From Pseudonocardia ammonioxydans (GTDB taxonomy: Bacteria > Actinomycetota > Actinomycetes > Mycobacteriales > Pseudonocardiaceae), in contig NZ_FOUY01000018.1 in NCBI RefSeq assembly GCF_900115005.1, positions 62,001-126,000 of the forward strand: a stretch of DNA of 64,000 bases. The letters run 5' to 3'. The notes beneath the pieces were generated by a model. The model saw only the letters and a program-made list of their open reading frames with translations, was not told the origin of the DNA and searched no databases. Of the stretch, positions 1 through 64,000 are shown in pieces. The first letter of the stretch is position 1, and the number at the start of each line of letters is the position of its first letter. The position numbers were made by a program, and so were the translations under genes.

Positions 1-114
1 CACCGCCCGCTGACGGCGGCGCCTTCTCCCTTTTCCACAGCGTCCGCCGTTCCGGTTCCCCGCCGGGCGGCCGTTTCCTGCTGCCCGGCTCCACTGCGAG
101 CTGCGGAGCAACCC

Positions 115-1860
115 GTGACACTCACCCCGACCCCGAGATCCTCGGCCCACCACACCGCGCCCCCGGACACGCTGTCGCTGCCCACCGCGGCGGGCGAGAG
201 CGCCCACGTCCGCGCCGACGGCGTCGGCGTCGTCCGCGGAGCCCGGCGCGTCCTCGACGACCTGTCGGTCACCGTGTCCGCGCGGTCGCGGATCGCCGTC
301 GTCGGCGAGAACGGCCGCGGCAAGACCACCCTGCTGCACGTCCTCGCCGGGCTGCTCACGCCCGACGAGGGCACCGTGCACCGGGCCGGCACGATCGGAC
401 TGGCCCGCCAGGAGCTGGCCGCCCGCGACGGCGAGACGGTCGGCACCCTCACCGGCGAGGCGCTCGCCGCGTCGCTGACGGCCCTGCAGGCCCTCGACGA
501 GGCGACCCACGCGCTGGCCCGGGAAGGCGCCGACGACGAGCGGTCCGGCGACACCACTGTGGCCGACCGCTACGGCGCCGCGCTCGAGGCGGCGACCCGG
601 CTCGACGCCTGGGACGCCGAGCGCCGCGTCGACGTCGCGCTCGACGCACTCGACGCGTGCACCGACCGGGAGCGTCCACTGTCGACGCTCTCGGTGGGCC
701 AGCGCTACCGGGTGCGGCTGGCCTGCCTGCTCGGCGCGCGGCACGACGTCCTGCTGCTCGACGAGCCGACCAACCATCTCGACGCGGGCGGGCTGGACTT
801 CCTGACCCGCACGCTGCGGGACCACCCGGGCGGGCTGGCCGTCGTCAGCCACGACCGGGTGCTGCTGCGCGACGTCGCGGACGACTTCCTCGACCTCGAT
901 CCCACCCGGGACGGGAAGCCGCGGCTCCACGCCGGCGGGTACGACGCCTGGCAGGACGCCCGGCGCCGCGAGCGCGCACGGTGGGAGCGGGAGTTCGCCG
1001 AGCAGCAGGCCGAGCACCGGCGCCTGCAGGACGCCGTCTCCCAGGCGCGCGACCGCCTCTCGACCGGGTGGCGTCCGGACAAGGGGACCGGCAAGCACCA
1101 GCGCCAGTCCCGCGCGCCGGGCGTGGTCCAGGCGTTGCACCGCCGCCAGGACGAGCTCGACGCCCACCGCATCGACGTCCCGCAACCGCCGCCGTCGCTG
1201 CACTGGCCCGACCTGGGCGTCCGCCGGGGCGCGCCGCAGCTGCGCGCGCACGGCGTCGCCGTCGACGCCCGGCTGGCCGGACCGCTCGACCTCACCCTCG
1301 ACGGCGGCGACCGGCTGCTGGTCACCGGCCCGAACGGGGCCGGGAAGTCGACGCTGCTCGCGGTGCTGGCCGGCGCGCTGGCTCCGGACGAGGGACACGT
1401 CCGGACGGCGCGGGGCGCCCGTGTCGTCCGGCTCACCCAGGAGACGGCGGCGCAGGACCCGGCCGACACCGCGGTCGAGGTGTACGCCCGTCACATCGGG
1501 CGCCTGGTGGCGCGCGGGGAGCTGCGCGACGCCGACGTCGTGCCGCTGGGCTCGCTCGGCCTGCTCGACTCCGCCGCGCTGCGCACCCCGGTCGGACGGA
1601 TGTCGCAGGGCCGCCGGCGCCGTCTCGACCTCGCACTGGCCCTGGCCGGGCGGCCGAGCACGGTCCTGCTGGATGAGCCGACGAACCACCTGTCGTCGGC
1701 CCTGGTCGACGAGCTGACCGCAGCGCTGCACGGGACGAGCGCCACGGTCGTCGTGGCGACGCACGACCGGCAGCTGCTGCGGGACCTGGCCGGTTGGCCG
1801 CGGCTCGACCTCGGCGCGCCGCGTGCTCCAGGCGTGCCGGGAGTGCCGGATCTGCCGTGA
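115..1860 (+). CDS. ABC-F family ATP-binding protein
   Basis: A 581-aa protein with two ABC nucleotide-binding domains and no membrane segments, the ABC-F architecture. Visible in order are Walker [10 protein letters not shown], signature [11 protein letters not shown], Walker [12 protein letters not shown], a charged linker rich in Arg and Glu, then a second Walker [10 protein letters not shown], signature [11 protein letters not shown] and [14 protein letters not shown] proteins act on the ribosome, either in translation control or in antibiotic ribosome protection; which applies here cannot be told from sequence. The start is GTG at 115. A GGAG at 105-108 is the likely ribosome binding site, and it could pair with CTCC at 89-92, so weak sequestration of the site is possible. 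No partner gene lies nearby. Confidence 0.9.
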
Positions 1861-1943
1861 GTCCCCGGCGGGCACGCCGCCGCCGGTGCACGGCGGAACG
1901 GGGGAGGACGGCCGGGAATCGGTGGAGAATCGCGCGGTACCGG

Positions 1944-1970
1944 TGTCCGATCCGGCCCGGCCCGTTCGTC
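1944..1970 (+). promoter_or_regulatory. possible ECF-type promoter of the DGPF/sigma operon
   Basis: TGTCCG (1944-1949) is followed after 17 bases by CGTC (1967-1970), resembling the TGTCGA/CGTC-like promoters described for ECF42 sigma factors, one mismatch in the -35. It lies about 90 bases upstream of the YciI/DGPF gene. Inferred from motif spacing only. Confidence 0.3.
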
Positions 1971-1990
1971 AGGACCATGACCGCACCACT

Positions 1991-2041
1991 CCGGCAGCCG
2001 CACTGTTCCGACAGCCACACCGATCCGGCAGCCACACCGAT
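1991..2041 (+). repeat. three 17-bp tandem repeats upstream of the DGPF gene
   Basis: Three head-to-tail 17-bp units of the form CCGRCAGCCRCACYGWT run 1991-2007, 2008-2024 and 2025-2041. The last two differ at one base. They end 17 bases before the ATG at 2059 and would lie in the 5' leader if the promoter at 1944 is used. The unit length equals that of the unrelated repeat after the gene. Confidence 0.85.
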
Positions 2042-2058
2042 CCGATGGGGAGTCCACG

Positions 2059-2421
2059 ATGGCCCGCTACGTGTTCCTGATGTACGACACCGAGGACTGG
2101 CACGACACCGTCGACGAGCAGGGGGTCGCCGACGAGTTCGCCCTGCACGAGGAGTTCATGGCCGCCGTGACGGCGGCCGGTGCGAGCGTGGCCGGCGGGG
2201 AGGCGCTCGAGCGGTCGTCCACCGCGAGCACCGTCCGCCGCGGCCCGGACTCCGGGTCGCGTCCGCTGGTGACCGACGGCCCGTTCGCCGAGACCAAGGA
2301 GGCCCTCGGCGGCTTCTACGTCATCGAGGCGCCGGACCTGGACGTCGCGCTGCGGCTGGCGGCCGCCTGCCCGGCCGGCACCGTCGAGGTGCGGCCGGTC
2401 ATGGAGATGCCGGAGACATGA
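2059..2421 (+). CDS. YciI/DGPF-domain protein
   Basis: A 120-aa YciI-like (DGPF) protein. The family hallmark TDGPFAETKE is at about residues 73-82. DGPF proteins are small alpha/beta dimers of unsettled biochemical role, and are the conserved genomic partners and predicted targets of ECF42 sigma factors. That matches the next gene, a sigma factor of that type. Start ATG with GGGGAG 8 bases upstream. Its stop TGA (2419-2421) overlaps an ATG at 2418, the first link of a repeat chain leading to the sigma gene. Function beyond this partnership is unknown. Confidence 0.9.
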   Translation: MARYVFLMYDTEDWHDTVDEQGVADEFALHEEFMAAVTAAGASVAGGEALERSSTASTVRRGPDSGSRPLVTDGPFAETKEALGGFYVIEAPDLDVALRLAAACPAGTVEVRPVMEMPET

Positions 2422-2517
2422 CAACGCTGGACACATGACGAAGCTGGACACATGACGACGCTGGACACATGACCGCGCTGGACAGATGACGATGCTGGAC
2501 AGATGACGATGCTGGAG
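2416..2517 (+). repeat. six 17-bp tandem repeats bridging the DGPF and sigma genes
   Basis: Six uninterrupted 17-bp units (2416, 2433, 2450, 2467, 2484 and 2501 onward), consensus AcATGACgAcGCTGGAC. Every unit carries ATGA at its positions 3-6. The first unit contains the stop codon of the DGPF gene and the last contains the start codon of the sigma factor, so the array exactly spans the junction. The last two units differ at one base (AGATGACGATGCTGGAC against ...GGAG), suggesting expansion from the sigma gene's own 5' end. Confidence 0.95.
2418..2506 (+). other. chain of five overlapping 6-codon minigenes
   Basis: Inside the 17-bp repeats are five reading frames, each ATG plus five codons plus TGA: 2418-2438 (MTTLDT), 2435-2455 (MTKLDT), 2452-2472 (MTTLDT), 2469-2489 (MTALDR) and 2486-2506 (MTMLDR). 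Each stop overlaps the next start as ATGA. The first start overlaps the DGPF stop and the last stop overlaps the sigma start at 2503. This is read directly from sequence. Translation of the peptides and termination-reinitiation through the chain are inference. Confidence 0.7.
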
Positions 2518-3759
2518 GAGGTGTTCCGCAGTGCGTGGCCGGTCGTGGTCGCGTCGACCGCGCGGCTGACCCGGGACCTCGACCTGGCCGAGGACTGCAC
2601 CCAGGAGGCCGTCGAGCGGGCCCTGCGCCGCTGGCCGGCCGGGTTCCCGGACAACCCGGCCGGCTGGCTGACCACCACCGCGCACCGGATCGCGCTCGAC
2701 CGGCTGCGGCGGGAGGCGACGCTGCGGCGCAAGCTCCCGCTGCTCGTGGACCCCGTGTCCGGGGCAGGCGGCTCGGCGGTCGAGGGCTCGGCGGTCGAGG
2801 GCTGGGCGATCGGCGAGGACGCGGACCCGGAGCCGACCGACCCGCTGCGGCTCGTGTTCACCTGCTGCCACCCGGCGCTGTCGAGCGAGTCGCGGGTGGC
2901 GCTGACCCTGCGCCTGGTGTGCGGGGTCGACGTCGCGACGATCGCCGCCGTGCTGCTGGCCGGGGAGGCGGCCGTCGCGCGGCGGATCACCCGGGCCAAG
3001 CGCAAGATCGCGGTCGCGCGGGTGCCGTTCCGGGTCCCGGCCGGTGACGAGCTGGTGGAGCGTCTCGACGCGGTGCTCACCGTCGTGCACCTGGTGTACA
3101 CGGCGGGGCACGTCGGGCCCGGGACCCGACTGCGCGACACCGACCTGACCGGGCGGGCGCTCGGCCTGGCCCGGATGCTGGTCGCGCTGCTGCCCGGCGA
3201 ACCCGAGCCACGGGCGCTGCTCGGCCTGCTGCTGCTGACCGAGGCGCGGGGTGACGCGCGGACCGGGGCCGACGGGGAGCTCGTCCTGCTCCCCGACCAG
3301 GACCGCTCCGGCTGGGACCGGCGCCTGATCCGCGAGGGACTGGGGCTCGCGGCGTCGGCGTTGCGCGCCGGACCGGACGGGCGGTACGCACTCCAGGCGG
3401 GGGTGGCCGGCCTGCACGCGGTGGCACCGAGCTGGGCACAGACCGACTGGGCGCGGGTGGTCGTCACCTACGACGCGTTGCTGCGGGTGTGGCCGTCGCC
3501 GGTGGTCGCGCTCAACCGGGCGGTGGCGCGCAGCCGGCTGCCCGGCGCCGACCCGGTCGCCGTGCTGGCCGAGATCGACGCCCTGGCCCCGGAGCTGGCC
3601 GGCTACCCGTACCTGCCGGCTGCCCGCGCCGACCTGCTCGTCCGCCTCGGCCGGCCGGCCGAGGCCGCCGCGGCGTACGACGGTGCCCTGGCCGTGACCC
3701 GGAACCCGGTGGAACGCCGGCACCTGACCCGGCGGCGGGCGGAGACCGGGACGCCGTAA
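2503..3759 (+). CDS. ECF42-type RNA polymerase sigma factor with C-terminal TPR-like extension
   Basis: A 418-aa sigma factor, about twice the usual ECF length. Residues about 1-170 hold sigma region 2 (DLAEDCTQEAVERAL, then GWLTTTAHRIALDRLRR) and region 4 (TLRLVCGVDVATIAAVLL, ARRITRAKRKI). The remaining 240 residues are an alpha-helical DUF6596/TPR-like domain (HLVYTAGH, ARLLVALLPGEPEPRALLGLLLL-type helices, RAVARSRLPG). This layout plus an adjacent DGPF gene defines the ECF42 group; these lack a classical anti-sigma factor and the C-terminal domain is thought to control activity. The start is the ATG in the last 17-bp repeat. No strong Shine-Dalgarno precedes it, which fits translational coupling. 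Codon 2-6 sequence resembles the repeat peptides (MTMLEE against MTMLDR). Confidence 0.9.
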   Translation: MTMLEEVFRSAWPVVVASTARLTRDLDLAEDCTQEAVERALRRWPAGFPDNPAGWLTTTAHRIALDRLRREATLRRKLPLLVDPVSGAGGSAVEGSAVEGWAIGEDADPEPTDPLRLVFTCCHPALSSESRVALTLRLVCGVDVATIAAVLLAGEAAVARRITRAKRKIAVARVPFRVPAGDELVERLDAVLTVVHLVYTAGHVGPGTRLRDTDLTGRALGLARMLVALLPGEPEPRALLGLLLLTEARGDARTGADGELVLLPDQDRSGWDRRLIREGLGLAASALRAGPDGRYALQAGVAGLHAVAPSWAQTDWARVVVTYDALLRVWPSPVVALNRAVARSRLPGADPVAVLAEIDALAPELAGYPYLPAARADLLVRLGRPAEAAAAYDGALAVTRNPVERRHLTRRRAETGTP

Positions 3760-3928
3760 CGCCGGCGCGGCCGGGAGGCCGGTCGCCGAAAGCCTGGGAC
3801 GTCGGTGGAGGGGCAGGCCGAGAGCCGGGGAGGCGAAGTGGCGCGGCACCGGTCGGGGCCCCTGGCGGCCGCGGGAGTGCGGCCGGCCGGTGGCGCTGCC
3901 GGCCCGGCTGCTGCGGGCCGCCGTGTGC

Positions 3929-4597
3929 TCAGGCGACGGGGCCGGGAGCCGCCAGGGTCGCGTCCACGGCGTCGAGGGTCCGGCGCAGCCCGCTGTCGAA
4001 CAGCGGCTCGGAGCCGCCCGGCCCGCGCACCACCGCGCCGCCGAGCAGCCGGGCGAGGACGGGCAGCTCCCCGGCCCGCCCGGACAGCTCCAGGTCGGCG
4101 GCGGTGGGCAGCCGGTCCCCCGCGAGCGCGGCGGCACCGCGGACGTAGCCGTGCACCAGGTGCAGCACCTCCACCGCCACGTGCAGCGGATGCCCCGCGG
4201 TGACGACGAGTGCCAGCAGCGCCTCGGACCAGGCGCACTCGGCCGGTCCGGCCGTGCGGTCCCCGGCCAGCAGCGGCACCGCCCAGGTGTGCTCGGCGAG
4301 CACGTCGCGCAGCGCCGTCGCCCAGATCTCGCAGCCGAGGCGCACCGCGCAGCCCCGCAGGTCCGGCGGCGCGCCCAGGGCGGCGTCGAGCACCAGCTCG
4401 ACCAGCGCGTCCTTACCCGGGACGTGCCGGTACAGCGACATCGGTGCGCTCCCGAGCTCGCGGGCGAGGCGGGGCATGGACACCGCGGCGAGCCCGTCGT
4501 CGTCGGCGACCGCGAGTGCGGTGGCGACGATCGTCGCCCGGTCCAGAGCGGGGCGGGCGGGAGCGGGTGGGGGAGCCCAGCGCGGGTCGACCGTCAC
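3929..4597 (-). CDS. TetR-family regulator
   Basis: A 222-aa TetR repressor. The N-terminal helix-turn-helix spans about residues 20-65 (ATIVATALAVADDDGLAAVSM, LGSAPMSLYRHVPGKDALV). The C-terminal half is a TetR_C-like ligand domain. GTG start at 4597. It is divergent from the TSUP permease at 4706, with two palindromes in the 108-bp gap, so it probably represses itself and the permease. The region between its stop and the sigma factor stop at 3759 (convergent, 169 bp) holds no recognised gene or clear terminator. Confidence 0.88.
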   Translation of the reverse strand: MTVDPRWAPPPAPARPALDRATIVATALAVADDDGLAAVSMPRLARELGSAPMSLYRHVPGKDALVELVLDAALGAPPDLRGCAVRLGCEIWATALRDVLAEHTWAVPLLAGDRTAGPAECAWSEALLALVVTAGHPLHVAVEVLHLVHGYVRGAAALAGDRLPTAADLELSGRAGELPVLARLLGGAVVRGPGGSEPLFDSGLRRTLDAVDATLAAPGPVA

Positions 4598-4599
4598 AA

Positions 4600-4609
4600 G
4601 ATGATCATC
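4600..4609. promoter_or_regulatory. palindrome in the TetR/TSUP gap
   Basis: GATGATCATC is a perfect 10-bp palindrome just upstream of the TetR start codon, well placed for autoregulation. Inferred operator. Confidence 0.4.
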
Positions 4610-4630
4610 ATACGCGCAGCGTGTGGGGCA

Positions 4631-4647
4631 TTACGCAGCGGGCGTAA
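4631..4647. promoter_or_regulatory. inverted repeat in the TetR/TSUP gap
   Basis: TTACGC-N5-GCGTAA, a perfect 6-bp inverted repeat 58 bases upstream of the permease start. Candidate TetR operator for the permease promoter. Confidence 0.45.
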
Positions 4648-4705
4648 GGGTTACTCCGCCCACTGTTCGTCCGCCGTGCAACGGTCGGTTCGTAGGGTGA
4701 GCCGC

Positions 4706-5458
4706 ATGGAGCTGTGGGAGGTCGGGATCATCGCCCTGGCCGGGGTGTGGGCCGGGATGATCAATACCGTCGTCGGCTCCGGGACGCTCGTGACCTTCCC
4801 CGTGCTCGTCGCCCTCGGCTACCCGCCGGTGACGGCGACGACGTCGAACGCCATCGGCCTCATCTCCGGCTCCATCACCGGCGCGGTCGGCTACCGGAAG
4901 GAGCTGGCCGGGCACGGACCGCGCGTGCTCCGGTACGGCATCGCGTCGTTCCTCGGCGCGATCCTCGGCGCCGTGCTGCTGCTGTCGCTGCCGCACGACG
5001 CGTTCGAGACGATCGTGCCGGTCCTCGTCGGTCTCGCGGTGCTGCTGGTCGCGGTGCAGCCGGTGCTCGCCCGCCGGCTGCGCAATCGCGAGCAGCGGGA
5101 CCGGACCTCGTCGCCGCTGCTCTACTTCCTGATCTTCCTGGTCGGGGTCTACGGCGGCTACTTCACCGCCGCGCAGGGGATCATGCTGGTCGGTGTGATG
5201 GGCCTGCTCGTGGCGGACCCGCTGCAGCGCCTCAACGCCTTCAAGAACACGCTGGCCTCGGTGGTCAACCTGGTCGCGGGGGTGATCTACGCCGTCGTCG
5301 CGCCGGTGGACTGGAGCGTCGTGGGGATCATCGCGGCGAGCTCGATCGTGGGCGGCCTGCTCGGGGCGAAGGTCGGGCGCAGGCTGCAGCCCGCGCTGCT
5401 CCGCTCGGTGATCATCGTGATCGGGATCGCCGCGGTCTTCCTGCTCGTGCTGCAGTAG
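4706..5458 (+). CDS. TSUP (TauE/SafE) family membrane permease
   Basis: A 250-aa integral membrane protein starting MELWEVGIIALAGVWAGMINTVVGSG. The Gly-rich re-entrant motif GMINTVVGSGTLVTFPVL and its second-half counterpart GGYFTAAQGIMLVGVMGL are typical of the TauE/SafE fold, with about eight hydrophobic segments. Family members export or import organosulfur or C2 anions such as sulfoacetate, taurine-derived sulfite or glyoxylate. The substrate here is not predictable. ATG at 4706 gives the family-like N-terminus. Divergent TetR gene upstream suggests inducible expression. Confidence 0.87.
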   Translation: MELWEVGIIALAGVWAGMINTVVGSGTLVTFPVLVALGYPPVTATTSNAIGLISGSITGAVGYRKELAGHGPRVLRYGIASFLGAILGAVLLLSLPHDAFETIVPVLVGLAVLLVAVQPVLARRLRNREQRDRTSSPLLYFLIFLVGVYGGYFTAAQGIMLVGVMGLLVADPLQRLNAFKNTLASVVNLVAGVIYAVVAPVDWSVVGIIAASSIVGGLLGAKVGRRLQPALLRSVIIVIGIAAVFLLVLQ

Positions 5459-5550
5459 GCGGTCGTGCCGGTGCGGCGGCTCGGGTGCGGTGAACTGTCG
5501 GTGGTCCGTGCTCTGCTGTCCTCCGGGACGTCGGACGGAGGCCGGGGCGG

Positions 5551-5787
5551 GTGGACGAGGAGACGGCGGCCGGGCTGCTCGTCGCGTTCGCGGCGCTGGC
5601 CGGCCGGGACATCGGTGACGCGGAGGCGCGCGCCGCGGTGCTGCAGGCCGGCACCCTCACGCCGTCCACCCTCAACGCGATCTGGGCGCAGCACCGGCGG
5701 GCGCCGGGCACGGTCCCGTTGCGTGACTACCTCGCCATGACCCTGCGGTTCGTCGAGCGGGGCCCGCCCGGTGGGTCCGGCCCGTGA
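5551..5787 (+). CDS. small hypothetical protein (78 aa)
   Basis: A 78-aa soluble protein not assigned to a family. It has strong third-position GC bias, GTG start with GGAGG 13 bases upstream, and a helical N-terminal half (EETAAGLLVAFAALAGRD). No signal peptide or membrane segment. It lies 92 bp after the permease gene and could be co-transcribed. Its stop TGA is immediately followed by the opposite-strand stop of the MHS transporter, the two forming TGATCA at 5785-5790. Confidence 0.65.
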   Translation: MDEETAAGLLVAFAALAGRDIGDAEARAAVLQAGTLTPSTLNAIWAQHRRAPGTVPLRDYLAMTLRFVERGPPGGSGP

Positions 5788-7119
5788 TCACCGCAGCGCC
5801 CCCGGCCCGGGCGTCGCCTGCCCGGCCTCGTCGGCCTCGCGGCGCGCGGACAGGCTCAGCAGCGCGCGGGCCCCGAACAGCGACGCCAGGCAGCAGACCG
5901 CGACGAAACCGATCGACATCCAGATCGTCCCGGTGCCGGTGAGCAGGGACTGCAGGATGAGCGGCAGGGCGCCGCCGACCATGCCGGTCAGCGCGTAGGT
6001 GCCGGCGATCCCGGTGTAGCGGACGCTCGGCGGGAAGGCCTGGGCGAGCATCCCCGCCATGATCGCGTAGTACATGACGTCCGGGACCGTCGCGATGACG
6101 GCACCGGCCATCGCCAGCGGGTAGCTGCCGGTCCCGATCAGCACGAACATCAGTGGCAGGGCGACGACCTCGAGGCCGAGCAGCACGGTCACGATCGTGC
6201 GGACGTTCCACCGGGTGGCCAGCACCGCGCCGAACGGCTGGACGACGAACTGGACCAGGCTGGAGACCAGGATGATCGTCAGGAAGCCCTCGCGGTCGAA
6301 GCCGAGGTCGCTGGTCGCCCAGGCCAGCGCGAACGTGTCCCGGGCGTAGGTTAGCGCGAACACGACGAGGATCGCGGCCACGCCCAGCAGCACCGGGCGG
6401 GTGTGCCCGCGGACGAGCGTGAGCAGCGGGATCCGCTCGGTCCGGCGCGAGGACTTCATGGCCGCGAACTCGGGCGACTCCTCCAGCCTGAGCCGGATGA
6501 CCAGGCCGACGACCACCAGGATCGCCGACGCCAGGAACGGCAGCCGCCACGCCCAGCTGAGCATCGCCTCGCTGGGCAGCTGGGTGATGGCGAGGAACGA
6601 GATCGTCGCGAGGATCCGCCCGGCCGGTGAGCCCTGCTGGGCGAACGCCCCGAACAGGAACCCGCGTTCCTTCTTCGCGTGCTCGGTGGCGATCAGAACG
6701 GCGCCGCCCCACTCGCCGCCGACGGCCAGACCCTGCACGGCGCGGAGCAGGCACAGCAGGACCGGCGCGAGCACACCGGCCTGGGCGTAGGTCGGGAGCA
6801 GGCCGATGCCGACCGTGCTGACGCCCATCAGCATCAGCGTCGTGACCAGGGCCTTCTTGCGCCCCACACGGTCACCGAGGTGGCCGAAGACGATCGCGCC
6901 GACCGGTCGGGACAGGAACCCGATCCAGAACGTGGCGAACGAGAGCAGGATGCCGACCGAGGGCGGGACCTCGGCGAAGAACAGCGGCGCGAAGACCAGC
7001 GCGGACGCCAGGCCGTAGATGTAGAAGTCGTACCACTCGACGGTGGTGCCCACGAAGGACGCCCAGCCCGCCTTCCGGGCCATCTTCTCGTCGTCGCATA
7101 GACGACCGGTGATCGGCAT
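5788..7119 (-). CDS. MFS transporter, metabolite:H+ symporter (MHS) family
   Basis: A 443-aa, 12-segment major facilitator. The MHS signature GTTVEWYDFYIYGLAS is at about residues 24-39. FLSRPVGAIVFGHLGDRVGRKKAL is the loop 2-3 motif, followed by RAVQGLAVGGEWGGA. MHS members import organic acids such as citrate, shikimate, alpha-ketoglutarate or betaine with protons. The ATG at 7119 is chosen because GGGGAGGG sits just upstream; reading further upstream adds no homologous residues. Divergent from a LysR regulator whose operator-like repeat lies in the gap, so expression probably depends on it. Confidence 0.9.
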   Translation of the reverse strand: MPITGRLCDDEKMARKAGWASFVGTTVEWYDFYIYGLASALVFAPLFFAEVPPSVGILLSFATFWIGFLSRPVGAIVFGHLGDRVGRKKALVTTLMLMGVSTVGIGLLPTYAQAGVLAPVLLCLLRAVQGLAVGGEWGGAVLIATEHAKKERGFLFGAFAQQGSPAGRILATISFLAITQLPSEAMLSWAWRLPFLASAILVVVGLVIRLRLEESPEFAAMKSSRRTERIPLLTLVRGHTRPVLLGVAAILVVFALTYARDTFALAWATSDLGFDREGFLTIILVSSLVQFVVQPFGAVLATRWNVRTIVTVLLGLEVVALPLMFVLIGTGSYPLAMAGAVIATVPDVMYYAIMAGMLAQAFPPSVRYTGIAGTYALTGMVGGALPLILQSLLTGTGTIWMSIGFVAVCCLASLFGARALLSLSARREADEAGQATPGPGALR

Positions 7120-7214
7120 GTGCCCTCCCCGTGGTGCGTGGCGTACCGGCGACCTCGTGGGCCGGCACGCTACGGCCGCGATTGTGTGACGGCCAACACC
7201 ATTTGCCGCTATGG

Positions 7215-7236
7215 TTGATTCGGCAGTGCGAATCAA
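7215..7236. promoter_or_regulatory. LysR-type operator
   Basis: TTGATTCG-N6-CGAATCAA is a perfect 8+8 inverted repeat in the MHS/LysR divergent gap, and contains the T-N11-A pattern of LysR boxes. It is about 95 bp from the transporter start and 78 bp from the regulator start. Confidence 0.6.
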
Positions 7237-7313
7237 TTGCCGGTGACCTGGGCGGACGGCGCGCGCCGTGGCGGCTCCGGCCGGGTAGGGGCCGGCCGGA
7301 ACCGGGGGTCGGG

Positions 7314-8261
7314 GTGGAACTGAGGTATCTGCGGGCGTTCGCGGTCGTCGCCGAGGAGCTCAACTTCCGGCGGGCCGCCGAGCGCCTGGGCATCTCGCAG
7401 CCGCCGCTCTCCCAGGTGATCAAGAAGCTGGAGCGTGAGGTCGGGACGGCGCTGCTGGCGCGCACCACGCGCCGGGTCACGCTCACCGCGGCGGGGGAGG
7501 CCTTCCTGGTCGAGGCCCGGCGCGCGCTGGACGCCGTGCAGGCCGCGACCGACCGCGCCCGGGAGGCCGCGGCCGGTCACTCCGGGCACGTCCGGCTGGG
7601 GTTCACCGGGCCCGGCTCGTACCAGGTGCTGCTGGACCTGGCGCGCCGGTTCCGCGAGGAGCGGCCCGGGGTGCGGCTGGAGACGGTCGCGCCGTTCCTG
7701 ACCGGGGAGCTGCTGGAGATGCTGCACCGGGGTGAGATCGACGCGGCTCTCGTCCGGCTGCCCGTATCGACCACCGGGCTCCGGGTCCGCGAGATCACCC
7801 GGGAACGCTTCCTGGTGGCGCTGCCGGCCGAGCACCGGTTCGCAGACCGCACCGAGATCACCGTTCCGGATCTGCGGGACCAGCCGTTGATCGGGTATCC
7901 CGCCCGCCGGGGCTCCGTGCTCACCACGGCGATCCACGGCGCGTTCCACCGGCACGGGATGAGTCCGACGATCCGTCAGGAGGCGCCGGACATGCACACG
8001 GCCATGGTCCTGGCCGGTGCGGGTCGGGGGGTCGGGCTGGTGCTCGAGACCGCCAGGCATCTGAAGGTGCCCGGCGTCGTGCTCGTGCCGCTGTCCGGCG
8101 GTCCGGAGGTCCCGCTCGCCCTGGCCTGGCGCGAGGACGATCCGGGCCCTGCGCTGCGCGCCATGGTCGCGCTGCTCGATGACGGCGACAGCGACAGCGA
8201 GAGCGACGGCGGCAGCGACGGCGAGGGAGCCGGCGGCGGAATCGGGGCCGGAGCCGGCTGA
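7314..8261 (+). CDS. LysR-family transcriptional regulator
   Basis: A 315-aa LTTR. Residues 1-60 form the winged helix (MELRYLRAFAVVAEELNFRRAAERLGISQPPLSQVIKKLE), and residues about 90-290 the periplasmic-binding-like effector domain of the CatR/BenM type. GTG at 7314 gives the canonical LTTR start. The last 25 residues are a low-complexity Asp/Ser/Gly tail encoded by a GACAGC-like hexanucleotide repeat (about 8185-8225), likely dispensable. It probably activates the divergent MHS transporter gene in response to an organic acid or aromatic. Confidence 0.9.
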   Translation: MELRYLRAFAVVAEELNFRRAAERLGISQPPLSQVIKKLEREVGTALLARTTRRVTLTAAGEAFLVEARRALDAVQAATDRAREAAAGHSGHVRLGFTGPGSYQVLLDLARRFREERPGVRLETVAPFLTGELLEMLHRGEIDAALVRLPVSTTGLRVREITRERFLVALPAEHRFADRTEITVPDLRDQPLIGYPARRGSVLTTAIHGAFHRHGMSPTIRQEAPDMHTAMVLAGAGRGVGLVLETARHLKVPGVVLVPLSGGPEVPLALAWREDDPGPALRAMVALLDDGDSDSESDGGSDGEGAGGGIGAGAG

Positions 8262-8265
8262 GCGC

Positions 8266-8484
8266 TCAGTGCCTGCGGCCGCGCGCGAAGTAGGCGATCG
8301 GGCCGACGACGTTGACGAGCGCGGCGAGTGCCCATGCCCAGCGCGGACCGTTCACCTCCGATTCCCGACGCCGGGCCAGGTCCGTCCACGCGGCGCCGAG
8401 CAGCCCGAACTGCAGGCCCGCGGTGAGCACCACCAGGATCCGCCCGCCGGTACCGAGGTCGTTCCACTTCAGCTTCTTCGCCAT
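8266..8484 (-). CDS. small PLDc_N-domain membrane protein
   Basis: A 72-aa protein with two hydrophobic segments (GGRILVVLTAGLQFGLLGAAW and WAWALAALVNVVGPIAYF) separated by a basic loop. The WALAALVNVVGPIAYFARGRR end matches the phospholipase-D N-terminal (cardiolipin-synthase-like) membrane domain found alone in many actinobacteria. Catalytic HKD motifs are absent, so it is not an enzyme by itself. Convergent with the LysR gene; the stops are 4 bp apart. Confidence 0.75.
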   Translation of the reverse strand: MAKKLKWNDLGTGGRILVVLTAGLQFGLLGAAWTDLARRRESEVNGPRWAWALAALVNVVGPIAYFARGRRH

Positions 8485-8554
8485 GCGGTGATCTTGCCAG
8501 TCCGAAGCGGGGCGAGGTGATGCCGTGTGGTCGGCCGGTGATCAGCGGTTCGTC

Positions 8555-8586
8555 GTGGATCGGTGCCAGGTCTGGCACCGATCCAC
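8555..8586. promoter_or_regulatory. 32-bp near-perfect palindrome
   Basis: GTGGATCGGTGCCAG (8555-8569), then GT, then its exact complement CTGGCACCGATCCAC (8572-8586). All 15 arm bases pair. It lies in the divergent gap between the PLDc_N gene (start 8484) and the Lrp-led operon (start 8710), 70 and 123 bp from the starts, so it cannot be a terminator of either and is better read as an operator or cruciform. Confidence 0.8.
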
Positions 8587-8674
8587 TCCGAGTCCGCGAT
8601 CATGCTCAGCATCGGGGTGCGGCGGCGACCACATCGCAGCACGGTCGTCCCTCGTATCGACGAAATCCGTCACC

Positions 8675-8690
8675 CACATCTCTTGATGTG
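8675..8690. promoter_or_regulatory. inverted repeat near the Lrp-operon start
   Basis: CACATC-TCTT-GATGTG, a perfect 6+6 repeat ending 19 bp before the GTG at 8710. Plausible autoregulatory site for the Lrp protein. Confidence 0.4.
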
Positions 8691-8709
8691 AAGGATTGCG
8701 TCATGCAGA

Positions 8710-9726
8710 GTGTCCGGCGTGACGGAGACCTTCCAGTCGGACGAGCTCGACGCGCGGATCGCCGGCGCCCTGCAACTCGACGGGCGGGCGTCGTGGAGCC
8801 TGGTCGCGCGTCAGCTGGGGGTGAGCGAGTCGGCCGTGCTGCGGCGGGTCGCGGCCCTGCACGCGGCAGGCCGGCTGCGCGTGATCGGCGTCGTGGACGT
8901 GCTGCGGTGCGGGTTCGGGGTGCCGGTGCTGGTGCGGCTGCGCTGCCGCCCGGGTACGGCGAACGCGGTCGCCGACGTCGTCGCCGCCCGCCCGGAGACC
9001 CGCTACGTCACCGTGCTGACCGGCGGTGCCGACTGCGCCGCGGAGATCGTCGTCCCCGGCTACGCCGACCTGGCCCACGTCGTCGACGGCGGTTTCGGCG
9101 GGCCCGACGTCACCGCGGTCGAGTCGGCTGCGGTGATCCGGACGTTCGCCTCCAACCACGACTGGGACCCGGGCGTCCTCGACGGGGAGGCGGCGGCCGC
9201 GCTGCGGGCCGGGGCGCCGCCACGGCCGTTCGAGGAGGGCCACCCGGACGGGCCGCCCGAGCATCTCGACGCGACCGACCTCGCCGTCGTCGCCGCGCTC
9301 GGGGAGGACGGGCGGATGTCCTACACCGAGATCGCGAACCGGACCGGGGTCAGCGAGTCCACCGCCCGGCGCCGGGTCGACTCGCTGGTCCGCCGCGGCT
9401 GCCTGCGGTTCCGCACGCTCGCCGAGCCGGAGCTGTTCGGGTTCGGCGTCGAGTTCATGGCGTGGCTGTCGGTGCGCCCCGGCGACCTCGACGAGGCAGC
9501 CCGCACCCTCGCGGCCGACCCGGCGACCCGCTACCTGTCCGCCACCACCGGCACGTTCGGCCTGGTCGCCCAGGTCGCGCTGCGCCGCCACGGCGACCTC
9601 TACCGCTACCTCACCGAGGTGATCGGGACCCTGCCCGGCGTCGACCGGGCCGAGACCACCCTGCAACTGCGCACGCTCAAGCGGGCCTGGGCGCCGACGC
9701 CCGTGGCCCGGATGGAGGAGGCATGA
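8710..9726 (+). CDS. Lrp/AsnC-family regulator with duplicated domains
   Basis: A 338-aa protein made of two AsnC modules in tandem. Helix-turn-helix 1 is at about residues 12-60 (LDARIAGALQLDGRASWSLVARQLGVSESAVLRRV) and is followed by a RAM-like beta-alpha domain. Helix-turn-helix 2 starts near residue 185 (DLAVVAALGEDGRMSYTEIANRTGVSESTARRRV) with a second RAM domain. Single-module relatives are about 150 aa. RAM domains bind amino acids or related small molecules. First gene of a six-gene operon and presumably its regulator. GTG at 8710 is used here; GTG at 8719 is a second option. Confidence 0.9.
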   Translation: MSGVTETFQSDELDARIAGALQLDGRASWSLVARQLGVSESAVLRRVAALHAAGRLRVIGVVDVLRCGFGVPVLVRLRCRPGTANAVADVVAARPETRYVTVLTGGADCAAEIVVPGYADLAHVVDGGFGGPDVTAVESAAVIRTFASNHDWDPGVLDGEAAAALRAGAPPRPFEEGHPDGPPEHLDATDLAVVAALGEDGRMSYTEIANRTGVSESTARRRVDSLVRRGCLRFRTLAEPELFGFGVEFMAWLSVRPGDLDEAARTLAADPATRYLSATTGTFGLVAQVALRRHGDLYRYLTEVIGTLPGVDRAETTLQLRTLKRAWAPTPVARMEEA

Positions 9727-10640
9727 CCGACCCGACCCCACCCTGGCAGTGGGACGAGCCGACCTGGCGCGGCCACGTCGACCAGGTCCGCGCCGGGCGC
9801 TCGCTGGCCCCTGAGGCGTGGCCGGACGGCCGCCGGGTCGCCGTGGCGATCTCGTTCGACTCCGACCACGAGACCCCGGCACTGCGTGACGGCGAGGTGC
9901 TGCCCGGCAAGCTCGCCCAGGGCGAGTACGGCGCCCGCGTCGGTGTGCCCCGGATCCTGGACCTGCTGGAGCACCAGGGTGTCCCGGCGACGTTCTTCGT
10001 GCCCGCGGTGTCCGCGCTGCTGCACGACGGCGAGGTCGCCGCCTACGCCGCCGCCGGCCACGAGGTCGCGCTGCACGGCTGGATCCACGAGCGCAACACC
10101 GCCCTGGACCGCGACAGCGAGCGGGACCTGATGCTGCGCGCCGCCGACGTCCTCGAACGGCAGGCCGGCACCCGCCCCACCGGGTTGCGCACCCCGTCCT
10201 GGGACTTCTCCGCGGCCACCCTGGACCTGGTCCGCGAGCTGGGACTGGCCTACGACTCGTCGCTGATGGCCGACGACGAGCCCTACGAGCTGCTCTCGCG
10301 CGGAGAACCGACCGGCGTCGTCGAGCTGCCGGTGGAGTGGATCCGCGACGACGCGCCGTACTTCATGATGGAGCGGTTCGCGTCGCTGCGGCCCTACACC
10401 CCGCCGCGCGAGGTGGGCCGGATCTGGCGCGACGAGTTCGACGCCGCCCGGGCGCAGGGCGGGCTGTTCCAGCTCACCCTGCACCCGCACATCATCGGGC
10501 ACCGGTCGCGGATGGTGGTGCTCGCCGAGCTGCTCGAGCACATCGCGGGCACCGGTGACGCCTGGTTCGCCACGCACGCCGACGTGGTCGCGCACGTCGG
10601 CACCCGGCTCGCCGGCGCAGAGCCCGGGGTGACCGCATGA
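9723..10640 (+). CDS. polysaccharide-deacetylase-family hydrolase (PuuE/imidase-like)
   Basis: A 305-aa NodB-fold protein with no signal peptide. Motif 1 is VAVAISFDSDHETPAL (catalytic Asp pair), motif 2 is HGWIHERN, and RTPSWDFSAATLDL is motif 3. Cytosolic members of this branch act on cyclic imides, allantoin or formamide-like bonds rather than on chitin. The absence of a secretion signal and the location between a regulator and a proton symporter support hydrolysis of an imported small amide or imide. ATG at 9723 overlaps the Lrp stop by 4 bp. Exact substrate unknown. Confidence 0.85.
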   Translation: MTDPTPPWQWDEPTWRGHVDQVRAGRSLAPEAWPDGRRVAVAISFDSDHETPALRDGEVLPGKLAQGEYGARVGVPRILDLLEHQGVPATFFVPAVSALLHDGEVAAYAAAGHEVALHGWIHERNTALDRDSERDLMLRAADVLERQAGTRPTGLRTPSWDFSAATLDLVRELGLAYDSSLMADDEPYELLSRGEPTGVVELPVEWIRDDAPYFMMERFASLRPYTPPREVGRIWRDEFDAARAQGGLFQLTLHPHIIGHRSRMVVLAELLEHIAGTGDAWFATHADVVAHVGTRLAGAEPGVTA

Positions 10641-11938
10641 CCGCCACCGTCGCGGGCGGCACCCGGCTCGCCCCGCACCAGCGCAAGGCGCTCGTCGCCG
10701 GCGCCGTCGGCAACACCGTCGAGTGGGTCGACTGGGCCGTCTACGCCACGTTCGCTCCGATCTTCGCCGCGCAGTTCTTCGCCCCCGGCGACCCGACCGC
10801 GGCCCTGCTCTCGACGATGGGCGTGTTCGCGGTCGGCTTCGTGATGCGCCCGATCGGCGGTGCGGTGCTCGGTGCCTACGCCGACCGGCACGGCCGCAAG
10901 AAGGGGCTCACGCTCACCATCGGGCTGATGTCCGGCGCGTCCGCGGTGATCGCCGTCGCGCCGACCTACGACTCCGTCGGGCTGCTCGCCCCGCTGATCC
11001 TGCTGCTGGCCCGCCTGGTCCAGGGGTTCTCCGCGGGCGGCGAGTTCGGCTCGTCGTCGAGCTTCATGGTCGAGTCCGCGGCGCCGCGGCGCCGCGCCTT
11101 CGCCGGGTCCTGGCAGCAGGTCTCGGTCGGCGCCGGGACCCTGATCGCGGCCGGGATGGGCACGGTCCTGACCACCGTGCTCGACGAGAGCGCCCTGGCG
11201 AGCTGGGGCTGGCGGGTCGCGTTCGGGGTCGGCGCGCTGCTCGGCCTGATCGGGCTGTGGCTGCGCGTCTCGGTGTCGGAGACCGAGGCCTTCGCCGCGC
11301 TGACCGAACGGGCCGCCGAGCAGGCCGCGCCGCGCCGCAACGCGTTCGTCGTGATGGTCCGCGACCACCCCCGCGCCGCGCTGCGGGTCGTCGGGATCAC
11401 GATCGCGGGCACGCTGATCTACTACATCTGGGTCAGCTTCATGCCGACCTACGCCCACATCGCCACCGGCATCCCGCTGCGGGACGCGTTGCTGGCCAAC
11501 ACGATCGCCCTGGTCGCGTTCCTGGTGCTGCTGCCCTTCGGCGGGATCCTGTCCGACCGGGTCGGCCGCAAGCCCACGATGCTGGCGTTCGCGGGCGGGT
11601 TCGTGCTGTTCGCGTGGCCGGCGTTCCACTTCCTCGGCGACAGCTTCTGGGGCCTGCTGACCATCGAGCTGATCGGGATGGTGCTGATCGTCGGGTACTC
11701 GGCGAACTGCGCCGTGGTGATGGCCGAGCAGTTCCCGGCCGAGGTGCGCAGCACCGGGATCGGGCTGCCGTACGCGCTGGCCGTGGCGCTGTTCGGGGGC
11801 ACCGCCCCGTACGTCACGACCTGGCTGACCACCCACGAGCACGGCGACCTGGTGTGGCTCTACGTCGCGGTCGCCGCGCTGATCGGGGTCGCGGTCTACG
11901 CGACCATGCCGGAGACGAAGGGACGCGCGCTGTCGTGA
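10637..11938 (+). CDS. MFS transporter, MHS family
   Basis: A 433-aa, 12-segment symporter: AGAVGNTVEWVDWAVYATFAP at about residues 22-42, then GFVMRPIGGAVLGAYADRHGRKKGL and RLVQGFSAGGEFGSSSSFMVE, the MHS family motifs. It likely imports the organic acid, imide or acylated amino acid degraded by the flanking genes. Starts at ATG overlapping the previous stop by 4 bp and ends in GTGA overlapping the next start, so its translation is coupled on both sides. Confidence 0.9.
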   Translation: MTATVAGGTRLAPHQRKALVAGAVGNTVEWVDWAVYATFAPIFAAQFFAPGDPTAALLSTMGVFAVGFVMRPIGGAVLGAYADRHGRKKGLTLTIGLMSGASAVIAVAPTYDSVGLLAPLILLLARLVQGFSAGGEFGSSSSFMVESAAPRRRAFAGSWQQVSVGAGTLIAAGMGTVLTTVLDESALASWGWRVAFGVGALLGLIGLWLRVSVSETEAFAALTERAAEQAAPRRNAFVVMVRDHPRAALRVVGITIAGTLIYYIWVSFMPTYAHIATGIPLRDALLANTIALVAFLVLLPFGGILSDRVGRKPTMLAFAGGFVLFAWPAFHFLGDSFWGLLTIELIGMVLIVGYSANCAVVMAEQFPAEVRSTGIGLPYALAVALFGGTAPYVTTWLTTHEHGDLVWLYVAVAALIGVAVYATMPETKGRALS

Positions 11939-12690
11939 GGCACGTACTGATCACCGGGGCCGCCGGGGGCATCGGCGCCGCGATCGCCGCCCGCTTCGCC
12001 GCCGACGACGTCCGGCTCACCCGCACCGACCTGCGCCCGCCCGGGCCGGGCGGCGACCGGCTGCCGGGAGTGTTCCGGACGGCCGACCTGACCGGCCCGG
12101 GCGTCGCCGACGAGCTGATCGACCCGGCCGACCCGCCGGACGTCCTCGTCAACGCGGCCGGGACCTACCCGGCCCGGCCCCTGCTGCAGATGACGCCCGC
12201 CGACTGGGACCGGGTGCAGGCGGTGAACGTCCGCGCACCGATGGCGCTCACCGTCGCGTGCGCGAACGCGCTGATCGCGGCCGGGCGGCCGGGTGCGGTC
12301 GTCAACATCTCCTCGGGCGCGGCCACCCGCGCCCGCCCGGGCGCGGCGCACTACGCCACCTCCAAGGCCGCGCTGGAGATGCTCACCCGCGCCTGCGCGG
12401 TCGAGCTGGGCCCGCACGGGGTCCGGGTCAACGCGGTCGCACCGGGGTTCGTGACCGTCGACAGCGAGGCCAACCCGGTCACCGAGGCCTACGCCGACGC
12501 GGTGTCGCGCAACCCGCTCGGGCGCCGCGGGGACCCGGCCGACATCGCCGGTGCGGTGCACTGGCTGTGCGGACCGGACGCGGGGTGGACGACCGGTGCG
12601 GTGCTGCGGGTCGACGGCGGCGCCACCGCCGGGACGGGCGAGCTGCCCCTGCACTGGACCGGCGAGACGTCCGTGCAGGCCGCGTCGTGA
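11935..12690 (+). CDS. SDR-family oxidoreductase
   Basis: A 251-aa classical short-chain dehydrogenase. It has the N-terminal TGAAGGIG cofactor motif, NAAG near residue 75, catalytic Ser in NISSG, and YATSK (Tyr and Lys of the triad). The first beta-strand lacks the long Arg-rich loop typical of NADPH binding and has D at the end of strand 2 (RTDLRP), suggesting NAD use. Likely oxidises or reduces an alcohol/keto intermediate of the operon's pathway. GTG at 11935 overlaps the transporter stop by 4 bp. Confidence 0.87.
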   Translation: MRHVLITGAAGGIGAAIAARFAADDVRLTRTDLRPPGPGGDRLPGVFRTADLTGPGVADELIDPADPPDVLVNAAGTYPARPLLQMTPADWDRVQAVNVRAPMALTVACANALIAAGRPGAVVNISSGAATRARPGAAHYATSKAALEMLTRACAVELGPHGVRVNAVAPGFVTVDSEANPVTEAYADAVSRNPLGRRGDPADIAGAVHWLCGPDAGWTTGAVLRVDGGATAGTGELPLHWTGETSVQAAS

Positions 12691-13703
12691 CCGGCCGCTA
12701 CACCGTCGTCGGGGCCGGCGCGATCGGCGGCACCCTGGCGGCGCACCTGCACCGGGCCGGACACGACGTCGACGTCGTCGACACCGACCCCGGCCACGTC
12801 GCGGCCATCCGGGCGGACGGTCTGCGCCTGCGCCATCCCGGTGGCGGCGAGACCGTCGCCCGCGTCCCGGCCGCGCTGCCCGAGCCGGGCGCCGGCGAGC
12901 TGGGTGCCGTCCTGCTCGCGGTGAAGGCGCAGGCCACCGGGGCGGCGCTGGACTGGATCGCGCCGCGGCTCGCCCCCGGCGGGTGGGTGGTGTCGCTGCA
13001 GAACGGCCTCAACGAGGACGCCATCGCCGCCCGGATCGGCGCCGGGCGCACGGTCGGGGCGTTCGTCAACCTGTTCGCCGACGTCGAGGGGCCGGGTGCG
13101 ATCCGGGACGGCGGCCGCGGCGCGCTGGTGGTCGGGGAGACCGACGGCCGGCGCAGCGACCGCGTCGAGGATCTGGTCGCGGACCTGCAGGCATGGGGCC
13201 CGGCCCGGGCCACCGGCAACGTGACCGGGTTCCTGTGGTCGAAGCTCGCGTTCGGGTCGATGCTCACCGCGACCGCGCTGGCCGACGCACCGATGGCGCG
13301 GCTGATCGACCGGCACCGTGCGGTGATGCACCGGTTGGCCGGCGAGGTGCTCGCCGTCGCGCGGGCCCGGGGGATCACCCCCGAGCCGTTCGACCACTGG
13401 GATCCGGACGGCTACCCGGCGGGCGGCGCCCCGGGCGAGGCCGACCGCGCGACCGACCGGCTCGTGGCCTGGCTGGCGACGATGCCCAAGGACCGCAGCG
13501 GCATCTGGCGCGACATCGCCGTGCGGCGCAGGCCGGTCGAGGTGCACGATCACTACGCGCCGGTGCTCGCCGCGGCCGGGGAGGCCGGCGTCGGCGTCCC
13601 GGTGCTGCGGACGCTGCTGTCCCGGCTGGCCGACGTCGAGCACGGCCGGGCACCGATGAGCGAAGAGCACCTGCGGGTGCTCGAGGAGGTGGGAGCCCGA
13701 TGA
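12687..13703 (+). CDS. ketopantoate-reductase-like (PanE/ApbA family) dehydrogenase
   Basis: A 338-aa protein with an N-terminal Rossmann domain (VVGAGAIGGTLAAHLHRAGHDVDVVD at residues about 5-30) and the ApbA C-terminal helical domain. KAQ (residues about 74-76) and NGLNE are conserved active-site segments of the family. Housekeeping pantothenate synthesis is possible, but its position inside a catabolic operon, coupled by GTGA to an SDR and by ATGA to an M20 hydrolase, makes reduction of another 2-keto acid or diketone more likely. Medium certainty on substrate class. Confidence 0.82.
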   Translation: MTGRYTVVGAGAIGGTLAAHLHRAGHDVDVVDTDPGHVAAIRADGLRLRHPGGGETVARVPAALPEPGAGELGAVLLAVKAQATGAALDWIAPRLAPGGWVVSLQNGLNEDAIAARIGAGRTVGAFVNLFADVEGPGAIRDGGRGALVVGETDGRRSDRVEDLVADLQAWGPARATGNVTGFLWSKLAFGSMLTATALADAPMARLIDRHRAVMHRLAGEVLAVARARGITPEPFDHWDPDGYPAGGAPGEADRATDRLVAWLATMPKDRSGIWRDIAVRRRPVEVHDHYAPVLAAAGEAGVGVPVLRTLLSRLADVEHGRAPMSEEHLRVLEEVGAR

Positions 13704-14845
13704 GCCCGACCCTGCCCGAGCGCGCGCGGGCGGCGCTGCCGTCGATGCTCGACGACCTGCGCGGCTACGTCGAGATCGAGACCCCGAGCGACGACCGTGC
13801 CGCCCTGGAGCGGGGGCTGTCCTGGTTGGACGCGCTGGTGGCCGAGCGGCTGGGACCGGCCGCGTCGTCGTCCACGGTGGACGGCGGCGAGCTCGGCGAC
13901 GCGCGGCTGCTGGAGTACGACGGCTCGGCCGCCGAGCCGGTGCTGCTGCTGGCGCACTACGACACCGTGTGGCCGATCGGGACGCTGGCCGGGATGCCGT
14001 TCGCCGTCGACGGCGACCGGATCACCGGGCCCGGGGTGTTCGACATGAAGGCGGGCCTGGTCCAGGCGCTGTGGGCCCTCCGGATCGCCCGCGAGGCGGG
14101 TCTCGCGCTGCCGCCGATCCGGCTGCTGCTCACCGGCGACGAGGAGATCGGGTCACCGGTGTCCCGGCCGGTGATCGAGAAGGCGGCGGTGGGCGCGTCG
14201 GCCGGTCTGGTGTTCGAGGCCGCCGGCCCGGGGGCGGCGGTGAAGACCGCGCGCAAGGGGGTCGGGATCTTCCGGGTCGACGTCGACGGGGTCGAGGCGC
14301 ACGCGGGGCTGGACCCGACGGCCGGGGCGAGCGCGGTCGACGAGCTGGCCCGGGTGGTGCTCGACCTGCACGCCGCCCGCGACCTCGAGGCCGGGACCAG
14401 CGTCAACGTCGGCGTCGTCGGGGGCGGTACCCGGACCAACGTGACCGCCGGGCACGCCTGGGGTGAGATCGACGTGCGGGTGTCGAGCACGGCCGAGATC
14501 GCCCGGATCGAGCAGGTGCTCGACGGGCTGGCGGCCCGGCACCCGGACGCCGCCGTGCGGGTGTCGGGGGAGTGGAACCGCCCGGTGATGGAGCGGACCC
14601 CGCGGACCGCCGAGCTCTACGACCTCGCCCGCACCGCGGCGTCCGGGATCGGAGTCGAGCTCGCCGAGGTCGCGGTCGGCGGGGCGAGCGACGCGAACTT
14701 CCTCGCCCCGCTCGGCCTCGGCGTGCTCGACGGCCTCGGGGCGGTCGGTGCCGGGGCGCATGCCCGGCACGAGCACGCCCTGGTGTCGGGGATGGTCCGG
14801 CAGACCGCGCTCACCGCCGCGGTGCTGCACGCGCTCGCGGGCTGA
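13700..14845 (+). CDS. M20-family metallopeptidase (CPG2/ArgE-like)
   Basis: A 381-aa dinuclear zinc hydrolase. LLLAHYDTVWP holds the first metal His and Asp, GPGVFDMKAGL the bridging Asp, TGDEEIGSP the catalytic Glu and metal Glu, and HARHEHAL the last His. The lid/dimerisation domain includes VEAHAGLDPTAGASAVDELA. Relatives such as carboxypeptidase G2 release glutamate or cleave N-acyl amino acids. As the last gene of the operon it could hydrolyse an amide left after ring opening by the NodB-fold enzyme. ATG at 13700 overlaps the previous stop by 4 bp. Confidence 0.88.
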   Translation: MSPTLPERARAALPSMLDDLRGYVEIETPSDDRAALERGLSWLDALVAERLGPAASSSTVDGGELGDARLLEYDGSAAEPVLLLAHYDTVWPIGTLAGMPFAVDGDRITGPGVFDMKAGLVQALWALRIAREAGLALPPIRLLLTGDEEIGSPVSRPVIEKAAVGASAGLVFEAAGPGAAVKTARKGVGIFRVDVDGVEAHAGLDPTAGASAVDELARVVLDLHAARDLEAGTSVNVGVVGGGTRTNVTAGHAWGEIDVRVSSTAEIARIEQVLDGLAARHPDAAVRVSGEWNRPVMERTPRTAELYDLARTAASGIGVELAEVAVGGASDANFLAPLGLGVLDGLGAVGAGAHARHEHALVSGMVRQTALTAAVLHALAG

Positions 14846-15030
14846 CCCGGCCGGCCGGGCTCACGGACCGTGGGGTCGACGAGCTGTCCGGCGGGGAACG
14901 GCAGCGGGTGTGGATCGCGCTCGCGCTCGCGCAGGGCCCGGCGACGATGACGCGCTGGTCACCTCGGACCCGCTCACCGGGATCCCGCTGGTGCTGCAGC
15001 GGCCGCACCGACGGTCTCCCGCGTTCCGCG
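14846..15030 (+). pseudogene. relic of a siderophore-type (FecE-like) ABC ATPase
   Basis: About 185 bp right after the M20 gene still encode VDELSGGERQRVWIALALAQ (frame from 14860), the signature region of FecE/FepC ATPases. Then, after a frame change near 14945, follows TSDPLTGIPLVLQRP, which resembles the family's C-terminal DPVTGTPLV segment. Walker A, Q-loop and Walker B are missing. It therefore looks like a gene reduced by 5' and internal deletions. No transport partners remain nearby. Confidence 0.65.
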
Positions 15031-15060
15031 GCACCGGCCGAGGCCGGCCGGTCGCGGTCG

Positions 15061-16302
15061 TCAGGCTCCGACCGCGGTCAGTGCGGCGTCGAGCGCGTCG
15101 TCGTCGCCGACGTTTCCGGGCACCACGACCTGCACGACCGCCCGGCCGTCGGGGGTCCACAGGTCCCACACCGACACCCCGGGCAGCACCTGCCCACGCA
15201 CCCGGGCCGAGGTGGCACCGAGCCCGTCGCGGGCGATCTGCGCACCGGTGATCCCGCCCTTGGTGACGACGACGTCGATCCGGTCCCGCAGCCGTGCCAC
15301 CACCCCGGCGAGCACCTGCATCACCGCCTCGCCGTGGGCGAGGGTGCTGTGTTCGGCGCGGCGTTCCCGCTCGCTGGCGAGCGCGGCGTACCCGGCGTCG
15401 AGGGCCGCGGCGCACGCCTCGGCCGGCGCGTCCACCGACGACCCCGGTCCGGCCAGCGCCGCATCGGTGTCGACGACGACGGGGGCCGCCCGGCGCGCCG
15501 ACGCCGCGGCCAGCTGGCGGGTGGCCGCTCCGGTGTGCGAGCCGCACACCAGCAGCGTCCGGCCCGGGCCCGCCACCGGCACCTCCAGCAGCCCGTCGCT
15601 GGTCACCCCGGCGACGGCGGCGGCCAGCGGCGCGCCGCCGCGGGCCACCAGGTCGCGGCGCGGCCACGCCGCCCGCAACGCCGCGGCGATCCGGACGACG
15701 TCGGCGTCGTCGTGCACGTCCGGGAGCAGGACCTCGCCGTCGGCCGCACCGGCCAGCACCTCCGCGAGCTCGGCGGACCGGACGACGTCCACCGGAACGG
15801 CCACCGGCGTCCGCCCGGACCGCTCGCGCACGTAGTCGGGCAGGTACCCGTGGCGGTAGCCGAACACCGGGTCGCGCGCGAACTCGGTCTCGTGTGCCGG
15901 GACCGTCCGCCCGCCGACGCGCACCAGGTGGGTGCCGTCGACCGTGGTGCGGCCGCCACCGGGGAACGCCGGGACGAACAGCACCGGGGCGTGCGGGTCG
16001 GCCGCGGCGCACTCGGCGAACACGTGCCCGCGCAGCGTCGAGTCCCCGCGCAGCACCAGCCGGACATCGGCGTCGAGCCGCCGGCCCGCCGCGGCGGCCT
16101 CGTCCCGGATCCGCGCGACGAGCGCGACGGCGTCGCCCTCGTCGAGGGCACGGGTGTTGGTCAGCAGGTACACCGCGTCGGCGCGGACCAGCGCCCCGGC
16201 CAGCACCTCGGCGTCCCACCGCAGCAGCACCTCCACGCCGGTGGCCGACTGGGTGCCGGTCGGGTCGTCGTCGCAGACGACCACCTTCACCGGCCGGGTC
16301 AT
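15061..16302 (-). CDS. four-carbon acid sugar kinase family protein (DUF1537)
   Basis: A 413-aa two-domain kinase. The N-terminal domain has CDDDPTGTQSATG (substrate-side Asp run) and LVLRGDSTLRGH. The C-terminal nucleotide domain contains CGSHTGAAT, VVVTKGGITG and GLGATSARV, ending PGNVGDDDAL. DUF1537 kinases phosphorylate four-carbon acid sugars (OtnK, DtnK) or 3-oxo-isoapionate (OiaK). ATG at 16302 overlaps the transporter stop by 4 bp. Last gene of a minus-strand sugar-acid cluster, so its substrate is probably what the transporter imports or a product of the upstream dehydrogenases. Confidence 0.88.
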   Translation of the reverse strand: MTRPVKVVVCDDDPTGTQSATGVEVLLRWDAEVLAGALVRADAVYLLTNTRALDEGDAVALVARIRDEAAAAGRRLDADVRLVLRGDSTLRGHVFAECAAADPHAPVLFVPAFPGGGRTTVDGTHLVRVGGRTVPAHETEFARDPVFGYRHGYLPDYVRERSGRTPVAVPVDVVRSAELAEVLAGAADGEVLLPDVHDDADVVRIAAALRAAWPRRDLVARGGAPLAAAVAGVTSDGLLEVPVAGPGRTLLVCGSHTGAATRQLAAASARRAAPVVVDTDAALAGPGSSVDAPAEACAAALDAGYAALASERERRAEHSTLAHGEAVMQVLAGVVARLRDRIDVVVTKGGITGAQIARDGLGATSARVRGQVLPGVSVWDLWTPDGRAVVQVVVPGNVGDDDALDAALTAVGA

Positions 16303-17678
16303 CGGCGCGTCCCGGCGCCGGGGGTGTCCTCGAGCAGCTCGTCGGCGCGGGCGGTGAACAGCCGGGTTCCCCACAACATCGCCGCGGCGAGGAAGGCGAG
16401 CACGCCGAGCGAGACCACGCCCCACGCCCCGCTCGCGGTCGGGACGACGTCGTTGATCGCGGTCCGCATCACCGGCGCGACGAACCCGCCCAGATTGCCG
16501 ATCGAGTTGATCAGACCGATGCCGGCCGCGGCGGCCGCCCCGGTCAGGAACGCGGTCGGGAACGCCCAGCTGATGGGGCCCGCGCACAGGAACGCCGAGA
16601 CCGCCACGGTGATCGCCACGATGCCCAGCAGCGCGTGCCCGTTCGCCCCTGCCCAGGCCGAGACGAGGATCGCGACGCCGGTCAGCAGGAACGCGATCCC
16701 GCCCCAGTTGCGTCGCCGCCGGATCGTGTCGGCGTGCTTGCCGACGTAGTAGCAGAAGAACAGGCCGACCGCCCACGGCACCGCGGTGACCAGCCCGACC
16801 TCCCACCCGACCTCGCGCCCGATCAGCCCGGACACCTGCTGCGGGAGGTAGAAGGTCGTGCCGTACACCGCGACCTGCAGGCAGAAGTAGATCAGCGTGA
16901 AGTACCAGACCTTGCCGTTGACCATGGCCGACCAGACACCGCGCGGGCCGTCGGCGTCCTTGACCGCGTTCTCGTGGTCCATGACCTCCCGCATCGCGGT
17001 CTTCTCCGCGCCGGTGAGGAAGCGGGCCTTCTGCGGGGAGTCGGTGAGCAGGAACAGTGCGGCGATGCCGGCGACCACGGCCATCATGCCCTCGACGAAG
17101 AACATGACCTGCCAGCCCAGCCACGGGGTGAGCTGGTCACCGAAACTGATCAGCCCACCGGACAGCGGGGCGCCCAGCATCTGGCTGAACGGCTGCGCCA
17201 GGTAGAAGATCGCGAACAGCTGGACGCGTTTGCGGTTGGGGAACCACTGCGCCAGGAACATGATCACACCGGGGAACAGCCCGGCCTCGGTGACGCCGAG
17301 CAGGAACCGCAGGATCACGAACATGGTGTCGTTCGTGGTGAAGGCGAACGCGCTGGCGACGACGCCCCAGGTGATGGCGATGCGGGCCAGCCAGAACCGG
17401 GCTCCGAACCGGTCGAGCAGCAGGTTGGACGGGATCTCGAAGATCGCGTAGCCGATGAAGAAGATCCCGGCACCGAGCGCGAACGCCCCCGCGCTGACGC
17501 CGCGGTCGATCTGCAGGCCCTCCTCGGCGAATCCGACGTTGGTGCGGTCGAGGAAGGCGACGAAGTAGAGGATCACCAGCATCGGCATGAGCCGGGTGGT
17601 GGCCTTCTTCATCCCGGACGCCAGGTGCGGGCTGTCGAGCAGCTCCCGCGGTGCGCCGGACGTGGGAGTGGAGGACAC
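16299..17678 (-). CDS. MFS transporter, anion:cation symporter (ACS) family
   Basis: A 459-aa, 12-segment permease. YFVAFLDRTNVGFAE in segment 1, FFIGYAIFEIPSNLLLDRFGARFWLAR and RFLLGVTEAGLFPGV are ACS family hallmarks; relatives carry hexuronates, galactonate, tartrate or other sugar acids. GTG at 17678 follows GGAGAG by 4 bases. It is coupled to the DUF1537 kinase gene and sits behind the SDR/31-aa protein, fitting uptake of a sugar acid. Confidence 0.9.
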   Translation of the reverse strand: MSSTPTSGAPRELLDSPHLASGMKKATTRLMPMLVILYFVAFLDRTNVGFAEEGLQIDRGVSAGAFALGAGIFFIGYAIFEIPSNLLLDRFGARFWLARIAITWGVVASAFAFTTNDTMFVILRFLLGVTEAGLFPGVIMFLAQWFPNRKRVQLFAIFYLAQPFSQMLGAPLSGGLISFGDQLTPWLGWQVMFFVEGMMAVVAGIAALFLLTDSPQKARFLTGAEKTAMREVMDHENAVKDADGPRGVWSAMVNGKVWYFTLIYFCLQVAVYGTTFYLPQQVSGLIGREVGWEVGLVTAVPWAVGLFFCYYVGKHADTIRRRRNWGGIAFLLTGVAILVSAWAGANGHALLGIVAITVAVSAFLCAGPISWAFPTAFLTGAAAAAGIGLINSIGNLGGFVAPVMRTAINDVVPTASGAWGVVSLGVLAFLAAAMLWGTRLFTARADELLEDTPGAGTRR

Positions 17679-17717
17679 GATCTCTCCTTCGAGGTCGTTT
17701 CCGAGCAGGGACCCGGC

Positions 17718-17813
17718 TCAGGTGAGGATCAGGACGAGGCCGGCGGCGACGAGGACGATCCCGATCGCGAGGAACGCGAGGCGGGACCGGCTCCAGCCGG
17801 GCAGCCCAGCCAT
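17718..17813 (-). CDS. 31-aa single-pass membrane protein
   Basis: MAGLPGWSRSRL followed by one hydrophobic helix (AFLAIGIVLVAAGLVLILT). Its ATG shares one base with the SDR stop (TGATG at 17815-17811), the arrangement of coupled genes, and the 96-base frame uses GC-rich third positions. No family recognised. By position between an SDR and an ACS transporter it might be a small transporter- or membrane-associated subunit, but that is a guess. Confidence 0.55.
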   Translation of the reverse strand: MAGLPGWSRSRLAFLAIGIVLVAAGLVLILT

Positions 17814-18583
17814 CAGTGCATGTAGAGGCCGCCGTCGACGTTCAGGGTCTGCCCCGTCACGAAGCCGGCGTCCTCGCTGATCAGGTAGGCGGTCGCGGCC
17901 GCGACGTCGCGCGGGGTGCCGATCCGGGTCAGCACGCCGTCGGCCGCCATCGCGGCCTTGCGCTCGTCGGACAGGGTGCCGCCCATGATGTCGGTGTCGA
18001 TCGGGCCGGGGGAGATCGCGTTCGCGGTCACCCCGTGCGGGCCCAGCTCGCGCGCCACCGACCGGATCAGGCCGACGATCCCGGCCTTGGCGGCGGAGTA
18101 CGGCGTCTTCGAGTAGGTGCCGCCGCCGCGCTGCGCGGACACCGACGAGATCCCGACGATCCGGCCCACGCCGTGGCGGGCCATCGACCGGGCGGCCCGC
18201 TGGGTGACCCAGTGGGTGCCCTCCAGGTTGACCGACACGACCCGGCGCCACTCGTCGGCGTCGACGTCGAGGTAGGGGACGGGGGAGGCGACGCCGGCGA
18301 ACGCGACCAGCGCGACGAGCTGCGGAAGCTGCCCCTCGAGGGTGTCGACGGCGGCCACGGCGGCGTCGCGGTCGGCCACGTCGGCGCCGGCGCCCGCGGC
18401 GCGCACCCCGTGCGTCGCGGCGACCTCGGCGGCGGTCTCGGCGGCCGCGGCGCCGTCGACGTCGATCAGGCCGATGTTCCAGCCGGCCTCGGCCAGGTGG
18501 AACGCGGTCGCCCGGCCGATCCCGCGCGGGGACCCGGCCCCGGTCAGGATCGCGGTGCGCTCGTCGGGGAACGGGGTGCTCAC
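17813..18583 (-). CDS. SDR-family oxidoreductase
   Basis: A 256-aa short-chain dehydrogenase with TGAGSPRGIG cofactor loop, D at the end of strand 2 (LIDVDG, NAD type), FAGVA in place of the usual NNAG, ISSVSA (catalytic Ser) and YSAAK (Tyr, Lys). GTG at 18583 overlaps the upstream HCDH-like gene stop by 4 bp. Likely a polyol or sugar-acid dehydrogenase acting in the cluster's pathway. Confidence 0.87.
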   Translation of the reverse strand: MSTPFPDERTAILTGAGSPRGIGRATAFHLAEAGWNIGLIDVDGAAAAETAAEVAATHGVRAAGAGADVADRDAAVAAVDTLEGQLPQLVALVAFAGVASPVPYLDVDADEWRRVVSVNLEGTHWVTQRAARSMARHGVGRIVGISSVSAQRGGGTYSKTPYSAAKAGIVGLIRSVARELGPHGVTANAISPGPIDTDIMGGTLSDERKAAMAADGVLTRIGTPRDVAAATAYLISEDAGFVTGQTLNVDGGLYMH

Positions 18584-19566
18584 GGGGTCTCCTCCTGCTG
18601 GATCGGGGGCGGGCCCAGCTCGTCGAGGAGCTGCTGCATCCGCACGTAGGCCGTGTTGCGGTAGGCGACGAGCTCGGGCACCCGCTCGGCAGGCACGTCG
18701 AGGAAGCCGCCGCCGGACTTGGTGCCCAGCCGCCCGGCGTCGACGTGCTCGGCGAGCGCGCGCGGGGTCGCGAAGCGCTCCGGCCAGCGGCCCTGCAGCG
18801 ACTCGAAGCAGAACTTGTAGACGTCCAGGCCGGCCATGTCGGCGATGGCGAACGGCCCGAAGAACGGCAGCCGGAACCCGAACGTGGTGCGGACGATCGT
18901 GTCGACGTCCTCCGCGCTCGCCACGCCCTCGTCGACCAGCTGCGAGGCCTCGGAGAACAGCGCGTACTGCAGCCGGTTGAGGACGAAGCCGTCGGCGTCG
19001 GAGATCCGGGCCGGGTGCTTGCCGGTGGCCCGCACGATGTCCTCGACACCGGGCAGGATGCCTTCGTCGGTGCCGGCGTGCGCGATCACCTCGACCCCGG
19101 GGATGAACGGTGCCGGGTTGGAGAAGTGCACGCCCAGGAAACGCTCCGGGCGCTCGACGGCCTCGGCGATCCGGCCGATGAGGATCGTCGAGGTGTTGGA
19201 GCCGATCACCGCGTCCGGTGCGGCGGCCGCGGAGACCCGGCGCAGCACGTCGTGCTTGACGTCGAGCTTCTCCGGCACGGCCTCCTCGACGAAGTCGGCG
19301 CCGTCGACGGCGTCGGCGAACGACGGTGCGGCGGTGACCCGCTCGGCGATCGTGTCCGGGGCGTGCGCGGGGAACAGCCCGTCGGCGGCGAACCGCGTCG
19401 CCTCGGCGATCAGGCGCTCGCGGTTCGAGGTGGTGACCTCGGCGCCGGCGTCGGCGATCCGGACGCGGGCGCCGGCCAGAGCCAGGACCTGGGCGATCCC
19501 GCCGCACATGTAGCCGCTGCCGATCACCGCGACCGTGCGGCCGGTGAGTGTCCCCGTCGATGTCAT
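18580..19566 (-). CDS. 3-hydroxyacyl-CoA-dehydrogenase-like NAD(P) oxidoreductase
   Basis: A 328-aa protein with an N-terminal Rossmann fold (VAVIGSGYMCGGIAQVLALAGARVRIAD), SNTSTILIGRIA and the HFSNPAPFIPGVEVI active-site segment (catalytic His), then the all-helical HCDH C-domain (GRLGTKSGGGF). Acyl-CoA enzymes are absent from this operon, so a small hydroxy acid such as L-gulonate, carnitine or an apionate-type sugar acid is a better substrate guess; that is inference. Overlaps the SDR gene by 4 bp. Confidence 0.85.
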   Translation of the reverse strand: MTSTGTLTGRTVAVIGSGYMCGGIAQVLALAGARVRIADAGAEVTTSNRERLIAEATRFAADGLFPAHAPDTIAERVTAAPSFADAVDGADFVEEAVPEKLDVKHDVLRRVSAAAAPDAVIGSNTSTILIGRIAEAVERPERFLGVHFSNPAPFIPGVEVIAHAGTDEGILPGVEDIVRATGKHPARISDADGFVLNRLQYALFSEASQLVDEGVASAEDVDTIVRTTFGFRLPFFGPFAIADMAGLDVYKFCFESLQGRWPERFATPRALAEHVDAGRLGTKSGGGFLDVPAERVPELVAYRNTAYVRMQQLLDELGPPPIQQEETP

Positions 19567-19585
19567 GCGGTGGTCTCCTTCGAGG

Positions 19586-20518
19586 TCACGGGCGGGGGAG
19601 CAGGGTCCGCAGGTAGTCGCGGTTGGTGGCGCAGACCCCGAGCGAGTCGCCGCCGTACTGCTCCATCAGGAACGGTCCGCGGAAGCCGAGCGCCACGGCG
19701 TCCCGGACGACCTGGCGATAGTTGATGAGTCCGAGCTCCAGCGACGTCGGCGTGGAGGTGAACCAGGAGCCGTCGCCGGCCGCGTCCCGGGCGTAGTTCT
19801 TCACGTGCCAGTAGTTGGCGTACGGCAACGTCGTGGCGTGCATCTCGCGCCAGTCCTCGATCGGCCGGTGCAGCCGGACGAGGTTGCCGATGTCCGGGTT
19901 GAGCCCCACGTTGTCCAGCCCGATCTCGTGGATGAGCTGCACGGCCGAGTCGGCGGTGCCGAGGTAGGTGTCCTCGTACATCTCCAGCGCCATCGGCAGG
20001 CCCGCCTCGCGGGCGTGCGTGCCGAGCTCACGCAGCCGGGCGACCGCGAGTGCGCGCGTGTCGGCGTCGTCGGGGTCGCGCCAGCCGGGCGCGGTCCAGA
20101 ACCACAGCGCGCGGCGCTGCGCCTCGGAGAACGGGTGGTGCAGGCCGGTGGAGAACACGTCCATGCCCATCTCGGCGGCCGCGTCGATGGTGCGGTGGGC
20201 GTAGTCGAGGTTGCGTTGCTCGCGGCCCGGCTCCAGCACGCTCTGCCGCTGCACGTGCACGGAGATCATCCGGACCCCGTGCTCCCGGGCGATCGCGAGC
20301 AGCTCGGCTCGACGGCCCGGCTCCAGATCGGCCGGGCGGATGTGTGAGTCGGCGATCTCCAGCTCGGTGAACCCGAGCGCGGCGACCTCGGCGAACATCG
20401 CGTCCCAGCGCTCGGCCGGGGCGTCGTGCAGGGCGACCCCGTCCGGGCCGACCGGGGCGAACCCGTGCATGCAGACGGCGATGGGCCAGGTCTCGGCGGT
20501 GAGCTCCGCGGTGGACAT
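19586..20518 (-). CDS. xylose-isomerase-like TIM-barrel protein
   Basis: A 310-aa AP2Ec/sugar-phosphate isomerase family barrel. Candidate metal ligands are the Glu in LEMYEDTYLG, the Asp in LNPDIGNLV, His in NYWHVKN and Glu near FLMEQYGGDS. Family members isomerise, epimerise or decarboxylate keto sugars and sugar acids (for example OtnI and OiaC). First gene after the GntR-type palindrome at 20547-20558 and 19 bp upstream of the HCDH-like gene, hence leader of the five-gene unit reading toward 15061. Confidence 0.85.
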   Translation of the reverse strand: MSTAELTAETWPIAVCMHGFAPVGPDGVALHDAPAERWDAMFAEVAALGFTELEIADSHIRPADLEPGRRAELLAIAREHGVRMISVHVQRQSVLEPGREQRNLDYAHRTIDAAAEMGMDVFSTGLHHPFSEAQRRALWFWTAPGWRDPDDADTRALAVARLRELGTHAREAGLPMALEMYEDTYLGTADSAVQLIHEIGLDNVGLNPDIGNLVRLHRPIEDWREMHATTLPYANYWHVKNYARDAAGDGSWFTSTPTSLELGLINYRQVVRDAVALGFRGPFLMEQYGGDSLGVCATNRDYLRTLLPRP

Positions 20519-20546
20519 GACACTCCTTCGTGTGGCTCTTTGAAAG

Positions 20547-20558
20547 ATCCTATAGGAT
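20547..20558. promoter_or_regulatory. GntR-type operator, copy 1
   Basis: ATCCTATAGGAT, a perfect 12-bp palindrome 29 bp upstream of the TIM-barrel gene start. The same core occurs upstream of the kinase at 23878. Confidence 0.65.
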
Positions 20559-20624
20559 TGCGGATCGAGGTCAACCCGTTCCGGTGACGGGTCCGGTCCG
20601 GAGGTGGGTCGGGGTGCGGTCTGC

Positions 20625-21362
20625 TCAGCTGCCCGTCTCGAGGCGGAGCGAGCGTTCGCGGACGTTCTCCAGGTGCCGGTGCATCGCGGTGACCGGGGCC
20701 TCGGCGTCCCCGCCGGCGAATGCCTCCACGACGGCGGCGTGCTCGGCCACGGCCTCCTCGACGTCCGGTACGCCCTGCAGCGCGGTCTGGCGCATCCGGT
20801 GGATCTGGGCGCCGAGCGTCTCCGACATCTGCCACAGGTAACGGTTGTGGCTGTGCCGCAGGATCACGTCGTGGAAGGCGGTGTCGGCGGCGAAGTACTC
20901 GGCGGTCAGTGCCGGGTCGACCCGCCCCTGGGCCAGGGCGGCGGCCACGGCGTCACCCGCGCGGGCGTGCTGCCGCTGGGTCTCCCGCAGCTCGTCGAGC
21001 AGGTCCGGGCCGGCCGGCACAGCCATCCGGGTCGCGGTCGTCTCCAACATCAGCCGCGCGTCGAACAGCTCGGCCAGCTGCTCGGCGCCCAGCGGCGGCG
21101 CCACCCGGTAGCCCTTGAGCGCCTCCCGGGTGACCAGGCCGGTCCGCTCGAGCTGGACCATCGCCTCGCGGACAGGGGTGGGGGAGACGTCGAGCTCGCG
21201 GGCGATCGTGTCGATGCCCAGCCGGGTACCGGGTTCGAGGCCGCCGGACAGGAGCAGCTCGAGAATCCGCTCGTGGACGTGATCGCGCAGACCACGCCGT
21301 TCGATGCCGCCGCGCAGGCCGCGCTGTCCCATGCCGTCGCGCATGCCGGACGTGGGGCTCAT
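20625..21362 (-). CDS. GntR-family regulator, FadR/FCD subfamily
   Basis: A 245-aa regulator. The winged helix is at about residues 22-85 (LLSGGLEPGTRLGIDTIARELDVSPTPVREAMVQLERTGLV). The helical FCD ligand domain follows, with the metal-binding Asp/His set visible as DTAFHDVILRHSHN. ATG overlaps the TPI-like stop by 4 bp. It most likely binds the two ATCCTATAGGA sites that bracket it and represses both parts of the cluster until a sugar-acid ligand is present. Confidence 0.9.
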   Translation of the reverse strand: MSPTSGMRDGMGQRGLRGGIERRGLRDHVHERILELLLSGGLEPGTRLGIDTIARELDVSPTPVREAMVQLERTGLVTREALKGYRVAPPLGAEQLAELFDARLMLETTATRMAVPAGPDLLDELRETQRQHARAGDAVAAALAQGRVDPALTAEYFAADTAFHDVILRHSHNRYLWQMSETLGAQIHRMRQTALQGVPDVEEAVAEHAAVVEAFAGGDAEAPVTAMHRHLENVRERSLRLETGS

Positions 21363-22108
21363 CGGTCACCTCCGATCGTGAGTGCCTCGTCCAGGATGGC
21401 GGGCACCGCGGCCGGATCGTGCGCGAACCGCCCGAGGAACATGCCGTCCACGCTGCCGGCGATCCGTGGCAGCAGCCCGGGGCCCGCACTCCCGCCGTAG
21501 AGCACCCGGGCGTCCGGGAGGCCGGTCAGGTGATCGCGCAGGGCGTCGCCCATCTCGCGGACGTGCCCGGCCGGGGCCGGTTCCGGCGCGCCGATCGCCC
21601 ACACCGGCTCGTAGGCGATCACCAGCGGCCCGCCGGCGCCCGCGGCCCGCGCAGGCGCCAGCGCGCGGTCGACCTGCGTCCGGACCTCGTCGGCTGCGCG
21701 CGGCGACCGCTCGGTCTCCCCGACGCACAGCACCGGGGTGAGGCGGTTGCGCAGGGCCGCGTGGGTCTTCGCGGCGACGACGGCGTCGGTCTCGCCGAAA
21801 TGCGCCCGGCGCTCGGCGTGGCCGACCTCGGCCAGCGTGGCACCGACCTCGGCCAGCACAGCCCCGGACACCTCGCCGGTCCAGGGGCCGTCGTCGTGCA
21901 CGGCGAGGTCCTGGGCGCCGATCGCGATCCCGGCGGGCGCAGCGATCTCGAGTGCGGCCGGGATCGTCGGGTACTGCGGCAGCGCGAACAGCCGGACCCG
22001 GCCGGAGGTGACCGCGTCGTGCGTCCGGGTCGTGGCCGCGACGGCGCGCAGCCAGCCCAGCGTGCGGGCGTGCGAGAACCAGGTCTTGAAACTGATGCCG
22101 ATCAGCAC
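21359..22108 (-). CDS. triosephosphate-isomerase-like protein (tetrulose-phosphate isomerase candidate)
   Basis: A 249-aa TPI-fold enzyme. The catalytic Lys is in GISFKTWF (canonical TPI has GNWKMN), the His segment is VGHAERR (canonical IGHSERR), and the catalytic Glu is in AYEPVWAIG, with phosphate loop LYGGSAGP. These departures are typical of paralogues that work on erythrulose phosphates (DerI/LerI type) rather than glycolytic TPI. It overlaps the DhaK-DhaL kinase by 7 bp, which fits kinase-then-isomerase chemistry. Confidence 0.85.
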   Translation of the reverse strand: MLIGISFKTWFSHARTLGWLRAVAATTRTHDAVTSGRVRLFALPQYPTIPAALEIAAPAGIAIGAQDLAVHDDGPWTGEVSGAVLAEVGATLAEVGHAERRAHFGETDAVVAAKTHAALRNRLTPVLCVGETERSPRAADEVRTQVDRALAPARAAGAGGPLVIAYEPVWAIGAPEPAPAGHVREMGDALRDHLTGLPDARVLYGGSAGPGLLPRIAGSVDGMFLGRFAHDPAAVPAILDEALTIGGDR

Positions 22109-23841
22109 TCCGCGGCCTCCCGCAGCCGTTCGCCCGCGGTCCGCACGACCAGCGCGAACGAGACCGCGCCCGGGTCGGGCGTGCCGATGCTGCGATCTCC
22201 GTGCGCCCGTGCCCGGCCCAGCCGTGCGCGCAGCTCCCGGGTCGCCTCGGCCGCGGTGGTCGCCTCCCGTGCCGCGGCCGCCCAGGCCGTGGCCAGGTCG
22301 TCCCCGGCCTCGGAGCGGGCGGCGAGTGCGCGGTGGAACGGCACGATCGCGTCGACCATGGTCTTGTCCCCGACGGCGGCACCGCCGGAGCGCTCGACGG
22401 CGCGTTCCGCGGCGCTCACCCCCGCGGCCACCCGCGCCGTGTCGGGTGCGGTGTCGTCGCCCAGCGCGGTCCCGAGCGCGGCGAGCATGCCTGCCCAGAT
22501 CGCACCGGAGGCCCCGCCGGCCCGGTCGCCCCAGGCCTCACCCGCGCGCCGCAGGACGGTGCCGGCGCCGGCACCCCGCCCGGCCGCGTCGGCCGCGGCG
22601 TCACGGGCAGCCCGGCCACCGCGTTGCATGCCGATGCCGTGGTCGCCGTCCCCGGCGACCCGGTCGAGCCGGCCGAACTCGTCGGCGTGCTCGTCGAGGG
22701 CCGCGGCGACGTCGGCGAGCACGGCGGCGATCCGGGTGCCGCACTCCCGCGAGCCGGGGCCGGCCTCGGGGACGGGGAGGGGAGCCGTCCCGGCGGCTCC
22801 CGGCCCGCCGGGAACGGTGACGGCGTGCTGTCCGGCGTCGCGGCCGCGGCGGAACGCGGGGGTGTCGCAGGGTGCGCTCCAGAGCTGTTCGAGCTCGCCG
22901 GGGGTGTCGTCGAGCCAGAGCAGGGTGAGCGAGGCACCGGCCATGTCGAAGCTGGTGCAGAACTCGCCGACCTCGGGATCGACGACCTCGCACCCGGCCT
23001 CGGTCAGCAGCCGGTGCACCGCGCCGTAGACGACGAAGAGCTCCTCGTACTTCACCGAGCCCAGACCGTTGAGGATCGGGACGACGCGCGCACCGGCGCC
23101 GTCGGGAACTTCCGCGAGAAGTCCGTCGACCAGCAGCCCGGCCAGTCCGGCCGCGGTCGGGACGTCGGCCTCGTCGATGCCGGGCTCACCGTGGATGCCG
23201 AGGCCGACCCCCATCCGACCGGCCGGGACGTCGAACAGCGGCTCCCCGGCGCCGGGGAGCGTGCAGCCACCGAACGCCACCCCGAGCGAGCGGGTCCGGT
23301 CGTTGGCGAGCCGGGCGACCCGCTCGACGTCGTCGAGGTCGTGGCCCGCCTCGCAGGCGGCCCCGGCGACCTTGAACACGGTGAGGTCGCCTGCGATACC
23401 GCGGCGCCGGTCGCGTTCCTGCGGGCCGGCGCTGGACACGTCGTCGGTGACGACGAGTGTGCGGCAGTCCACCCCCGCGGTGCGCAGCCGCTCCTGCGCG
23501 GCGTCGAAGTTGAGGACGTCGCCGGCGTAGTTGCCGTAGGACAACAGCACCCCGCGGCCCTGGTCGGCCGTCGCGGCGACCGAGTGCACCTGCTGGGTGG
23601 ACGGCGAGGCGAAGATGTTGCCCATCGCCGCACCGTGCGCCAGGCCCGGGCCGACCAGACCTGCGAAGGCGGGATAGTGACCCGAGCCACCGCCGACGAC
23701 GAGCGAGACGGTCGGCTCGGCGGCCGCCGTGCTCCGGACGACGCCGCCCGGAACCGCACGCACCCAGCGGGCCGAGGCGGCGGCGAAGCCTGCGGTCATC
23801 TCGGCTGCGAAGTCGTCGGGATCGTTGAACAGACGGGTCAT
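22102..23841 (-). CDS. fused DhaK-DhaL dihydroxyacetone/erythrulose kinase
   Basis: A 579-aa kinase. The DhaK domain covers about residues 1-330 (LVVGGGSGHYPAFAGLV, GNIFASPS, LLSYGNYAGDVLNF; the covalent substrate His is in FGGCTLPG...GLGIHGEPG). The DhaL ATP domain follows from about 375 (RVAGDGDHGIGMQRG, GGASGAIWAGML, GDKTMVDAI). ATP-dependent single-chain members phosphorylate dihydroxyacetone or D/L-erythrulose. With the TPI-like partner a tetrulose is favoured. ATG start; a GntR-type site lies 37 bp upstream. Confidence 0.9.
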   Translation of the reverse strand: MTRLFNDPDDFAAEMTAGFAAASARWVRAVPGGVVRSTAAAEPTVSLVVGGGSGHYPAFAGLVGPGLAHGAAMGNIFASPSTQQVHSVAATADQGRGVLLSYGNYAGDVLNFDAAQERLRTAGVDCRTLVVTDDVSSAGPQERDRRRGIAGDLTVFKVAGAACEAGHDLDDVERVARLANDRTRSLGVAFGGCTLPGAGEPLFDVPAGRMGVGLGIHGEPGIDEADVPTAAGLAGLLVDGLLAEVPDGAGARVVPILNGLGSVKYEELFVVYGAVHRLLTEAGCEVVDPEVGEFCTSFDMAGASLTLLWLDDTPGELEQLWSAPCDTPAFRRGRDAGQHAVTVPGGPGAAGTAPLPVPEAGPGSRECGTRIAAVLADVAAALDEHADEFGRLDRVAGDGDHGIGMQRGGRAARDAAADAAGRGAGAGTVLRRAGEAWGDRAGGASGAIWAGMLAALGTALGDDTAPDTARVAAGVSAAERAVERSGGAAVGDKTMVDAIVPFHRALAARSEAGDDLATAWAAAAREATTAAEATRELRARLGRARAHGDRSIGTPDPGAVSFALVVRTAGERLREAAEC

Positions 23842-23877
23842 GCGGTCCCCCTCGTGGCCGGCGATGTAGTGCGGCAG

Positions 23878-23888
23878 ATCCTATAGGA
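23878..23888. promoter_or_regulatory. GntR-type operator, copy 2
   Basis: ATCCTATAGGA upstream of the kinase gene is identical over 11 bases to the palindrome at 20547-20557. Predicts joint control of the two promoters of the cluster. Confidence 0.6.
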
Positions 23889-23950
23889 AGTGGGGTTGGT
23901 CGGCAGCGGGACGCCCGCTCGGGTCGACACCGACTCTCCACGCCTTCGAT

Positions 23951-24001
23951 GTCAATGGTTCATTGACGCCAGCGTTCCGGCAACGAAACGACGACGACCC
24001 C
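23951..24001 (+). repeat. 51-bp dispersed element, copy 1
   Basis: Starts with GTCAATG-GTT-CATTGAC (perfect inverted repeat), continues through CGCCAGC and GAAACGACGAC, and matches 35245-35295 at 42 of 51 positions. A GC-rich hairpin (CCGCCGGG at 24026, CCCGGCGG at 24046) follows. The gap 23842-24103 holds no gene besides this element and the operator at 23878. Confidence 0.8.
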
Positions 24002-24103
24002 GACCCGTCCCGACGAGCGAGCCGGCCGCCGGGGGAGCGGGGTCGCCCGGCGGGGAGCCGCCCTTTCACCGTGGTCACACGGACGTCGCGATGGGATGGC
24101 AGG

Positions 24104-25228
24104 GTGAGCAGCACTGGGCCGAACGCGACCGACGGCAGCCCGACGACCCCGGCCACCGACGCGGAGCGGCTCGAGCGCGCCGTGCTCGAGGTGAAGCGGG
24201 TGATCGTCGGCCAGGACCGCCTCGTCGAGCGGATGCTGGTCGGCCTGCTGGCCAAGGGCCACCTGCTGCTGGAGGGGGTCCCGGGCGTCGCGAAGACCCT
24301 CGCGGTGGAGACGTTCGCCCGGGTCGTCGGCGGCAGCTTCGCCCGGCTGCAGTTCACCCCGGACCTGGTGCCCGCCGACATCCTCGGCACCCGGATCTAC
24401 CGGCAGGGGCGCGAGGAGTTCGACGTCGAGCTGGGCCCGGTCGTGGCGAACTTCGTGCTCGCCGACGAGATCAACCGGGCGCCGGCGAAGGTCCAGTCGG
24501 CGATGCTCGAGGTGATGGCCGAGCGCAAGCTCTCGCTCGGCGGGCGCGACCACCCGATGCCGGACCCGTTCCTGGTGCTCGCCACCCAGAACCCGATCGA
24601 GAACGAGGGTGTCTACCCGCTGCCCGAGGCGCAGCGGGACCGCTTCCTGTTCAAGCTGCTCATCGAGTACCCCGGGGTCGAGGAGGAGCGGGAGATCATC
24701 TACCGGATGGGGTCCACCCCGCCGGAGCCGACGCAGATCCTCACCCCGGACGAGCTGGTGCGGCTGCAGCGCACCGCCGCCGACGTCTTCGTGCACCACG
24801 CCCTGGTCGACTACGTGGTCCGCCTCGTCGTCGCGACCCGGCTGCCGGCCGAGCACGGGCTCTCCGACGTGGCGTCGTGGATCGCCTACGGCGCCTCGCC
24901 GCGGGCGTCGCTGGGCATCGTGGCCGGCGCCCGCGCGCTCGCGCTGGTCCGCGGCCGCGACTACGTGCTCCCGCAGGACGTGCTGGAGGTCGCTCCGGAC
25001 GTGCTGCGGCACCGTCTGGTGCTGTCCTACGACGCCGTCGCCGACCAGGTCCCGGTCGACCACATCGTCTCCCGGGTGCTGCAGACCGTGCCGTTGCCGC
25101 AGGTCAGCGCCCGTCCGGGGGCGACGGCCGCCGCGGCGGCACCGGCCGGACCGGGATGGCCGCAGGCGCCCGGCGCGGAGCAGCCCGGCACCGGCCCGGC
25201 GGGCGGCGCGGGAGGTGGCCCGGCGTGA
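24104..25228 (+). CDS. MoxR-family AAA+ ATPase
   Basis: A 374-aa MoxR ATPase. Walker A is GVPGVAKT, Walker B is [10 protein letters not shown], sensor 1 is [19 protein letters not shown], and the lid domain has [11 protein letters not shown]. MoxR proteins act as chaperones with VWA-domain partners. Here DUF58 and VWA genes follow directly, the same arrangement as Rv1479-Rv1481 of M. tuberculosis. GTG at 24104 is preferred; an upstream in-frame ATG would add a non-homologous stretch that coincides with the 51-bp repeat. The C-terminal 35 residues are Ala/Gly/Pro-rich. Confidence 0.9.
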
Positions 25229-26172
25229 CCGAGGGGGAGCCCGCAGGCACGACGCCCGACCTGGCGCGGCTGGAGGCCTCCCTGCGGACCCTGGAACTGA
25301 CCGTGCGCCGCAAGCTCGACGGGCTGCTGCAGGGCAACCACGTCGGCCTGCTGCCGGGGCCCGGCAGCGAGCCCGGGGAGTCGCGGGCCTACCAGCCCGG
25401 TGACGACGTGCGCCGGATGGACTGGTCGGTCACCGCCCGCACCACCACCCCGCACGTGCGGGAGACGGTCGCCGACCGCGAGCTGGAGACCTGGGTGGTC
25501 GTCGACCTGTCCCGCAGCCTGGAGTTCGGCACCGCCGACACCGACAAGCGCCACCTGGCGCTGGCCGGGCTCACCGCCGTCGCCCAGCTGACCGCGGGCG
25601 GCGGGAACCGGATCGGTGCCGTCGTCGCGAACGGCGAGCGGATGCTGCGGCTGCCGGCCCGCGGGGGCCTGGCGCACACCCGCGGACTGATCCGCCGGGT
25701 CGCGACGGCCCCCGTGGCCCCCGAGGGCACCCGCGGGGACCTCGTGGGCGCGCTGGACGAGCTGCGCCGCCCGCCGCGCCGGCGCGGGCTGGTCGCGGTG
25801 ATCTCCGACTTCCTCGGCGAGCCGGTGTGGGAGCGGTCGCTGCGCGCGCTGTCCGGACGGCACGACCTGCTGGCGATCGAGGTCGTCGACCCCCGCGAGC
25901 TGGAGCTGCCCGACGTCGGCTCGGTGGTCCTGGCCGACCCGGAGACCGGGCGCCAGCGCGAGGTGGAGACGACGCCGTTGCTGCGCCGCGAGTTCGCCGC
26001 CGCCGCGTCCGCGCACCGCGACCGCGTCGCCGACGCGCTGCGCCGGTGCGGCGCGGCGCACCTGACGCTGCGCACCGACCGGGACTGGGTGGCCGACATC
26101 GTCCGGTTCGCCGTCGCCCGCAAGCACGCCTGGTCCGGCGGCGGGCCGCACCGCGCGGGGAGGCCCGCATGA
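25225..26172 (+). CDS. DUF58-domain protein
   Basis: A 315-aa protein with the DUF58 motif [23 protein letters not shown] at about residues 58-80 and a following VWA-like half ([22 protein letters not shown]). It overlaps moxR by GTGA and the VWA gene by ATGA. It is the usual middle member of MoxR systems, thought to present substrates to or be remodelled by the ATPase at the membrane. No membrane segment of its own. Confidence 0.88.
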
Positions 26173-27158
26173 CGTTCGCGAACCCGTGGTGGCTGCTCGC
26201 GCTGGTGATCGTCGCCGCGATGGTCGCCGGGTACGTGTGGCTGCTGCGCCGGCGGCGCCGCGACGTCGTCCGGTTCACCAACCTCGAGCTGCTCGAGACC
26301 GTGGTGCCCAAGCGCCCCGGGCGGTGGCGCCACCTCCCGGCGATCGCGATGATCGCCGCGCTGGCGGTGCTGACGGTGGCGCTGGCCGGGCCGCAGGCGA
26401 TGGCGAAGGTTCCCCGGAACCGGGCCACGGTGATGCTGGTGATCGACGTGTCGCTGTCGATGAAGGCGACCGACGTCGCCCCCAGCCGGCTGGCCGCCGC
26501 GCAGGCCGCGGCCAAGCAGTTCGCCGACCAGCTGACCCCGGGCGTCAACCTGGGGCTGGTGTCGTTCGCCGGGACCGCGGCGGTGCTGGTGTCGCCGACG
26601 ACCGACCGGGCCGGGGTGAAGAACGGCGTGGACAACCTGGCGCTCGCCGAGTCGACCGCGACCGGTGAGGCGATCTTCACCGCGATGCAGTCGATCGACA
26701 CGTTCTCCCGGTCGCTGCAGGGCGGCCCGGACCAGGAGGGGGTGCCGCCGCCCGCCCGGATCGTGCTGCTCTCCGACGGCACCCAGACCGTGCCCGGGCC
26801 GGACGGGGAGAACGAGCCGCGCGGGTCGTTCACCGCCGCCTCGGAGGCGGCATCGCGGGGGATCCCGGTCTCGACGATCTCGTTCGGGACCAGCTACGGC
26901 TCCATCGAGCTCGACGGCGGCCGGACCCCGGTCGCGGTGGACGACGCGTCGATGGAACGCATCGCGACGCTGTCCGGCGGGCGGTTCTTCACCGCCGCGT
27001 CGGAGTCCGAGCTGCGCGCGGTCTACTCCGACCTGTCCGAGGAACTGGGCTACGAGGAACGCGAGGTCGACGCCAGCCGGCCGTGGATGATCGGCGGGTT
27101 CGTGCTGCTGATCGGCGGGCTCGGCGCGGGGATCCTGCTCGGCCGCCGCCTCCCGTGA
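26169..27158 (+). CDS. VWA-domain membrane protein (BatA-like)
   Basis: A 329-aa protein: two N-terminal membrane helices ([20 protein letters not shown] and [16 protein letters not shown]), a von Willebrand A domain with MIDAS motif [13 protein letters not shown] at about residue 92, TATGEAIF and LLSDGTQT, then a C-terminal helix ([16 protein letters not shown]). It overlaps DUF58 by 4 bp. Likely the membrane-anchored partner of MoxR; equivalent to Rv1481. Confidence 0.9.
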
Positions 27159-27183
27159 GCGGTCGTGCGTTAGGTTCTCCCGC

Positions 27184-27894
27184 GTGGGACGCAGCGTGCT
27201 CGTGACCGGAGGAAACCGCGGCATCGGCCTGGCGATCGCCAAGGAGTTCGTCGCCCAGGGAGATCAGGTGGCGGTGACCTACCGCTCGGGGAAGGACGAC
27301 GTGCCGGACGGTCTGCTGCCGGTGCACTGCGACGTGACCGACGCGGCGTCCGTCGACGCCGCCTTCACCGAGGCCGAGGCCGCGCACGGCCCGGTCGAGG
27401 TGCTGGTGTCCAACGCCGGGCGCAACGACGACGGCCTGCTCATGCGGATGGGGGAGGAGTCGTTCACCTCGGTCGTCGACGCCAACCTCACCGCCGCCTA
27501 CCGGGTCGCCAAGCGGGCCTCGCGCGGGATGCTGAAGGCCAAGGGCGGCCGGATGATCTTCATCTCGTCGGTGGTCGGGCTGTCCGGCTCGGCGGGGCAG
27601 GTCAACTACGCGGCGTCCAAGTCGGGCCTGGTCGGACTGGCCCGCTCGGTGGCCCGTGAGCTCGGCAGCCGCGGCATCACCGCCAACGTCGTCGCGCCCG
27701 GGTTCGTCGACACCGACATGACGCGCGCGCTGCCCGAGAAGCGCCGCGACGAGATCCTCGGGACGATCCCGCTGGCCCGCTACGCCGCCCCGGACGAGGT
27801 CGCGTCCGTCGTCACGTTCCTGGCCTCGCCGGGCGCCGGCTACGTCACCGGGGCGGTCGTCCCGGTCGACGGCGGCCTCGGCATGGGCCACTAG
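27184..27894 (+). CDS. fabG: 3-oxoacyl-ACP reductase FabG (MabA-type)
   Basis: A 236-aa SDR reductase of fatty-acid elongation: TGGNRGIG cofactor loop, SNAG, SSVVG with catalytic Ser, and YAASKSGLVGL. Placement directly before an InhA-type enoyl reductase reproduces mycobacterial fabG1-inhA. No Shine-Dalgarno precedes the GTG, and TAGGTT sits 7 bp upstream, so a leaderless transcript is possible. Cytosolic; uses NADPH. Confidence 0.93.
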   Translation: MGRSVLVTGGNRGIGLAIAKEFVAQGDQVAVTYRSGKDDVPDGLLPVHCDVTDAASVDAAFTEAEAAHGPVEVLVSNAGRNDDGLLMRMGEESFTSVVDANLTAAYRVAKRASRGMLKAKGGRMIFISSVVGLSGSAGQVNYAASKSGLVGLARSVARELGSRGITANVVAPGFVDTDMTRALPEKRRDEILGTIPLARYAAPDEVASVVTFLASPGAGYVTGAVVPVDGGLGMGH

Positions 27895-27929
27895 AAGCGG
27901 CTCCGGCGAACCATCTGCGAAAGGACACC

Positions 27930-28706
27930 ATGGGACTGCTCGACGGCAAGCGGCTGCTGATCACCGGTGTGATCACCGACGCCTCGCTCGCCTTCCACGC
28001 TGCGAAGATCGCCCAGGAACAGGGCGCCGAGGTGGTGCTCACCGGGTACGGGCGGATGCGCCTGGTCGAGCGGATCGCGCAGCGGCTGCCGAAGCCCGCG
28101 CCCGTCGTCGAGCTGGACGTGTCCGACCAGGACCAGCTCGACTCGCTGGTCGAGCGGATCACCCCGCACCTCGGCGACGAGCCGCGGCTCGACGGGGTCC
28201 TGCACTCGATCGGGTTCGCCCCGGCGGGCGCCCTCGGCGAGGGCGCGTTCCTGAGCGCGGAGTGGGAGGACGTCGCCACCACGATCCAGGTCAGCGCGTT
28301 CTCGCTGAAGTCGCTGGCGATGGCGTGCAAGCCGCTGATGGGGCCGGGGGCCTCGGTCGTCGGGATGGACTTCGACAACCGGCAGGCGTGGCCGGCCTAC
28401 GACTGGATGGGCGTCGCGAAGTCGGCACTGGAGTCGGTCACCCGCTACCTCGCCCGTGACCTGGGCCGCGACGGCATCCGGGTCAACCTGGTCGCGGCCG
28501 GGCCGGTGAAGACGATGGCCGCGAAGTCGATCCCGGGCTTCGGGGCGTTCGAGGACGTGTGGGACCAGCGCGCCCCGCTCGGCTGGGACATGGGTGACCC
28601 GGTCCCGGTGGCGAAGACCGTCTGCGCGGTGCTCTCGGACTGGCTGCCCGTCACCACCGGGTCGATGGTGATGGCCGACGGCGGGGTGCACGCGGTCGGG
28701 GTGTGA
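27930..28706 (+). CDS. inhA: enoyl-ACP reductase (InhA-type FabI)
   Basis: A 258-aa NADH-dependent enoyl reductase. GVITDASLAFHAAKIAQEQGA is the InhA-type cofactor region, and YDWMGVAKSALE carries the catalytic Tyr and Lys with the spacing of InhA Tyr158/Lys165. RINLVAAGPVKT-like loop (VNLVAAGPVKTMA) follows. Start ATG after AAAGGA. Located 35 bp after fabG, and forms with it the FAS-II reduction pair. Confidence 0.93.
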   Translation: MGLLDGKRLLITGVITDASLAFHAAKIAQEQGAEVVLTGYGRMRLVERIAQRLPKPAPVVELDVSDQDQLDSLVERITPHLGDEPRLDGVLHSIGFAPAGALGEGAFLSAEWEDVATTIQVSAFSLKSLAMACKPLMGPGASVVGMDFDNRQAWPAYDWMGVAKSALESVTRYLARDLGRDGIRVNLVAAGPVKTMAAKSIPGFGAFEDVWDQRAPLGWDMGDPVPVAKTVCAVLSDWLPVTTGSMVMADGGVHAVGV

Positions 28707-28763
28707 CCGGGGTGGCCGGGGCCCGCCCGGCGCGGCTGCGGGAGGGCGTCGATAATCGGAGGC

Positions 28764-29825
28764 GTGGTTGATGTTCCAGCGCCCGAGCGGTTCGACGCCA
28801 TCCTGCTGCTGAGCTTCGGTGGGCCCGAGGCCCCCGACGAGGTCCGCCCCTTCCTGGAGAACGTGACCCGGGGCCGCGGTGTGCCGCCGGAACGCCTCGA
28901 CGCCGTCGAGGAGCACTACCAGCACTTCGGCGGCGTCTCTCCGATCAACGCCCGCAACCGCGAGCTGGTCGACGCCATCGCCGCCCGCACCGAGCTGCCG
29001 GTCTACTTCGGCAACCGCAACTGGCACCCGTTCGCCGAGGACACCGTCCGGGAGATGACCGAGGCCGGGATCGGCCGGGCGCTGGTGTTCGCCACCAGCG
29101 CCTACGGCGGCTACTCGGCCTGCCGCCAGTACCACGAGGACATCGTCCGGGCCCGGGACGCGGTCGGGGACACCGCGCCCGAGCTGGTGAAGCTGCGGCA
29201 CTTCCACGACCACCCGGACTTCGTGCGCGCCAACGCCGACGCGGTGCGCGCCGCACTGGCCGGCCTCCCCGAGGAGCAGCGCGAGCACGCCCGGCTGGTG
29301 TTCACGGCGCACTCGATCCCGAACGCCGCCGACGCCGCGGCCGGCACCCCGGACGAGGGCGGGCACCGGTACTCGCGCCAGATCGCCGAGGCCTCCGCGC
29401 TGGTCGCCGCGGAGCTGGGGGTCGACGACTTCGACGTCGTCTGGCAGTCCCGCTCGGGCCCGCCGCAGGTGCCGTGGCTGGAGCCGGACGTCGTCGACCA
29501 CATCGACGACCTGGCCGCCAAGGGCGTCCCGGCGGTCGTCATCGCGCCGGTCGGGTTCGTCTCCGACCACGTCGAGGTCATCTGGGACCTCGACAACGAG
29601 GCGGCCGAGCGCGCGGCCGAGCACGGCATGGGCTTTGCCCGGGCGGCGACCGCCGGGCCGGATCCGCGCTTCGCCGACATGGTGATCGAGCTGGTGCGCG
29701 AGCACACCGACGCCGCGCCGGTCCGCCGGCTCGGCAGCGTCCCCGCGGGCGGCTGCACCCGTAACGGCGCGCCCTGCGCGGTGGACTGCTGCCTGCCGCA
29801 GCGGCGGCCGTCGCAGCCGAACTGA
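28764..29825 (+). CDS. hemH: ferrochelatase
   Basis: A 353-aa enzyme inserting iron into (copro)porphyrin. [13 protein letters not shown] opens the protein. FTAHSIP holds the catalytic His, and [16 protein letters not shown] the metal-channel segment. Actinobacterial enzymes of this type usually work on coproporphyrin III. The C-terminus has a Cys cluster ([13 protein letters not shown]) that, with the internal Cys of GGYSACRQY, resembles the [2Fe-2S] ligands of mycobacterial ferrochelatase. GTG start preceded by GGAGG. Confidence 0.93.
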
Positions 29826-29862
29826 CCGGGCCGCGGCACGCAGGGGGCGCACTGCGGCCCGG
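29826..29862. terminator. hairpin between convergent hemH and methyltransferase
   Basis: CCGGGCCGC (29826-29834) pairs exactly with GCGGCCCGG (29854-29862) across a 19-base loop, directly after the hemH stop. No T-run follows. Confidence 0.45.
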
Positions 29863-29892
29863 CCACGGCGGCGTGCCGGTCCGGGTGCGCGG

Positions 29893-30531
29893 TCAGCTCC
29901 GCCGGATCCGGGCCAGGTGTGCGGGGACCTCGACCCGGGTCCCGGCCGGTTCGCCGTAGGCATCGGCGAGCTCGGTGGTGACCACACCGCGGTAGCTCGC
30001 GGCGGTGATCTCCTCGACTGTCCACCCGGGACCGGCGAACGCGGCCTCGATCGCGGCGGCGTCGATCACCGGGCCGAACTCGGCGGCCGCGCCGGTCCGC
30101 GCGAGCGCGAGGACGTGCACGGCACCGCCGGGCCGCACGATGCCGGCCAGGGCGCGGGCGTAGCGGGCCTGGTCGGCGGCGTCGAACACGTGGAACAGGG
30201 CACTGTCGAGGACGGTGTCGACCGGGTCGAGGCCCGCCGGGTCCAGGGCGTCGGCGACGGTGAAACGGGCCGCCACCCCGGCCGCGGCCGCCCGCTCCCG
30301 GGCCCGCTCGACGGCGGCACCGGAGCCGTCGGCGCCGAGCACGTCGTACCCGAGGCGGGCCAGGTGGATCGTGTGCTCACCGGTGCCGCACCCGAGGTCG
30401 AGCACGGTGCCGCGGAACGCCCCGTCCCGGGCGAGCGCGACGACCGCCGGCTGCGGTCCGCCGATCACCCAGGGCGGGTCGCCGTCGCGGTAGGCCTGGT
30501 CGAAGCGGGCGACGGGCGGGGTGACGTCCAT
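29893..30531 (-). CDS. class I SAM-dependent methyltransferase
   Basis: A 212-aa methyltransferase. Motif I is VLDLGCGTGEHTIHLARLG at about residues 43-61, and motif II contains GADGS. N-terminal DQAYRDGDPPWVIGGPQPAVV is typical of the small thiopurine/TehB-like group acting on small molecules. ATG at 30531 with GGAGAA upstream. Stands alone on the minus strand between hemH and a recombinase. Substrate not predictable. Confidence 0.87.
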   Translation of the reverse strand: MDVTPPVARFDQAYRDGDPPWVIGGPQPAVVALARDGAFRGTVLDLGCGTGEHTIHLARLGYDVLGADGSGAAVERARERAAAAGVAARFTVADALDPAGLDPVDTVLDSALFHVFDAADQARYARALAGIVRPGGAVHVLALARTGAAAEFGPVIDAAAIEAAFAGPGWTVEEITAASYRGVVTTELADAYGEPAGTRVEVPAHLARIRRS

Positions 30532-30616
30532 GGGTTCTCCTTCGCGGATGACGGGCACCACCCACCCTGCGACCTGAAGTGCGGTCGAGGTCAAGCCCCG
30601 GTGTGCGGCGAGCGGG

Positions 30617-31828
30617 TCACTTCGTGAGCAGGTCCGTGACGAGGTCGGCGGCGCTGCCGGCGCGGCTGCGCAGCGACCGGTCGTAGTGCCGGGTGGTCGC
30701 GATGCTGGCGTGCCCGACGTCGGCCTGGACGTGCTGGATGGGTGCCCCGGCCTCGAGCGCGAGGGTGACGTAGGCGTGCCGCAGGGCGTGCGGGTGCACG
30801 CGCTCGGCGACCTCGGCCAGCTCCGGGCCGGCGTTGCGGGCGATCCGGCGCAGCAGCAGGTGCAGGTCGTGGCGCGAGCACCGGCCACCGTCGCGGGTGG
30901 CGAGCATGGGGGAGCGGGGGGCGCCGGTGCCGCGGGCCGGGAGCGGGTCGCCGTACTCGCGGTCGCGCAGCAGCAGGTAGCCGGTCAGGGCGTCGACGGT
31001 CGCCTCCCCCGGGAAGACCTCGCGCACCGCGCCGCCCTTCCCGTGCACACGCAGCACCCGTTCCCCGCCGGTGACGACGAGGTCCGCGCGGTCCAGCCCG
31101 GTGATCTCCGAGATCCGCAGGCCCAGGCTGAGCAGCGCGACGTAGGCGACGGCCCGGCAGGCGTAGAGCTCGCGGTGCCGGGTGCGGTTGGGCAGCTCCG
31201 CCGCCGAGGTCCACAGTGCACGCACCTGCTCGGCGGTCAGCCGGATCGTGGGCGACGGGTCCCGGGAGGTCCCGGTGAGGCCCAGCCGCCCCCGGTGCAG
31301 CGCGGCCGGGTTGGCGTCGACGACGCCCTCCTCGGCCAGGAACCCGTAGAACGCCGACACCGTGGACAGCATCCGGGCCCGGGTCCGCTTGCCGGCGCCG
31401 GCAGCGTCGAGGGCGTGCAGCCAGGCCGTGACGTGCGCGGCGGTCGCCGCCCGCGGGTCCAGCGCCCGCCCGGCGCACCAGCGGAAGTAGGCCAGCCGGT
31501 GCAGCCGGCCCCGCCGGGCCGGGGGAGGAGCGCTGCGGCCCGCCCCCTCGCTCGCGCCCGGACCGGTGGGGGCGGTCCCGGTGACCGCGTCCGCCCACGC
31601 CGGGGGCAGGCCGAGCGCGTAGGCATAGGTCCGCCGGGTCTGCGCGGCGCCGTAGCCGGCCAGCCAGCGGGCGACCAGGGTGCGGAGGGCGTCGGGGTCC
31701 TCGACGCCGGGCCAGTCGGTATCGATCCCGGCGGACGCCCCGGCCGGGGGCCCCGGCAGCGGCGCATCGGCACGGCGGGGCAGCGCCTCGAGCAGGGTGC
31801 GCGCGGTGGGGAGGTGAGGGTCGGCCAT
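30617..31828 (-). CDS. tyrosine recombinase/integrase family protein
   Basis: A 403-aa site-specific recombinase. The SAM-like core-binding domain is at about 75-190 (RLAYFRWCAGRALDP, TVSAFYGFLAEEGVV). The catalytic domain carries Arg in LGLRISEITGL, Lys in HGKGGAVREVFP, HALRHAYVT (His-x-x-Arg), GHASIATTRHY (second His and nucleophile Tyr). All catalytic residues are present, so it may be active. No phage or IS gene, tRNA gene or excisionase flanks it. Could be a domesticated integrase or a remnant of an element that has otherwise been lost. Confidence 0.88.
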   Translation of the reverse strand: MADPHLPTARTLLEALPRRADAPLPGPPAGASAGIDTDWPGVEDPDALRTLVARWLAGYGAAQTRRTYAYALGLPPAWADAVTGTAPTGPGASEGAGRSAPPPARRGRLHRLAYFRWCAGRALDPRAATAAHVTAWLHALDAAGAGKRTRARMLSTVSAFYGFLAEEGVVDANPAALHRGRLGLTGTSRDPSPTIRLTAEQVRALWTSAAELPNRTRHRELYACRAVAYVALLSLGLRISEITGLDRADLVVTGGERVLRVHGKGGAVREVFPGEATVDALTGYLLLRDREYGDPLPARGTGAPRSPMLATRDGGRCSRHDLHLLLRRIARNAGPELAEVAERVHPHALRHAYVTLALEAGAPIQHVQADVGHASIATTRHYDRSLRSRAGSAADLVTDLLTK

Positions 31829-31928
31829 CACCGACGATCGTGCCGTCAGCACGGGGCCGGGTCCGGGACCGACACGGCCCCGCCACGGCGGTTCACGGCC
31901 CCGATCGGAGGCCGGGACCGCTGCACGG

Positions 31929-31953
31929 GTGATTTCCGCCCGCCACCGGGTAG
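31929..31953 (+). promoter_or_regulatory. possible sigma-B-type promoter of the catalase gene
   Basis: GTGATT (31929-31934) and GGGTAG (31948-31953) separated by 13 bases resemble actinobacterial stress-sigma promoters (GTTT...GGGTAT). It ends 44 bp before the catalase ATG. Motif similarity only; the rest of 31829-31997 shows no gene. Confidence 0.3.
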
Positions 31954-31997
31954 CAGCCGACGGCCCACCCGAAGCGCGACACCGGAAGGACCTCCCG

Positions 31998-34139
31998 ATG
32001 GCCACGTCGTTCCAGTCGATCCCCGAGCCGGACCCGCAGAGCGGGGCCGAGGACAAGCAGCGCCGGCTCGACGCTGCCCGGCACGACCCGCAGGGCACCA
32101 ACCTCACCACCAACCAGGGCGTGCGGGTCGACCACACCGACGACTCGCTGACCGTGGGGGAGCGGGGTCCGACGCTGCTCGAGGACTTCCACGCGCGCGA
32201 GAAGATCATGCACTTCGACCACGAGCGGATCCCGGAGCGTGTGGTGCACGCGCGCGGGTCGGGTGCCTACGGCTACTTCCAGCCCTACGACGACTCGCTG
32301 GCCGAGTTCACCGTCGCCCGGTTCCTGGCCGACCCGTCGGTGCAGACTCCGGTGTTCGTGCGGTTCTCGACCGTGGCGGGGTTCAAGGGTTCCGCCGACA
32401 CGGTGCGCGACGTGCGCGGGTTCGCGACGAAGTTCTACACCACCCAGGGCAACTACGACCTGGTCGGGAACAACTTCCCGGTGTTCTTCATCCACGACGG
32501 GATCAAGTTCCCGGACTTCGTGCACGCGGTGAAGCCGGAGCCCGAGTCGGCGATCCCGCAGGCCCAGTCGGCGCACGACACGCTGTGGGACTTCGTCTCG
32601 CTCCAGCCCGAGGCCCAGCACGCGATCATGTGGCTGATGTCGGACCGGGCGATCCCGCGCAGCTACCGGATGATGCAGGGCTTCGGCGTGCACACGTTCC
32701 GGCTGGTCGGCGCGGACGGGCGCGGCACGTTCGTGAAGTTCCACTGGACGCCGGTGCTGGGCACCCACTCACTGCAGTGGGACGAGGCGCAGAAGATCCA
32801 GGGCAAGGACCCGGACTTCAACCGCCGCGACCTCTGGGAGGCGATCGAGAAGGGCGCGTTCCCGGAGTACGAGCTGGGCGTGCAGCTGGTGCCCGAGGCC
32901 GACGAGCACCGGTTCGACTTCGACCTGCTGGACGCCACCAAGATCATCCCGGAGGAGGAGGTGCCGGTGCAGCCCGTCGGGAAGATGGTGCTCAACCGCA
33001 ACCCGGACAACTTCTTCGCCGAGACCGAGCAGGTCGCGTTCCACACCGCGAACGTGGTGCCCGGGATCGACTTCACCAACGACCCGCTGCTGCAGGCCCG
33101 CAACTTCTCCTACCTCGACACCCAGCTCAACCGGTTCGGCTCGGCGAACTTCCACCACCTGCCGGTCAACCGGGCCGTCACCGAGGTCAGCAACAACCAG
33201 CGCGACGGGTTCATGCAGATGCAGATCCACCAGGGACGCGCGCCCTATCACAAGAACACCCTGCAGGGCGGCTGCCCGGCCATCGCCGACAGCGAGGTGT
33301 TCCGGCACTACCAGGAGCGGGTGGACGGCGAGAAGATCCGCAAGCGCAGCCCCAGCTTCCAGGAGTACCACAGCCAGGCCACGCTGTTCTGGAACAGCAT
33401 GGCCGGCTGGGAACGCGAGCACATCGTCGCGGCCTACCGCTTCGAGCTGAACAAGTGCGATCACATGCACGTGCGCGAGCAGCAGGTCGAGCAGCTCAAC
33501 CACATCGACCACGACCTCGCGGTCGCGGTGGCCGAGGGCGTCGGCGTCACACCGCCCTCCGGCACACCGACGCCGAACCACGGCCGGACCTCACCGGCGC
33601 TGAGCCAGGTCAACACGCTGTACGGGTCGGTGGCCTCGCGCAAGATCGCGATCCTGGTGGCCGACGGCGTGGACCCGGTCGCGGCCGAGCTGGCCGAGGC
33701 GCTGGGGGCGCGGGGCGCGCTGCCCGAGCTGCTCGCGCCCACCGCCGGGTCCGTGCGCGGCTCGCACGACGCGGACGTCCCGGTCGACCGGGCGATCAAC
33801 TCGATGGCCTCGGTGGTCTACGACGCGGTGATCGTGCCCGGCGGCACGGGGTCCGTCGCGACGCTGGGCCAGGACGGCTACGCGGTCCACTTCGTCGCCG
33901 AGGCGATCAAGCACGCCAAGGCGGTCGGCGCCCTCGGAGCCGGGACCGGGCTGGTGGCCCGGGCGGCGGCCGGGTCGGCCCGGGTCGAGGTCGACGGCGA
34001 CCGGGTCGTCGAGGACCTGGGGGTCGTCTCGGCGCCGGGCGCGACGGGCTCGGTGCCCGAGGAGTTCGTCGAGTCCTTCTGCACGGCGCTCGGCAGGCAC
34101 CGGGCGTGGGAGCGCCGCACCGACGCCGTGCCCGCCTGA
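31998..34139 (+). CDS. katE: large-subunit monofunctional catalase (HPII/KatE type)
   Basis: A 713-aa haem catalase decomposing hydrogen peroxide. The catalytic His is in [15 protein letters not shown], the catalytic Asn in NNFPVFF, and the proximal haem Tyr in [13 protein letters not shown]. Residues about 550-713 form the extra C-terminal DJ-1/class I amidotransferase-like domain of clade II catalases ([17 protein letters not shown]), lacking an obvious nucleophile Cys. ATG at 31998 has GGAAGGA upstream. Monocistronic; a stress-type promoter may lie upstream. Confidence 0.94.
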
Positions 34140-34289
34140 TCACCCGGCCGGCGCGGGCGGGGGCGGCCCGCTCCGCGCCGGCCGGGACCTCCGCGGGTGC
34201 GGCTCGCCGTGATCGCGGACCGGGCGGGGCGGTGGGTAGGGTCCGGCACGGTCGCAGGAATCGCCTGCAGCCGGGTTGCGGAGGTGCGG

Positions 34290-35201
34290 ATGGCCGGGCT
34301 GAGCCGTCACGATCACGGCGCCGTCGGCGTCCTGATGCCGGAGAACGGGGGGCGCTACCCCTACGGCAACTCGTTGCTGATCCGCGGGAGCGGCGAGACC
34401 GTGCTGGTCGACCCGTCGCTCGCGGTCGGGGAACAGGGCCCGGCCGGGATCGAGGGCGGCGAGCGGGTCGACGCGATCGTCGTCAGCCACGGCCACGAGG
34501 ACCACCTGGCGGGCGTGCACCGCTACCCGGACGTGCCCGTGTACGCGCACGACGCGGACCTGGCGGCGGTGCGGTCGGTCGACACCCTGGTCGAGGGCTA
34601 CGGCCTGCCCGCGGACCGGACCGGGGAGTTCCGGGCCGAGCTGGTGCGCGACTTCGGGCTGGTGGACCGCCCGGACGCCACCGGCCTGGCCGACGGCACC
34701 CGGCTGGACCTGGGGGACCGGACGGTGACCGTGGTGCACCTGCCCGGGCACACGGCAGGCCACTGCGGGCTGCTGATCGAGCCCGACGACTTCTTCTTCG
34801 TCGGTGACATCGACCTGAGCCGGTTCGGCCCGTACTACGGCGACACGGGCAGCGACCTCGAGGCGTTCGAGGCCTCCATCGAACGCTGCCTGCAGGTGCA
34901 GGCCCGCTGGTACGGCACGTTCCACCACAAGGGTGTGGTGACCGGCGCGCAGCAGTTCGCCGAGCAGCTGCGGGCCTACCGCGACGTGATCGGCACCCGC
35001 GAGCAGCGGCTGCTGGAGTTCCTCGGTGAGCCGCGCACCCTCGACGAGGTGGTGGCCCACCGGATCGTCTACCGCCCGCACGTGGACCTGCCGTGGGCGG
35101 ACACCGTCGAGCGACGGACCTCCGAGCAGCACCTGGCCCGGCTGGTCGCCGACGGGACCTGCGAGATCGTCGAGCCGGGGCGGTTCCGCCGGGCGCGCTG
35201 A
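34290..35201 (+). CDS. MBL-fold metallohydrolase
   Basis: A 303-aa metallo-beta-lactamase-fold hydrolase. SHGHEDHLAGVH is the HxHxDH zinc motif at about residues 69-80, HLPGHTAGHCG gives the third His, and FFFVGDIDLS the bridging Asp. The last 90 residues are a helical winged domain seen in lactonase/glyoxalase II-like members (LEFLGEPRTLDEVVAHRI). ATG at 34290 is chosen because GGAGG lies 5 bases upstream. Substrate unknown; thioester or lactone hydrolysis is likely. Confidence 0.85.
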   Translation: MAGLSRHDHGAVGVLMPENGGRYPYGNSLLIRGSGETVLVDPSLAVGEQGPAGIEGGERVDAIVVSHGHEDHLAGVHRYPDVPVYAHDADLAAVRSVDTLVEGYGLPADRTGEFRAELVRDFGLVDRPDATGLADGTRLDLGDRTVTVVHLPGHTAGHCGLLIEPDDFFFVGDIDLSRFGPYYGDTGSDLEAFEASIERCLQVQARWYGTFHHKGVVTGAQQFAEQLRAYRDVIGTREQRLLEFLGEPRTLDEVVAHRIVYRPHVDLPWADTVERRTSEQHLARLVADGTCEIVEPGRFRRAR

Positions 35202-35244
35202 AACCCGCATCCGTGGCCCTGCCCGGATGCTCGGTACTCCTGTG

Positions 35245-35295
35245 GTCAACGAATCATTGACGCCAGCAATTCGTCATCGAAACGACGACAACCCC
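35245..35295 (+). repeat. 51-bp dispersed element, copy 2
   Basis: GTCAA-N7-TTGAC inverted repeat, then CGCCAGC and GAAACGACGAC; 42 of 51 bases equal the copy at 23951-24001, same orientation. Followed at 35312-35334 by a perfect GGCGCCGGC/GCCGGCGCC hairpin. The surrounding gap 35202-35475 contains no gene. Confidence 0.8.
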
Positions 35296-35311
35296 AGGTC
35301 ACGACGCCGGA

Positions 35312-35334
35312 GGCGCCGGCGCGATGCCGGCGCC
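35312..35334 (+). terminator. GC hairpin after the 51-bp element
   Basis: GGCGCCGGC-GCGAT-GCCGGCGCC, perfect 9-bp stem with 5-base loop, in the gap between convergent MBL and crotonase genes. Could terminate the MBL transcript or end a small RNA starting in the repeat. No T-run. Confidence 0.45.
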
Positions 35335-35475
35335 CCGGTAGCGGGGTGGGGGAGGCCCGTGCCTCAGCACCGCGAGGGGCGGGCCTGCCGGTGGTCGCCG
35401 GGAGCGCGAGGCCGGCTCACCGGCGTCCGGCACGACGACGCGGCTCACGCCTGCCGGGGCGCGAGCCGAGCGGGG

Positions 35476-36300
35476 TCAGCGGCCCCGGTAGGTGGCCCGG
35501 CCGGGGCCCTCGGTCAGGAAGGAGGCGACGGCCCCGCGCAGGTCCTCGGTGCCGAACAGGGCACCGGAGAGCTGCGGGGTGATCGCGTCGGCGGCCCGCA
35601 CGCCGTCCCGGACGGCGGTGCCGACGAGCTGCTTGGTGGCCGCGTGCGCCCTGGTCGGGCCCGCCGCCAGCGTGCCGGCGAACGCGCGGGCGGCCTCGGC
35701 GAACCCGTCACGAGGCAGCACCCGGTTGACCACGCCCCACTCGCGCAGCACCTCGGCCCCGAACCGCTCGCCGGTGAGGACGAGCTCCTTCGCCCGGGCC
35801 GGCCCGGCGCGTTCGGCCAGGCGCTGCGGTCCGCCCATCGACGGGGTGAGGCCGACGACGATCTCGACGAGCCCGAACGAGGCGTTCTCGGTGGCCAGCA
35901 GCAGGTCACAGGCCAGGGACAGCTCGAACGCCGCGGTGAGGGTGAGGCCGTGCGCGGCGAAGACCGTCGGCACCGGCAGGTCCTCGATGCCCTGGGCCAG
36001 GCGCATCAACCGGCTCCACAGCGTGGTGCCCTGCCCGACCGGGTCGGGCCCCTCGGCGATCTCCTGGAAGCCGTGGACGTCCACCCCGCCGGAGACGACC
36101 TTGCCGCGTGCCTCGAACAGGACCGCGCGGGCGCGGTCCGGGTGGCCGGGCGCGGTGATCGCGGCCAGCTCGGCGACGGCGCTCTCGAAGCCGGCGAAGA
36201 CCGACTCGTCGAACAGGTTGAGCGGGGGATGGTCGAGCACGACGACGGCGAGGTCGCCGTCGCGCTCGACGCGCACCGGGGTGGCGGGGGCGTCACTCAT
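35476..36300 (-). CDS. enoyl-CoA hydratase/isomerase (crotonase) family protein
   Basis: A 274-aa crotonase: FEARGKVVSGGVDVHGFQEI is the oxyanion-hole segment, FELSLACDLLLATENASFGLVEIVVGLTPSMGG the second CoA/active-site segment. The catalytic Glu equivalent is the E in LVEIVVG. Acts on enoyl- or related acyl-CoA thioesters in the cytosol. Divergent from an SDR gene 72 bp away. Which acyl-CoA it uses is not visible. Confidence 0.87.
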   Translation of the reverse strand: MSDAPATPVRVERDGDLAVVVLDHPPLNLFDESVFAGFESAVAELAAITAPGHPDRARAVLFEARGKVVSGGVDVHGFQEIAEGPDPVGQGTTLWSRLMRLAQGIEDLPVPTVFAAHGLTLTAAFELSLACDLLLATENASFGLVEIVVGLTPSMGGPQRLAERAGPARAKELVLTGERFGAEVLREWGVVNRVLPRDGFAEAARAFAGTLAAGPTRAHAATKQLVGTAVRDGVRAADAITPQLSGALFGTEDLRGAVASFLTEGPGRATYRGR

Positions 36301-36372
36301 CGGCCGGACGCTACCGGGTGATCCACCGGCGTCCCCTTCCGTGCCGGACGGTGAGTGGGGTAGACCACAACC

Positions 36373-37155
36373 ATGACGTCAGCACTCTCCGGACGGGTCG
36401 TCCTGGTCACCGGTGGCGCGAGCGGGATCGGCGCGGAGGTCTGCCGGCGGGCGGCCGCCGCCGGGGCGTCGGTGGTCGTGGCCGACATCGCCGAGGAGCG
36501 GGCCCGTGAGCTCGCCTCCGAGGTCGGCGGGCACGCCGTGGTCATGGACGTGACCTCCGAGGACTCCGTCTCCTCCGCAGTGGACCGTGCAGAGGAGACG
36601 GCCGGGCCGATCGACGTCCTGGTGACCTCGGCGGGGATCACCCAGCCGCCGCTCCCGCCGGAGGAGCTGGACCAGTCCATGTGGGACAAGGTCCTGGACG
36701 TGGACCTGCGCGGCACCTGGCTCTGCGCGGTCGCCGTCGGCCGCCGGATGGCGGTGCGGGGCAGCGGCAACATCGTGACGATCGCGTCGATCGCCGGGAT
36801 GCGGTCGATGCCGCTGCACTCCTACACGCCGGCCAAGGCCGCGGTGATCGCGCTGACCGCGGACCTGGCGACCGAGTGGGGCCGGTCGGGGGTCCGGGTG
36901 AACTCGGTGTCGCCGGGCTACACGCTGACGCCGCTGTTGCAGGAGCAGATCGACCAGGGCCAGCGCGACCCCGCCAACCTGGTGGAGGCCTCGGTGCTGG
37001 GCCGGATGGTCCGGACCGAGGAGGTCGCCGACGCCGTGTGCTTCCTCGCCTCCGATGCCGCCTCGGCGATCACCGGGGTGAACCTGCCGGTCGACGCGGG
37101 CTGGTTGATCGCGCCGTCCTGGCGGACCTACCGGGGCGTTCCGGACAAGCGCTGA
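36373..37155 (+). CDS. SDR-family oxidoreductase
   Basis: A 260-aa short-chain dehydrogenase with TGGASGIG cofactor loop, D at strand 2 end (VVADIAEE, NAD type), TSAGIT, IASIAG with catalytic Ser and YTPAKAAV (Tyr, Lys). Similar proteins oxidise polyols or 3-hydroxyacyl thioesters. Ends in a conserved VDAGWLIAP. Divergent from the crotonase; no clear operator in the gap. Confidence 0.87.
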   Translation: MTSALSGRVVLVTGGASGIGAEVCRRAAAAGASVVVADIAEERARELASEVGGHAVVMDVTSEDSVSSAVDRAEETAGPIDVLVTSAGITQPPLPPEELDQSMWDKVLDVDLRGTWLCAVAVGRRMAVRGSGNIVTIASIAGMRSMPLHSYTPAKAAVIALTADLATEWGRSGVRVNSVSPGYTLTPLLQEQIDQGQRDPANLVEASVLGRMVRTEEVADAVCFLASDAASAITGVNLPVDAGWLIAPSWRTYRGVPDKR

Positions 37156-37174
37156 ACCGGGTGGGGGAAACCTC

Positions 37175-37205
37175 TTGACCTGAACTGAACTTCAGGTCCC
37201 AGGCT
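37175..37205 (+). promoter_or_regulatory. MerR-type promoter with 19-bp spacer
   Basis: TTGACC (37175-37180) and CAGGCT (37200-37205) are 19 bp apart. The spacer carries GACCTGAA-N6-TTCAGGTC (37177-37198), a perfect 8+8 repeat. This is the geometry of MerR/SoxR-activated promoters. The ATG at 37213 is 7 bases after the -10, so the transcript would be leaderless. No MerR gene lies within the window. Confidence 0.6.
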
Positions 37206-37212
37206 CTGTCCC

Positions 37213-37647
37213 ATGAGCGAAACCACAACCGTCCACACCGTTCACCCGACCGCCGCCGGCACGCCGGTGGCACGCCGGCGGCTGCTGCGACTGGCCGGCG
37301 TCGCGGCGACCGTCGTCGTCACCCTCGCCGTCTGGGCCGTCGGTGCACTCGCCGGCGCCGACTACGTCCTGCGGGACCCGACCGGCGCCGTGGTCATCGA
37401 CGCCTGGACCACCGCGGTGGTCACGCTCGTCGTGTCCCTGCTGGGCTGGGCCGGCCTGGCAGTGCTCGAACGCCTCACCCGGCACGCCGCCCGGATCTGG
37501 ACGGGCCTGGCCGCGGTGGTGGTCACCGCGTCGATGGTCCCGATCTTCCTGATCGTCGCGACACCGGCGACCCAGGTGGCGTTGTTCTTCGTGCACCTCG
37601 CGGTGGCCGTGCTGGTCCCCGCCCTGCTGCAGGCCCGTCGCCGGTAG
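37213..37647 (+). CDS. DUF6069-like four-helix membrane protein
   Basis: A 144-aa protein with four hydrophobic helices (LLRLAGVAATVVVTLAVWAV, AVVTLVVSLLGWAGLAVL, TGLAAVVVTASMVPIFLIV, VALFFVHLAVAVLVPALL) resembling the actinobacterial DUF6069 group. No catalytic motif. Expression apparently depends on the MerR-type promoter just upstream. Function unknown. Confidence 0.75.
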   Translation: MSETTTVHTVHPTAAGTPVARRRLLRLAGVAATVVVTLAVWAVGALAGADYVLRDPTGAVVIDAWTTAVVTLVVSLLGWAGLAVLERLTRHAARIWTGLAAVVVTASMVPIFLIVATPATQVALFFVHLAVAVLVPALLQARRR

Positions 37648-37658
37648 GAGCCGGCACA

Positions 37659-37694
37659 GGTGCCACCCGCCGTGAGGGGTCGGCGGGTGGCACC
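37659..37694. terminator. bidirectional terminator hairpin
   Basis: GGTGCCACCCGCCG (37659-37672), 8-base loop, CGGCGGGTGGCACC (37681-37694); all 14 pairs match. It lies between the convergent DUF6069-like gene and the MFS pseudogene. Confidence 0.8.
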
Positions 37695-37738
37695 GTCGGT
37701 TCGGCATCCGCCGAGCTCGAGCGGTGCGATCGCCGACG

Positions 37739-38966
37739 CTACGTGTCGGGCCGGGTGGGCAGGTCCCGTGTCGCGACCAGCGTGCACGCCGCCGAGGAGA
37801 GCAGCAGCAGTCCCACGGCGTGGAAGATCGCCCCGGCACCACCGGTGAGCCCGGCCAGACCGCCCGCGCCGAGCGGGACCAGGACCTGCCCGATGCGGTT
37901 GCCCGCCAGTCGTACCGACAGTGCGGCAGCGCGGTTGTGGTGATCGGCGACCAGGGTCACCCAGGACATCGTGAGCGGCTGCCCGAGACCCCAGAAGAAT
38001 CCGACCGACCACCAGCATCGCGACGGCCAGCAGTACGACGTCGTCGGTCAGGGGCAGCAGCGCCATCGGGATGCCGGAGGCGAGCGTGGCCGACACGAGG
38101 AGTGCCCGCCGGGGCAGCCGGCGCAGCAGCAGGGGCATCGCCGCGCGCGAGACCACCGAGGTGACCGTGCGCGCCGTCAGCAGCAGGGTGACGGTCCCGA
38201 CTCCGAGTCCGGTCTCCTGGCCGAGCACCGGGAGATAGGCCATGAGCAGATCCATCCCGGTGAGGACGGTCAGGCTGGAGTAGATGGCGGGCTTCATCCC
38301 CGGGGTGTTGAGGATGGCGAGCGTGGACTGTTCGGTCCCGACCGCCTCGGCCGTGCCGACCCGGCCCCGGCGGACCGGGGCGAAACCGAAGGCGAGCGGT
38401 ACCGCCGCGGCGGCGAGTCCCGCCATCACCAGCAACGCCGGTGTGGTCGCGACCTGCCCGGGCTCGACGCCCCGATCGGTGAGCGTCGTGACGGCCCCGG
38501 CGAGCGGGAAGCCGACGAGCTGGCCGACCGAGACCCCGAGCGTGAGGTGGCCGAACCGGTTGTCGATCGTGCCGGGTGGCGACCACAGGGGGATCAAGCT
38601 CTGACACGCCACGGTGTGCAACATCTGCCCGAGCCCGAGCACGGCGCTGGCGACGATCAGAACGGCGAGGGAGGGGCTGAGCGCGGCGGCCAGGACCGCG
38701 ACGACGGTCAGCGTCAGACCGAGCCGCACGACCAGCACACCGCGGCCGCGGTCGACTGCGCGCCCGATCCGTAGTGCGACGACGAGGGGGAGCAGCGCGA
38801 ACACGGCCGTGATGAGGCCGACCGCCACAGCGTCCCCGCCGAGCGCGAGAGCGCGGTAGGACATGAGCGTCCGCACACCGCTGAGGACGGCGTGGGAGAG
38901 CAGCGTGGCGAGGACCAGGGACAGGAACCACGGCGGCCGGCGCCCGAGGGGTCGGAGGTGGGGCAC
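37739..38966 (-). pseudogene. MFS transporter, frameshifted by a 4-bp duplication
   Basis: A roughly 409-aa drug-exporter-like MFS sequence from GTG 38966. The frame runs normally through about 318 codons (RTLMSYRALALGGDAVAVG, GMDLLMAYLPVLGQETGLG, LAVAMLVVG), then breaks where the minus strand reads GTCGGTCGG. The remaining MFS sequence (FFWGLGQPLTMSW...ATRDLPTRPDT) continues in another frame to 37739. Removing one copy of the 4-bp tandem (CGACCGAC on the plus strand, 38003-38010) restores VVVGFFWGLG. It follows the GntR gene by 6 bp. Could be a true recent inactivation or a sequencing error. Confidence 0.75.
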
Positions 38967-38972
38967 CTGGGG

Positions 38973-39674
38973 TCAGGAGGCTTCGGAGTCCGACTCGTTC
39001 GTGCTCGTCGGGCCTGTGGCGCGCAGCTCCTTGCTCGTCTGGCGCAGCTCCCACGCGTGCATGATGTGGGCGTGCATGGCGGCCCGTGCGGCCGGTCCGT
39101 CGCGACGGGCGAGCGCGTCCAGGATCCCCGCGTGGTCGTGGTCGAGGGCCTGGCTGAACTCGGTGACCCCCCACAACGTCACCGACGGTTTGAACCGGGC
39201 CCACAGCAGCTGCAGGCCCTCGATCATCACCGAGGATGTGCTCTCGTAGATGGAGAAGTGCAGGTCCTTGTTGAGCAGGGACAAGGTCGCGGGCTCGACG
39301 CCGTCGGCCGTCGCCCGGACCAGGCGCTCGTTCGCCGCGAGCACGGCCGCGTAACGCTCGTCGGTCATCCGCTCGACCGCCACCTCGCAGGCGAGGCCCT
39401 CCAGCTCGGCTCGCATCCGGTACAGGTCGCGGGCCATCTCCGGCGTGAAGTCGCGCACCGTGGCGCCACGGTGGCTCGTGTACTCGATCGTGCCGTCGGC
39501 GGCCAGGATGCGCAGCGCCTCGCGGACCGGAGTCGGGCTCACCCCGTAGCGCTTGGCGATCGCGGTCTGGCGTAGCTGATCGCCCGGGTTGATCACTCCC
39601 TGTTGGAGGTCGGCCTTGAGTCGATCGAGCACGTAGGCCGTACGGCTCTTGGGCGGCGCGTCGCTCTCGCTCAT
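38973..39674 (-). CDS. GntR-family regulator, FadR/FCD subfamily
   Basis: A 233-aa regulator: winged helix at about residues 10-75 (YVLDRLKADLQQGVINPGDQLRQTAIAKRYGVSPTPVREALRIL), then an FCD domain (RMRAELEGLACEVAVERM, LNKDLHFSIYESTS). It is divergent from the PrpD operon, and the TAGATT/AATCTA palindrome lies between. Probably represses both that operon and the minus-strand crotonase operon at 53.7 kb, which has a related site. Confidence 0.9.
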   Translation of the reverse strand: MSESDAPPKSRTAYVLDRLKADLQQGVINPGDQLRQTAIAKRYGVSPTPVREALRILAADGTIEYTSHRGATVRDFTPEMARDLYRMRAELEGLACEVAVERMTDERYAAVLAANERLVRATADGVEPATLSLLNKDLHFSIYESTSSVMIEGLQLLWARFKPSVTLWGVTEFSQALDHDHAGILDALARRDGPAARAAMHAHIMHAWELRQTSKELRATGPTSTNESDSEAS

Positions 39675-39761
39675 GGACTCCGGAGCTCCTGGTCTCGTCC
39701 GTGTGGCCCGGTCCCGGGCGGTCCGAATCTACCACGACGCTACTTTCCATGTTCGGTGGAG

Positions 39762-39779
39762 TAGATTTTATAGAATCTA
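39762..39779. promoter_or_regulatory. GntR-type operator of the PrpD operon
   Basis: TAGATT-TTATAG-AATCTA, perfect 6+6 arms, in the 208-bp gap between the GntR gene and the PrpD gene. The core TTTATAGAAT recurs at 53701-53710. Confidence 0.65.
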
Positions 39780-39882
39780 TTGACCCCTCGGTCGTCCTCG
39801 TGTTTGCCTCTGTGTCGCCCCGACCGGGTGACACCGGTCACCGACGGGAGTCGTCGATGCCGACAGCACGGGAGGAACCTTG

Positions 39883-41262
39883 GTGATCGGGAGCATCACG
39901 GGCACGAGCCGGGAGGTGCGTGCGGCGCGGCCCGGATCGGCAGCCGATCCGGGCCGGTGGTCCGGCCTGGCCCCTGAGCAGCGCGACCGCCTGCAGCACC
40001 TGCTGGTCGACGCACTCGGTCTCGCCGCGGCCGGTGCCGCGAACGACGACGCACGGTCCGTACTCGCGGGTCTCGCCGCGGTCTCGCCCGGCGAGAGCAG
40101 GGTCCCGTGGACCCGTCTGCGTCTCGCCGCGCCGCAGGCCGCCACCGCGCTCTCCACGCTGATCCACGCCTGGGACTTCGACGACACGCACGACGAAGCC
40201 GTCGTGCACACCGCCGCCGTCGTCGTCCCGGCGGCGGTCGCGGCAATGGCCACCTCGCCGGCGCCGGGGGAGCGGTTCCTCGACGGCCTGGCCACCGGCG
40301 TGCAGCTCTTCTCCCGGCTGGCCCGCCTCGTCGGGCCCCGTCCCGGGGTCATCCGCACCGCCGGGCTGGGCGCACTCGCCGCTGCGGCCACGGCCGCGAC
40401 CGTGTGGGGACTCGACGAGGCGGACACCGAGAACGCCGTCGCGCTGTGCCTGGGTGCTGCGCTCGCGCCGGCGACCCGCCAGGCCGTGGTCGACGGCTCG
40501 GTGGCCAAGCGGCTCCAGCCCGGGCTCGCCACCGCCCACGGCGTGACAGCGGCGTCGCTCGCCCGTTCCGGCGTCATCGGACCGGCGGGCTGGCTCGGCG
40601 GCACCTACGGCGTGCTGCCCGGCTCCGAGCTGCGGCTCGCCGACCTGCTGACCGGACCGGCCGAGCTCGACGCGGTCGCGCTCAAGCCCTATCCCGCCTG
40701 CCGCTACACGCATGCCGCGCTGGCCGCCGGTGAGCAGTTGTATGCGCGGCACCCGGGCCCGGAGGCGTTGCACCGGATGGTGGCGCATCTGCCCGCGGGC
40801 GCCGCCTACGAGCTCGTCGCCCGCCCGTGGCGGGACCGCGGCAGCCCACTGGTCGACGCCCAGTTCTCGCTGCCGTGGCAGCTCGCCGCGCTGTGGGTGA
40901 CCGGCCGTTACGACCTCACGACCCTGCGCGGCGACCTCGGCCGCGCCGATATCGCCGCCGCGGCTGCCCGCATCGAGGTCCGTCAGGACCTGCCCGAGAG
41001 CACCGTGATGGCCGGCGCCCGGCTCGAGCTCGAGACCCCGGACGGCCGGCACGACACCGCCGAGGCCCGGATGCCCGGTACCGGCGACGCGCGCCCCGGC
41101 CGGGACGCCGTCGACCGCAAGCTCCTCGGCTGTCTGGACGTCGCCGGCGCAGCCGACCCGCGCGCTGTCGCCGACGGCCTGTGGCAGCTGGCCGCCGAGC
41201 TGCCCTCACTCGACGCGAGCGGCGTCGGCGCGGCGCTGCGTCGACGAACCGCCGTCCCGTGA
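39883..41262 (+). CDS. MmgE/PrpD-family protein 1
   Basis: A 459-aa protein of the 2-methylcitrate dehydratase/aconitate decarboxylase superfamily: all-helical N-domain with IHAWDFDDTHDEAVVHTAA (family Asp pair and His), GAALAPATRQAVVDGSVAKRLQPGLA, and ALKPYPACRYTH, the conserved start of the C-domain. Members dehydrate, decarboxylate or epimerise di- and tricarboxylates. GTG at 39883 is chosen for its spacing to GGAGGA (39871-39876); TTG at 39880 would be too close. First gene of the plus-strand operon. Confidence 0.87.
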   Translation: MIGSITGTSREVRAARPGSAADPGRWSGLAPEQRDRLQHLLVDALGLAAAGAANDDARSVLAGLAAVSPGESRVPWTRLRLAAPQAATALSTLIHAWDFDDTHDEAVVHTAAVVVPAAVAAMATSPAPGERFLDGLATGVQLFSRLARLVGPRPGVIRTAGLGALAAAATAATVWGLDEADTENAVALCLGAALAPATRQAVVDGSVAKRLQPGLATAHGVTAASLARSGVIGPAGWLGGTYGVLPGSELRLADLLTGPAELDAVALKPYPACRYTHAALAAGEQLYARHPGPEALHRMVAHLPAGAAYELVARPWRDRGSPLVDAQFSLPWQLAALWVTGRYDLTTLRGDLGRADIAAAAARIEVRQDLPESTVMAGARLELETPDGRHDTAEARMPGTGDARPGRDAVDRKLLGCLDVAGAADPRAVADGLWQLAAELPSLDASGVGAALRRRTAVP

Positions 41263-41299
41263 GGGCGGCGCCACGACCTGCGGCCCCGCAGCAGCGGAC

Positions 41300-41383
41300 A
41301 GCCCTGACTGCCCAGCCCTGACTGCCCAGCCCTGACTGCTCAGCGACGACTCCTCAGCCCTGACTGCTCAGCGACGAACGACG
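41300..41383 (+). repeat. six 14-bp tandem repeats between PrpD and ACAD genes
   Basis: Six consecutive 14-bp units starting at 41300, 41314, 41328, 41342, 41356 and 41370. Units 1 and 2 are identical (AGCCCTGACTGCCC), units 3 and 5 are AGCCCTGACTGCTC, and units 4 and 6 begin AGCGACGA. The array fills most of the 145-bp gap and ends just before the GAAGGAA ribosome binding site of the next gene. Confidence 0.9.
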
Positions 41384-41407
41384 AACGACGAGAAGGAACC
41401 CATCATC

Positions 41408-42556
41408 ATGGACTTCGGCCTCACCCCCGAGCAGACCACGCTCGTGGAGTCGGTCTCCAAGCTTGCCGAGCGCGAGTTCGGTGCCCGCGCCTTCCAGCGC
41501 ACCGAGTTCGCCTGGGACTCGCTCAAGGTGCTCGCGGAGCACGACCTGACCGGGCTCACCCTCCCGGTCGAGGTCGGGGGCCAGGGCGCCTCGCTGCTGG
41601 ACGCGGTACTCGTGATGATGGCGATCACCAAGGTGTGCCCGCACAGCGCCGACGCGTTGCAGGCCAGCAACTTCGGCGCCATCCGGCAGGTCGCGAACTT
41701 CGGCTCCGACTACGTCCGCGCCGAGGTCCTGCCGCTGTTCCTGCGCGGCGAGGGCCTGGTCACCGCCGGGATGAGCGAGCCGGATGCCGGCAGCGCGCTG
41801 ACCGACCTGCGCACCAGCGCCCGCTACGAGGGCGAGCACGTGGTGCTCAACGGTCAGAAGTGCTGGAACTCGCACGGCCCGGACGCGACGCACTCGGTGG
41901 TCTGGTGCCGGTTCGGCCCCTCCTCGCGCGACATCGGCGCCGTGCTGGTCCCGTTCGACTCCCCGGGCTTCACCCGGGGCAAGCGCGAGCTGCACATGAG
42001 CGGCGAGTCGCACTGCCAGCTGTTCTTCGACGAGTGCCGGGTGCCGAAGGAGTACGTGCTCGCCGACAGCGGCGCGCTGGGGAAGATGCTCTCGATCTTC
42101 GGTGTCGAGCGGATGGGCAACGCCTCGCGGGCCCTGGCCCTGGCCGAGACCGCCTACGAGCGCGCCGTCGAGCACGCGAAGGTACGGCAGGCCTTCGGCA
42201 AGGACCTGTGCGAGTTCCAGGGCCTGCAGTGGAAGTTCGCCGACATGAAGGTCGAGCTCGACGCGGCGCGGATGCTGCTGCTGCGGGCCGTCGCGAACGC
42301 CGACGCCGGCGCCCCGGACGCCACCGAGGCCGCGGTCGCCAAGCTGCACGCCAACCGGACCGCCTTCCAGGTGGCCAACGAGGCGATGCAGGTCTTCGGC
42401 GCCTCGGGCTACAGCCAGGAGTACCCGCTGGAGTACATCGTCCGCCGCACCCGCGGCTGGATGATCGCCGGCGGCTCGGTGGAGATCCTCAAGAACACCA
42501 TCGCCGGGTCGATCTTCGGCCGGCGTTTCGACCAGCGGGCGGGGGCCGGCAAGTGA
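41408..42556 (+). CDS. acyl-CoA dehydrogenase family protein
   Basis: A 382-aa flavoprotein dehydrogenase. The N-terminal helical domain begins MDFGLTPEQTTLVESVSKLAERE, the middle beta-domain has AGMSEPDAGSALTDLRTSA (FAD/substrate loop), and the C-terminal domain has RQAFGKDLCEFQGLQWKFADM and MQVFGASGYSQEYPLEYIVR. Introduces a 2,3-double bond into an acyl-CoA with electron transfer to ETF. Second gene of the operon; its end overlaps the next gene by GTGA. Confidence 0.92.
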   Translation: MDFGLTPEQTTLVESVSKLAEREFGARAFQRTEFAWDSLKVLAEHDLTGLTLPVEVGGQGASLLDAVLVMMAITKVCPHSADALQASNFGAIRQVANFGSDYVRAEVLPLFLRGEGLVTAGMSEPDAGSALTDLRTSARYEGEHVVLNGQKCWNSHGPDATHSVVWCRFGPSSRDIGAVLVPFDSPGFTRGKRELHMSGESHCQLFFDECRVPKEYVLADSGALGKMLSIFGVERMGNASRALALAETAYERAVEHAKVRQAFGKDLCEFQGLQWKFADMKVELDAARMLLLRAVANADAGAPDATEAAVAKLHANRTAFQVANEAMQVFGASGYSQEYPLEYIVRRTRGWMIAGGSVEILKNTIAGSIFGRRFDQRAGAGK

Positions 42557-43971
42557 GCGTCACCGGAACCACCCACGACACCGTCGCCGCCGCGGGCCGG
42601 AGCCTGGACGGGGCGACCGACGCCGTCGTCGACTGGGTCGTCGCGGCGCAGGAGCGCCCGCTGCCGCCGGAGGTCGAGCACCACGTGCGCCGGCTGCTCG
42701 TCGACTACATGGCCGCCGTGATCCCCGGTGCGGCCACCGACGTCGCCCGCGGTGTGGCGGCCCACGTCGGCACGACCTACGGCGCCACCGGCCGCGCCGC
42801 GACGGCGATCGGCCTGGGCCGGGTGTCGGCACCCGGTGCCGCGTTCCTGAACGGCACGAGCGCGCACAGCCTCGAGGTCGACGACGGCTACACCCCCGGC
42901 AGCGTGCATCCGAGCAGCGTCTGCTTCCCGGCCGTGCTCGCCGCCGCGGAGGCCCGCGGCAGCGACACGACCACCACCGTGCGCGCGCTCGCGGTCGCCC
43001 TGGAGGCCGTGTCCCGGCTCGCCGCCGCAGGCCACCCGGCCACCTGGCGCAACCACTTCCACAACACCCCGCTCGCCGGCGTCGTCGGTGCGACCTGTGG
43101 CGTTGCGGTGCTGCACGGACTCGATGCCGATCGGCTGCACGACGCGCTCGGCGTCGCCGCATCGCACGCCGGGGGGCTGTTCGCCTTCCTCGGCAAGGAC
43201 GCCGAGGTCAAGCGAATCCACCCGGGCAAGGCCGCGCGCGACGCGATCGTCAGCGTCGAGCTCGCCGAGGCCGGGGTGACCGGCCCGCGCCCGATCCTGG
43301 AGACCCCGCACGGCTACGTCGACGCGTTCGCCGACGGCGGTTTCGACGCCGGCGTCCTGCTCGACGGGCTCGGGGAGCGCTGGGTCGTGCTCGACTCCTA
43401 CGTCAAGCCCTACCCGTCCTGCCGGCACCTGCACGGGCCGATCGACGCCGTTCGGGCGCTGCGCGCCGCACACGGGGTGGCCGCGCCGGACGTCGCGCGG
43501 GTCGACGTCGCCACCTACACGGTCGCCTCGCACCACGCGGGTACCCGGGTGGAGGCGCTGCTCGACGCGCAGATGAGCATCCCGTTCGCGGTGGCCACCG
43601 CGCTGGTGCACGACGAGGTCGGACTCACCGAGTTCGGCCGGGACGCCCGTCGTGACCCGGGTGTGCTCGATCTGGTCGACCGGGTGCACGTACGTGCCGA
43701 CCGGCAGGCCGACGCCGACTACCCGACGCTGCGCACCGCGGTCGTGACGCTGACCTGCCACGACGGCCGCGAGCTGACCGAGCGGGTACCGCTGCCCTAC
43801 GGCGAGCCGGGCAACCCGGTGAGCGACGAGGAGATGACCGCGAAGCTGGTGCGGCTCGCCGCGCCGGTGATCGGCCGCGACGCCGCCACCGCGCTGGCCG
43901 AGCAGCTCTGGACGTTCGCCTCGCTCGACGTGGTCGCCCGGACCGACGAGTACTGCCGGGGTGTGGCATGA
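42553..43971 (+). CDS. MmgE/PrpD-family protein 2
   Basis: A 472-aa PrpD-like protein, only distantly similar to the one at 39883. It has the canonical GTSAHSLEVDDGYTPGSVHPS (His and Asp pair), GLFAFLGKDAEVKRIHPGKAARD, and VKPYPSCRHLHGPIDA at the C-domain start. Two different PrpD homologues in one operon suggests two successive steps, for example dehydration then rehydration or isomerisation of a carboxylated intermediate, or a heteromeric enzyme. Coupled by 4-bp overlaps on both sides. Confidence 0.88.
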   Translation: MSVTGTTHDTVAAAGRSLDGATDAVVDWVVAAQERPLPPEVEHHVRRLLVDYMAAVIPGAATDVARGVAAHVGTTYGATGRAATAIGLGRVSAPGAAFLNGTSAHSLEVDDGYTPGSVHPSSVCFPAVLAAAEARGSDTTTTVRALAVALEAVSRLAAAGHPATWRNHFHNTPLAGVVGATCGVAVLHGLDADRLHDALGVAASHAGGLFAFLGKDAEVKRIHPGKAARDAIVSVELAEAGVTGPRPILETPHGYVDAFADGGFDAGVLLDGLGERWVVLDSYVKPYPSCRHLHGPIDAVRALRAAHGVAAPDVARVDVATYTVASHHAGTRVEALLDAQMSIPFAVATALVHDEVGLTEFGRDARRDPGVLDLVDRVHVRADRQADADYPTLRTAVVTLTCHDGRELTERVPLPYGEPGNPVSDEEMTAKLVRLAAPVIGRDAATALAEQLWTFASLDVVARTDEYCRGVA

Positions 43972-46094
43972 CCCAGCTGACCGACCGGCCCGCCGGCGCC
44001 CCCGGTACGACCCGGGCCGACCTGGGGCGCGCGCTGCTCGCGCCGCGCTCCGTCGCGATCATCGGGGCGTCCGACGACGCCCGGAAGACCACCGCGCGCC
44101 CCTTGCGGTTCCTGCGCGAGGCCGGGTTCACCGGCGGGGTCTACCCGATCAACCCGCGCCGCGAGACCGTGCTCGGTGAGCAGGCCTGGCCCGACATCGC
44201 CTCGCTGCCGGAGGTGCCCGATCACGTCTTCGTCGTGACCGACACCGCGCGGGTGGTCGACGCGGTCCGCGAGTGCGGCGAGGCCGGCGTGCCGCTGGTG
44301 ACCATCCTGTCCGGTGGCTTCGGTGAGGGTGGTCCGGAGGACCGGGAACGGCTGGCCGAGCTGCTCGAGGTCGCCGACACCTACGGCGTGCGCGTCCTCG
44401 GGCCGAACAGCATCGGCGTGGTCAACCCGCGCAACGGCATGCTGCTCACCGCGAACGCCGCGTTCGCCGAGTCCGACCTCCCGGTCGGGCCCTCGTTCGT
44501 GGCGTCCCAGTCCGGCAGTGTCATCGGCGCCCTGATGACCCGGGCGAAGGCCCGCGGGCTCGGCTTCGCCGGGCTGGTCTCCACCGGCTCCGAGGTCGAC
44601 CTGACCCTCGGTGAGATCTGCGAGGCGACCCTCGACGACCCCGAGATCGGCTCGTACACGCTGTTCGTGGAGTCGATGGAGAACGCCGGGCCGCTGGCCC
44701 GGTTCGCCGCGGCTGCCGCCGAGCGGGGCAGGCCGGTCACGGTCTACAAGCTGGGCCGCAGCGACGCCGCCGCCGCGCTGTCGGTCTCGCACACCGGAGC
44801 CCTCGCCGGCGAGGACGACGAGGCCGACGCGTTCTTCCGGGCCTGTGGCTTCGCCCGGGTCGACAACTTCGAGGCGTTGATCGAGGCCGAGGCCCTGCAG
44901 CGCCGGATCGGCAGCCCCGGTGCCACCCGGGCCGACCGGATCGCGGTGATCACCTCCACCGGCGGCGGTGCCGCGATCCTCGTCGACCAGCTCGAGACCC
45001 GCGGCGTGACGGTGGCCCGGCCGAGCCCGGCGGTGTTCGAGCGCCTCGGGGGGCTCGGGCTCGCCGTTGCGGAGAACCTCATCGTCGACCTGACGCTGGC
45101 CGGTACCCGGCACGACCTGGTCCTCGGCGCCCTCGACGTGCTCCGTTCCAGCGGCGAGTTCGACCTGGTGCTCTTCGTGATCGGCTCGTCGGCCCGGCTC
45201 AACCCGGAGCTGGCCGTGCGGGCGATCGCCGAGGCGGCGGGCGACGGCCCGGTCCCGATCGCGGCCTGGGCGCTGCCGGACGCGCTCGACTCGCTGCGGA
45301 TGCTCAACGACGCGGGCGTGCCCGCGTTCCGCACGGCGGAGGCCTGCGCCGAGGCGGTTGCCGCGACCCTGGCCCGCCGCCCGGTCGACCCGCAGGTGCT
45401 GGCCACCCGCGAGCCCGCACCGGCAGCCCGGTCGACCCGCACGCTCGACGAGGCCGCCTCGGCCCGGCTCCTGGGCGAGCTGGGGGTGCGGTTCCCTGCC
45501 GCGACGACCTGCGACGGTTCCGCAACGCCCGCGGCGGGGCAGAGCTACCCCGTCGTGGTGAAGGCGCTGTCGGATCGGCTGCCGCACAAGTCCGACGCCG
45601 GAGCGGTCGTGCTGGGCGTCGGAGACGCGGACGGCCTCGCCGATGCGGTCCGGACGATCCGCACCAATGTCGCCGCGCACGAGCCCACGCTGCAGCTCGA
45701 GCAGTTCCTCGTGCAGGAGATGGTCGACGACACGGTCGTGGAGGCGCTCGTCGGCTACCGGGTGAGTCCGGCGGTGGGGCAGCTGGTCGTGCTCGCGGCC
45801 GGCGGGATCCATGCCGAGCTCTACGAGGACTCCACGCTGCGGCTGGCACCGGTCACCGCGGAGGTGGCCCGGGAGATGATCGAGGAGGTGACCGCGATGA
45901 GGATCGCCCGGGGGTTCCGCGGGGGACCGGTCGGGGACCTCGACGGGCTCGTCGACACCGTCGTCGCGATGTCCCGGCTCGCGGTGACGCACCCCGACGT
46001 GGTCGAGGCCGAGATCAACCCGGTCGCGGTGCGCCCGCGCGGCCGCGGGGCGGTCGCGCTCGACGCACTGGTCCAGCAGGCCGACGAGGCCTGA
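43968..46094 (+). CDS. acyl-CoA synthetase (ADP-forming), fused alpha-beta
   Basis: A 708-aa NDP-forming acyl-CoA ligase. The CoA-binding domain is at about residues 25-125 (SVAIIGASDDARKTTARPL), followed by the succinyl-CoA-ligase-like domain with phospho-His in SVSHTGALAGEDDEADAFF, and a C-terminal ATP-grasp domain from about 490 (YPVVVKALSDRLPHKSDAGAVVLG). It activates an organic acid to its CoA thioester at the cost of ATP to ADP. Overlaps PrpD 2 by ATGA. Likely the entry step for the acid imported by the following transporter. Confidence 0.9.
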   Translation: MTQLTDRPAGAPGTTRADLGRALLAPRSVAIIGASDDARKTTARPLRFLREAGFTGGVYPINPRRETVLGEQAWPDIASLPEVPDHVFVVTDTARVVDAVRECGEAGVPLVTILSGGFGEGGPEDRERLAELLEVADTYGVRVLGPNSIGVVNPRNGMLLTANAAFAESDLPVGPSFVASQSGSVIGALMTRAKARGLGFAGLVSTGSEVDLTLGEICEATLDDPEIGSYTLFVESMENAGPLARFAAAAAERGRPVTVYKLGRSDAAAALSVSHTGALAGEDDEADAFFRACGFARVDNFEALIEAEALQRRIGSPGATRADRIAVITSTGGGAAILVDQLETRGVTVARPSPAVFERLGGLGLAVAENLIVDLTLAGTRHDLVLGALDVLRSSGEFDLVLFVIGSSARLNPELAVRAIAEAAGDGPVPIAAWALPDALDSLRMLNDAGVPAFRTAEACAEAVAATLARRPVDPQVLATREPAPAARSTRTLDEAASARLLGELGVRFPAATTCDGSATPAAGQSYPVVVKALSDRLPHKSDAGAVVLGVGDADGLADAVRTIRTNVAAHEPTLQLEQFLVQEMVDDTVVEALVGYRVSPAVGQLVVLAAGGIHAELYEDSTLRLAPVTAEVAREMIEEVTAMRIARGFRGGPVGDLDGLVDTVVAMSRLAVTHPDVVEAEINPVAVRPRGRGAVALDALVQQADEA

Positions 46095-46138
46095 TCGGCC
46101 CGCCCGACCATGAACCGACACACATCCGAGGACACACC

Positions 46139-47335
46139 ATGGACGTGAAGATCACCGACTTGTCGCTGACCTACGGCGACTTCACCGCGGTCGAGCACCT
46201 GAGTCTCCACATCGAGGACGGCGAGTCCCTGGTGCTGCTCGGGCAGTCGGGCTGCGGCAAGACCAGCACGATGCGGTGCGTCGCCGGGCTGGAGGACCCC
46301 AGCGGGGGCTCGATCAGCATCGGTGGCACGACGGTCTTCGACGCCGCCGCCGGGACCAACGTCGCTCCGAACCGGCGCAACGTCGGGCTGGTGTTCCAGT
46401 CCTACGCCGTCTGGCCGCACATGACGGTCCTGGAGAACGTCTCCTTCCCGCTGCGCATGAAGCGGCGCCCGAAGAAGGAGATCCGGACCCGGGCGCAGGA
46501 GACCCTGGAGCTCGTCGGCCTGGGCCACCTGGCCGACAAGGGTGCGAGCAAGCTCTCCGGTGGCCAGATGCAGCGGGTGGCGCTGGCCCGCAGCCTCGCG
46601 ATGGAACCCAACGTGATGCTGCTCGACGAACCCCTGTCGAACCTCGACGCCCGGCTGCGTGACGACCTGCGCGTCGAGCTGCGACGGCTCCAGCTCGAAC
46701 TCGGGCTCACCAGCATCTACGTCACCCACGACCAGTCCGAGGCACTGGCGCTCGCGGACCGCATCGCGATCATGCAGCACGGACGGATCTCCCAGCTGGC
46801 CACGCCGGTCGAGACCTATCGCAACCCCGCCTCGGCGTCGATCGCCGAGTTCCTCGGGGTCGCGAACATCTTCCGCACCTGTGCGCCGCGGGCGGGGGAG
46901 CACCGGCTGCGCCTGGCCGACCACGCCCTCGAGATCGCGGTCGGGACCGCCGTCCCGGCCGGGGACGACCTGAGCGTCTGCGTGCGCCCGGAACACGTGC
47001 GGCTCGCGACGCAGCCGGGTGCGGGAGCCCCCAACTCCTGGCCGGGCACCGTCGAGGTCAGCGTCTTTCAGGGCTCGTACGCCCGCTGCACCGTCGCGCT
47101 CGACGCCGGACCGAGCCTCGAGGTCCACACGCAGGACGCCACGTTCGTGCCGCGCCAGCACGACCGCGTGCACGTCGAGATCGACCCCGCGCACGTCCAG
47201 GTGCTCCCGCAGGAGGTCGGCCCGGTCGTCGGGGACGGTGTCCGGGACGACGCCGCGCCGGCGGAGCCGGGCGTCGACGACGACCACGGGCGTCGGGTCG
47301 TGGCCCACGCCGCGACGATGTCCGGGGAGGGCTGA
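46139..47335 (+). CDS. ABC transporter ATP-binding protein (FbpC/PotA type)
   Basis: A 398-aa ATPase. Walker A is GQSGCGKT, Q-loop FQSYAVWPHM, signature LSGGQMQR, Walker B VMLLDEPLSNLDARL, H-loop VTHDQSEALAL. A TOBE domain follows from about residue 290 (VRPEHVRLATQ). Energises import with the fused permease 3 bp downstream and the lipoprotein after it. Family members serve iron(III), thiosulfate, polyamines or 2-aminoethylphosphonate; in an acyl-CoA operon an organic acid is likely. Confidence 0.92.
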   Translation: MDVKITDLSLTYGDFTAVEHLSLHIEDGESLVLLGQSGCGKTSTMRCVAGLEDPSGGSISIGGTTVFDAAAGTNVAPNRRNVGLVFQSYAVWPHMTVLENVSFPLRMKRRPKKEIRTRAQETLELVGLGHLADKGASKLSGGQMQRVALARSLAMEPNVMLLDEPLSNLDARLRDDLRVELRRLQLELGLTSIYVTHDQSEALALADRIAIMQHGRISQLATPVETYRNPASASIAEFLGVANIFRTCAPRAGEHRLRLADHALEIAVGTAVPAGDDLSVCVRPEHVRLATQPGAGAPNSWPGTVEVSVFQGSYARCTVALDAGPSLEVHTQDATFVPRQHDRVHVEIDPAHVQVLPQEVGPVVGDGVRDDAAPAEPGVDDDHGRRVVAHAATMSGEG

Positions 47336-47338
47336 GCC

Positions 47339-49096
47339 GTGGCGTTGCTCGACGACCGGCGCCGGGCCCGGGGTGCGGGCGCGGCACCGGCCCGCACCCC
47401 GGGCCCGGCGCGGTCGGCCCGCGGCCGGCGCCGCCGGTGGCTGCCCACCGGGCTGGTCCTGCTCGTGCTGACCGTCCTGATCCTCATCCCGGCCGCGATG
47501 GTGCTGCTCGCCGCGTTCAGCGTGGACGTGCCACGGCCCGGGAACATCACCTGGGACCTGACCGCGGCCAACTTCGGGATCTTCGCCGACCCGCAGACGC
47601 TGCGGGCGTTCCTCAACTCCATGGTGGTCGGTGTCGTGGCGACGGCGCTGGCCTGCCTCATCGGCGCGGCGCTGGCGTTCCTCGCCGCGCGCACCGACAT
47701 CCCGGCGGCGCCGTTCGTGTTCCTGGTCGGCCTGATGCCGATGTTCCTGCCGTCCTACGTCGGCGCGCTCGCCTGGTCGATGCTCGCCGGCCCGAACGCC
47801 GGGCTGCTCAACATCGCGCAGAGCGACCTGGGGACGTCGCTGCCGCTCGACATGTACTCGGTGCCGGGGATGATCTTCGTCTTCGCCCTGTACTACTCGC
47901 CGTACACCTTCCTGATGGTGCACGGGGCGATGTCGCTGATGAGCCCGGACCTCGAGGAGGCCGCCCGGGTGCACGGCGCGAGCTCGCGCCGGATGCTGGG
48001 CCTGGTCTCGTTCCCGCTGGCCACGCCGGCGCTGATCGGCTCGGCGATGCTCACCTTCGTCCTGATCTTCGAGAACTTCCCGGTCGCCCAGGTGCTGGGC
48101 ACCCCGGGCGGCGTCGACACCCTGCCGACACTGATCTTCCGGCTGCTCAACACCAGCCCGTCGCGCGGTAACGAGAGCGCGGCCATCGCGGTCGTGCTCG
48201 TCGGGGTCGTGCTGCTGGCCACCTGGCTGCAGCAGCGGATGCTGGCCAAGCGGTCGTTCACCACGGTCACCGGCAAGGGTGTCCGCCAGAAGAAGGTCGC
48301 CCTGGGCCGGGCCCGGATCCCGCTGTTCCTCGGCGTCCTGGTCTTCTTCTTCCTGTCCATCGTGCTGCCGGTGCTGGCGCTCGTGGTGGTCTCCGGGCAG
48401 AGCTCCCCGTACATGTCGTCCCTGAGCGAGCTCGCCGAGCCGGGCGGTCTCGACTTCAGCTCGTTCGCCGACGTCCTGGGCTCCTCGAGCTTCCGGGAGG
48501 CGACGTGGCACAGCCTGGTCGTCGGGGTGTGCGCGGCGGGCGCGGGCGTCGTGCTGGCATTCCTGTGCAGCTACGTCGTCTACCGCACCAAGGCGTCCGG
48601 CCGATCGCTGGTCGAGGGCGTGTCGATGGTGCCGCTGGCGCTGCCGGCAGTGGTGCTCGGCATGGGGCTGCTGTGGACCTGGCTGGTCATGCCGGTCCCG
48701 CTCTACGGCACCCTCGCGGTCCTGGTCGTCGCGTTCCTCGCGGTGCAGGCCCCGCAGGGCTTCCGAGGCGTCTCCTCCTCGATCCTCGCCACGGACCGCG
48801 ACCTCGAGGACTCCGCGGTCATGCTCGGCGCCTCCCGGGGCCGCGCGGTGACGAGCGTGACGGTGCCCCTGATGAAGGTCGGGCTGCTGTCGACGTTCCT
48901 GCTGCTGCTCATGCTCAGCATGCGTGAGCTCACCGTGCCGCTGTTCCTCTACACCAGCGACACCGAGATCCTCTCGATCGCGATCTACGACGCGTTCGAG
49001 AACGGCGGCGCGCTCCAGGAGGCGGCCGCGATGAGCGTCATCTACACCGCCTTCATGTTCGTCCTGTCCTACATCCCCCGCCGCCTCGCGCGGTAG
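47339..49096 (+). CDS. fused ABC permease (FbpB/AfuB type)
   Basis: A 585-aa permease with about 12 hydrophobic helices and two BPD permease halves. Each has an EAA-type coupling loop: LEEAARVHGASSRRMLGLVSFPLATPAL in the first half, LEDSAVMLGASRGRAVTSVTVPLMK in the second. The basic N-terminal 35 residues are cytoplasmic. GTG start. The duplicated layout is typical of iron-type importers, but the catabolic neighbours point to an organic-acid ligand. Confidence 0.9.
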   Translation: MALLDDRRRARGAGAAPARTPGPARSARGRRRRWLPTGLVLLVLTVLILIPAAMVLLAAFSVDVPRPGNITWDLTAANFGIFADPQTLRAFLNSMVVGVVATALACLIGAALAFLAARTDIPAAPFVFLVGLMPMFLPSYVGALAWSMLAGPNAGLLNIAQSDLGTSLPLDMYSVPGMIFVFALYYSPYTFLMVHGAMSLMSPDLEEAARVHGASSRRMLGLVSFPLATPALIGSAMLTFVLIFENFPVAQVLGTPGGVDTLPTLIFRLLNTSPSRGNESAAIAVVLVGVVLLATWLQQRMLAKRSFTTVTGKGVRQKKVALGRARIPLFLGVLVFFFLSIVLPVLALVVVSGQSSPYMSSLSELAEPGGLDFSSFADVLGSSSFREATWHSLVVGVCAAGAGVVLAFLCSYVVYRTKASGRSLVEGVSMVPLALPAVVLGMGLLWTWLVMPVPLYGTLAVLVVAFLAVQAPQGFRGVSSSILATDRDLEDSAVMLGASRGRAVTSVTVPLMKVGLLSTFLLLLMLSMRELTVPLFLYTSDTEILSIAIYDAFENGGALQEAAAMSVIYTAFMFVLSYIPRRLAR

Positions 49097-49107
49097 TTCC
49101 CCCCCCC

Positions 49108-49128
49108 GCGGACGACAGCGTCGTCCGC
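49108..49128 (+). promoter_or_regulatory. intercistronic hairpin between permease and binding protein
   Basis: GCGGACGAC-AGC-GTCGTCCGC, a perfect 9-bp stem, preceded by a run of nine C (49099-49107). Such stem-loops before binding-protein genes can stabilise the distal mRNA and raise binding-protein output; here that is inference. Confidence 0.5.
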
Positions 49129-49149
49129 TCTCAGCAAAGGAGCTGACCC

Positions 49150-50283
49150 ATGAAGCGGACACGCCTGAGTGTCCTGGCCGCCACACTCACCGCGGGCAGC
49201 CTGCTCCTCGCAGGCTGCGGCGGAGCGGGCGCCGCCGACGCCACCACGGAGGAGATGCTCGCGCTCCCCGCCGTCGACGACGCCAACGGGCTGGTCGTCG
49301 ACGGCGAACAGGTCGCCGACGCGAGCCTGCTCGAGGCCGCCCGCGACGACACGCTCGTCTGGTTCACCGGGTCGGGCAGCGAGAGCGCCGAGCTCACCGC
49401 CGACCGGTTCACCGCCGAGACCGGGGTCGAGGTCGAGGTGACCCGGATGCCGTCGGCGAAGCTGAACGAGCGGGTGCCGAGCGAGGCGGGCGCGGGACGG
49501 CTGTCCGCCGGCGTCGTGACCGTCACCGACCCGATGATCGCCGAAGGGCTCGAGGACAACGGCGTCTACGTGCCCTACACCGAGATGCCGACTCACGACA
49601 CCCTGGCCGGGACGAAGGACGTGCAGTGGGCCGACGGCGCCTACTACACGTCGTACTACTCGGCCTACGCCTTCGCCTACAACACCCAGGCGGTCGATGC
49701 CGCCGCCGTGCCGACCAGCTGGGACGACCTGCTCGACCCGAGGTGGAAGGGCCGGATGGGGGTCGTCAACGCCGGTGCGGGTGGCACCGTCCAGGGCCTC
49801 GCCGCATTCCAGGAGCAGGTCATGGGCCCGGACTACTGGGGCGGTCTGGCGGCCCAGGATCCGCGCTTCTTCGACACGACGTCCGTGCAGCTCGAGTCCC
49901 TCGCGCGCGGCGAGATCGACATTGCGACCGCCGGCTTCAACAGCACCTACGGTGCCGAGCTGTCCGGGGCACCCATCAAGCTCGTGGTGCCGGAGGAAGG
50001 CGTGTCCGGCACGTTCAACATGCAGGGCCTGACCAGCGCCGGCCAGGACAGTCCGGCCGCGAAGCTGTTCATGAACTGGACCTGGTCGAAGTCGGGCCAG
50101 CAGTTCGCCGCCGCGCAGGGCTTCATCGGAGCGCGAACCGACATCGAGCAGTGGCCGACCGGCCAGTACCGGCTCCCGAAGGCCGACGATCCCAGCTTCG
50201 TCGTCTACTCCCCGCAGGAGGCGGCGGCGCAGGGTGCCGACGTCGTCCGGCGCTGGAACGCGGCGTTCGGGTTCAACGGCTGA
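49150..50283 (+). CDS. extracellular substrate-binding lipoprotein
   Basis: A 377-aa type 2 periplasmic-binding-protein fold of the iron(III)/AfuA group. The signal peptide MKRTRLSVLAATLTAGSL is followed by lipobox LLAGC, so the Cys at residue 22 should be lipidated. The mature part includes WFTGSGSESAELTADRFTAETGVEV, YYSAYAFAYNTQ and WDDLLDPRWKGRMG. It captures the ligand for the ABC importer. AAGGAG precedes ATG. Last gene of the plus-strand operon. Confidence 0.92.
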   Translation: MKRTRLSVLAATLTAGSLLLAGCGGAGAADATTEEMLALPAVDDANGLVVDGEQVADASLLEAARDDTLVWFTGSGSESAELTADRFTAETGVEVEVTRMPSAKLNERVPSEAGAGRLSAGVVTVTDPMIAEGLEDNGVYVPYTEMPTHDTLAGTKDVQWADGAYYTSYYSAYAFAYNTQAVDAAAVPTSWDDLLDPRWKGRMGVVNAGAGGTVQGLAAFQEQVMGPDYWGGLAAQDPRFFDTTSVQLESLARGEIDIATAGFNSTYGAELSGAPIKLVVPEEGVSGTFNMQGLTSAGQDSPAAKLFMNWTWSKSGQQFAAAQGFIGARTDIEQWPTGQYRLPKADDPSFVVYSPQEAAAQGADVVRRWNAAFGFNG

Positions 50284-50306
50284 CCCGCAGGAGAGAATCC
50301 CTGACC

Positions 50307-50338
50307 GACGCCTCCGGTTCCGTCGAACCGGAGGCGTC
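50307..50338. terminator. strong bidirectional terminator
   Basis: GACGCCTCCGGTTC, loop CGTC, GAACCGGAGGCGTC: a perfect 14-bp stem with 4-base loop between the convergent binding-protein and MaoC genes. It closes both operons of the regulon. Confidence 0.85.
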
Positions 50339-50357
50339 CGGCGTTCTGCCGGGCGGT

Positions 50358-50828
50358 TCAGTCGAGCAGCAGCAGCGACAGCTTGCGGGCCACACAGGCC
50401 GGTCGCCGGGAGTCCTCGAGCTCGACGGTGACGTCGATCGCCACGAGGACCCCGCCGGTCCGCGGCTCGGTGCTCGCGATGGTGGCGCGCAGCCGTACCC
50501 GGGAGCCGGACGGGACCGGAGCGGGGAAGCGCACCCGGTCCATCCCGTAGTTGAGCCGTGCGGAACCGAGCTCGAGACGGTAGAGGTCCCCGGCCAGCGA
50601 GGAGATCAGGGACAGCGTCAGCTGACCGTGCGCGATGGTGGTTCCGTGCGGCCCGGCAGCGGCCCGTGCGGGGTCGACGTGGATCCACTGGTGGTCACCG
50701 CTCGCCGCGGCGAAGGTGTCGATCCGGTCCTGGTCGACGACGAACCACGGCCCCGGGCCGAGCTCGACGCCGACGGCGGCATCGAGCTCGGCCGGGGTGG
50801 CGACCACGAGCGGCCGCGTGGTGGTCAC
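50358..50828 (-). CDS. MaoC-like hot-dog dehydratase
   Basis: A 156-aa hot-dog-fold protein. The hydratase-2 motif is visible as [30 protein letters not shown] (catalytic Asp and His) at about residues 38-68. Hydrates or dehydrates enoyl-/3-hydroxyacyl-CoA. GTG at 50828 overlaps the thiolase stop by 4 bp. Last gene of the four-gene minus-strand operon. Confidence 0.88.
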
Positions 50829-52042
50829 GCGGGCACCCGCTCCAGGACGGCGGCCAGGCCCTGTCCGCCACCGATGCACAGCGTGGCGAGCCCGTAACGC
50901 CCCGCACGCCGGTCGAGCTCGCGGGCGAGCGAGCCGACCAGCCGGGTGCCGGTGGCGCCGACCGGGTGGCCGAGCGAGATGCCCGAGCCGTGCACGTTGA
51001 CCCGCTCCCGGTCGTCGGCGCCGAAGCCCCACTCGCGCAGCACGGCCAGCGCCTGCGCGGCGAAGGCCTCGTTGAGCTCGACGAGGTCGATGTCGGACAG
51101 CTTCAGCCCGGCCCGCTCCAGGGCGAGTGCGCTCGCCGGGACCGGTCCGATCCCCATGGTGCGGGGCGGCACGCCGGCGACCGCCCACGAGACCACCCGC
51201 ACCAGGGGGCGCAGCCCGAGCTGCTCGGCGCGTTCCGGGGTGGTCACCAGGCACATCGCGGCGGCATCGTTCTGCCCGCTGGAGTTGCCTGCGGTCACGG
51301 TCGCGCCGTGGATCGTGCGGCCCAGGACCGGGCGCAGGGCTCCCAGCGACTCCATCGAGGTGTCGCGGCGGGGATGCTCGTCGGTGTCGACGACGGTCTC
51401 GGTGCCGCGGCGGCCGGGAACCGTCGTCGGCACGATCTCGTCGCCGAACACCCCGGAATCCTGGGCGGCGACCGCCCGGCGGTGCGATTCGACCGCCAGT
51501 GCGTCCTGCTCCTCGCGGCCGATGCCGTACTCGGCGCGGAGGTTCTCGGCGGTCTCGAGCATGCCGCCGGGCACCGGGTAGCCGGGGCCACCGGCGGTCT
51601 CCCGGGCGCGGGCCAGCCCGTCGTGCATGGTCATGCCGCCGCGGGCGGCGCCCCAGCGGGCATCGGTGGTGTAGAAGGCCACGTTGCTCATCGACTCGGT
51701 GCCCCCGGCGACGACGAGGGACGCGGCTCCGGTCTGCACCGTCATCGCGGCGTTGAGCACGGCCTGCAGGCCGGAACCGCAACGCCGGTCGAGCTGCTGG
51801 CCGGGCACCTCGACCGGGAGGCCCGCGGTCAGCGACACCACCCGCCCGATCGCGGGTGCCTCGCTGCTCGGGTTGCAGTGGCCGAGGATGACGTCGTCCA
51901 CGGCCTCGCCGGGGACACCCGTGCGAGCGAGCAGCTCGCGCAGCACGGTGGTGCCCAGGTCGACCGCGCTGAGTGGCTTCAGCACACCGCCGTACCTGCC
52001 GATCGGGGTCCGCAGGGGTTCGCAGATCACGGCGTCGGGCAC
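50825..52042 (-). CDS. thiolase (acetyl-CoA C-acyltransferase)
   Basis: A 405-aa thiolase. The nucleophile is Cys88 in [10 protein letters not shown]. Other catalytic elements are [13 protein letters not shown] (His) and CIGGGQG (second Cys). Cleaves 3-oxoacyl-CoA to acetyl- or propionyl-CoA plus a shortened acyl-CoA. The 70-bp gap before it (52043-52112) contains a twice-repeated 15-mer TGTCGAAGCGGTGGG, in no gene. Confidence 0.92.
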
Positions 52043-52112
52043 GGGTCCTCCAGGGCGGTGTCGAAGCGGTGGGTGTCGAAGCGGTGGGCGGGGAGCTCTC
52101 CGGGCGCGCAGC

Positions 52113-52856
52113 TCACATGAACCGTCCCCCGGTGACCTCGGCGGTCGTCCCGGTCATGTACGACGACAACGACGACGCGTAGAACAGCGCCACGTTCGCG
52201 ACCTCGTCGACCTCGCCCACCCGCTGCATGGGGATCTCGGACATCTTCTGGTCCCAGGCCTTCTGCGGCATCGCCTCGGTCATCGCGGACCGGATCAGGC
52301 CGGGCTGGATGGCGTTGACGCGCACGCCGTGGTGCGCCATCTCCTTGGCGGCGGCCTTGGTGAGCCCCACGATGCCGGCCTTCGCAGCCGAGTAGTTGGT
52401 CTGCCCGACCATCCCGACCTTGCCGGACAGCGAGCTGATGTTCACGATCGCTCCCGACTTCTGCTGCCGCATGTGGGCGGCGGCGAGGCGCGTGCCGTTC
52501 CAGCTGCCCTTGAGATGCACCTGCAGGACCAGGTCGAAGTCCTCCTCCGACATGGTCCGCATCGTGGCGTCCCGGGTGATGCCGGCGTTGTTCACGAACA
52601 CGTCCAGCGAACCGAACGTCGCGACGGCGGCGTCGATCAGCGCCTGCACGTCTGCGGCGGAGACCACGTCGCAGCGCACGCCCAGGGCGACGCCATCGCC
52701 GCCCAGTTCCTCGGCGGCGGCCTGGGCGGCGGCCTCGTCGAGGTCGCCGAGCACGACACGGGCGCCGTGCGCGACGTAGGTGCGGGCGATGGCGAGCCCG
52801 ATGCCCTGGGCCCCGCCGGTGATGACGGCGGTGTGGCCCTCCAGCAGGCTGGTCAT
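52113..52856 (-). CDS. SDR-family 3-hydroxyacyl dehydrogenase (FabG-like)
   Basis: A 247-aa [12 protein letters not shown] at strand 2 end (LGDLDE, NAD type), NNAGIT, NISSLSG and [11 protein letters not shown]. In this operon it fits oxidation of a 3-hydroxyacyl-CoA. Two starts compete. ATG at 52856 has AGAAGGGA nearby and gives a standard FabG length. ATG at 52925 overlaps the crotonase stop by ATGA but adds a 23-residue Pro/Arg-rich extension. The shorter form is preferred. Confidence 0.87.
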
Positions 52857-52921
52857 GTGCGGTCCCTTCTCCTGATCCGGATCGGTCGTGTCGGGTCGCC
52901 GGACGGGTTCCGGCGGCCGGG

Positions 52922-53698
52922 TCATGCGAATCGGGGGCGCCGCCGTTCGGCGAAGGCGGCACGCCCCTCGGCGGCATCGCGCCCGTGCCCGGCGAGGGAG
53001 ACGGCCATCCGCTCGGTGGCGAGGAAGTCCGAGAGACCGCCGCTGCCGGTGGTCTGGAGCCGTTTCGTGAGTGCGTTGGACTCGCGCGGTCCGGCAGCCA
53101 GCCGCTGTGCGATCGTCCGTGCCTGCGCTGTGGCAGACCCCGCGGGTACGAGGTCACTGACCAGCCCGGCTGTCGCGGCCTCCGGGGCGTCGAGCCGCTC
53201 GCCGAGCAACAGGTGCTTCGCCGCACGCTGCGCTCCGAGCCGGCGCGGAAGGTGGTAAGCGGTGCCACCGTCGGCGGTCAGCCCGCGCTCGGCGAACGGC
53301 GCGCAGAAGAAGGCGTCCTCTGCGGCGACGACGAGATCACACGCCAGCACCAGCCCCCAGGCGGCGCCGACCGCGTACCCCTCGACCGCGGCGACCACGA
53401 TCACGTCCGAGTGCACGATCTCCTCGATGACCGTGTGGACGAGGGCGAGCCGCGAGGCGGCCCCGAACAGGCCGTCGTGCGCGGTGGGCATCGAACCGAC
53501 GTCCCCGCCGGAGGAGAAGTAGCTGTCACCGCCGGTGAGCACGATCGCGGCGTCTCCCCGCGCCGCGGCGTCGCGGATGCCGTCGAGCAACAGATCCAGC
53601 AGGGCGTGGTCGAGGGCGTTCCGGCGGTGTGGGCGGTTCAGCTGGAGGGTCGTCACGCCGGCAGCGGCATCGACGATGAGCGGCTGGGGTGACGACAT
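52922..53698 (-). CDS. enoyl-CoA hydratase/isomerase family protein
   Basis: A 258-aa crotonase: [19 protein letters not shown] is the oxyanion-hole segment, [35 protein letters not shown] the second active-site segment. First gene of the minus-strand operon (crotonase, SDR, thiolase, MaoC), which together can carry out the hydration, oxidation and thiolysis steps of beta-oxidation. A GntR-type site abuts the start codon, and TATAAA just upstream of ATG suggests a leaderless transcript. Confidence 0.9.
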
Positions 53699-53713
53699 AA
53701 TTTATAGAATGTA
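53696..53713. promoter_or_regulatory. second GntR-type operator
   Basis: CATAATTTATAGAATGTA shares the 10-bp core TTTATAGAAT plus TA with the operator at 39762-39779. It overlaps the crotonase start codon, so binding would block a leaderless promoter there. Confidence 0.55.
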
Positions 53714-53786
53714 GCAGAGCGGGGGTCGAGAGTGGATGTCCGAGCGCCGTCCGGCGACGACCTGCACCGAGGCACCGGTGCGGTGG

Positions 53787-54911
53787 TCAGGATCGGTGGG
53801 AACGGCGCGACGGGGTGGCCGGCCCGGTTCGCCTCGGGGCGGTCCCCGGCGTCACGTAGTGCCGCAACGGTCGGTCGATCGCGGCGATCAGGACGGTGAC
53901 CGCGGTCGCGGCGAGACCACCGGTCACCAGCGCGACGGGTGCCGAGGTCAGCGACGCCACCACGCCGCCGCGGACGTTCCCGAGCTCGGGGGCGGCGACG
54001 CCGATGACGTGCTCGACCGAGGAGACCCGTCCGCGGTACTCGTCGGGGGTCTCGAGCTGGACGAGGGCGCCGCGGGTGAACACCGAGATCGAGTCGGCCG
54101 CCCCGGCGAGCACGAGGCAGCCGAGTGCGACCCAGACCGGCCCGGCCAGCCCGAAGCCGGCGAGGGCGAGCCCCCACACGCCGGCGGCGGCGAGCTGGAC
54201 CGCGCCGCTGCGGCGTACCCGCGTCACCGCGCCGGAGAACGCCCCCGCGAGGAGCCCTCCGACCGCGATCGAGGACAGGAACAAACCCAGGGTGCGCGGA
54301 TCCCCGCCGAAGCGCAGCTCGTTGACCAGCGGGAAGAGGGCGACGGGCATCGCGAGGGCGCACGCGGCGAGGTCGACGGCGAAGGAGGCCCGCAGGGTCG
54401 GCCTGCGCAGGACGAACCGCCACCCTCCTGGGGAGCGACCGGATGCGCCGTCCGGGCGGGCGGGCGGGACCGGGGGCAGCCGCAGCACGGCCACGAGCGA
54501 CACCACGATGGTCAGTGCCTGCAGGCCGTAGGCCGCCGGGAAGCCACGGGTGGCGAGCACGGCGCCGGCCACGGCCGGGCCGACGAGCATTGCCGCCTGG
54601 AACGAGACGATCGACAACGCGATCCCGGCGGCGACCTGGTCGGCCGGGAGCAGCCGGACCGGCAGGGTCCGGCGGGCGGGTGCCCCGAGTGCCGCCCCGG
54701 CCGTCTGGACCGCGACCAGGGCGAGCAGCAGCAGGACGGAGCCATTCCCCAGTGCTGCCTGTGCGACCAGCGCGCCCGCGCCGGCGCCCTGCAGCGCCGT
54801 CGAGGCCCGCACGAGCGTGCGCCGATCGACCCGGTCGGCGAGCGACCCGCCGAGGAGTCCGAACAGGATCATCGGGACGGCGGTGGCGATCCCGATCGCA
54901 CCGGTCCACAC
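53787..54911 (-). CDS. MFS transporter (MFS_3, enterobactin-exporter-like), 5' end displaced
   Basis: A 374-aa reading from GTG 54911 of a drug/siderophore-exporter-like MFS protein (MILFGLLGGSLADRVDRRTLV, LVQLETPDEYRGRVSSVEHVIG). Expected first-helix sequence lies upstream in the same frame (RSFRELWIGTSLGAFGQQVATV) but without any ATG, GTG or TTG. The natural start, ATG 55054 overlapping the MarR stop, is in another frame. The gene is therefore probably frameshifted near 55040 and the GTG product would lack helix 1. Partner of the MarR gene. Confidence 0.65.
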   Translation of the reverse strand: MWTGAIGIATAVPMILFGLLGGSLADRVDRRTLVRASTALQGAGAGALVAQAALGNGSVLLLLALVAVQTAGAALGAPARRTLPVRLLPADQVAAGIALSIVSFQAAMLVGPAVAGAVLATRGFPAAYGLQALTIVVSLVAVLRLPPVPPARPDGASGRSPGGWRFVLRRPTLRASFAVDLAACALAMPVALFPLVNELRFGGDPRTLGLFLSSIAVGGLLAGAFSGAVTRVRRSGAVQLAAAGVWGLALAGFGLAGPVWVALGCLVLAGAADSISVFTRGALVQLETPDEYRGRVSSVEHVIGVAAPELGNVRGGVVASLTSAPVALVTGGLAATAVTVLIAAIDRPLRHYVTPGTAPRRTGPATPSRRSHRS

Positions 54912-55054
54912 CGGACTCCCGGTCAGCTCCCAGGTCTGCTGCAGGACGGCGACGGTGGCGACCTGCTGACCGAACGCCCCCAGCGACGTGCCGATCCACA
55001 GCTCACGGAACGAGCGGGTCCGCAGTGGACGTACGTCGAGGGGCCTCGGGTCAT
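54912..55054 (-). pseudogene. out-of-frame 5' segment of the MFS gene
   Basis: ATG at 55054 overlaps the MarR stop as ATGA and starts MTRGPST. A net frame change within the next six or seven codons (ACCCGAGGCCCCTCG region) would give MT-R-PLDVRPLRTRSFRELW, the usual MFS_3 N-terminus. As it stands, the ATG frame runs to a stop at 54923. Either a real mutation or an assembly error. Confidence 0.5.
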
Positions 55055-55575
55055 CCCGATGCCTCGTCCCCGGGTGGGCCGGGCGGCGCGGCGTCGTCGT
55101 CCATCCGATCGGAGATGCGGTCGGAGAGGCTGCGGCGACGCAGGGCGGCCTCCGTCGCCGTCACGGCGGCGCTGAGCGCGAGGGGCAGGACCTCGTCGTC
55201 GAGCTCGGCGACCGCCGCCTCGGTGGCCCGCCACTCGGTCTCCAGGAACGGCACCAGCGACCGCCCGTAGGCGGTCAGTGCGACCCGGCGGGTCCGCGCG
55301 TCGGTGCCCGGCTGGGAGGAGACCAGGTTCTCCCGGCGCATGCCCGCGAGCGTCTGGCTGACCGCGGAATGGCTCTGGTTCAGCGAGTCGGCGAGCTCGC
55401 GGATCGTGAGCGGTCCGGTGTGGGCGAGCCGGATCAGCGGATAGGCGTAGCGCGGCCGGACGCCGTGCAGCCCCCGGTCCCGGTAGACCTTCTCGATCTC
55501 GGCATCCATGGCCGCGAGCAACTGCCGCAGCGGCTGTAGTCGGTCGGGGGAGCGGGTCGGGTCCGGGTTTGTCAC
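55051..55575 (-). CDS. MarR-family regulator
   Basis: A 174-aa winged-helix regulator: YAYPLIRLAHTGPLTIRELADSLNQSHSAVSQTLAGMRRENLV at about residues 46-88 followed by the wing (TDARTRRVALTAYG) and dimer helices. GTG at 55575 directly abuts a CAGCGCT inverted repeat with an embedded TATATT, implying autoregulation and a leaderless mRNA. Likely controls the MFS exporter gene overlapping its 3' end. Confidence 0.88.
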   Translation of the reverse strand: MTNPDPTRSPDRLQPLRQLLAAMDAEIEKVYRDRGLHGVRPRYAYPLIRLAHTGPLTIRELADSLNQSHSAVSQTLAGMRRENLVSSQPGTDARTRRVALTAYGRSLVPFLETEWRATEAAVAELDDEVLPLALSAAVTATEAALRRRSLSDRISDRMDDDAAPPGPPGDEASG

Positions 55576-55596
55576 AGCGCTAATATAACAGCGCTG
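55575..55596. promoter_or_regulatory. MarR operator/promoter
   Basis: CAGCGCT-N8-AGCGCTG, perfect 7+7 arms overlapping the GTG of the MarR gene. On the minus strand TATATT lies between the arms 6 bases from the start codon, fitting a -10 of a leaderless promoter. Confidence 0.6.
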
Positions 55597-55993
55597 GGAG
55601 ATAGCGCCGGATGTCGCGCCGCGACGCTCGTGCGGGCGGTCCCGTGTCGCTGCCCGGGCCCTCAACGGCTCGCGGGATGGGGCGAGTGCGGCGGGACGAC
55701 GAGACCCTCCCGGGCGACGGCCGGCAGTCCGATCGAGGTCGGCCCGCGGCCGCACCGGGGGCAGACGAGCCGGCGTCCGCGCCGCGCGGGCGGGTCCCCG
55801 GTACCGATGCAGCGGCTCAGGGTGGGCGTGACGGGTGCGGGCACGGTGCCCCCTCACTCGGCCGGGCCGGCCGGTCTCGTCCCTGCGCCTGGCCACCGCG
55901 TCGGACGGCGCCTCGCTGTGCAACGAAGCGTGGACCGGCGAGGCCGCCGGGTAAAGCCCGCGGGCATCCGGGTGCGGCCGGACCCGGTCGCGG
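55597..55993. other. 397-bp region without a convincing gene
   Basis: Between the MarR operator and the truncated ligase. The only notable frame is a 60-codon minus-strand one (55662-55844) containing LVCPRCGRGPT, a half zinc-ribbon-like motif. It has no ribosome binding site or family match, so it is not called. Confidence 0.5.
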
Positions 55994-56415
55994 TCACGCC
56001 GCGCCGGTGGCCCGCTCACGCAGCGGTGCCTTCAGCACTTTCCCGGTCGCGTTGCGTGGCAGCTCATCGAGCAGCACGACGTCGGTGGGGGCCTTGTAGC
56101 GGGCCAGGCGTTCCGCGCAGAACTCGAGCAGGGACACCGGGTCGAGGTCGGTGCCGGCGGCGGGGACGACGAACGCGACCTCGCTCTCGCCCCACCGCGG
56201 ATGCGGGGCCCCGACGACCGCGGCCTGGGACACCGCCGGATGCTCGTGCAAGGCGTTCTCCACCTCGGCCGGATAGACGTTCTCGCCGCCGGAGATGTAC
56301 ATGTCCTTCCAGCGGTCGACCAGGGTCAGGAACCCGTCGTCGTCGATCGTCGCGGCGTCGCCGGTCCGGAGCCACCCGTCCGCGGTGAGGGCGGCCGCCG
56401 TCCTCGTACCGCACC
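55994..56415 (-). pseudogene. C-terminal fragment of an AMP-dependent acyl-CoA synthetase (FadD-like)
   Basis: About 137 codons encode the C-terminal subdomain of an ANL ligase: LTADGWLRTGDAATIDDDGF, DRWKDMYISGGENVYPAEVE, PHPRWGESEVAFV and the catalytic-Lys motif LPRNATGKVLK. Everything N-terminal to TADGWLRTGD is missing. Similarity stops near 56415, beyond which the base composition changes. The adenylate-forming domain is not found elsewhere in the window, so this is a dead remnant. Confidence 0.82.
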
Positions 56416-56521
56416 GCATGGTCGATATGCCGTGTTCCGCGACATCGCCGGCAACCGGTGGGATCTGATCACCCCGGCAGTGGATAGAGTCCGCAGCTCC
56501 TCGTGAAGCTAAAGGTGGGAC

Positions 56522-57181
56522 ATGAGCGCACACCCAGAAGCCGGCACCACCAATTGGGATGCCGAGACTCGCATGTCCTACGACACGGTTGCGGACAGCT
56601 ACGCCGACCAAGTACGACACGCCCTTGCAGAGCAGCCCTACTTGAGCGGCGCACTGGCGTTGTTCGTGGACAGCGTGCGGCGGAGCGGCGGACCAGTTGC
56701 GGACATGGGGTGCGGGCCTGGCCAGATCACGGCCCACCTGAACGAGCTCGGCATAGACTCCTTCGGCGTGGATCTCTCTCCGCAGATGATCGACGTAGCT
56801 CGCCGTGACCATCCTGGCCTGCGCTTCGAGGTGGGCTCTATCACCGCCCCAGAGCTGCCCGATGCGTCGGTGGGAGGGCTCATCGCGTGGCAGTCGCTGA
56901 TCCACATGCCCGATGAGGACGTCCGGGTAGCGCTCGAGCACTTCCGCCGGGTGCTGCGCCCCGGCGGACCGGTGCAGCTCCTGTTCCACGCCGGTAACGA
57001 CTCCTGGGTGAAGACGCAGGGTTACGGCGGCCACCCGATGAACGTGCCCGTCTACCGCCGCCAACCCCACCTCGTCGCCGGCTGGCTGCGCGAAGCTGGG
57101 TTCGAGGTCGAAGCGCACATGGTCCTGAATCCAGACAGCGAGTTCCCGCAGGCGCTCCTGTTCGCCCGTCGAGCGGCATGA
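56522..57181 (+). CDS. class I SAM-dependent methyltransferase
   Basis: A 219-aa methyltransferase. Motif I is VADMGCGPGQITAHLNELG at about residues 58-76, GVDLSPQMIDVARRDHPGLRF is motif II region, and VLRPGGPVQLLFH is motif post-III. N-terminal YDTVADSYADQV is common in small-molecule methyltransferases. Codon choice is less GC-biased than its neighbours (ACA, TCT, ATA, CTT, GTA appear), and it sits beside a truncated ligase, both hinting at acquisition by transfer. GGTGGGACATG gives a ribosome site close to ATG. Confidence 0.87.
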   Translation: MSAHPEAGTTNWDAETRMSYDTVADSYADQVRHALAEQPYLSGALALFVDSVRRSGGPVADMGCGPGQITAHLNELGIDSFGVDLSPQMIDVARRDHPGLRFEVGSITAPELPDASVGGLIAWQSLIHMPDEDVRVALEHFRRVLRPGGPVQLLFHAGNDSWVKTQGYGGHPMNVPVYRRQPHLVAGWLREAGFEVEAHMVLNPDSEFPQALLFARRAA

Positions 57182-57627
57182 GCTCACGCCCGTCCCTGCT
57201 AGCAGCTTCAGACGCCGGCAGCGGTCCGCCGTCAGCCGCTCGGCGGCGTCGTCCAGCAGCTGCTGATCGACACTCGGGGCGGGGTCAAGCGCGGTAACCG
57301 AAGCTGTCGGAAGCTCAAGAAGCGCCGGAGCTTCGCGGCGAGTCCCTGGCCGCGGCCACCATGGGGTTCGTGAACCCAAGGGTCGAGGTAGCCGGGTCAT
57401 ACGACCCGCAACCTTCGGTTCGAGCCGTCAGACCCTTCAGAACTGCTGGACTCCAGAACTTTCCGGTGTCCGCTCCGCGTGGTGATCGATCCACGAGACG
57501 ACCTCGCGGTCGTGAGCCGGGGGATGGGTCACAGGGTGCCTCCTCGGCGCCGCCTCGACGACAGCCGCGACGACGGCGTCGGGCTGCAGCTCGGAGGGTA
57601 GTACCGGCGGACGGCTGATGAGCCGGG
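57182..57627. other. 446-bp degraded region without an intact gene
   Basis: Two protein-like stretches are open on the minus strand: TALDPAPSVDQQLLDDAAERL (about 57225-57290) and LPSELQPDAVVAAVVEAAP continuing to a stop at 57437. Neither has a start or recognised family. A small GGGTTC-GT-GAACCC hairpin lies near 57363. No tRNA or attachment core could be confirmed. Confidence 0.5.
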
Positions 57628-58506
57628 TCAGCTCAGCGCGATCAGCCCGATCGCGGTCGCGGTGGTGACCAACCCGGTCACCTGTGCCCGGCCGGGGCGC
57701 TCCCGGAGCAGCGCGATCGCGAGGAGGACGGGGACGGCCGGGTAGAGGGCGGCCAGCACGGTGGCCACCGCCAGGAGCTGCTCGCGGGTGGCGGCGAGGT
57801 AGAGCACGATCGCCACCGAGCCCAGCGCCCCGACCAGCGCGGCAGGAAGGACCAGCCGCCGCGGGATCCGCAGCTCGGCGCCGGCGGCGCGGGCCATCGG
57901 CCAGATGGTCACGGCCGCGGCGGCCCGGGCGAGCAGGATCGGCCAGAGCCCGGCCGCCGGGTCGATCCGGGAGATGGCCAGGAACTGCACGGCGAAGCCG
58001 ATCCCGGCGAGCAGCCCGAAGCGGGTCCCGGCCGCGGTCCGCCCGGTGTCCGCGCCGCCGCCGGTCGACGGACGGCGCGAGACCAGCCACAACGCGGGAA
58101 CGGCGAGGGCGATGCCGGTCCAGGCGGGCAGGCCGGGCCGGTCACCCAGCAGGACCACCCCGACCAGCACCGGCAGCGCGACCGCGGCGACGTCGCTGAG
58201 CGGTACGACGACGCTCATCCGCCCGGAGGCCAGGCCGCGGTAGAGGTAGGCCACGCCGATCCCCGTCCCGACCCCGGACAGCGCACCCCAGCCCAGCGCG
58301 ACCACGCCGGCGTGTGCGGCGGCCGCCGGCGACGGTCCCGCGCCGGTGACGGCCCCGGCCACCGCGACGACGGCGACCAGCACGGTTCCGCCGAGCTGGC
58401 CGACCGCCGCGACCCCGTAGCTGTCGGCGCGGCGGGCGAGCAGGCCGGACAGGAAGTGCACCAGCCCGAAGCAGAGCGCGGCCGCGAGTGCGAGGACCTC
58501 AGCCAT
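57628..58506 (-). CDS. EamA/DMT-family transporter
   Basis: A 292-aa, ten-helix drug/metabolite exporter. Two EamA repeats are visible: MAEVLALAAALCFGLVHFLSGLLAR to LVLLGDRPGLPAWTGIALAV, and RFGLLAGIGFAVQFLAISR to LLRERPGRAQVTGLVTTATAIG. ATG at 58506 overlaps the MarR stop by 8 bp, so it is coupled to and likely regulated by that MarR protein. Substrate unknown. Confidence 0.87.
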   Translation of the reverse strand: MAEVLALAAALCFGLVHFLSGLLARRADSYGVAAVGQLGGTVLVAVVAVAGAVTGAGPSPAAAAHAGVVALGWGALSGVGTGIGVAYLYRGLASGRMSVVVPLSDVAAVALPVLVGVVLLGDRPGLPAWTGIALAVPALWLVSRRPSTGGGADTGRTAAGTRFGLLAGIGFAVQFLAISRIDPAAGLWPILLARAAAAVTIWPMARAAGAELRIPRRLVLPAALVGALGSVAIVLYLAATREQLLAVATVLAALYPAVPVLLAIALLRERPGRAQVTGLVTTATAIGLIALS

Positions 58507-59143
58507 CGGAGCACGCCTCGCTCTTCGGTTCGGCACTGTCCAGTTCGGCACTGTCCAATTCGGAGCTGCCCGGTTCGGCTGAGCGGCCCGGTTCGTCGGG
58601 CCGGCCGCGCGCGGCCCAGCCGACCGGGCAGCGGGCCCCGGCCTCGGTGCAGCCGTGCCGGTCGCAGAGCCGGCACACCAGATCGCCGTCGCCGATCCGG
58701 TCGTGGACGCCGGGCAACAGCCGGTCCAGCAGCCGGCCCAGGACCTGGCGCTCGTCGGGGGCGAGGGGCTCGAGCAAGGGCGCGAGCCGGTCCGCCCGCT
58801 CGGCGAGCACCCGGCGGGCCGCCCGGGCACCGTCCGGGGTGAGGTGCACGGTGGTCCGGTTCCCGGACTCGCGGCGGCGCCGGGCGAGCCCGCGTGCCTC
58901 CAACGCGTCGACCATGCGCGCGGCCGCCGGCTGGCTCAGCCCGACGTGCCGGCCCAGCGCGCTCACACCCAGCTCTCCGGCTCCCGGCTCGTCCCCGTCC
59001 GGCCCGCCGGCCTGCAGTAGGACCGCCAGCGCCGCGGCGCCACTGGTACTCGTTCCCGCGGCGGGCCCCGCGCCGTCGGTCATCAGGTCGGTGACCGCCA
59101 GCGCCAGCGCCCCGAGCGTGTTGACGAGGTGCCGTTCATGCAT
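58499..59143 (-). CDS. MarR-family regulator with C-terminal cysteine cluster
   Basis: A 214-aa MarR protein: winged helix with LGVSALGRHVGLSQPAAARMVDALEARGLARRRR at about residues 58-92 and TVHLTPDGARAARRVL wing. After the dimer helices comes CRLCDRHGCTEAGARCPVG (four Cys, about residues 163-181), suggesting a metal or redox sensor. The last 25 residues are a repetitive Ser/Glu/Asp tail (SSELDSAELDSAE) from a short DNA repeat. Start ATG lies inside a 19-bp palindrome. Confidence 0.87.
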   Translation of the reverse strand: MHERHLVNTLGALALAVTDLMTDGAGPAAGTSTSGAAALAVLLQAGGPDGDEPGAGELGVSALGRHVGLSQPAAARMVDALEARGLARRRRESGNRTTVHLTPDGARAARRVLAERADRLAPLLEPLAPDERQVLGRLLDRLLPGVHDRIGDGDLVCRLCDRHGCTEAGARCPVGWAARGRPDEPGRSAEPGSSELDSAELDSAEPKSEACSDG

Positions 59144-59155
59144 GAGTCATGCATG
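59137..59155. promoter_or_regulatory. MarR operator overlapping the start codon
   Basis: CATGCATGA-G-TCATGCATG is a perfect 9+9 inverted repeat that includes the MarR start codon (59141-59143). Strongly suggests autorepression of the MarR-EamA pair. Confidence 0.65.
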
Positions 59156-59197
59156 CCCACTGAAGCGGCCGTCACACCTGCCGGCGGGGGATCGGCG

Positions 59198-59740
59198 TCA
59201 CCGGTCGGTGCGCGGATAGGTCACCTGTGCGTGCGCGTCGACGTGCGGTGTCGCGCCCCAGCGGCCGAGCTCGTGGACGCGGGGCTCGTCGTCGCCGATG
59301 AGGTGGCGGACCGTCCAGCCCCGCGCCGTCAGCGTGGTGCTGATCAGCTGCCGGTGACAGCGCCACGGCAGCGGTTCGGCGCACATGATCACCACCCGGT
59401 GCTCCGACGCGAGCCGTTCCAGGCGCTCGATCCCGGCCCGGTAGGTGGGGCCGAGGGTGTGGTCGGCGTAGTTGTGGAAGCTCGCGTTCGTCCAGCCGGC
59501 GTTCACCTCGGCGGGCACGTCCTGCCGGGCGCGCCGCCCGCCGAGCTCGGACAGGTGCAGGTACCGGATGCCGGCGGGTGCGAGCCACTCCGGCAGCGCG
59601 TCGCTGCCGAATTGCGGGCTCCGCCGCGAGCCCGGGTGTGCCCGCACGTCGGCCAGCACCTCGATGCCCGCGGCGTGCAGCCGCTGCAGGAACGTGTCCT
59701 GTGCGCACGTCCAGTGCCCGATCGTCCAGATCCCGCCCAC
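59198..59740 (-). CDS. DUF488-family protein
   Basis: A 180-aa protein of the DUF488 family: GGIWTIGHWTCAQDTFLQRLHAAGIEVLADVRAHPGSRRSPQF at the N-terminus, FHNYADHTLGP, and VIMCAEPLPWRCHRQLIS near residue 140, the conserved Cys-containing segment of the family. GTG at 59740 is preferred because GGAGG lies 8 bases upstream and the product then begins at the family motif; GTG 59749 and ATG 59833 are longer options. Biochemical role unknown. Confidence 0.85.
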   Translation of the reverse strand: MGGIWTIGHWTCAQDTFLQRLHAAGIEVLADVRAHPGSRRSPQFGSDALPEWLAPAGIRYLHLSELGGRRARQDVPAEVNAGWTNASFHNYADHTLGPTYRAGIERLERLASEHRVVIMCAEPLPWRCHRQLISTTLTARGWTVRHLIGDDEPRVHELGRWGATPHVDAHAQVTYPRTDR

Positions 59741-59842
59741 GGCGACCACCCTCCCTCGACGGTCCGGGTACCCGCCCCGACCCCGAGGCATCTCCGGGGC
59801 GACCCCGAGGCGACGGCCCCGGCGGCGGGGCATCGTGGTGCC

Positions 59843-60055
59843 ATGAGGATCGCATTGTTGGTGTTGGCGGGAATCGGCGCGATCGTGGTGCTCACCGGTG
59901 TGGTGCTGCCGGTGCTGGGCTGGCTGATCGGGTCACTGGCCTGGGTGGCCGCGGGCGCCCTGCTGATCGGCGGTGGAATCTGGGCCTACCGGCGGCTGTC
60001 CGGTTCGCAGACGCCGTCGCTGGGGTCCGGACCGAACGGCCGTCAGCTGCCCTGA
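59843..60055 (+). CDS. small two-helix membrane protein (70 aa)
   Basis: MRIALLVLAGIGAIVVLTGVVLPVL and WLIGSLAWVAAGALLIGGGIWAYRR are two membrane helices with a Gly-rich turn; the 20-residue tail is polar. No family assigned. Divergent from the DUF488 gene and 53 bp upstream of the ABC-F gene, but separated from it by the long palindrome. Confidence 0.7.
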   Translation: MRIALLVLAGIGAIVVLTGVVLPVLGWLIGSLAWVAAGALLIGGGIWAYRRLSGSQTPSLGSGPNGRQLP

Positions 60056-60076
60056 CGCCCGTGAAATCCGGTCGCA

Positions 60077-60104
60077 CCGGACTATCGCAGCTGCGATAGT
60101 CCGG
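60077..60104. promoter_or_regulatory. perfect 28-bp palindrome upstream of the ABC-F-TetR operon
   Basis: CCGGACTATCGCAG (60077-60090) followed at once by its complement CTGCGATAGTCCGG (60091-60104), with no spacer. It ends 3 bp before the ABC-F ATG at 60108, an ideal TetR operator position. Confidence 0.75.
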
Positions 60105-60107
60105 AGT

Positions 60108-61736
60108 ATGGGCCATGTGGAGCTGCAGGACGTCGACCACGTCCTGCCCGACGGACGGGTGCTGCTCAGCGAGGTGTCCTTCCGCGCGGGGGAGGGCACG
60201 AAGACCGCGCTGATCGGGGCCAACGGAACCGGGAAGTCCACGCTGCTCGACCTGGTCGCCGGCGGGACCGAGCCGTGGTCGGGGACCGTGCGGCGCTCCG
60301 GCGGGCTCGGCGTCATGCCGCAGTTCCTCGGCGGGCGCACGGTGCGCGAGCTCGTGCTGGAGCTCTCGCCCGAGCGGCTGCGCGCGGCGGGCCGCCGGCT
60401 CGACGCGGCCGAGGACGCCCTGATCGAGTCGGACGGTGTGGCCGAGCAGCTGCGCTACGCCGAGGCGCTGACCGAGTACGGCGACGCCGGCGGCTACGAG
60501 GCGGAGGCGTCGTGGGACCGCTGCTGCCGGGCGGTCGTGGCGGTGCCCTACGAGCAGGTGCGCTTCCGCGACACCGACCGGCTCTCCGGCGGGCAGCAGA
60601 AGCGGCTCGCGCTGGAACTGCTGTTCGGCGGGCCGGACGAGGTGCTGCTGCTCGACGAGCCGGACAACTTCCTCGACGTCCCCGGCAAGGAGTGGCTCGA
60701 ACAGCGGATCCGGGACTCCGACAAGACCGTCCTGTTCGTCTCGCACGACCGGGAGCTGTTGCACCGCAGCGCGAACCGGGTCGTCACGATCGAGCTGCAC
60801 CCGGCCGGGAACACCGTCTGGACCCACGGGGGCGGCTTCGCGACCTATGACGACGCGCGGGCCGACCGGCTGGAGCGGCTCGAGGAACGACGCCGCCGGT
60901 GGGACGAGAGCCGGGTGCGCCTGGTCCGGCTGGTCCACGAGCTGAAGCAGAAGGCGTCGTACAACGACGGCATGGCCGGTCGCTACCAGGCGGCCCGGAC
61001 CCGGCTCGCGCGGTTCGACGCCGCGGGCCCACCGGAGGAGGTGCCGCGCCGGCCCCGGCTGCAGATGCGGCTCGGCGGCGGCCGGACCGGGCGACGGGTG
61101 CTGACCTGCACGCAGCTCGCGCTGGACGGGCTCACCGAGCCGTTCGACACCGAGGTGTTCTACGGCGAGCGGGTCGCCGTGCTCGGCGCGAACGGCACCG
61201 GCAAGTCGCACTTCCTGCGGCTGCTCGCGACCCTCGATCCGGACGGCGCCGACGGCGTGGAGCCGGTCGCGCACCACGGGACGGCCCGGCTCGGCGCGCG
61301 GGTGGTGCCGGGGTGGTTCGTGCAGACCCATCGCCATCCCGAGCTCACCGGCCGCGGCCTGGCCGAGCTGCTCGTGGCGGGCGGGCCGCGCCGCCGGGGG
61401 ATCGGGCCGGAGCAGGCGATGCGGGCGCTGGCCCGTTACGACCTGGCCGGAGCCGCGCACCGGGGGTTCGAGACGCTCTCCGGTGGCCAGCAGGCGCGTC
61501 TGCAGGTGCTGCTGCTGGAGCTGCGCGGCGCGACCCTGCTGCTGCTCGACGAGCCCACCGACAACCTCGACCCGTACTCGGCCGACGTGCTGCAGGAGGC
61601 GGTCGAGGCGTTCGACGGCACGATCCTCACCGTCACCCACGACCGCTGGCTGGCCCGGTCGTTCGACCGCTTCCTGGTCTTCCACGGCGACGGCCGGGTG
61701 TCCGAGTCGGACCGTCCGGTGTGGAGCGAGCGGTGA
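60108..61736 (+). CDS. ABC-F family ATP-binding protein
   Basis: A 542-aa twin-ATPase ABC-F protein: Walker A GANGTGKST, signature LSGGQQKRLAL, Walker B VLLLDEPDNFLD (DN instead of TN), then linker, second Walker A GANGTGKSH, signature LSGGQQARLQV, LLLLDEPTDNLDPYS. The Thr/Ser-to-His change after GK in the second Walker A and the DEPDNF/DEPTDN loops set it apart from the protein at 115. Likely ribosome-associated, possibly antibiotic protection. Controlled by the TetR gene coupled to its 3' end. Confidence 0.9.
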   Translation: MGHVELQDVDHVLPDGRVLLSEVSFRAGEGTKTALIGANGTGKSTLLDLVAGGTEPWSGTVRRSGGLGVMPQFLGGRTVRELVLELSPERLRAAGRRLDAAEDALIESDGVAEQLRYAEALTEYGDAGGYEAEASWDRCCRAVVAVPYEQVRFRDTDRLSGGQQKRLALELLFGGPDEVLLLDEPDNFLDVPGKEWLEQRIRDSDKTVLFVSHDRELLHRSANRVVTIELHPAGNTVWTHGGGFATYDDARADRLERLEERRRRWDESRVRLVRLVHELKQKASYNDGMAGRYQAARTRLARFDAAGPPEEVPRRPRLQMRLGGGRTGRRVLTCTQLALDGLTEPFDTEVFYGERVAVLGANGTGKSHFLRLLATLDPDGADGVEPVAHHGTARLGARVVPGWFVQTHRHPELTGRGLAELLVAGGPRRRGIGPEQAMRALARYDLAGAAHRGFETLSGGQQARLQVLLLELRGATLLLLDEPTDNLDPYSADVLQEAVEAFDGTILTVTHDRWLARSFDRFLVFHGDGRVSESDRPVWSER

Positions 61737-62320
61737 GCAGGGTGCCGGCCGGGGACGCCCGTCCTCGGATCCTGGAGGCGGTGTTCGCCCTGGTCCGCCG
61801 CGACGGGGTGGCCGCGGTGTCGCAGCGCCGGGTGGGTGCCGAGTCCGGCATCAACGTCGGCTCGGTGCGGCATCACTTCCCGACCCGGGAGTCGATGATG
61901 ATCGCCGCCGCGGACGAGGTCGGGCGCCGCATGGAGCGCAGGCTCGCCGGCTGCCCGCAGCCGGTGCCCGGCGACCGGGACGCGGCGGTCGCGGCGCTGG
62001 AGGCGGTGTGCCGCGCGTTGATCCCGATCGGCGACCGGGGCCGCGACGAGCTCGTCGTGCTGCAGGAGTTCCTGGTCGCGGCACGGCTGAGCGAGACCTA
62101 CCGGCCCCTCGCCGGCCGGATGGGGGCCGACCTGCGCAGCGTGCTGCGGGCCGCGCTGACCCCGCTGGTGGCCGACGACGCGGCCCTCGACGTGGAGGTG
62201 GAGCTGCTGGTGGCGGTGATCGCCGGACTCTCGGCCGAGCTCGTCCAGCCGCACGGGATGGCGCCGGGCACCGATCCCGCGGAGGTCGTCGGTGTCCACC
62301 TGCGACGGCTCGCGGGGTGA
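61733..62320 (+). CDS. TetR-family regulator
   Basis: A 195-aa TetR protein: helix-turn-helix at about residues 10-55 (RILEAVFALVRRDGVAAVSQRRVGAESGINVGSVRHHFPTRESMM), then a helical ligand domain. GTG overlaps the ABC-F stop by 4 bp, so repressor and ABC-F protein are made together. The 28-bp palindrome before the operon is its probable site, giving autoregulated inducible expression. Confidence 0.88.
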   Translation: MSRVPAGDARPRILEAVFALVRRDGVAAVSQRRVGAESGINVGSVRHHFPTRESMMIAAADEVGRRMERRLAGCPQPVPGDRDAAVAALEAVCRALIPIGDRGRDELVVLQEFLVAARLSETYRPLAGRMGADLRSVLRAALTPLVADDAALDVEVELLVAVIAGLSAELVQPHGMAPGTDPAEVVGVHLRRLAG

Positions 62321-62478
62321 GCGGGGCCGCGACACCCACCGACATGCGGCTCAGCGCGAATTGTCGATCATTCGGCGACGCTGGTCTGCATCTCGGCGGG
62401 TGTCCGGGCTCCGGCGATGAGTGTCGCCGTCGTCGCCGGTCGGTCTCCCTGTAGCCCACCCACCGCAAGGAGACCACC

Positions 62479-63057
62479 ATGAGCGTCACCTACACCGTCG
62501 ACGTCTTCTCCAGCCTCGACGGCTTCGGCACGGCGGGCGGCGACTGGACCGGCTACTGGGGCAAGCAGGGCCCCGAGCTGCTCGAGCACCGCCTCCGGAT
62601 CTACCGCCAGGAGCAACGGATGGTCTTCGGGGCCAACACCTATCGCGCGTTCACGCAGATGCTCGCCTCGAGCACCGAGGAGTCCGAGGTCCATGACCCC
62701 TGGGTCGCCCGGATGATCAGCCTGCCGGCGACCGTGGTGTCGAGAACGCTGCACGAACCCCTCGACCGGCCGAACGCGACCCTGGCGCGGGGGGACGCCG
62801 TCGACGTCGTCGCCCGGCTCAAGGAGGAGTCCACGGTGCCGTTGCGCTCGCACGGCAGCCTGTCGGTGAACCGGGCGCTGATGGCCGCCGGCCTGGTCGA
62901 CCGGGTCCAGGTGACGATCTTCCCGGCGATCACCGGCCGGACCGGGCAGGATCCGATCTTCCGGGGTGGCGACGACTTCGACCTCGAGCTGCTCGAGAGC
63001 CGCACGCTCGACGGCCGCACCCAGGAGCTCGTCTACCGGCCCACCCTGCACGGGTGA
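62479..63057 (+). CDS. RibD C-terminal/dihydrofolate-reductase-like protein
   Basis: A 192-aa DHFR-fold protein: VDVFSSLDGFGTAGGDWTGYWGKQG at the N-terminus, MVFGANTYRAF (cofactor strand), and LRSHGSLSVNRALMAAGLVDRVQVTIFPAITG, typical of the stand-alone RibD_C group. Predicted NADPH-dependent reductase of unknown substrate, cytosolic. AAGGAG precedes ATG. The 158 bp upstream hold nothing recognised. Confidence 0.88.
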   Translation: MSVTYTVDVFSSLDGFGTAGGDWTGYWGKQGPELLEHRLRIYRQEQRMVFGANTYRAFTQMLASSTEESEVHDPWVARMISLPATVVSRTLHEPLDRPNATLARGDAVDVVARLKEESTVPLRSHGSLSVNRALMAAGLVDRVQVTIFPAITGRTGQDPIFRGGDDFDLELLESRTLDGRTQELVYRPTLHG

Positions 63058-63075
63058 GGCCGGTCGGCCGGTGCG

Positions 63076-63306
63076 TCAGGGGAGGGCGGCGAACGCCTTC
63101 TTGGTGTCGCGGTACCAGCCCATCGCCTTGATCGGGTGCCGCCACCGGCCCTTCATCTCCTCGTGTGCCGGGAGGTGGTCGGAGCCGCCGCCTCGGACGG
63201 TCTCACGCAGGTGGCGATCCTGCGCCTTGATGATCTCGTCGGCGGTCGTCCCGCTCAGCGTCGCGTCACAGGGGCCGCCCAGCTGCCGGCAGGTCATGGT
63301 CTTCAT
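63076..63306 (-). CDS. DUF1059-like small protein
   Basis: A 76-aa soluble protein starting MKTMTCRQLGGPCDATLSGTTADEIIKAQDRH, with the Cys-x6-Cys and His pattern of small DUF1059-type proteins, and a conserved-looking end MKGRWRHPIKAMGWYRDTKK. Possibly metal binding. GGGAGG precedes ATG. Convergent with the RibD-like gene. Function unknown. Confidence 0.7.
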   Translation of the reverse strand: MKTMTCRQLGGPCDATLSGTTADEIIKAQDRHLRETVRGGGSDHLPAHEEMKGRWRHPIKAMGWYRDTKKAFAALP

Positions 63307-63431
63307 CGGGTCCTCCCGATCGGATGGATGACGGAGAAACGGCGATCGGCACAGACCGTGCCGTTAGGAGAAATCATGCACGCCGCGGCGGGGCGCGTCA
63401 ACGGCACGGCCCGTGCCGGTACGCTGCCTGC

Positions 63432-64000
63432 ATGGCGGACCCTCCCGCGACACCGCGTCGCCGAGGTCAGGAGCGCACCCGCGAACTGCTGGAGGTGACG
63501 CTCGCGCTGGCGACCGAGGTCGGGTACCGGGGCCTGACCATCGAAGCGGTCGCGCGACGCGCCGGCGTCGGGAAGCACACGATCTACCGGCGCTGGTCGT
63601 CGATCGCGGATCTTCTCCTCGACGCCCTGAGCCGCGTGTGGGTCAGCGATCTCGACTACCACGCCACCGGCGAGGTCCGGGCGGACCTGCGTGAACAGTT
63701 CCGCAGGTCCAGTCGTGCCCTCTCGACGCCACCCATCGGCCCCATCTACCGGGCCGTCATCGCCGAGGCGCAGTCCGACCCGGCACTACGGGCGGCGCTG
63801 CACGAGCGGTTCCTGGCGGTCGTGGAGAAGCGGACGCTGGAGCGCATCGTCCTGGCCCAGCACAGCGGTGAGCTCGTCGACGGCGTGGACCTGCGGGTCG
63901 CGGCGGAGGTGCTGGCCGGGACGCTGTACTACCGGTGGCTCCTGACGCCGTACCCCGTCGACGAGCACGTGATCGACGGGATCATCGACATGTTCATGGA
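63432..64000 (+). CDS. TetR-family regulator (cut by window end)
   Basis: The first 189 codons of a TetR protein: QERTRELLEVTLALATEVGYRGLTIEAVARRAGVGKHTIYRRWSSIADLLLDAL is the helix-turn-helix at about residues 13-66, followed by a TetR_C_16-like helical domain. The frame is still open at position 64000, so only a few C-terminal residues are likely missing. Divergent from the DUF1059-like gene. Confidence 0.87.
   Translation, partial: MADPPATPRRRGQERTRELLEVTLALATEVGYRGLTIEAVARRAGVGKHTIYRRWSSIADLLLDALSRVWVSDLDYHATGEVRADLREQFRRSSRALSTPPIGPIYRAVIAEAQSDPALRAALHERFLAVVEKRTLERIVLAQHSGELVDGVDLRVAAEVLAGTLYYRWLLTPYPVDEHVIDGIIDMFM

Follow-up and report, generated by a model that had tools for sequence, protein, structure and literature searches.

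Operon structure and the palindromic site

The question raised by this locus is whether a TetR-family regulator gene controls both itself and the ABC-F ATPase gene preceding it through the palindrome in front of them. The locus lies near the end of the window, i.e. the whole 64-kb stretch of Pseudonocardia ammonioxydans DNA analyzed here. The answer, considered quite probable, is that the two genes make up a single autoregulated operon, the leaderless promoter of which would be repressed by the TetR, released by a ligand and accompanied by a WhiB7-like box.

The ABC-F gene is located on the forward strand at 60108–61736, with an ATG at 60108, 542 amino acids and a start that is leaderless by prediction. 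The TetR gene (61733–62320, forward strand, 195 amino acids) starts with a GTG at 61733, and the genes overlap, the GTG and the ABC-F stop sharing 4 bp. The palindrome (60077–60104, no strand assigned) is perfect and 28 bp long. Its 14-nt arms, CCGGACTATCGCAG and CTGCGATAGTCCGG, are 100% complementary with 0 nt in between, and a gap of 3 bp (60105–60107) separates it from the ABC-F ATG. The first-pass annotation had described a spacer-free 28-bp palindrome ending 3 bp upstream of the ABC-F start and a TetR gene coupled downstream, and all this was confirmed.

The palindrome was the only perfect spacer-free one with arms of at least 12 nt in the window. In 100 first-order Markov shuffles the chance per window was 0.05 for arms of at least 12 nt and 0.01 for arms of at least 14 nt, and shorter perfect palindromes (arms of at least 8 nt) were somewhat enriched (12 against 5.6 expected from shuffles). 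Inside the palindrome lies the conserved operator core ACTATCGCAGCTGCGATAGT (60081–60100). When this 20-bp core was searched for with up to three mismatches in the source genome (7.36 Mb, 167 contigs), it was found in one place, and the backwards control also gave one match, so the weight of the core comes from its exact match.

Conservation of the putative operator and co-occurrence with TetR

The initial set of ABC-F orthologues was gathered irrespective of promoters and included 128 distinct loci, the duplicates L038, L040, L045 and L118 and loci below 400 bits having been left out and ten further duplicates removed later. A TetR-HMM match was present in 18 of the 128 loci, of which ten were operon-like with the ABC-F and eight were not. 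All ten operon-like loci had TATCRCANNTGYGATA, with two mismatches at most, in front of the operon's first gene. Five of them have the order ABC-F then TetR and five TetR then ABC-F (four of the latter Saccharopolyspora). The eight loci with a non-operon-like TetR match had no site within two mismatches anywhere in the locus.

In the complete set of 151 distinct loci, TATCRCA-NN-TGYGATA with at most two mismatches was present just upstream of the first gene in 13/13 loci whose operon also includes a related TetR, ten of these loci having come from ABC-F similarity alone, one (L190) from the TetR profile search and two (L189 and L194, the latter a near-copy of L042) from the operator pattern itself, and the consensus having been derived partly from the same loci on which it was counted. 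It was absent from the remaining 138/138 ABC-F loci, where the search extended up to 70 nt from the ABC-F start; the closest candidate there had four mismatches. Two of the unpaired loci, L012 (at −332) and L065 (at −1188), had stray two-mismatch sites far from promoters. The operator preceded the first gene in both gene orders; the TetR-first promoters were searched near the TetR HMM start, and their distances may be overestimated by as much as 9 nt. The GATA of the right half-site was kept in all 13 operators.

The TetR profile search, which was blind to the operator, detected three loci besides the window: L190 (site with one mismatch), L191 (exact) and L192 (one mismatch, read by eye). The site stands before the TetR in L191 and L192. 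The pairing is rare, as the profile passed 1e-45 in only 4/394 class genomes. A third search used the 17-bp pattern TATCRCANNTGYGATAG, which was found in 14 places in 12 of the 297 family genomes, the backwards control giving 0. Eleven of these sites lie directly upstream of a related ABC-F or TetR gene: four before an ABC-F, two before a TetR followed by an ABC-F, and five before a TetR without a detected ABC-F, in one of which the TetR match spans residues 6–80 only. The twelfth lies before a TetR remnant (by eye) followed by an MFS gene. Of the last two, L188 stands before an MFS gene only, and L187 has neither a TetR nor an ABC-F adjoining.

The length of 28 bp was rejected as the functional unit, since conservation spans only about 16–20 bp: the conserved operator unit is the 16-bp TATCRCANNTGYGATA, extending to 20 bp in the closest relative. 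In a relative with 83% identity only the central 20 bp of the palindrome are retained, and in L119 the outer 4 bp of both arms are not kept. The palindromic site at the TetR's own operon promoter is thus conserved together with the TetR gene (13/13 vs 0/138), in both gene orders. The palindrome is strongly supported as the putative operator of the coupled TetR, and so is the autoregulation by this TetR proposed in the first-pass annotation.

The operator also persists beside broken or truncated TetR genes (L186, L183 and L025); in L025 it is kept with one mismatch though the TetR frame is only about 78 amino acids long. In another family, the same operator fronts a TetR–MFS pair (L191), and the TetR regulator module is, on the basis of this pair, used with different resistance-type genes.

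Evolution of the pairing

On the tree of the ABC-F sequences (151 rows; a quick tree with 46 of its 148 inner branches starred), the TetR pairing needs six changes, five of which are forced by supported branches. The operator changes along with the TetR in 5/5 independent pairs (sign test p-value 0.0625, the lowest that five pairs can give, so that 0.05 could never be reached). The nearest TetR-less relative, L009 (81%), is without the palindrome and retains GAAATCCGGTCGC.

Saccharopolyspora oryzae (L043) has the six initial codons of a TetR gene directly upstream of the ABC-F start and in frame with it. The rest of the TetR was not found and only the right half-site of the operator is left, as if a deletion of the TetR had been followed by decay of the operator.

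The window and L119 have a TATCGCA site together with the TetR HTH residues Q31/R33, while nine other paired TetRs (alignment A3) have L/K at the corresponding positions and sites with an A replacing the G of TATCGCA. A change of specificity is a plausible explanation for this pattern, and it may have been a single event.

The promoter

WblC-activated promoters consist, according to the available text of PMC7157823, of GAAAWY, 3 bp, TKGMNN, 16–19 bp and TANNNT, with the transcription start 7–8 bp further. The window has GAAATC-CGG-TCGCAC-17 bp-GATAGT-7 nt-ATG on the forward strand. GAAATC (60063–60068) fits the published GAAAWY and lies 3 bp upstream of the putative −35 hexamer TCGCAC (60072–60077), which is followed, after a spacer of 17 bp, by the putative −10 hexamer GATAGT (60095–60100) inside the right half-site of the operator. 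The −35 hexamer differs from TKGMNN in one of its four specified bases, and the −10 hexamer differs from TANNNT likewise in one specified base. The promoter may work like a WblC promoter, yet it is not classed as one. A scan for the sigma-70 consensus, which does not cover promoters of the WblC-like type, found no promoter at 59800–62600.

The spacing from the −10 to the start codon puts the predicted transcription start at the ATG, and the ABC-F transcript is for this reason predicted to be leaderless. With a leaderless transcript, ribosome-mediated attenuation based on a leader would be impossible.

The same arrangement was found in orthologous upstream regions (123 regions of 100 nt, the five TetR-first loci left out). 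There 23 of the 26 GAAAWY occurrences were 44–47 nt upstream of the start codon, and 46 of the 66 [TG]ANANT hexamers began 12–14 nt upstream of it; GA-type −10 hexamers were common. The strict WblC-type architecture was present in 18/123 regions against 0.005 expected from base shuffles, counted with a pattern that was written after the sequences were seen. Among the 13 operator promoters, GAAAWY at WblC spacing was present in three by the strict and in five by the relaxed pattern, and the promoters of L017, L025, L027, L189 and L190 had no strict GAAAWY box. The box is present at that position in the window, in L119 and in the TetR-less L009. The WhiB7 layer would thus be lineage-specific at best.

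The source genome has 15 WhiB-family matches, two of which (L151 and L153) carry an AT-hook-like RPRGRPRK after the Wbl domain, and a gene for a WhiB7-type protein carrying an AT-hook is thus present. The leader of L151 includes a GC-rich inverted repeat before a T-run, resembling an attenuator or terminator (by eye). The position of the operator inside a WblC/WhiB7-like promoter suggests two inputs, activation by ribosome stress and repression released by a ligand.

The ABC-F and TetR proteins

The ABC-F protein has two Pfam ABC_tran stretches, and its relatives in the PDB are EttA, YbiT, Uup and PoxtA. The AlphaFold2 model (23 sequences, pLDDT 90) has a two-helix linker (helices 247–285 and 287–306), and the Foldseek matches of the model included EttA, PoxtA and YbiT, with EttA and PoxtA among the top. 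Two tandem ABC domains joined by a helical linker were thus found with Pfam and the model, and the lack of a transmembrane domain was read from the same results. The ABC-F fold given in the first-pass annotation is supported by these results.

DEPTNHLD is a hallmark of ABC-F proteins. It was found in 0/151 orthologues, which instead have DEPDN[FHYL]LD (148/151) and DEPTDNLD (149/151), and in 146/151 the second P-loop GKS continues with H (GKSH). Both ABC domains of the window protein contain LLLDEP, and LSGGQ is present in 150/151 orthologues. With Walker A/B, the signature and the catalytic glutamates in place, the ATPase motifs seem intact, and the deviations look like the mark of a subfamily: the protein belongs to a divergent ABC-F subfamily characterized by DEPDN and GKSH. 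The two motifs had been pointed out as atypical in the first-pass annotation; they are present, and as oddities of this one protein they were rejected because they are subfamily-wide.

Ribosome protection inducible by drugs, also proposed in the first-pass annotation, may be the function of the ABC-F. The protein missed the cut-offs of the NCBIfam ribosomal-protection ABC-F models (NF000355, 220/380 bits; NF000171, 188.5/800). Its presence was patchy, covering 24/62 genomes of the same genus, 64/120 of the family and 240/394 of the class (the last with a match threshold of E ≤ 1e-120). Relatives were also detected in seven plasmid records, four of them annotated as 'ATP-binding cassette domain-containing protein', two without a listed feature and one unannotated.

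The TetR protein consists, by Pfam, of a TetR_N HTH (25.7 bits, cut-off 24) and a helical ligand domain (TetR_C_6, 37.9 bits, cut-off 27). Its AlphaFold2 model has nine helices (pLDDT 92), and the fold matches include the multidrug-binding EbrR. The ligand of this TetR need not be a ribosome inhibitor.

Other features of the window

A second ABC-F gene is located at 223–1785 of the window (forward strand, match region 34% identical), and an aconitase gene lies 8.8 kb from it, not from the ABC-F gene at 60108–61736. The gene ocrA lies near acn. The region of 223–1785 is a candidate for an OcrA-type neighbourhood, and orthology of the 60108–61736 ABC-F with OcrA is, judged by neighbourhood alone, unlikely.

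At 63347–63418, two inverted-repeat arms of 19 nt, 89% complementary and 34 nt apart, are each palindromic by eye (CGGCACNGNCCGTGCCG type). They lie just upstream of a TetR-like frame (by eye) continuing beyond the end of the window, an arrangement suggestive of another TetR served by tandem operators. At 55997–57400 (reverse strand), only an AMP-binding C-terminal domain is recognizable, with a SAM methyltransferase gene at 56522–57181 on the opposite strand across it. Judged from these domains, the region is a remnant of an acyl-CoA-synthetase-type gene.

Proposed mechanism and alternatives

In the mechanism proposed here, a TetR dimer on TATCGCAGCTGCGATA would cover the −10 and the spacer of the leaderless promoter and block the polymerase, keeping both the ABC-F and tetR off. 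The TetR would be released when its ligand domain binds a small molecule, which is probably an antibiotic directed at translation or some other natural product, and the ABC-F made from the freed promoter would act on the ribosome. WhiB7, made upon ribosome inhibition, would raise the promoter, and full expression would probably need both the release of TetR and WhiB7. More tentatively, one promoter may here read two signals, translation stress through WhiB7 and a particular compound through TetR, the ABC-F being made only if the cause of the stress is the right one. The WhiB7 promoter would then be the older element, with the operator having grown around its −10 and disappearing when the TetR is lost.

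It is quite possible, short of probable, that TetR autorepression acts alone, with the GAAATC box a relic or a chance occurrence and WhiB7 uninvolved. This would agree with the few operator promoters having the box at WblC spacing by the strict pattern, with the five lacking a strict box, and with the departures of the −35 and −10 from the WblC consensus. The position of the box shared by the window, L119 and the TetR-less L009 speaks against it, as does the excess of the strict architecture among the orthologues over the shuffles. Very improbable, by comparison, is an RNA hairpin, acting as an attenuator or a mask of the start site in a readthrough transcript from the small upstream frame 59843–60055. 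A fully self-complementary palindrome adjoining the start codon could form one, but the letters are conserved beyond what pairing needs: the arms are unmatched in five of the 13 operators, all of which keep GATA. Furthermore, the site tracks the TetR gene, fronting the TetR instead of the ABC-F when the TetR comes first, and the predicted start site leaves the palindrome outside the RNA. The unmatched arms and the tracking of TetR led to the rejection of the hairpin as the main reading.

The alternative concerning the product is that the ABC-F is a housekeeping, EttA-like translation factor and that the TetR senses a non-antibiotic. EttA is among the best sequence and fold matches, the resistance-family cut-offs failed, and the model has an inserted helical segment (about residues 89–144) and a short-tipped linker, features that we take to recall EttA-type proteins. 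The patchy presence of the gene makes this explanation unlikely, and the TetR–MFS pair of L191, with its TetR and operator of the same kind, is similarly at odds with it. In the available text of PMC6723617, variable presence within a genus is read as pointing to a resistance ABC-F.

Relation to known systems

The induction routes described for resistance ABC-Fs in the sources available are the ribosome itself, by attenuation, and WblC/WhiB7. In the parts of PMC8546547 and PMC12421871 available, LmrC, TiaA and Are5sc (ARE5) of Streptomyces are antibiotic-induced ABC-Fs, are5sc belonging to the WblC regulon, and attenuation by a 5' leader is shown for LmrC and proposed for TiaA and Are5sc; lmrC, vgaA, msrD and vmlR have leader-based attenuators. 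They are actinobacterial ABC-Fs (LmrC, TiaA and Are5sc) like the one studied here, for which a leader, unlike in these cases, is not predicted and a TetR operator would replace or supplement attenuation. Also OcrA/Rv1473, MAB_2736c, MAB_2355c and MAB_1846 are actinobacterial ABC-Fs, acting on ribosomes in mycobacteria. Rv1473 is WhiB7-regulated according to the title of a reference cited in the mycobacterial papers, and in contrast to the present locus no TetR operator is described for these four in the available text (PMC9159947, PMC12633451, PMC13001253). Of the Actinobacteria-specific ABC-F subfamilies AAF1–6, AAF1–5 are predicted resistance factors in the part of PMC6723617 available; the present ABC-F, likewise actinobacterial, is likened to them by description only.

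Resistance-type genes under TetR control are likewise on record. According to the text available, efflux with a cognate TetR occurs in the simocyclinone, actinorhodin and landomycin systems (PMC8546547), and MmpS–MmpL and TetX are TetR-controlled in M. abscessus (PMC13001253). The present locus resembles them in having a resistance-type gene under a TetR, L191 being a TetR–MFS pair with the same operator. It differs in having a soluble ABC-F as the target in place of a pump or an enzyme that modifies the drug, and in that regulator and target are co-transcribed, from a transcript predicted to be leaderless.

Among the matches listed, the literature searched, subscription papers being outside the scope, gave no case of an ABC-F controlled by a TetR, and neither did the available text of PMC5343134, PMC8388888, PMC13001253 and PMC4807367. 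TetR-controlled pumps and other resistance genes, WblC/WhiB7-controlled ABC-Fs and attenuated ABC-Fs are already known, and for an ABC-F a cognate TetR operator is apparently new within the literature searched.

The ABC-F subfamily is common in actinomycetes and without a match to a characterized protein. If TetR-gated, the ABC-F operon would sense a compound directly, and the inducer would then point to the natural ligand of the subfamily. The conserved operator offers a way to get at the ligand of the TetR that can be put to the test at once.
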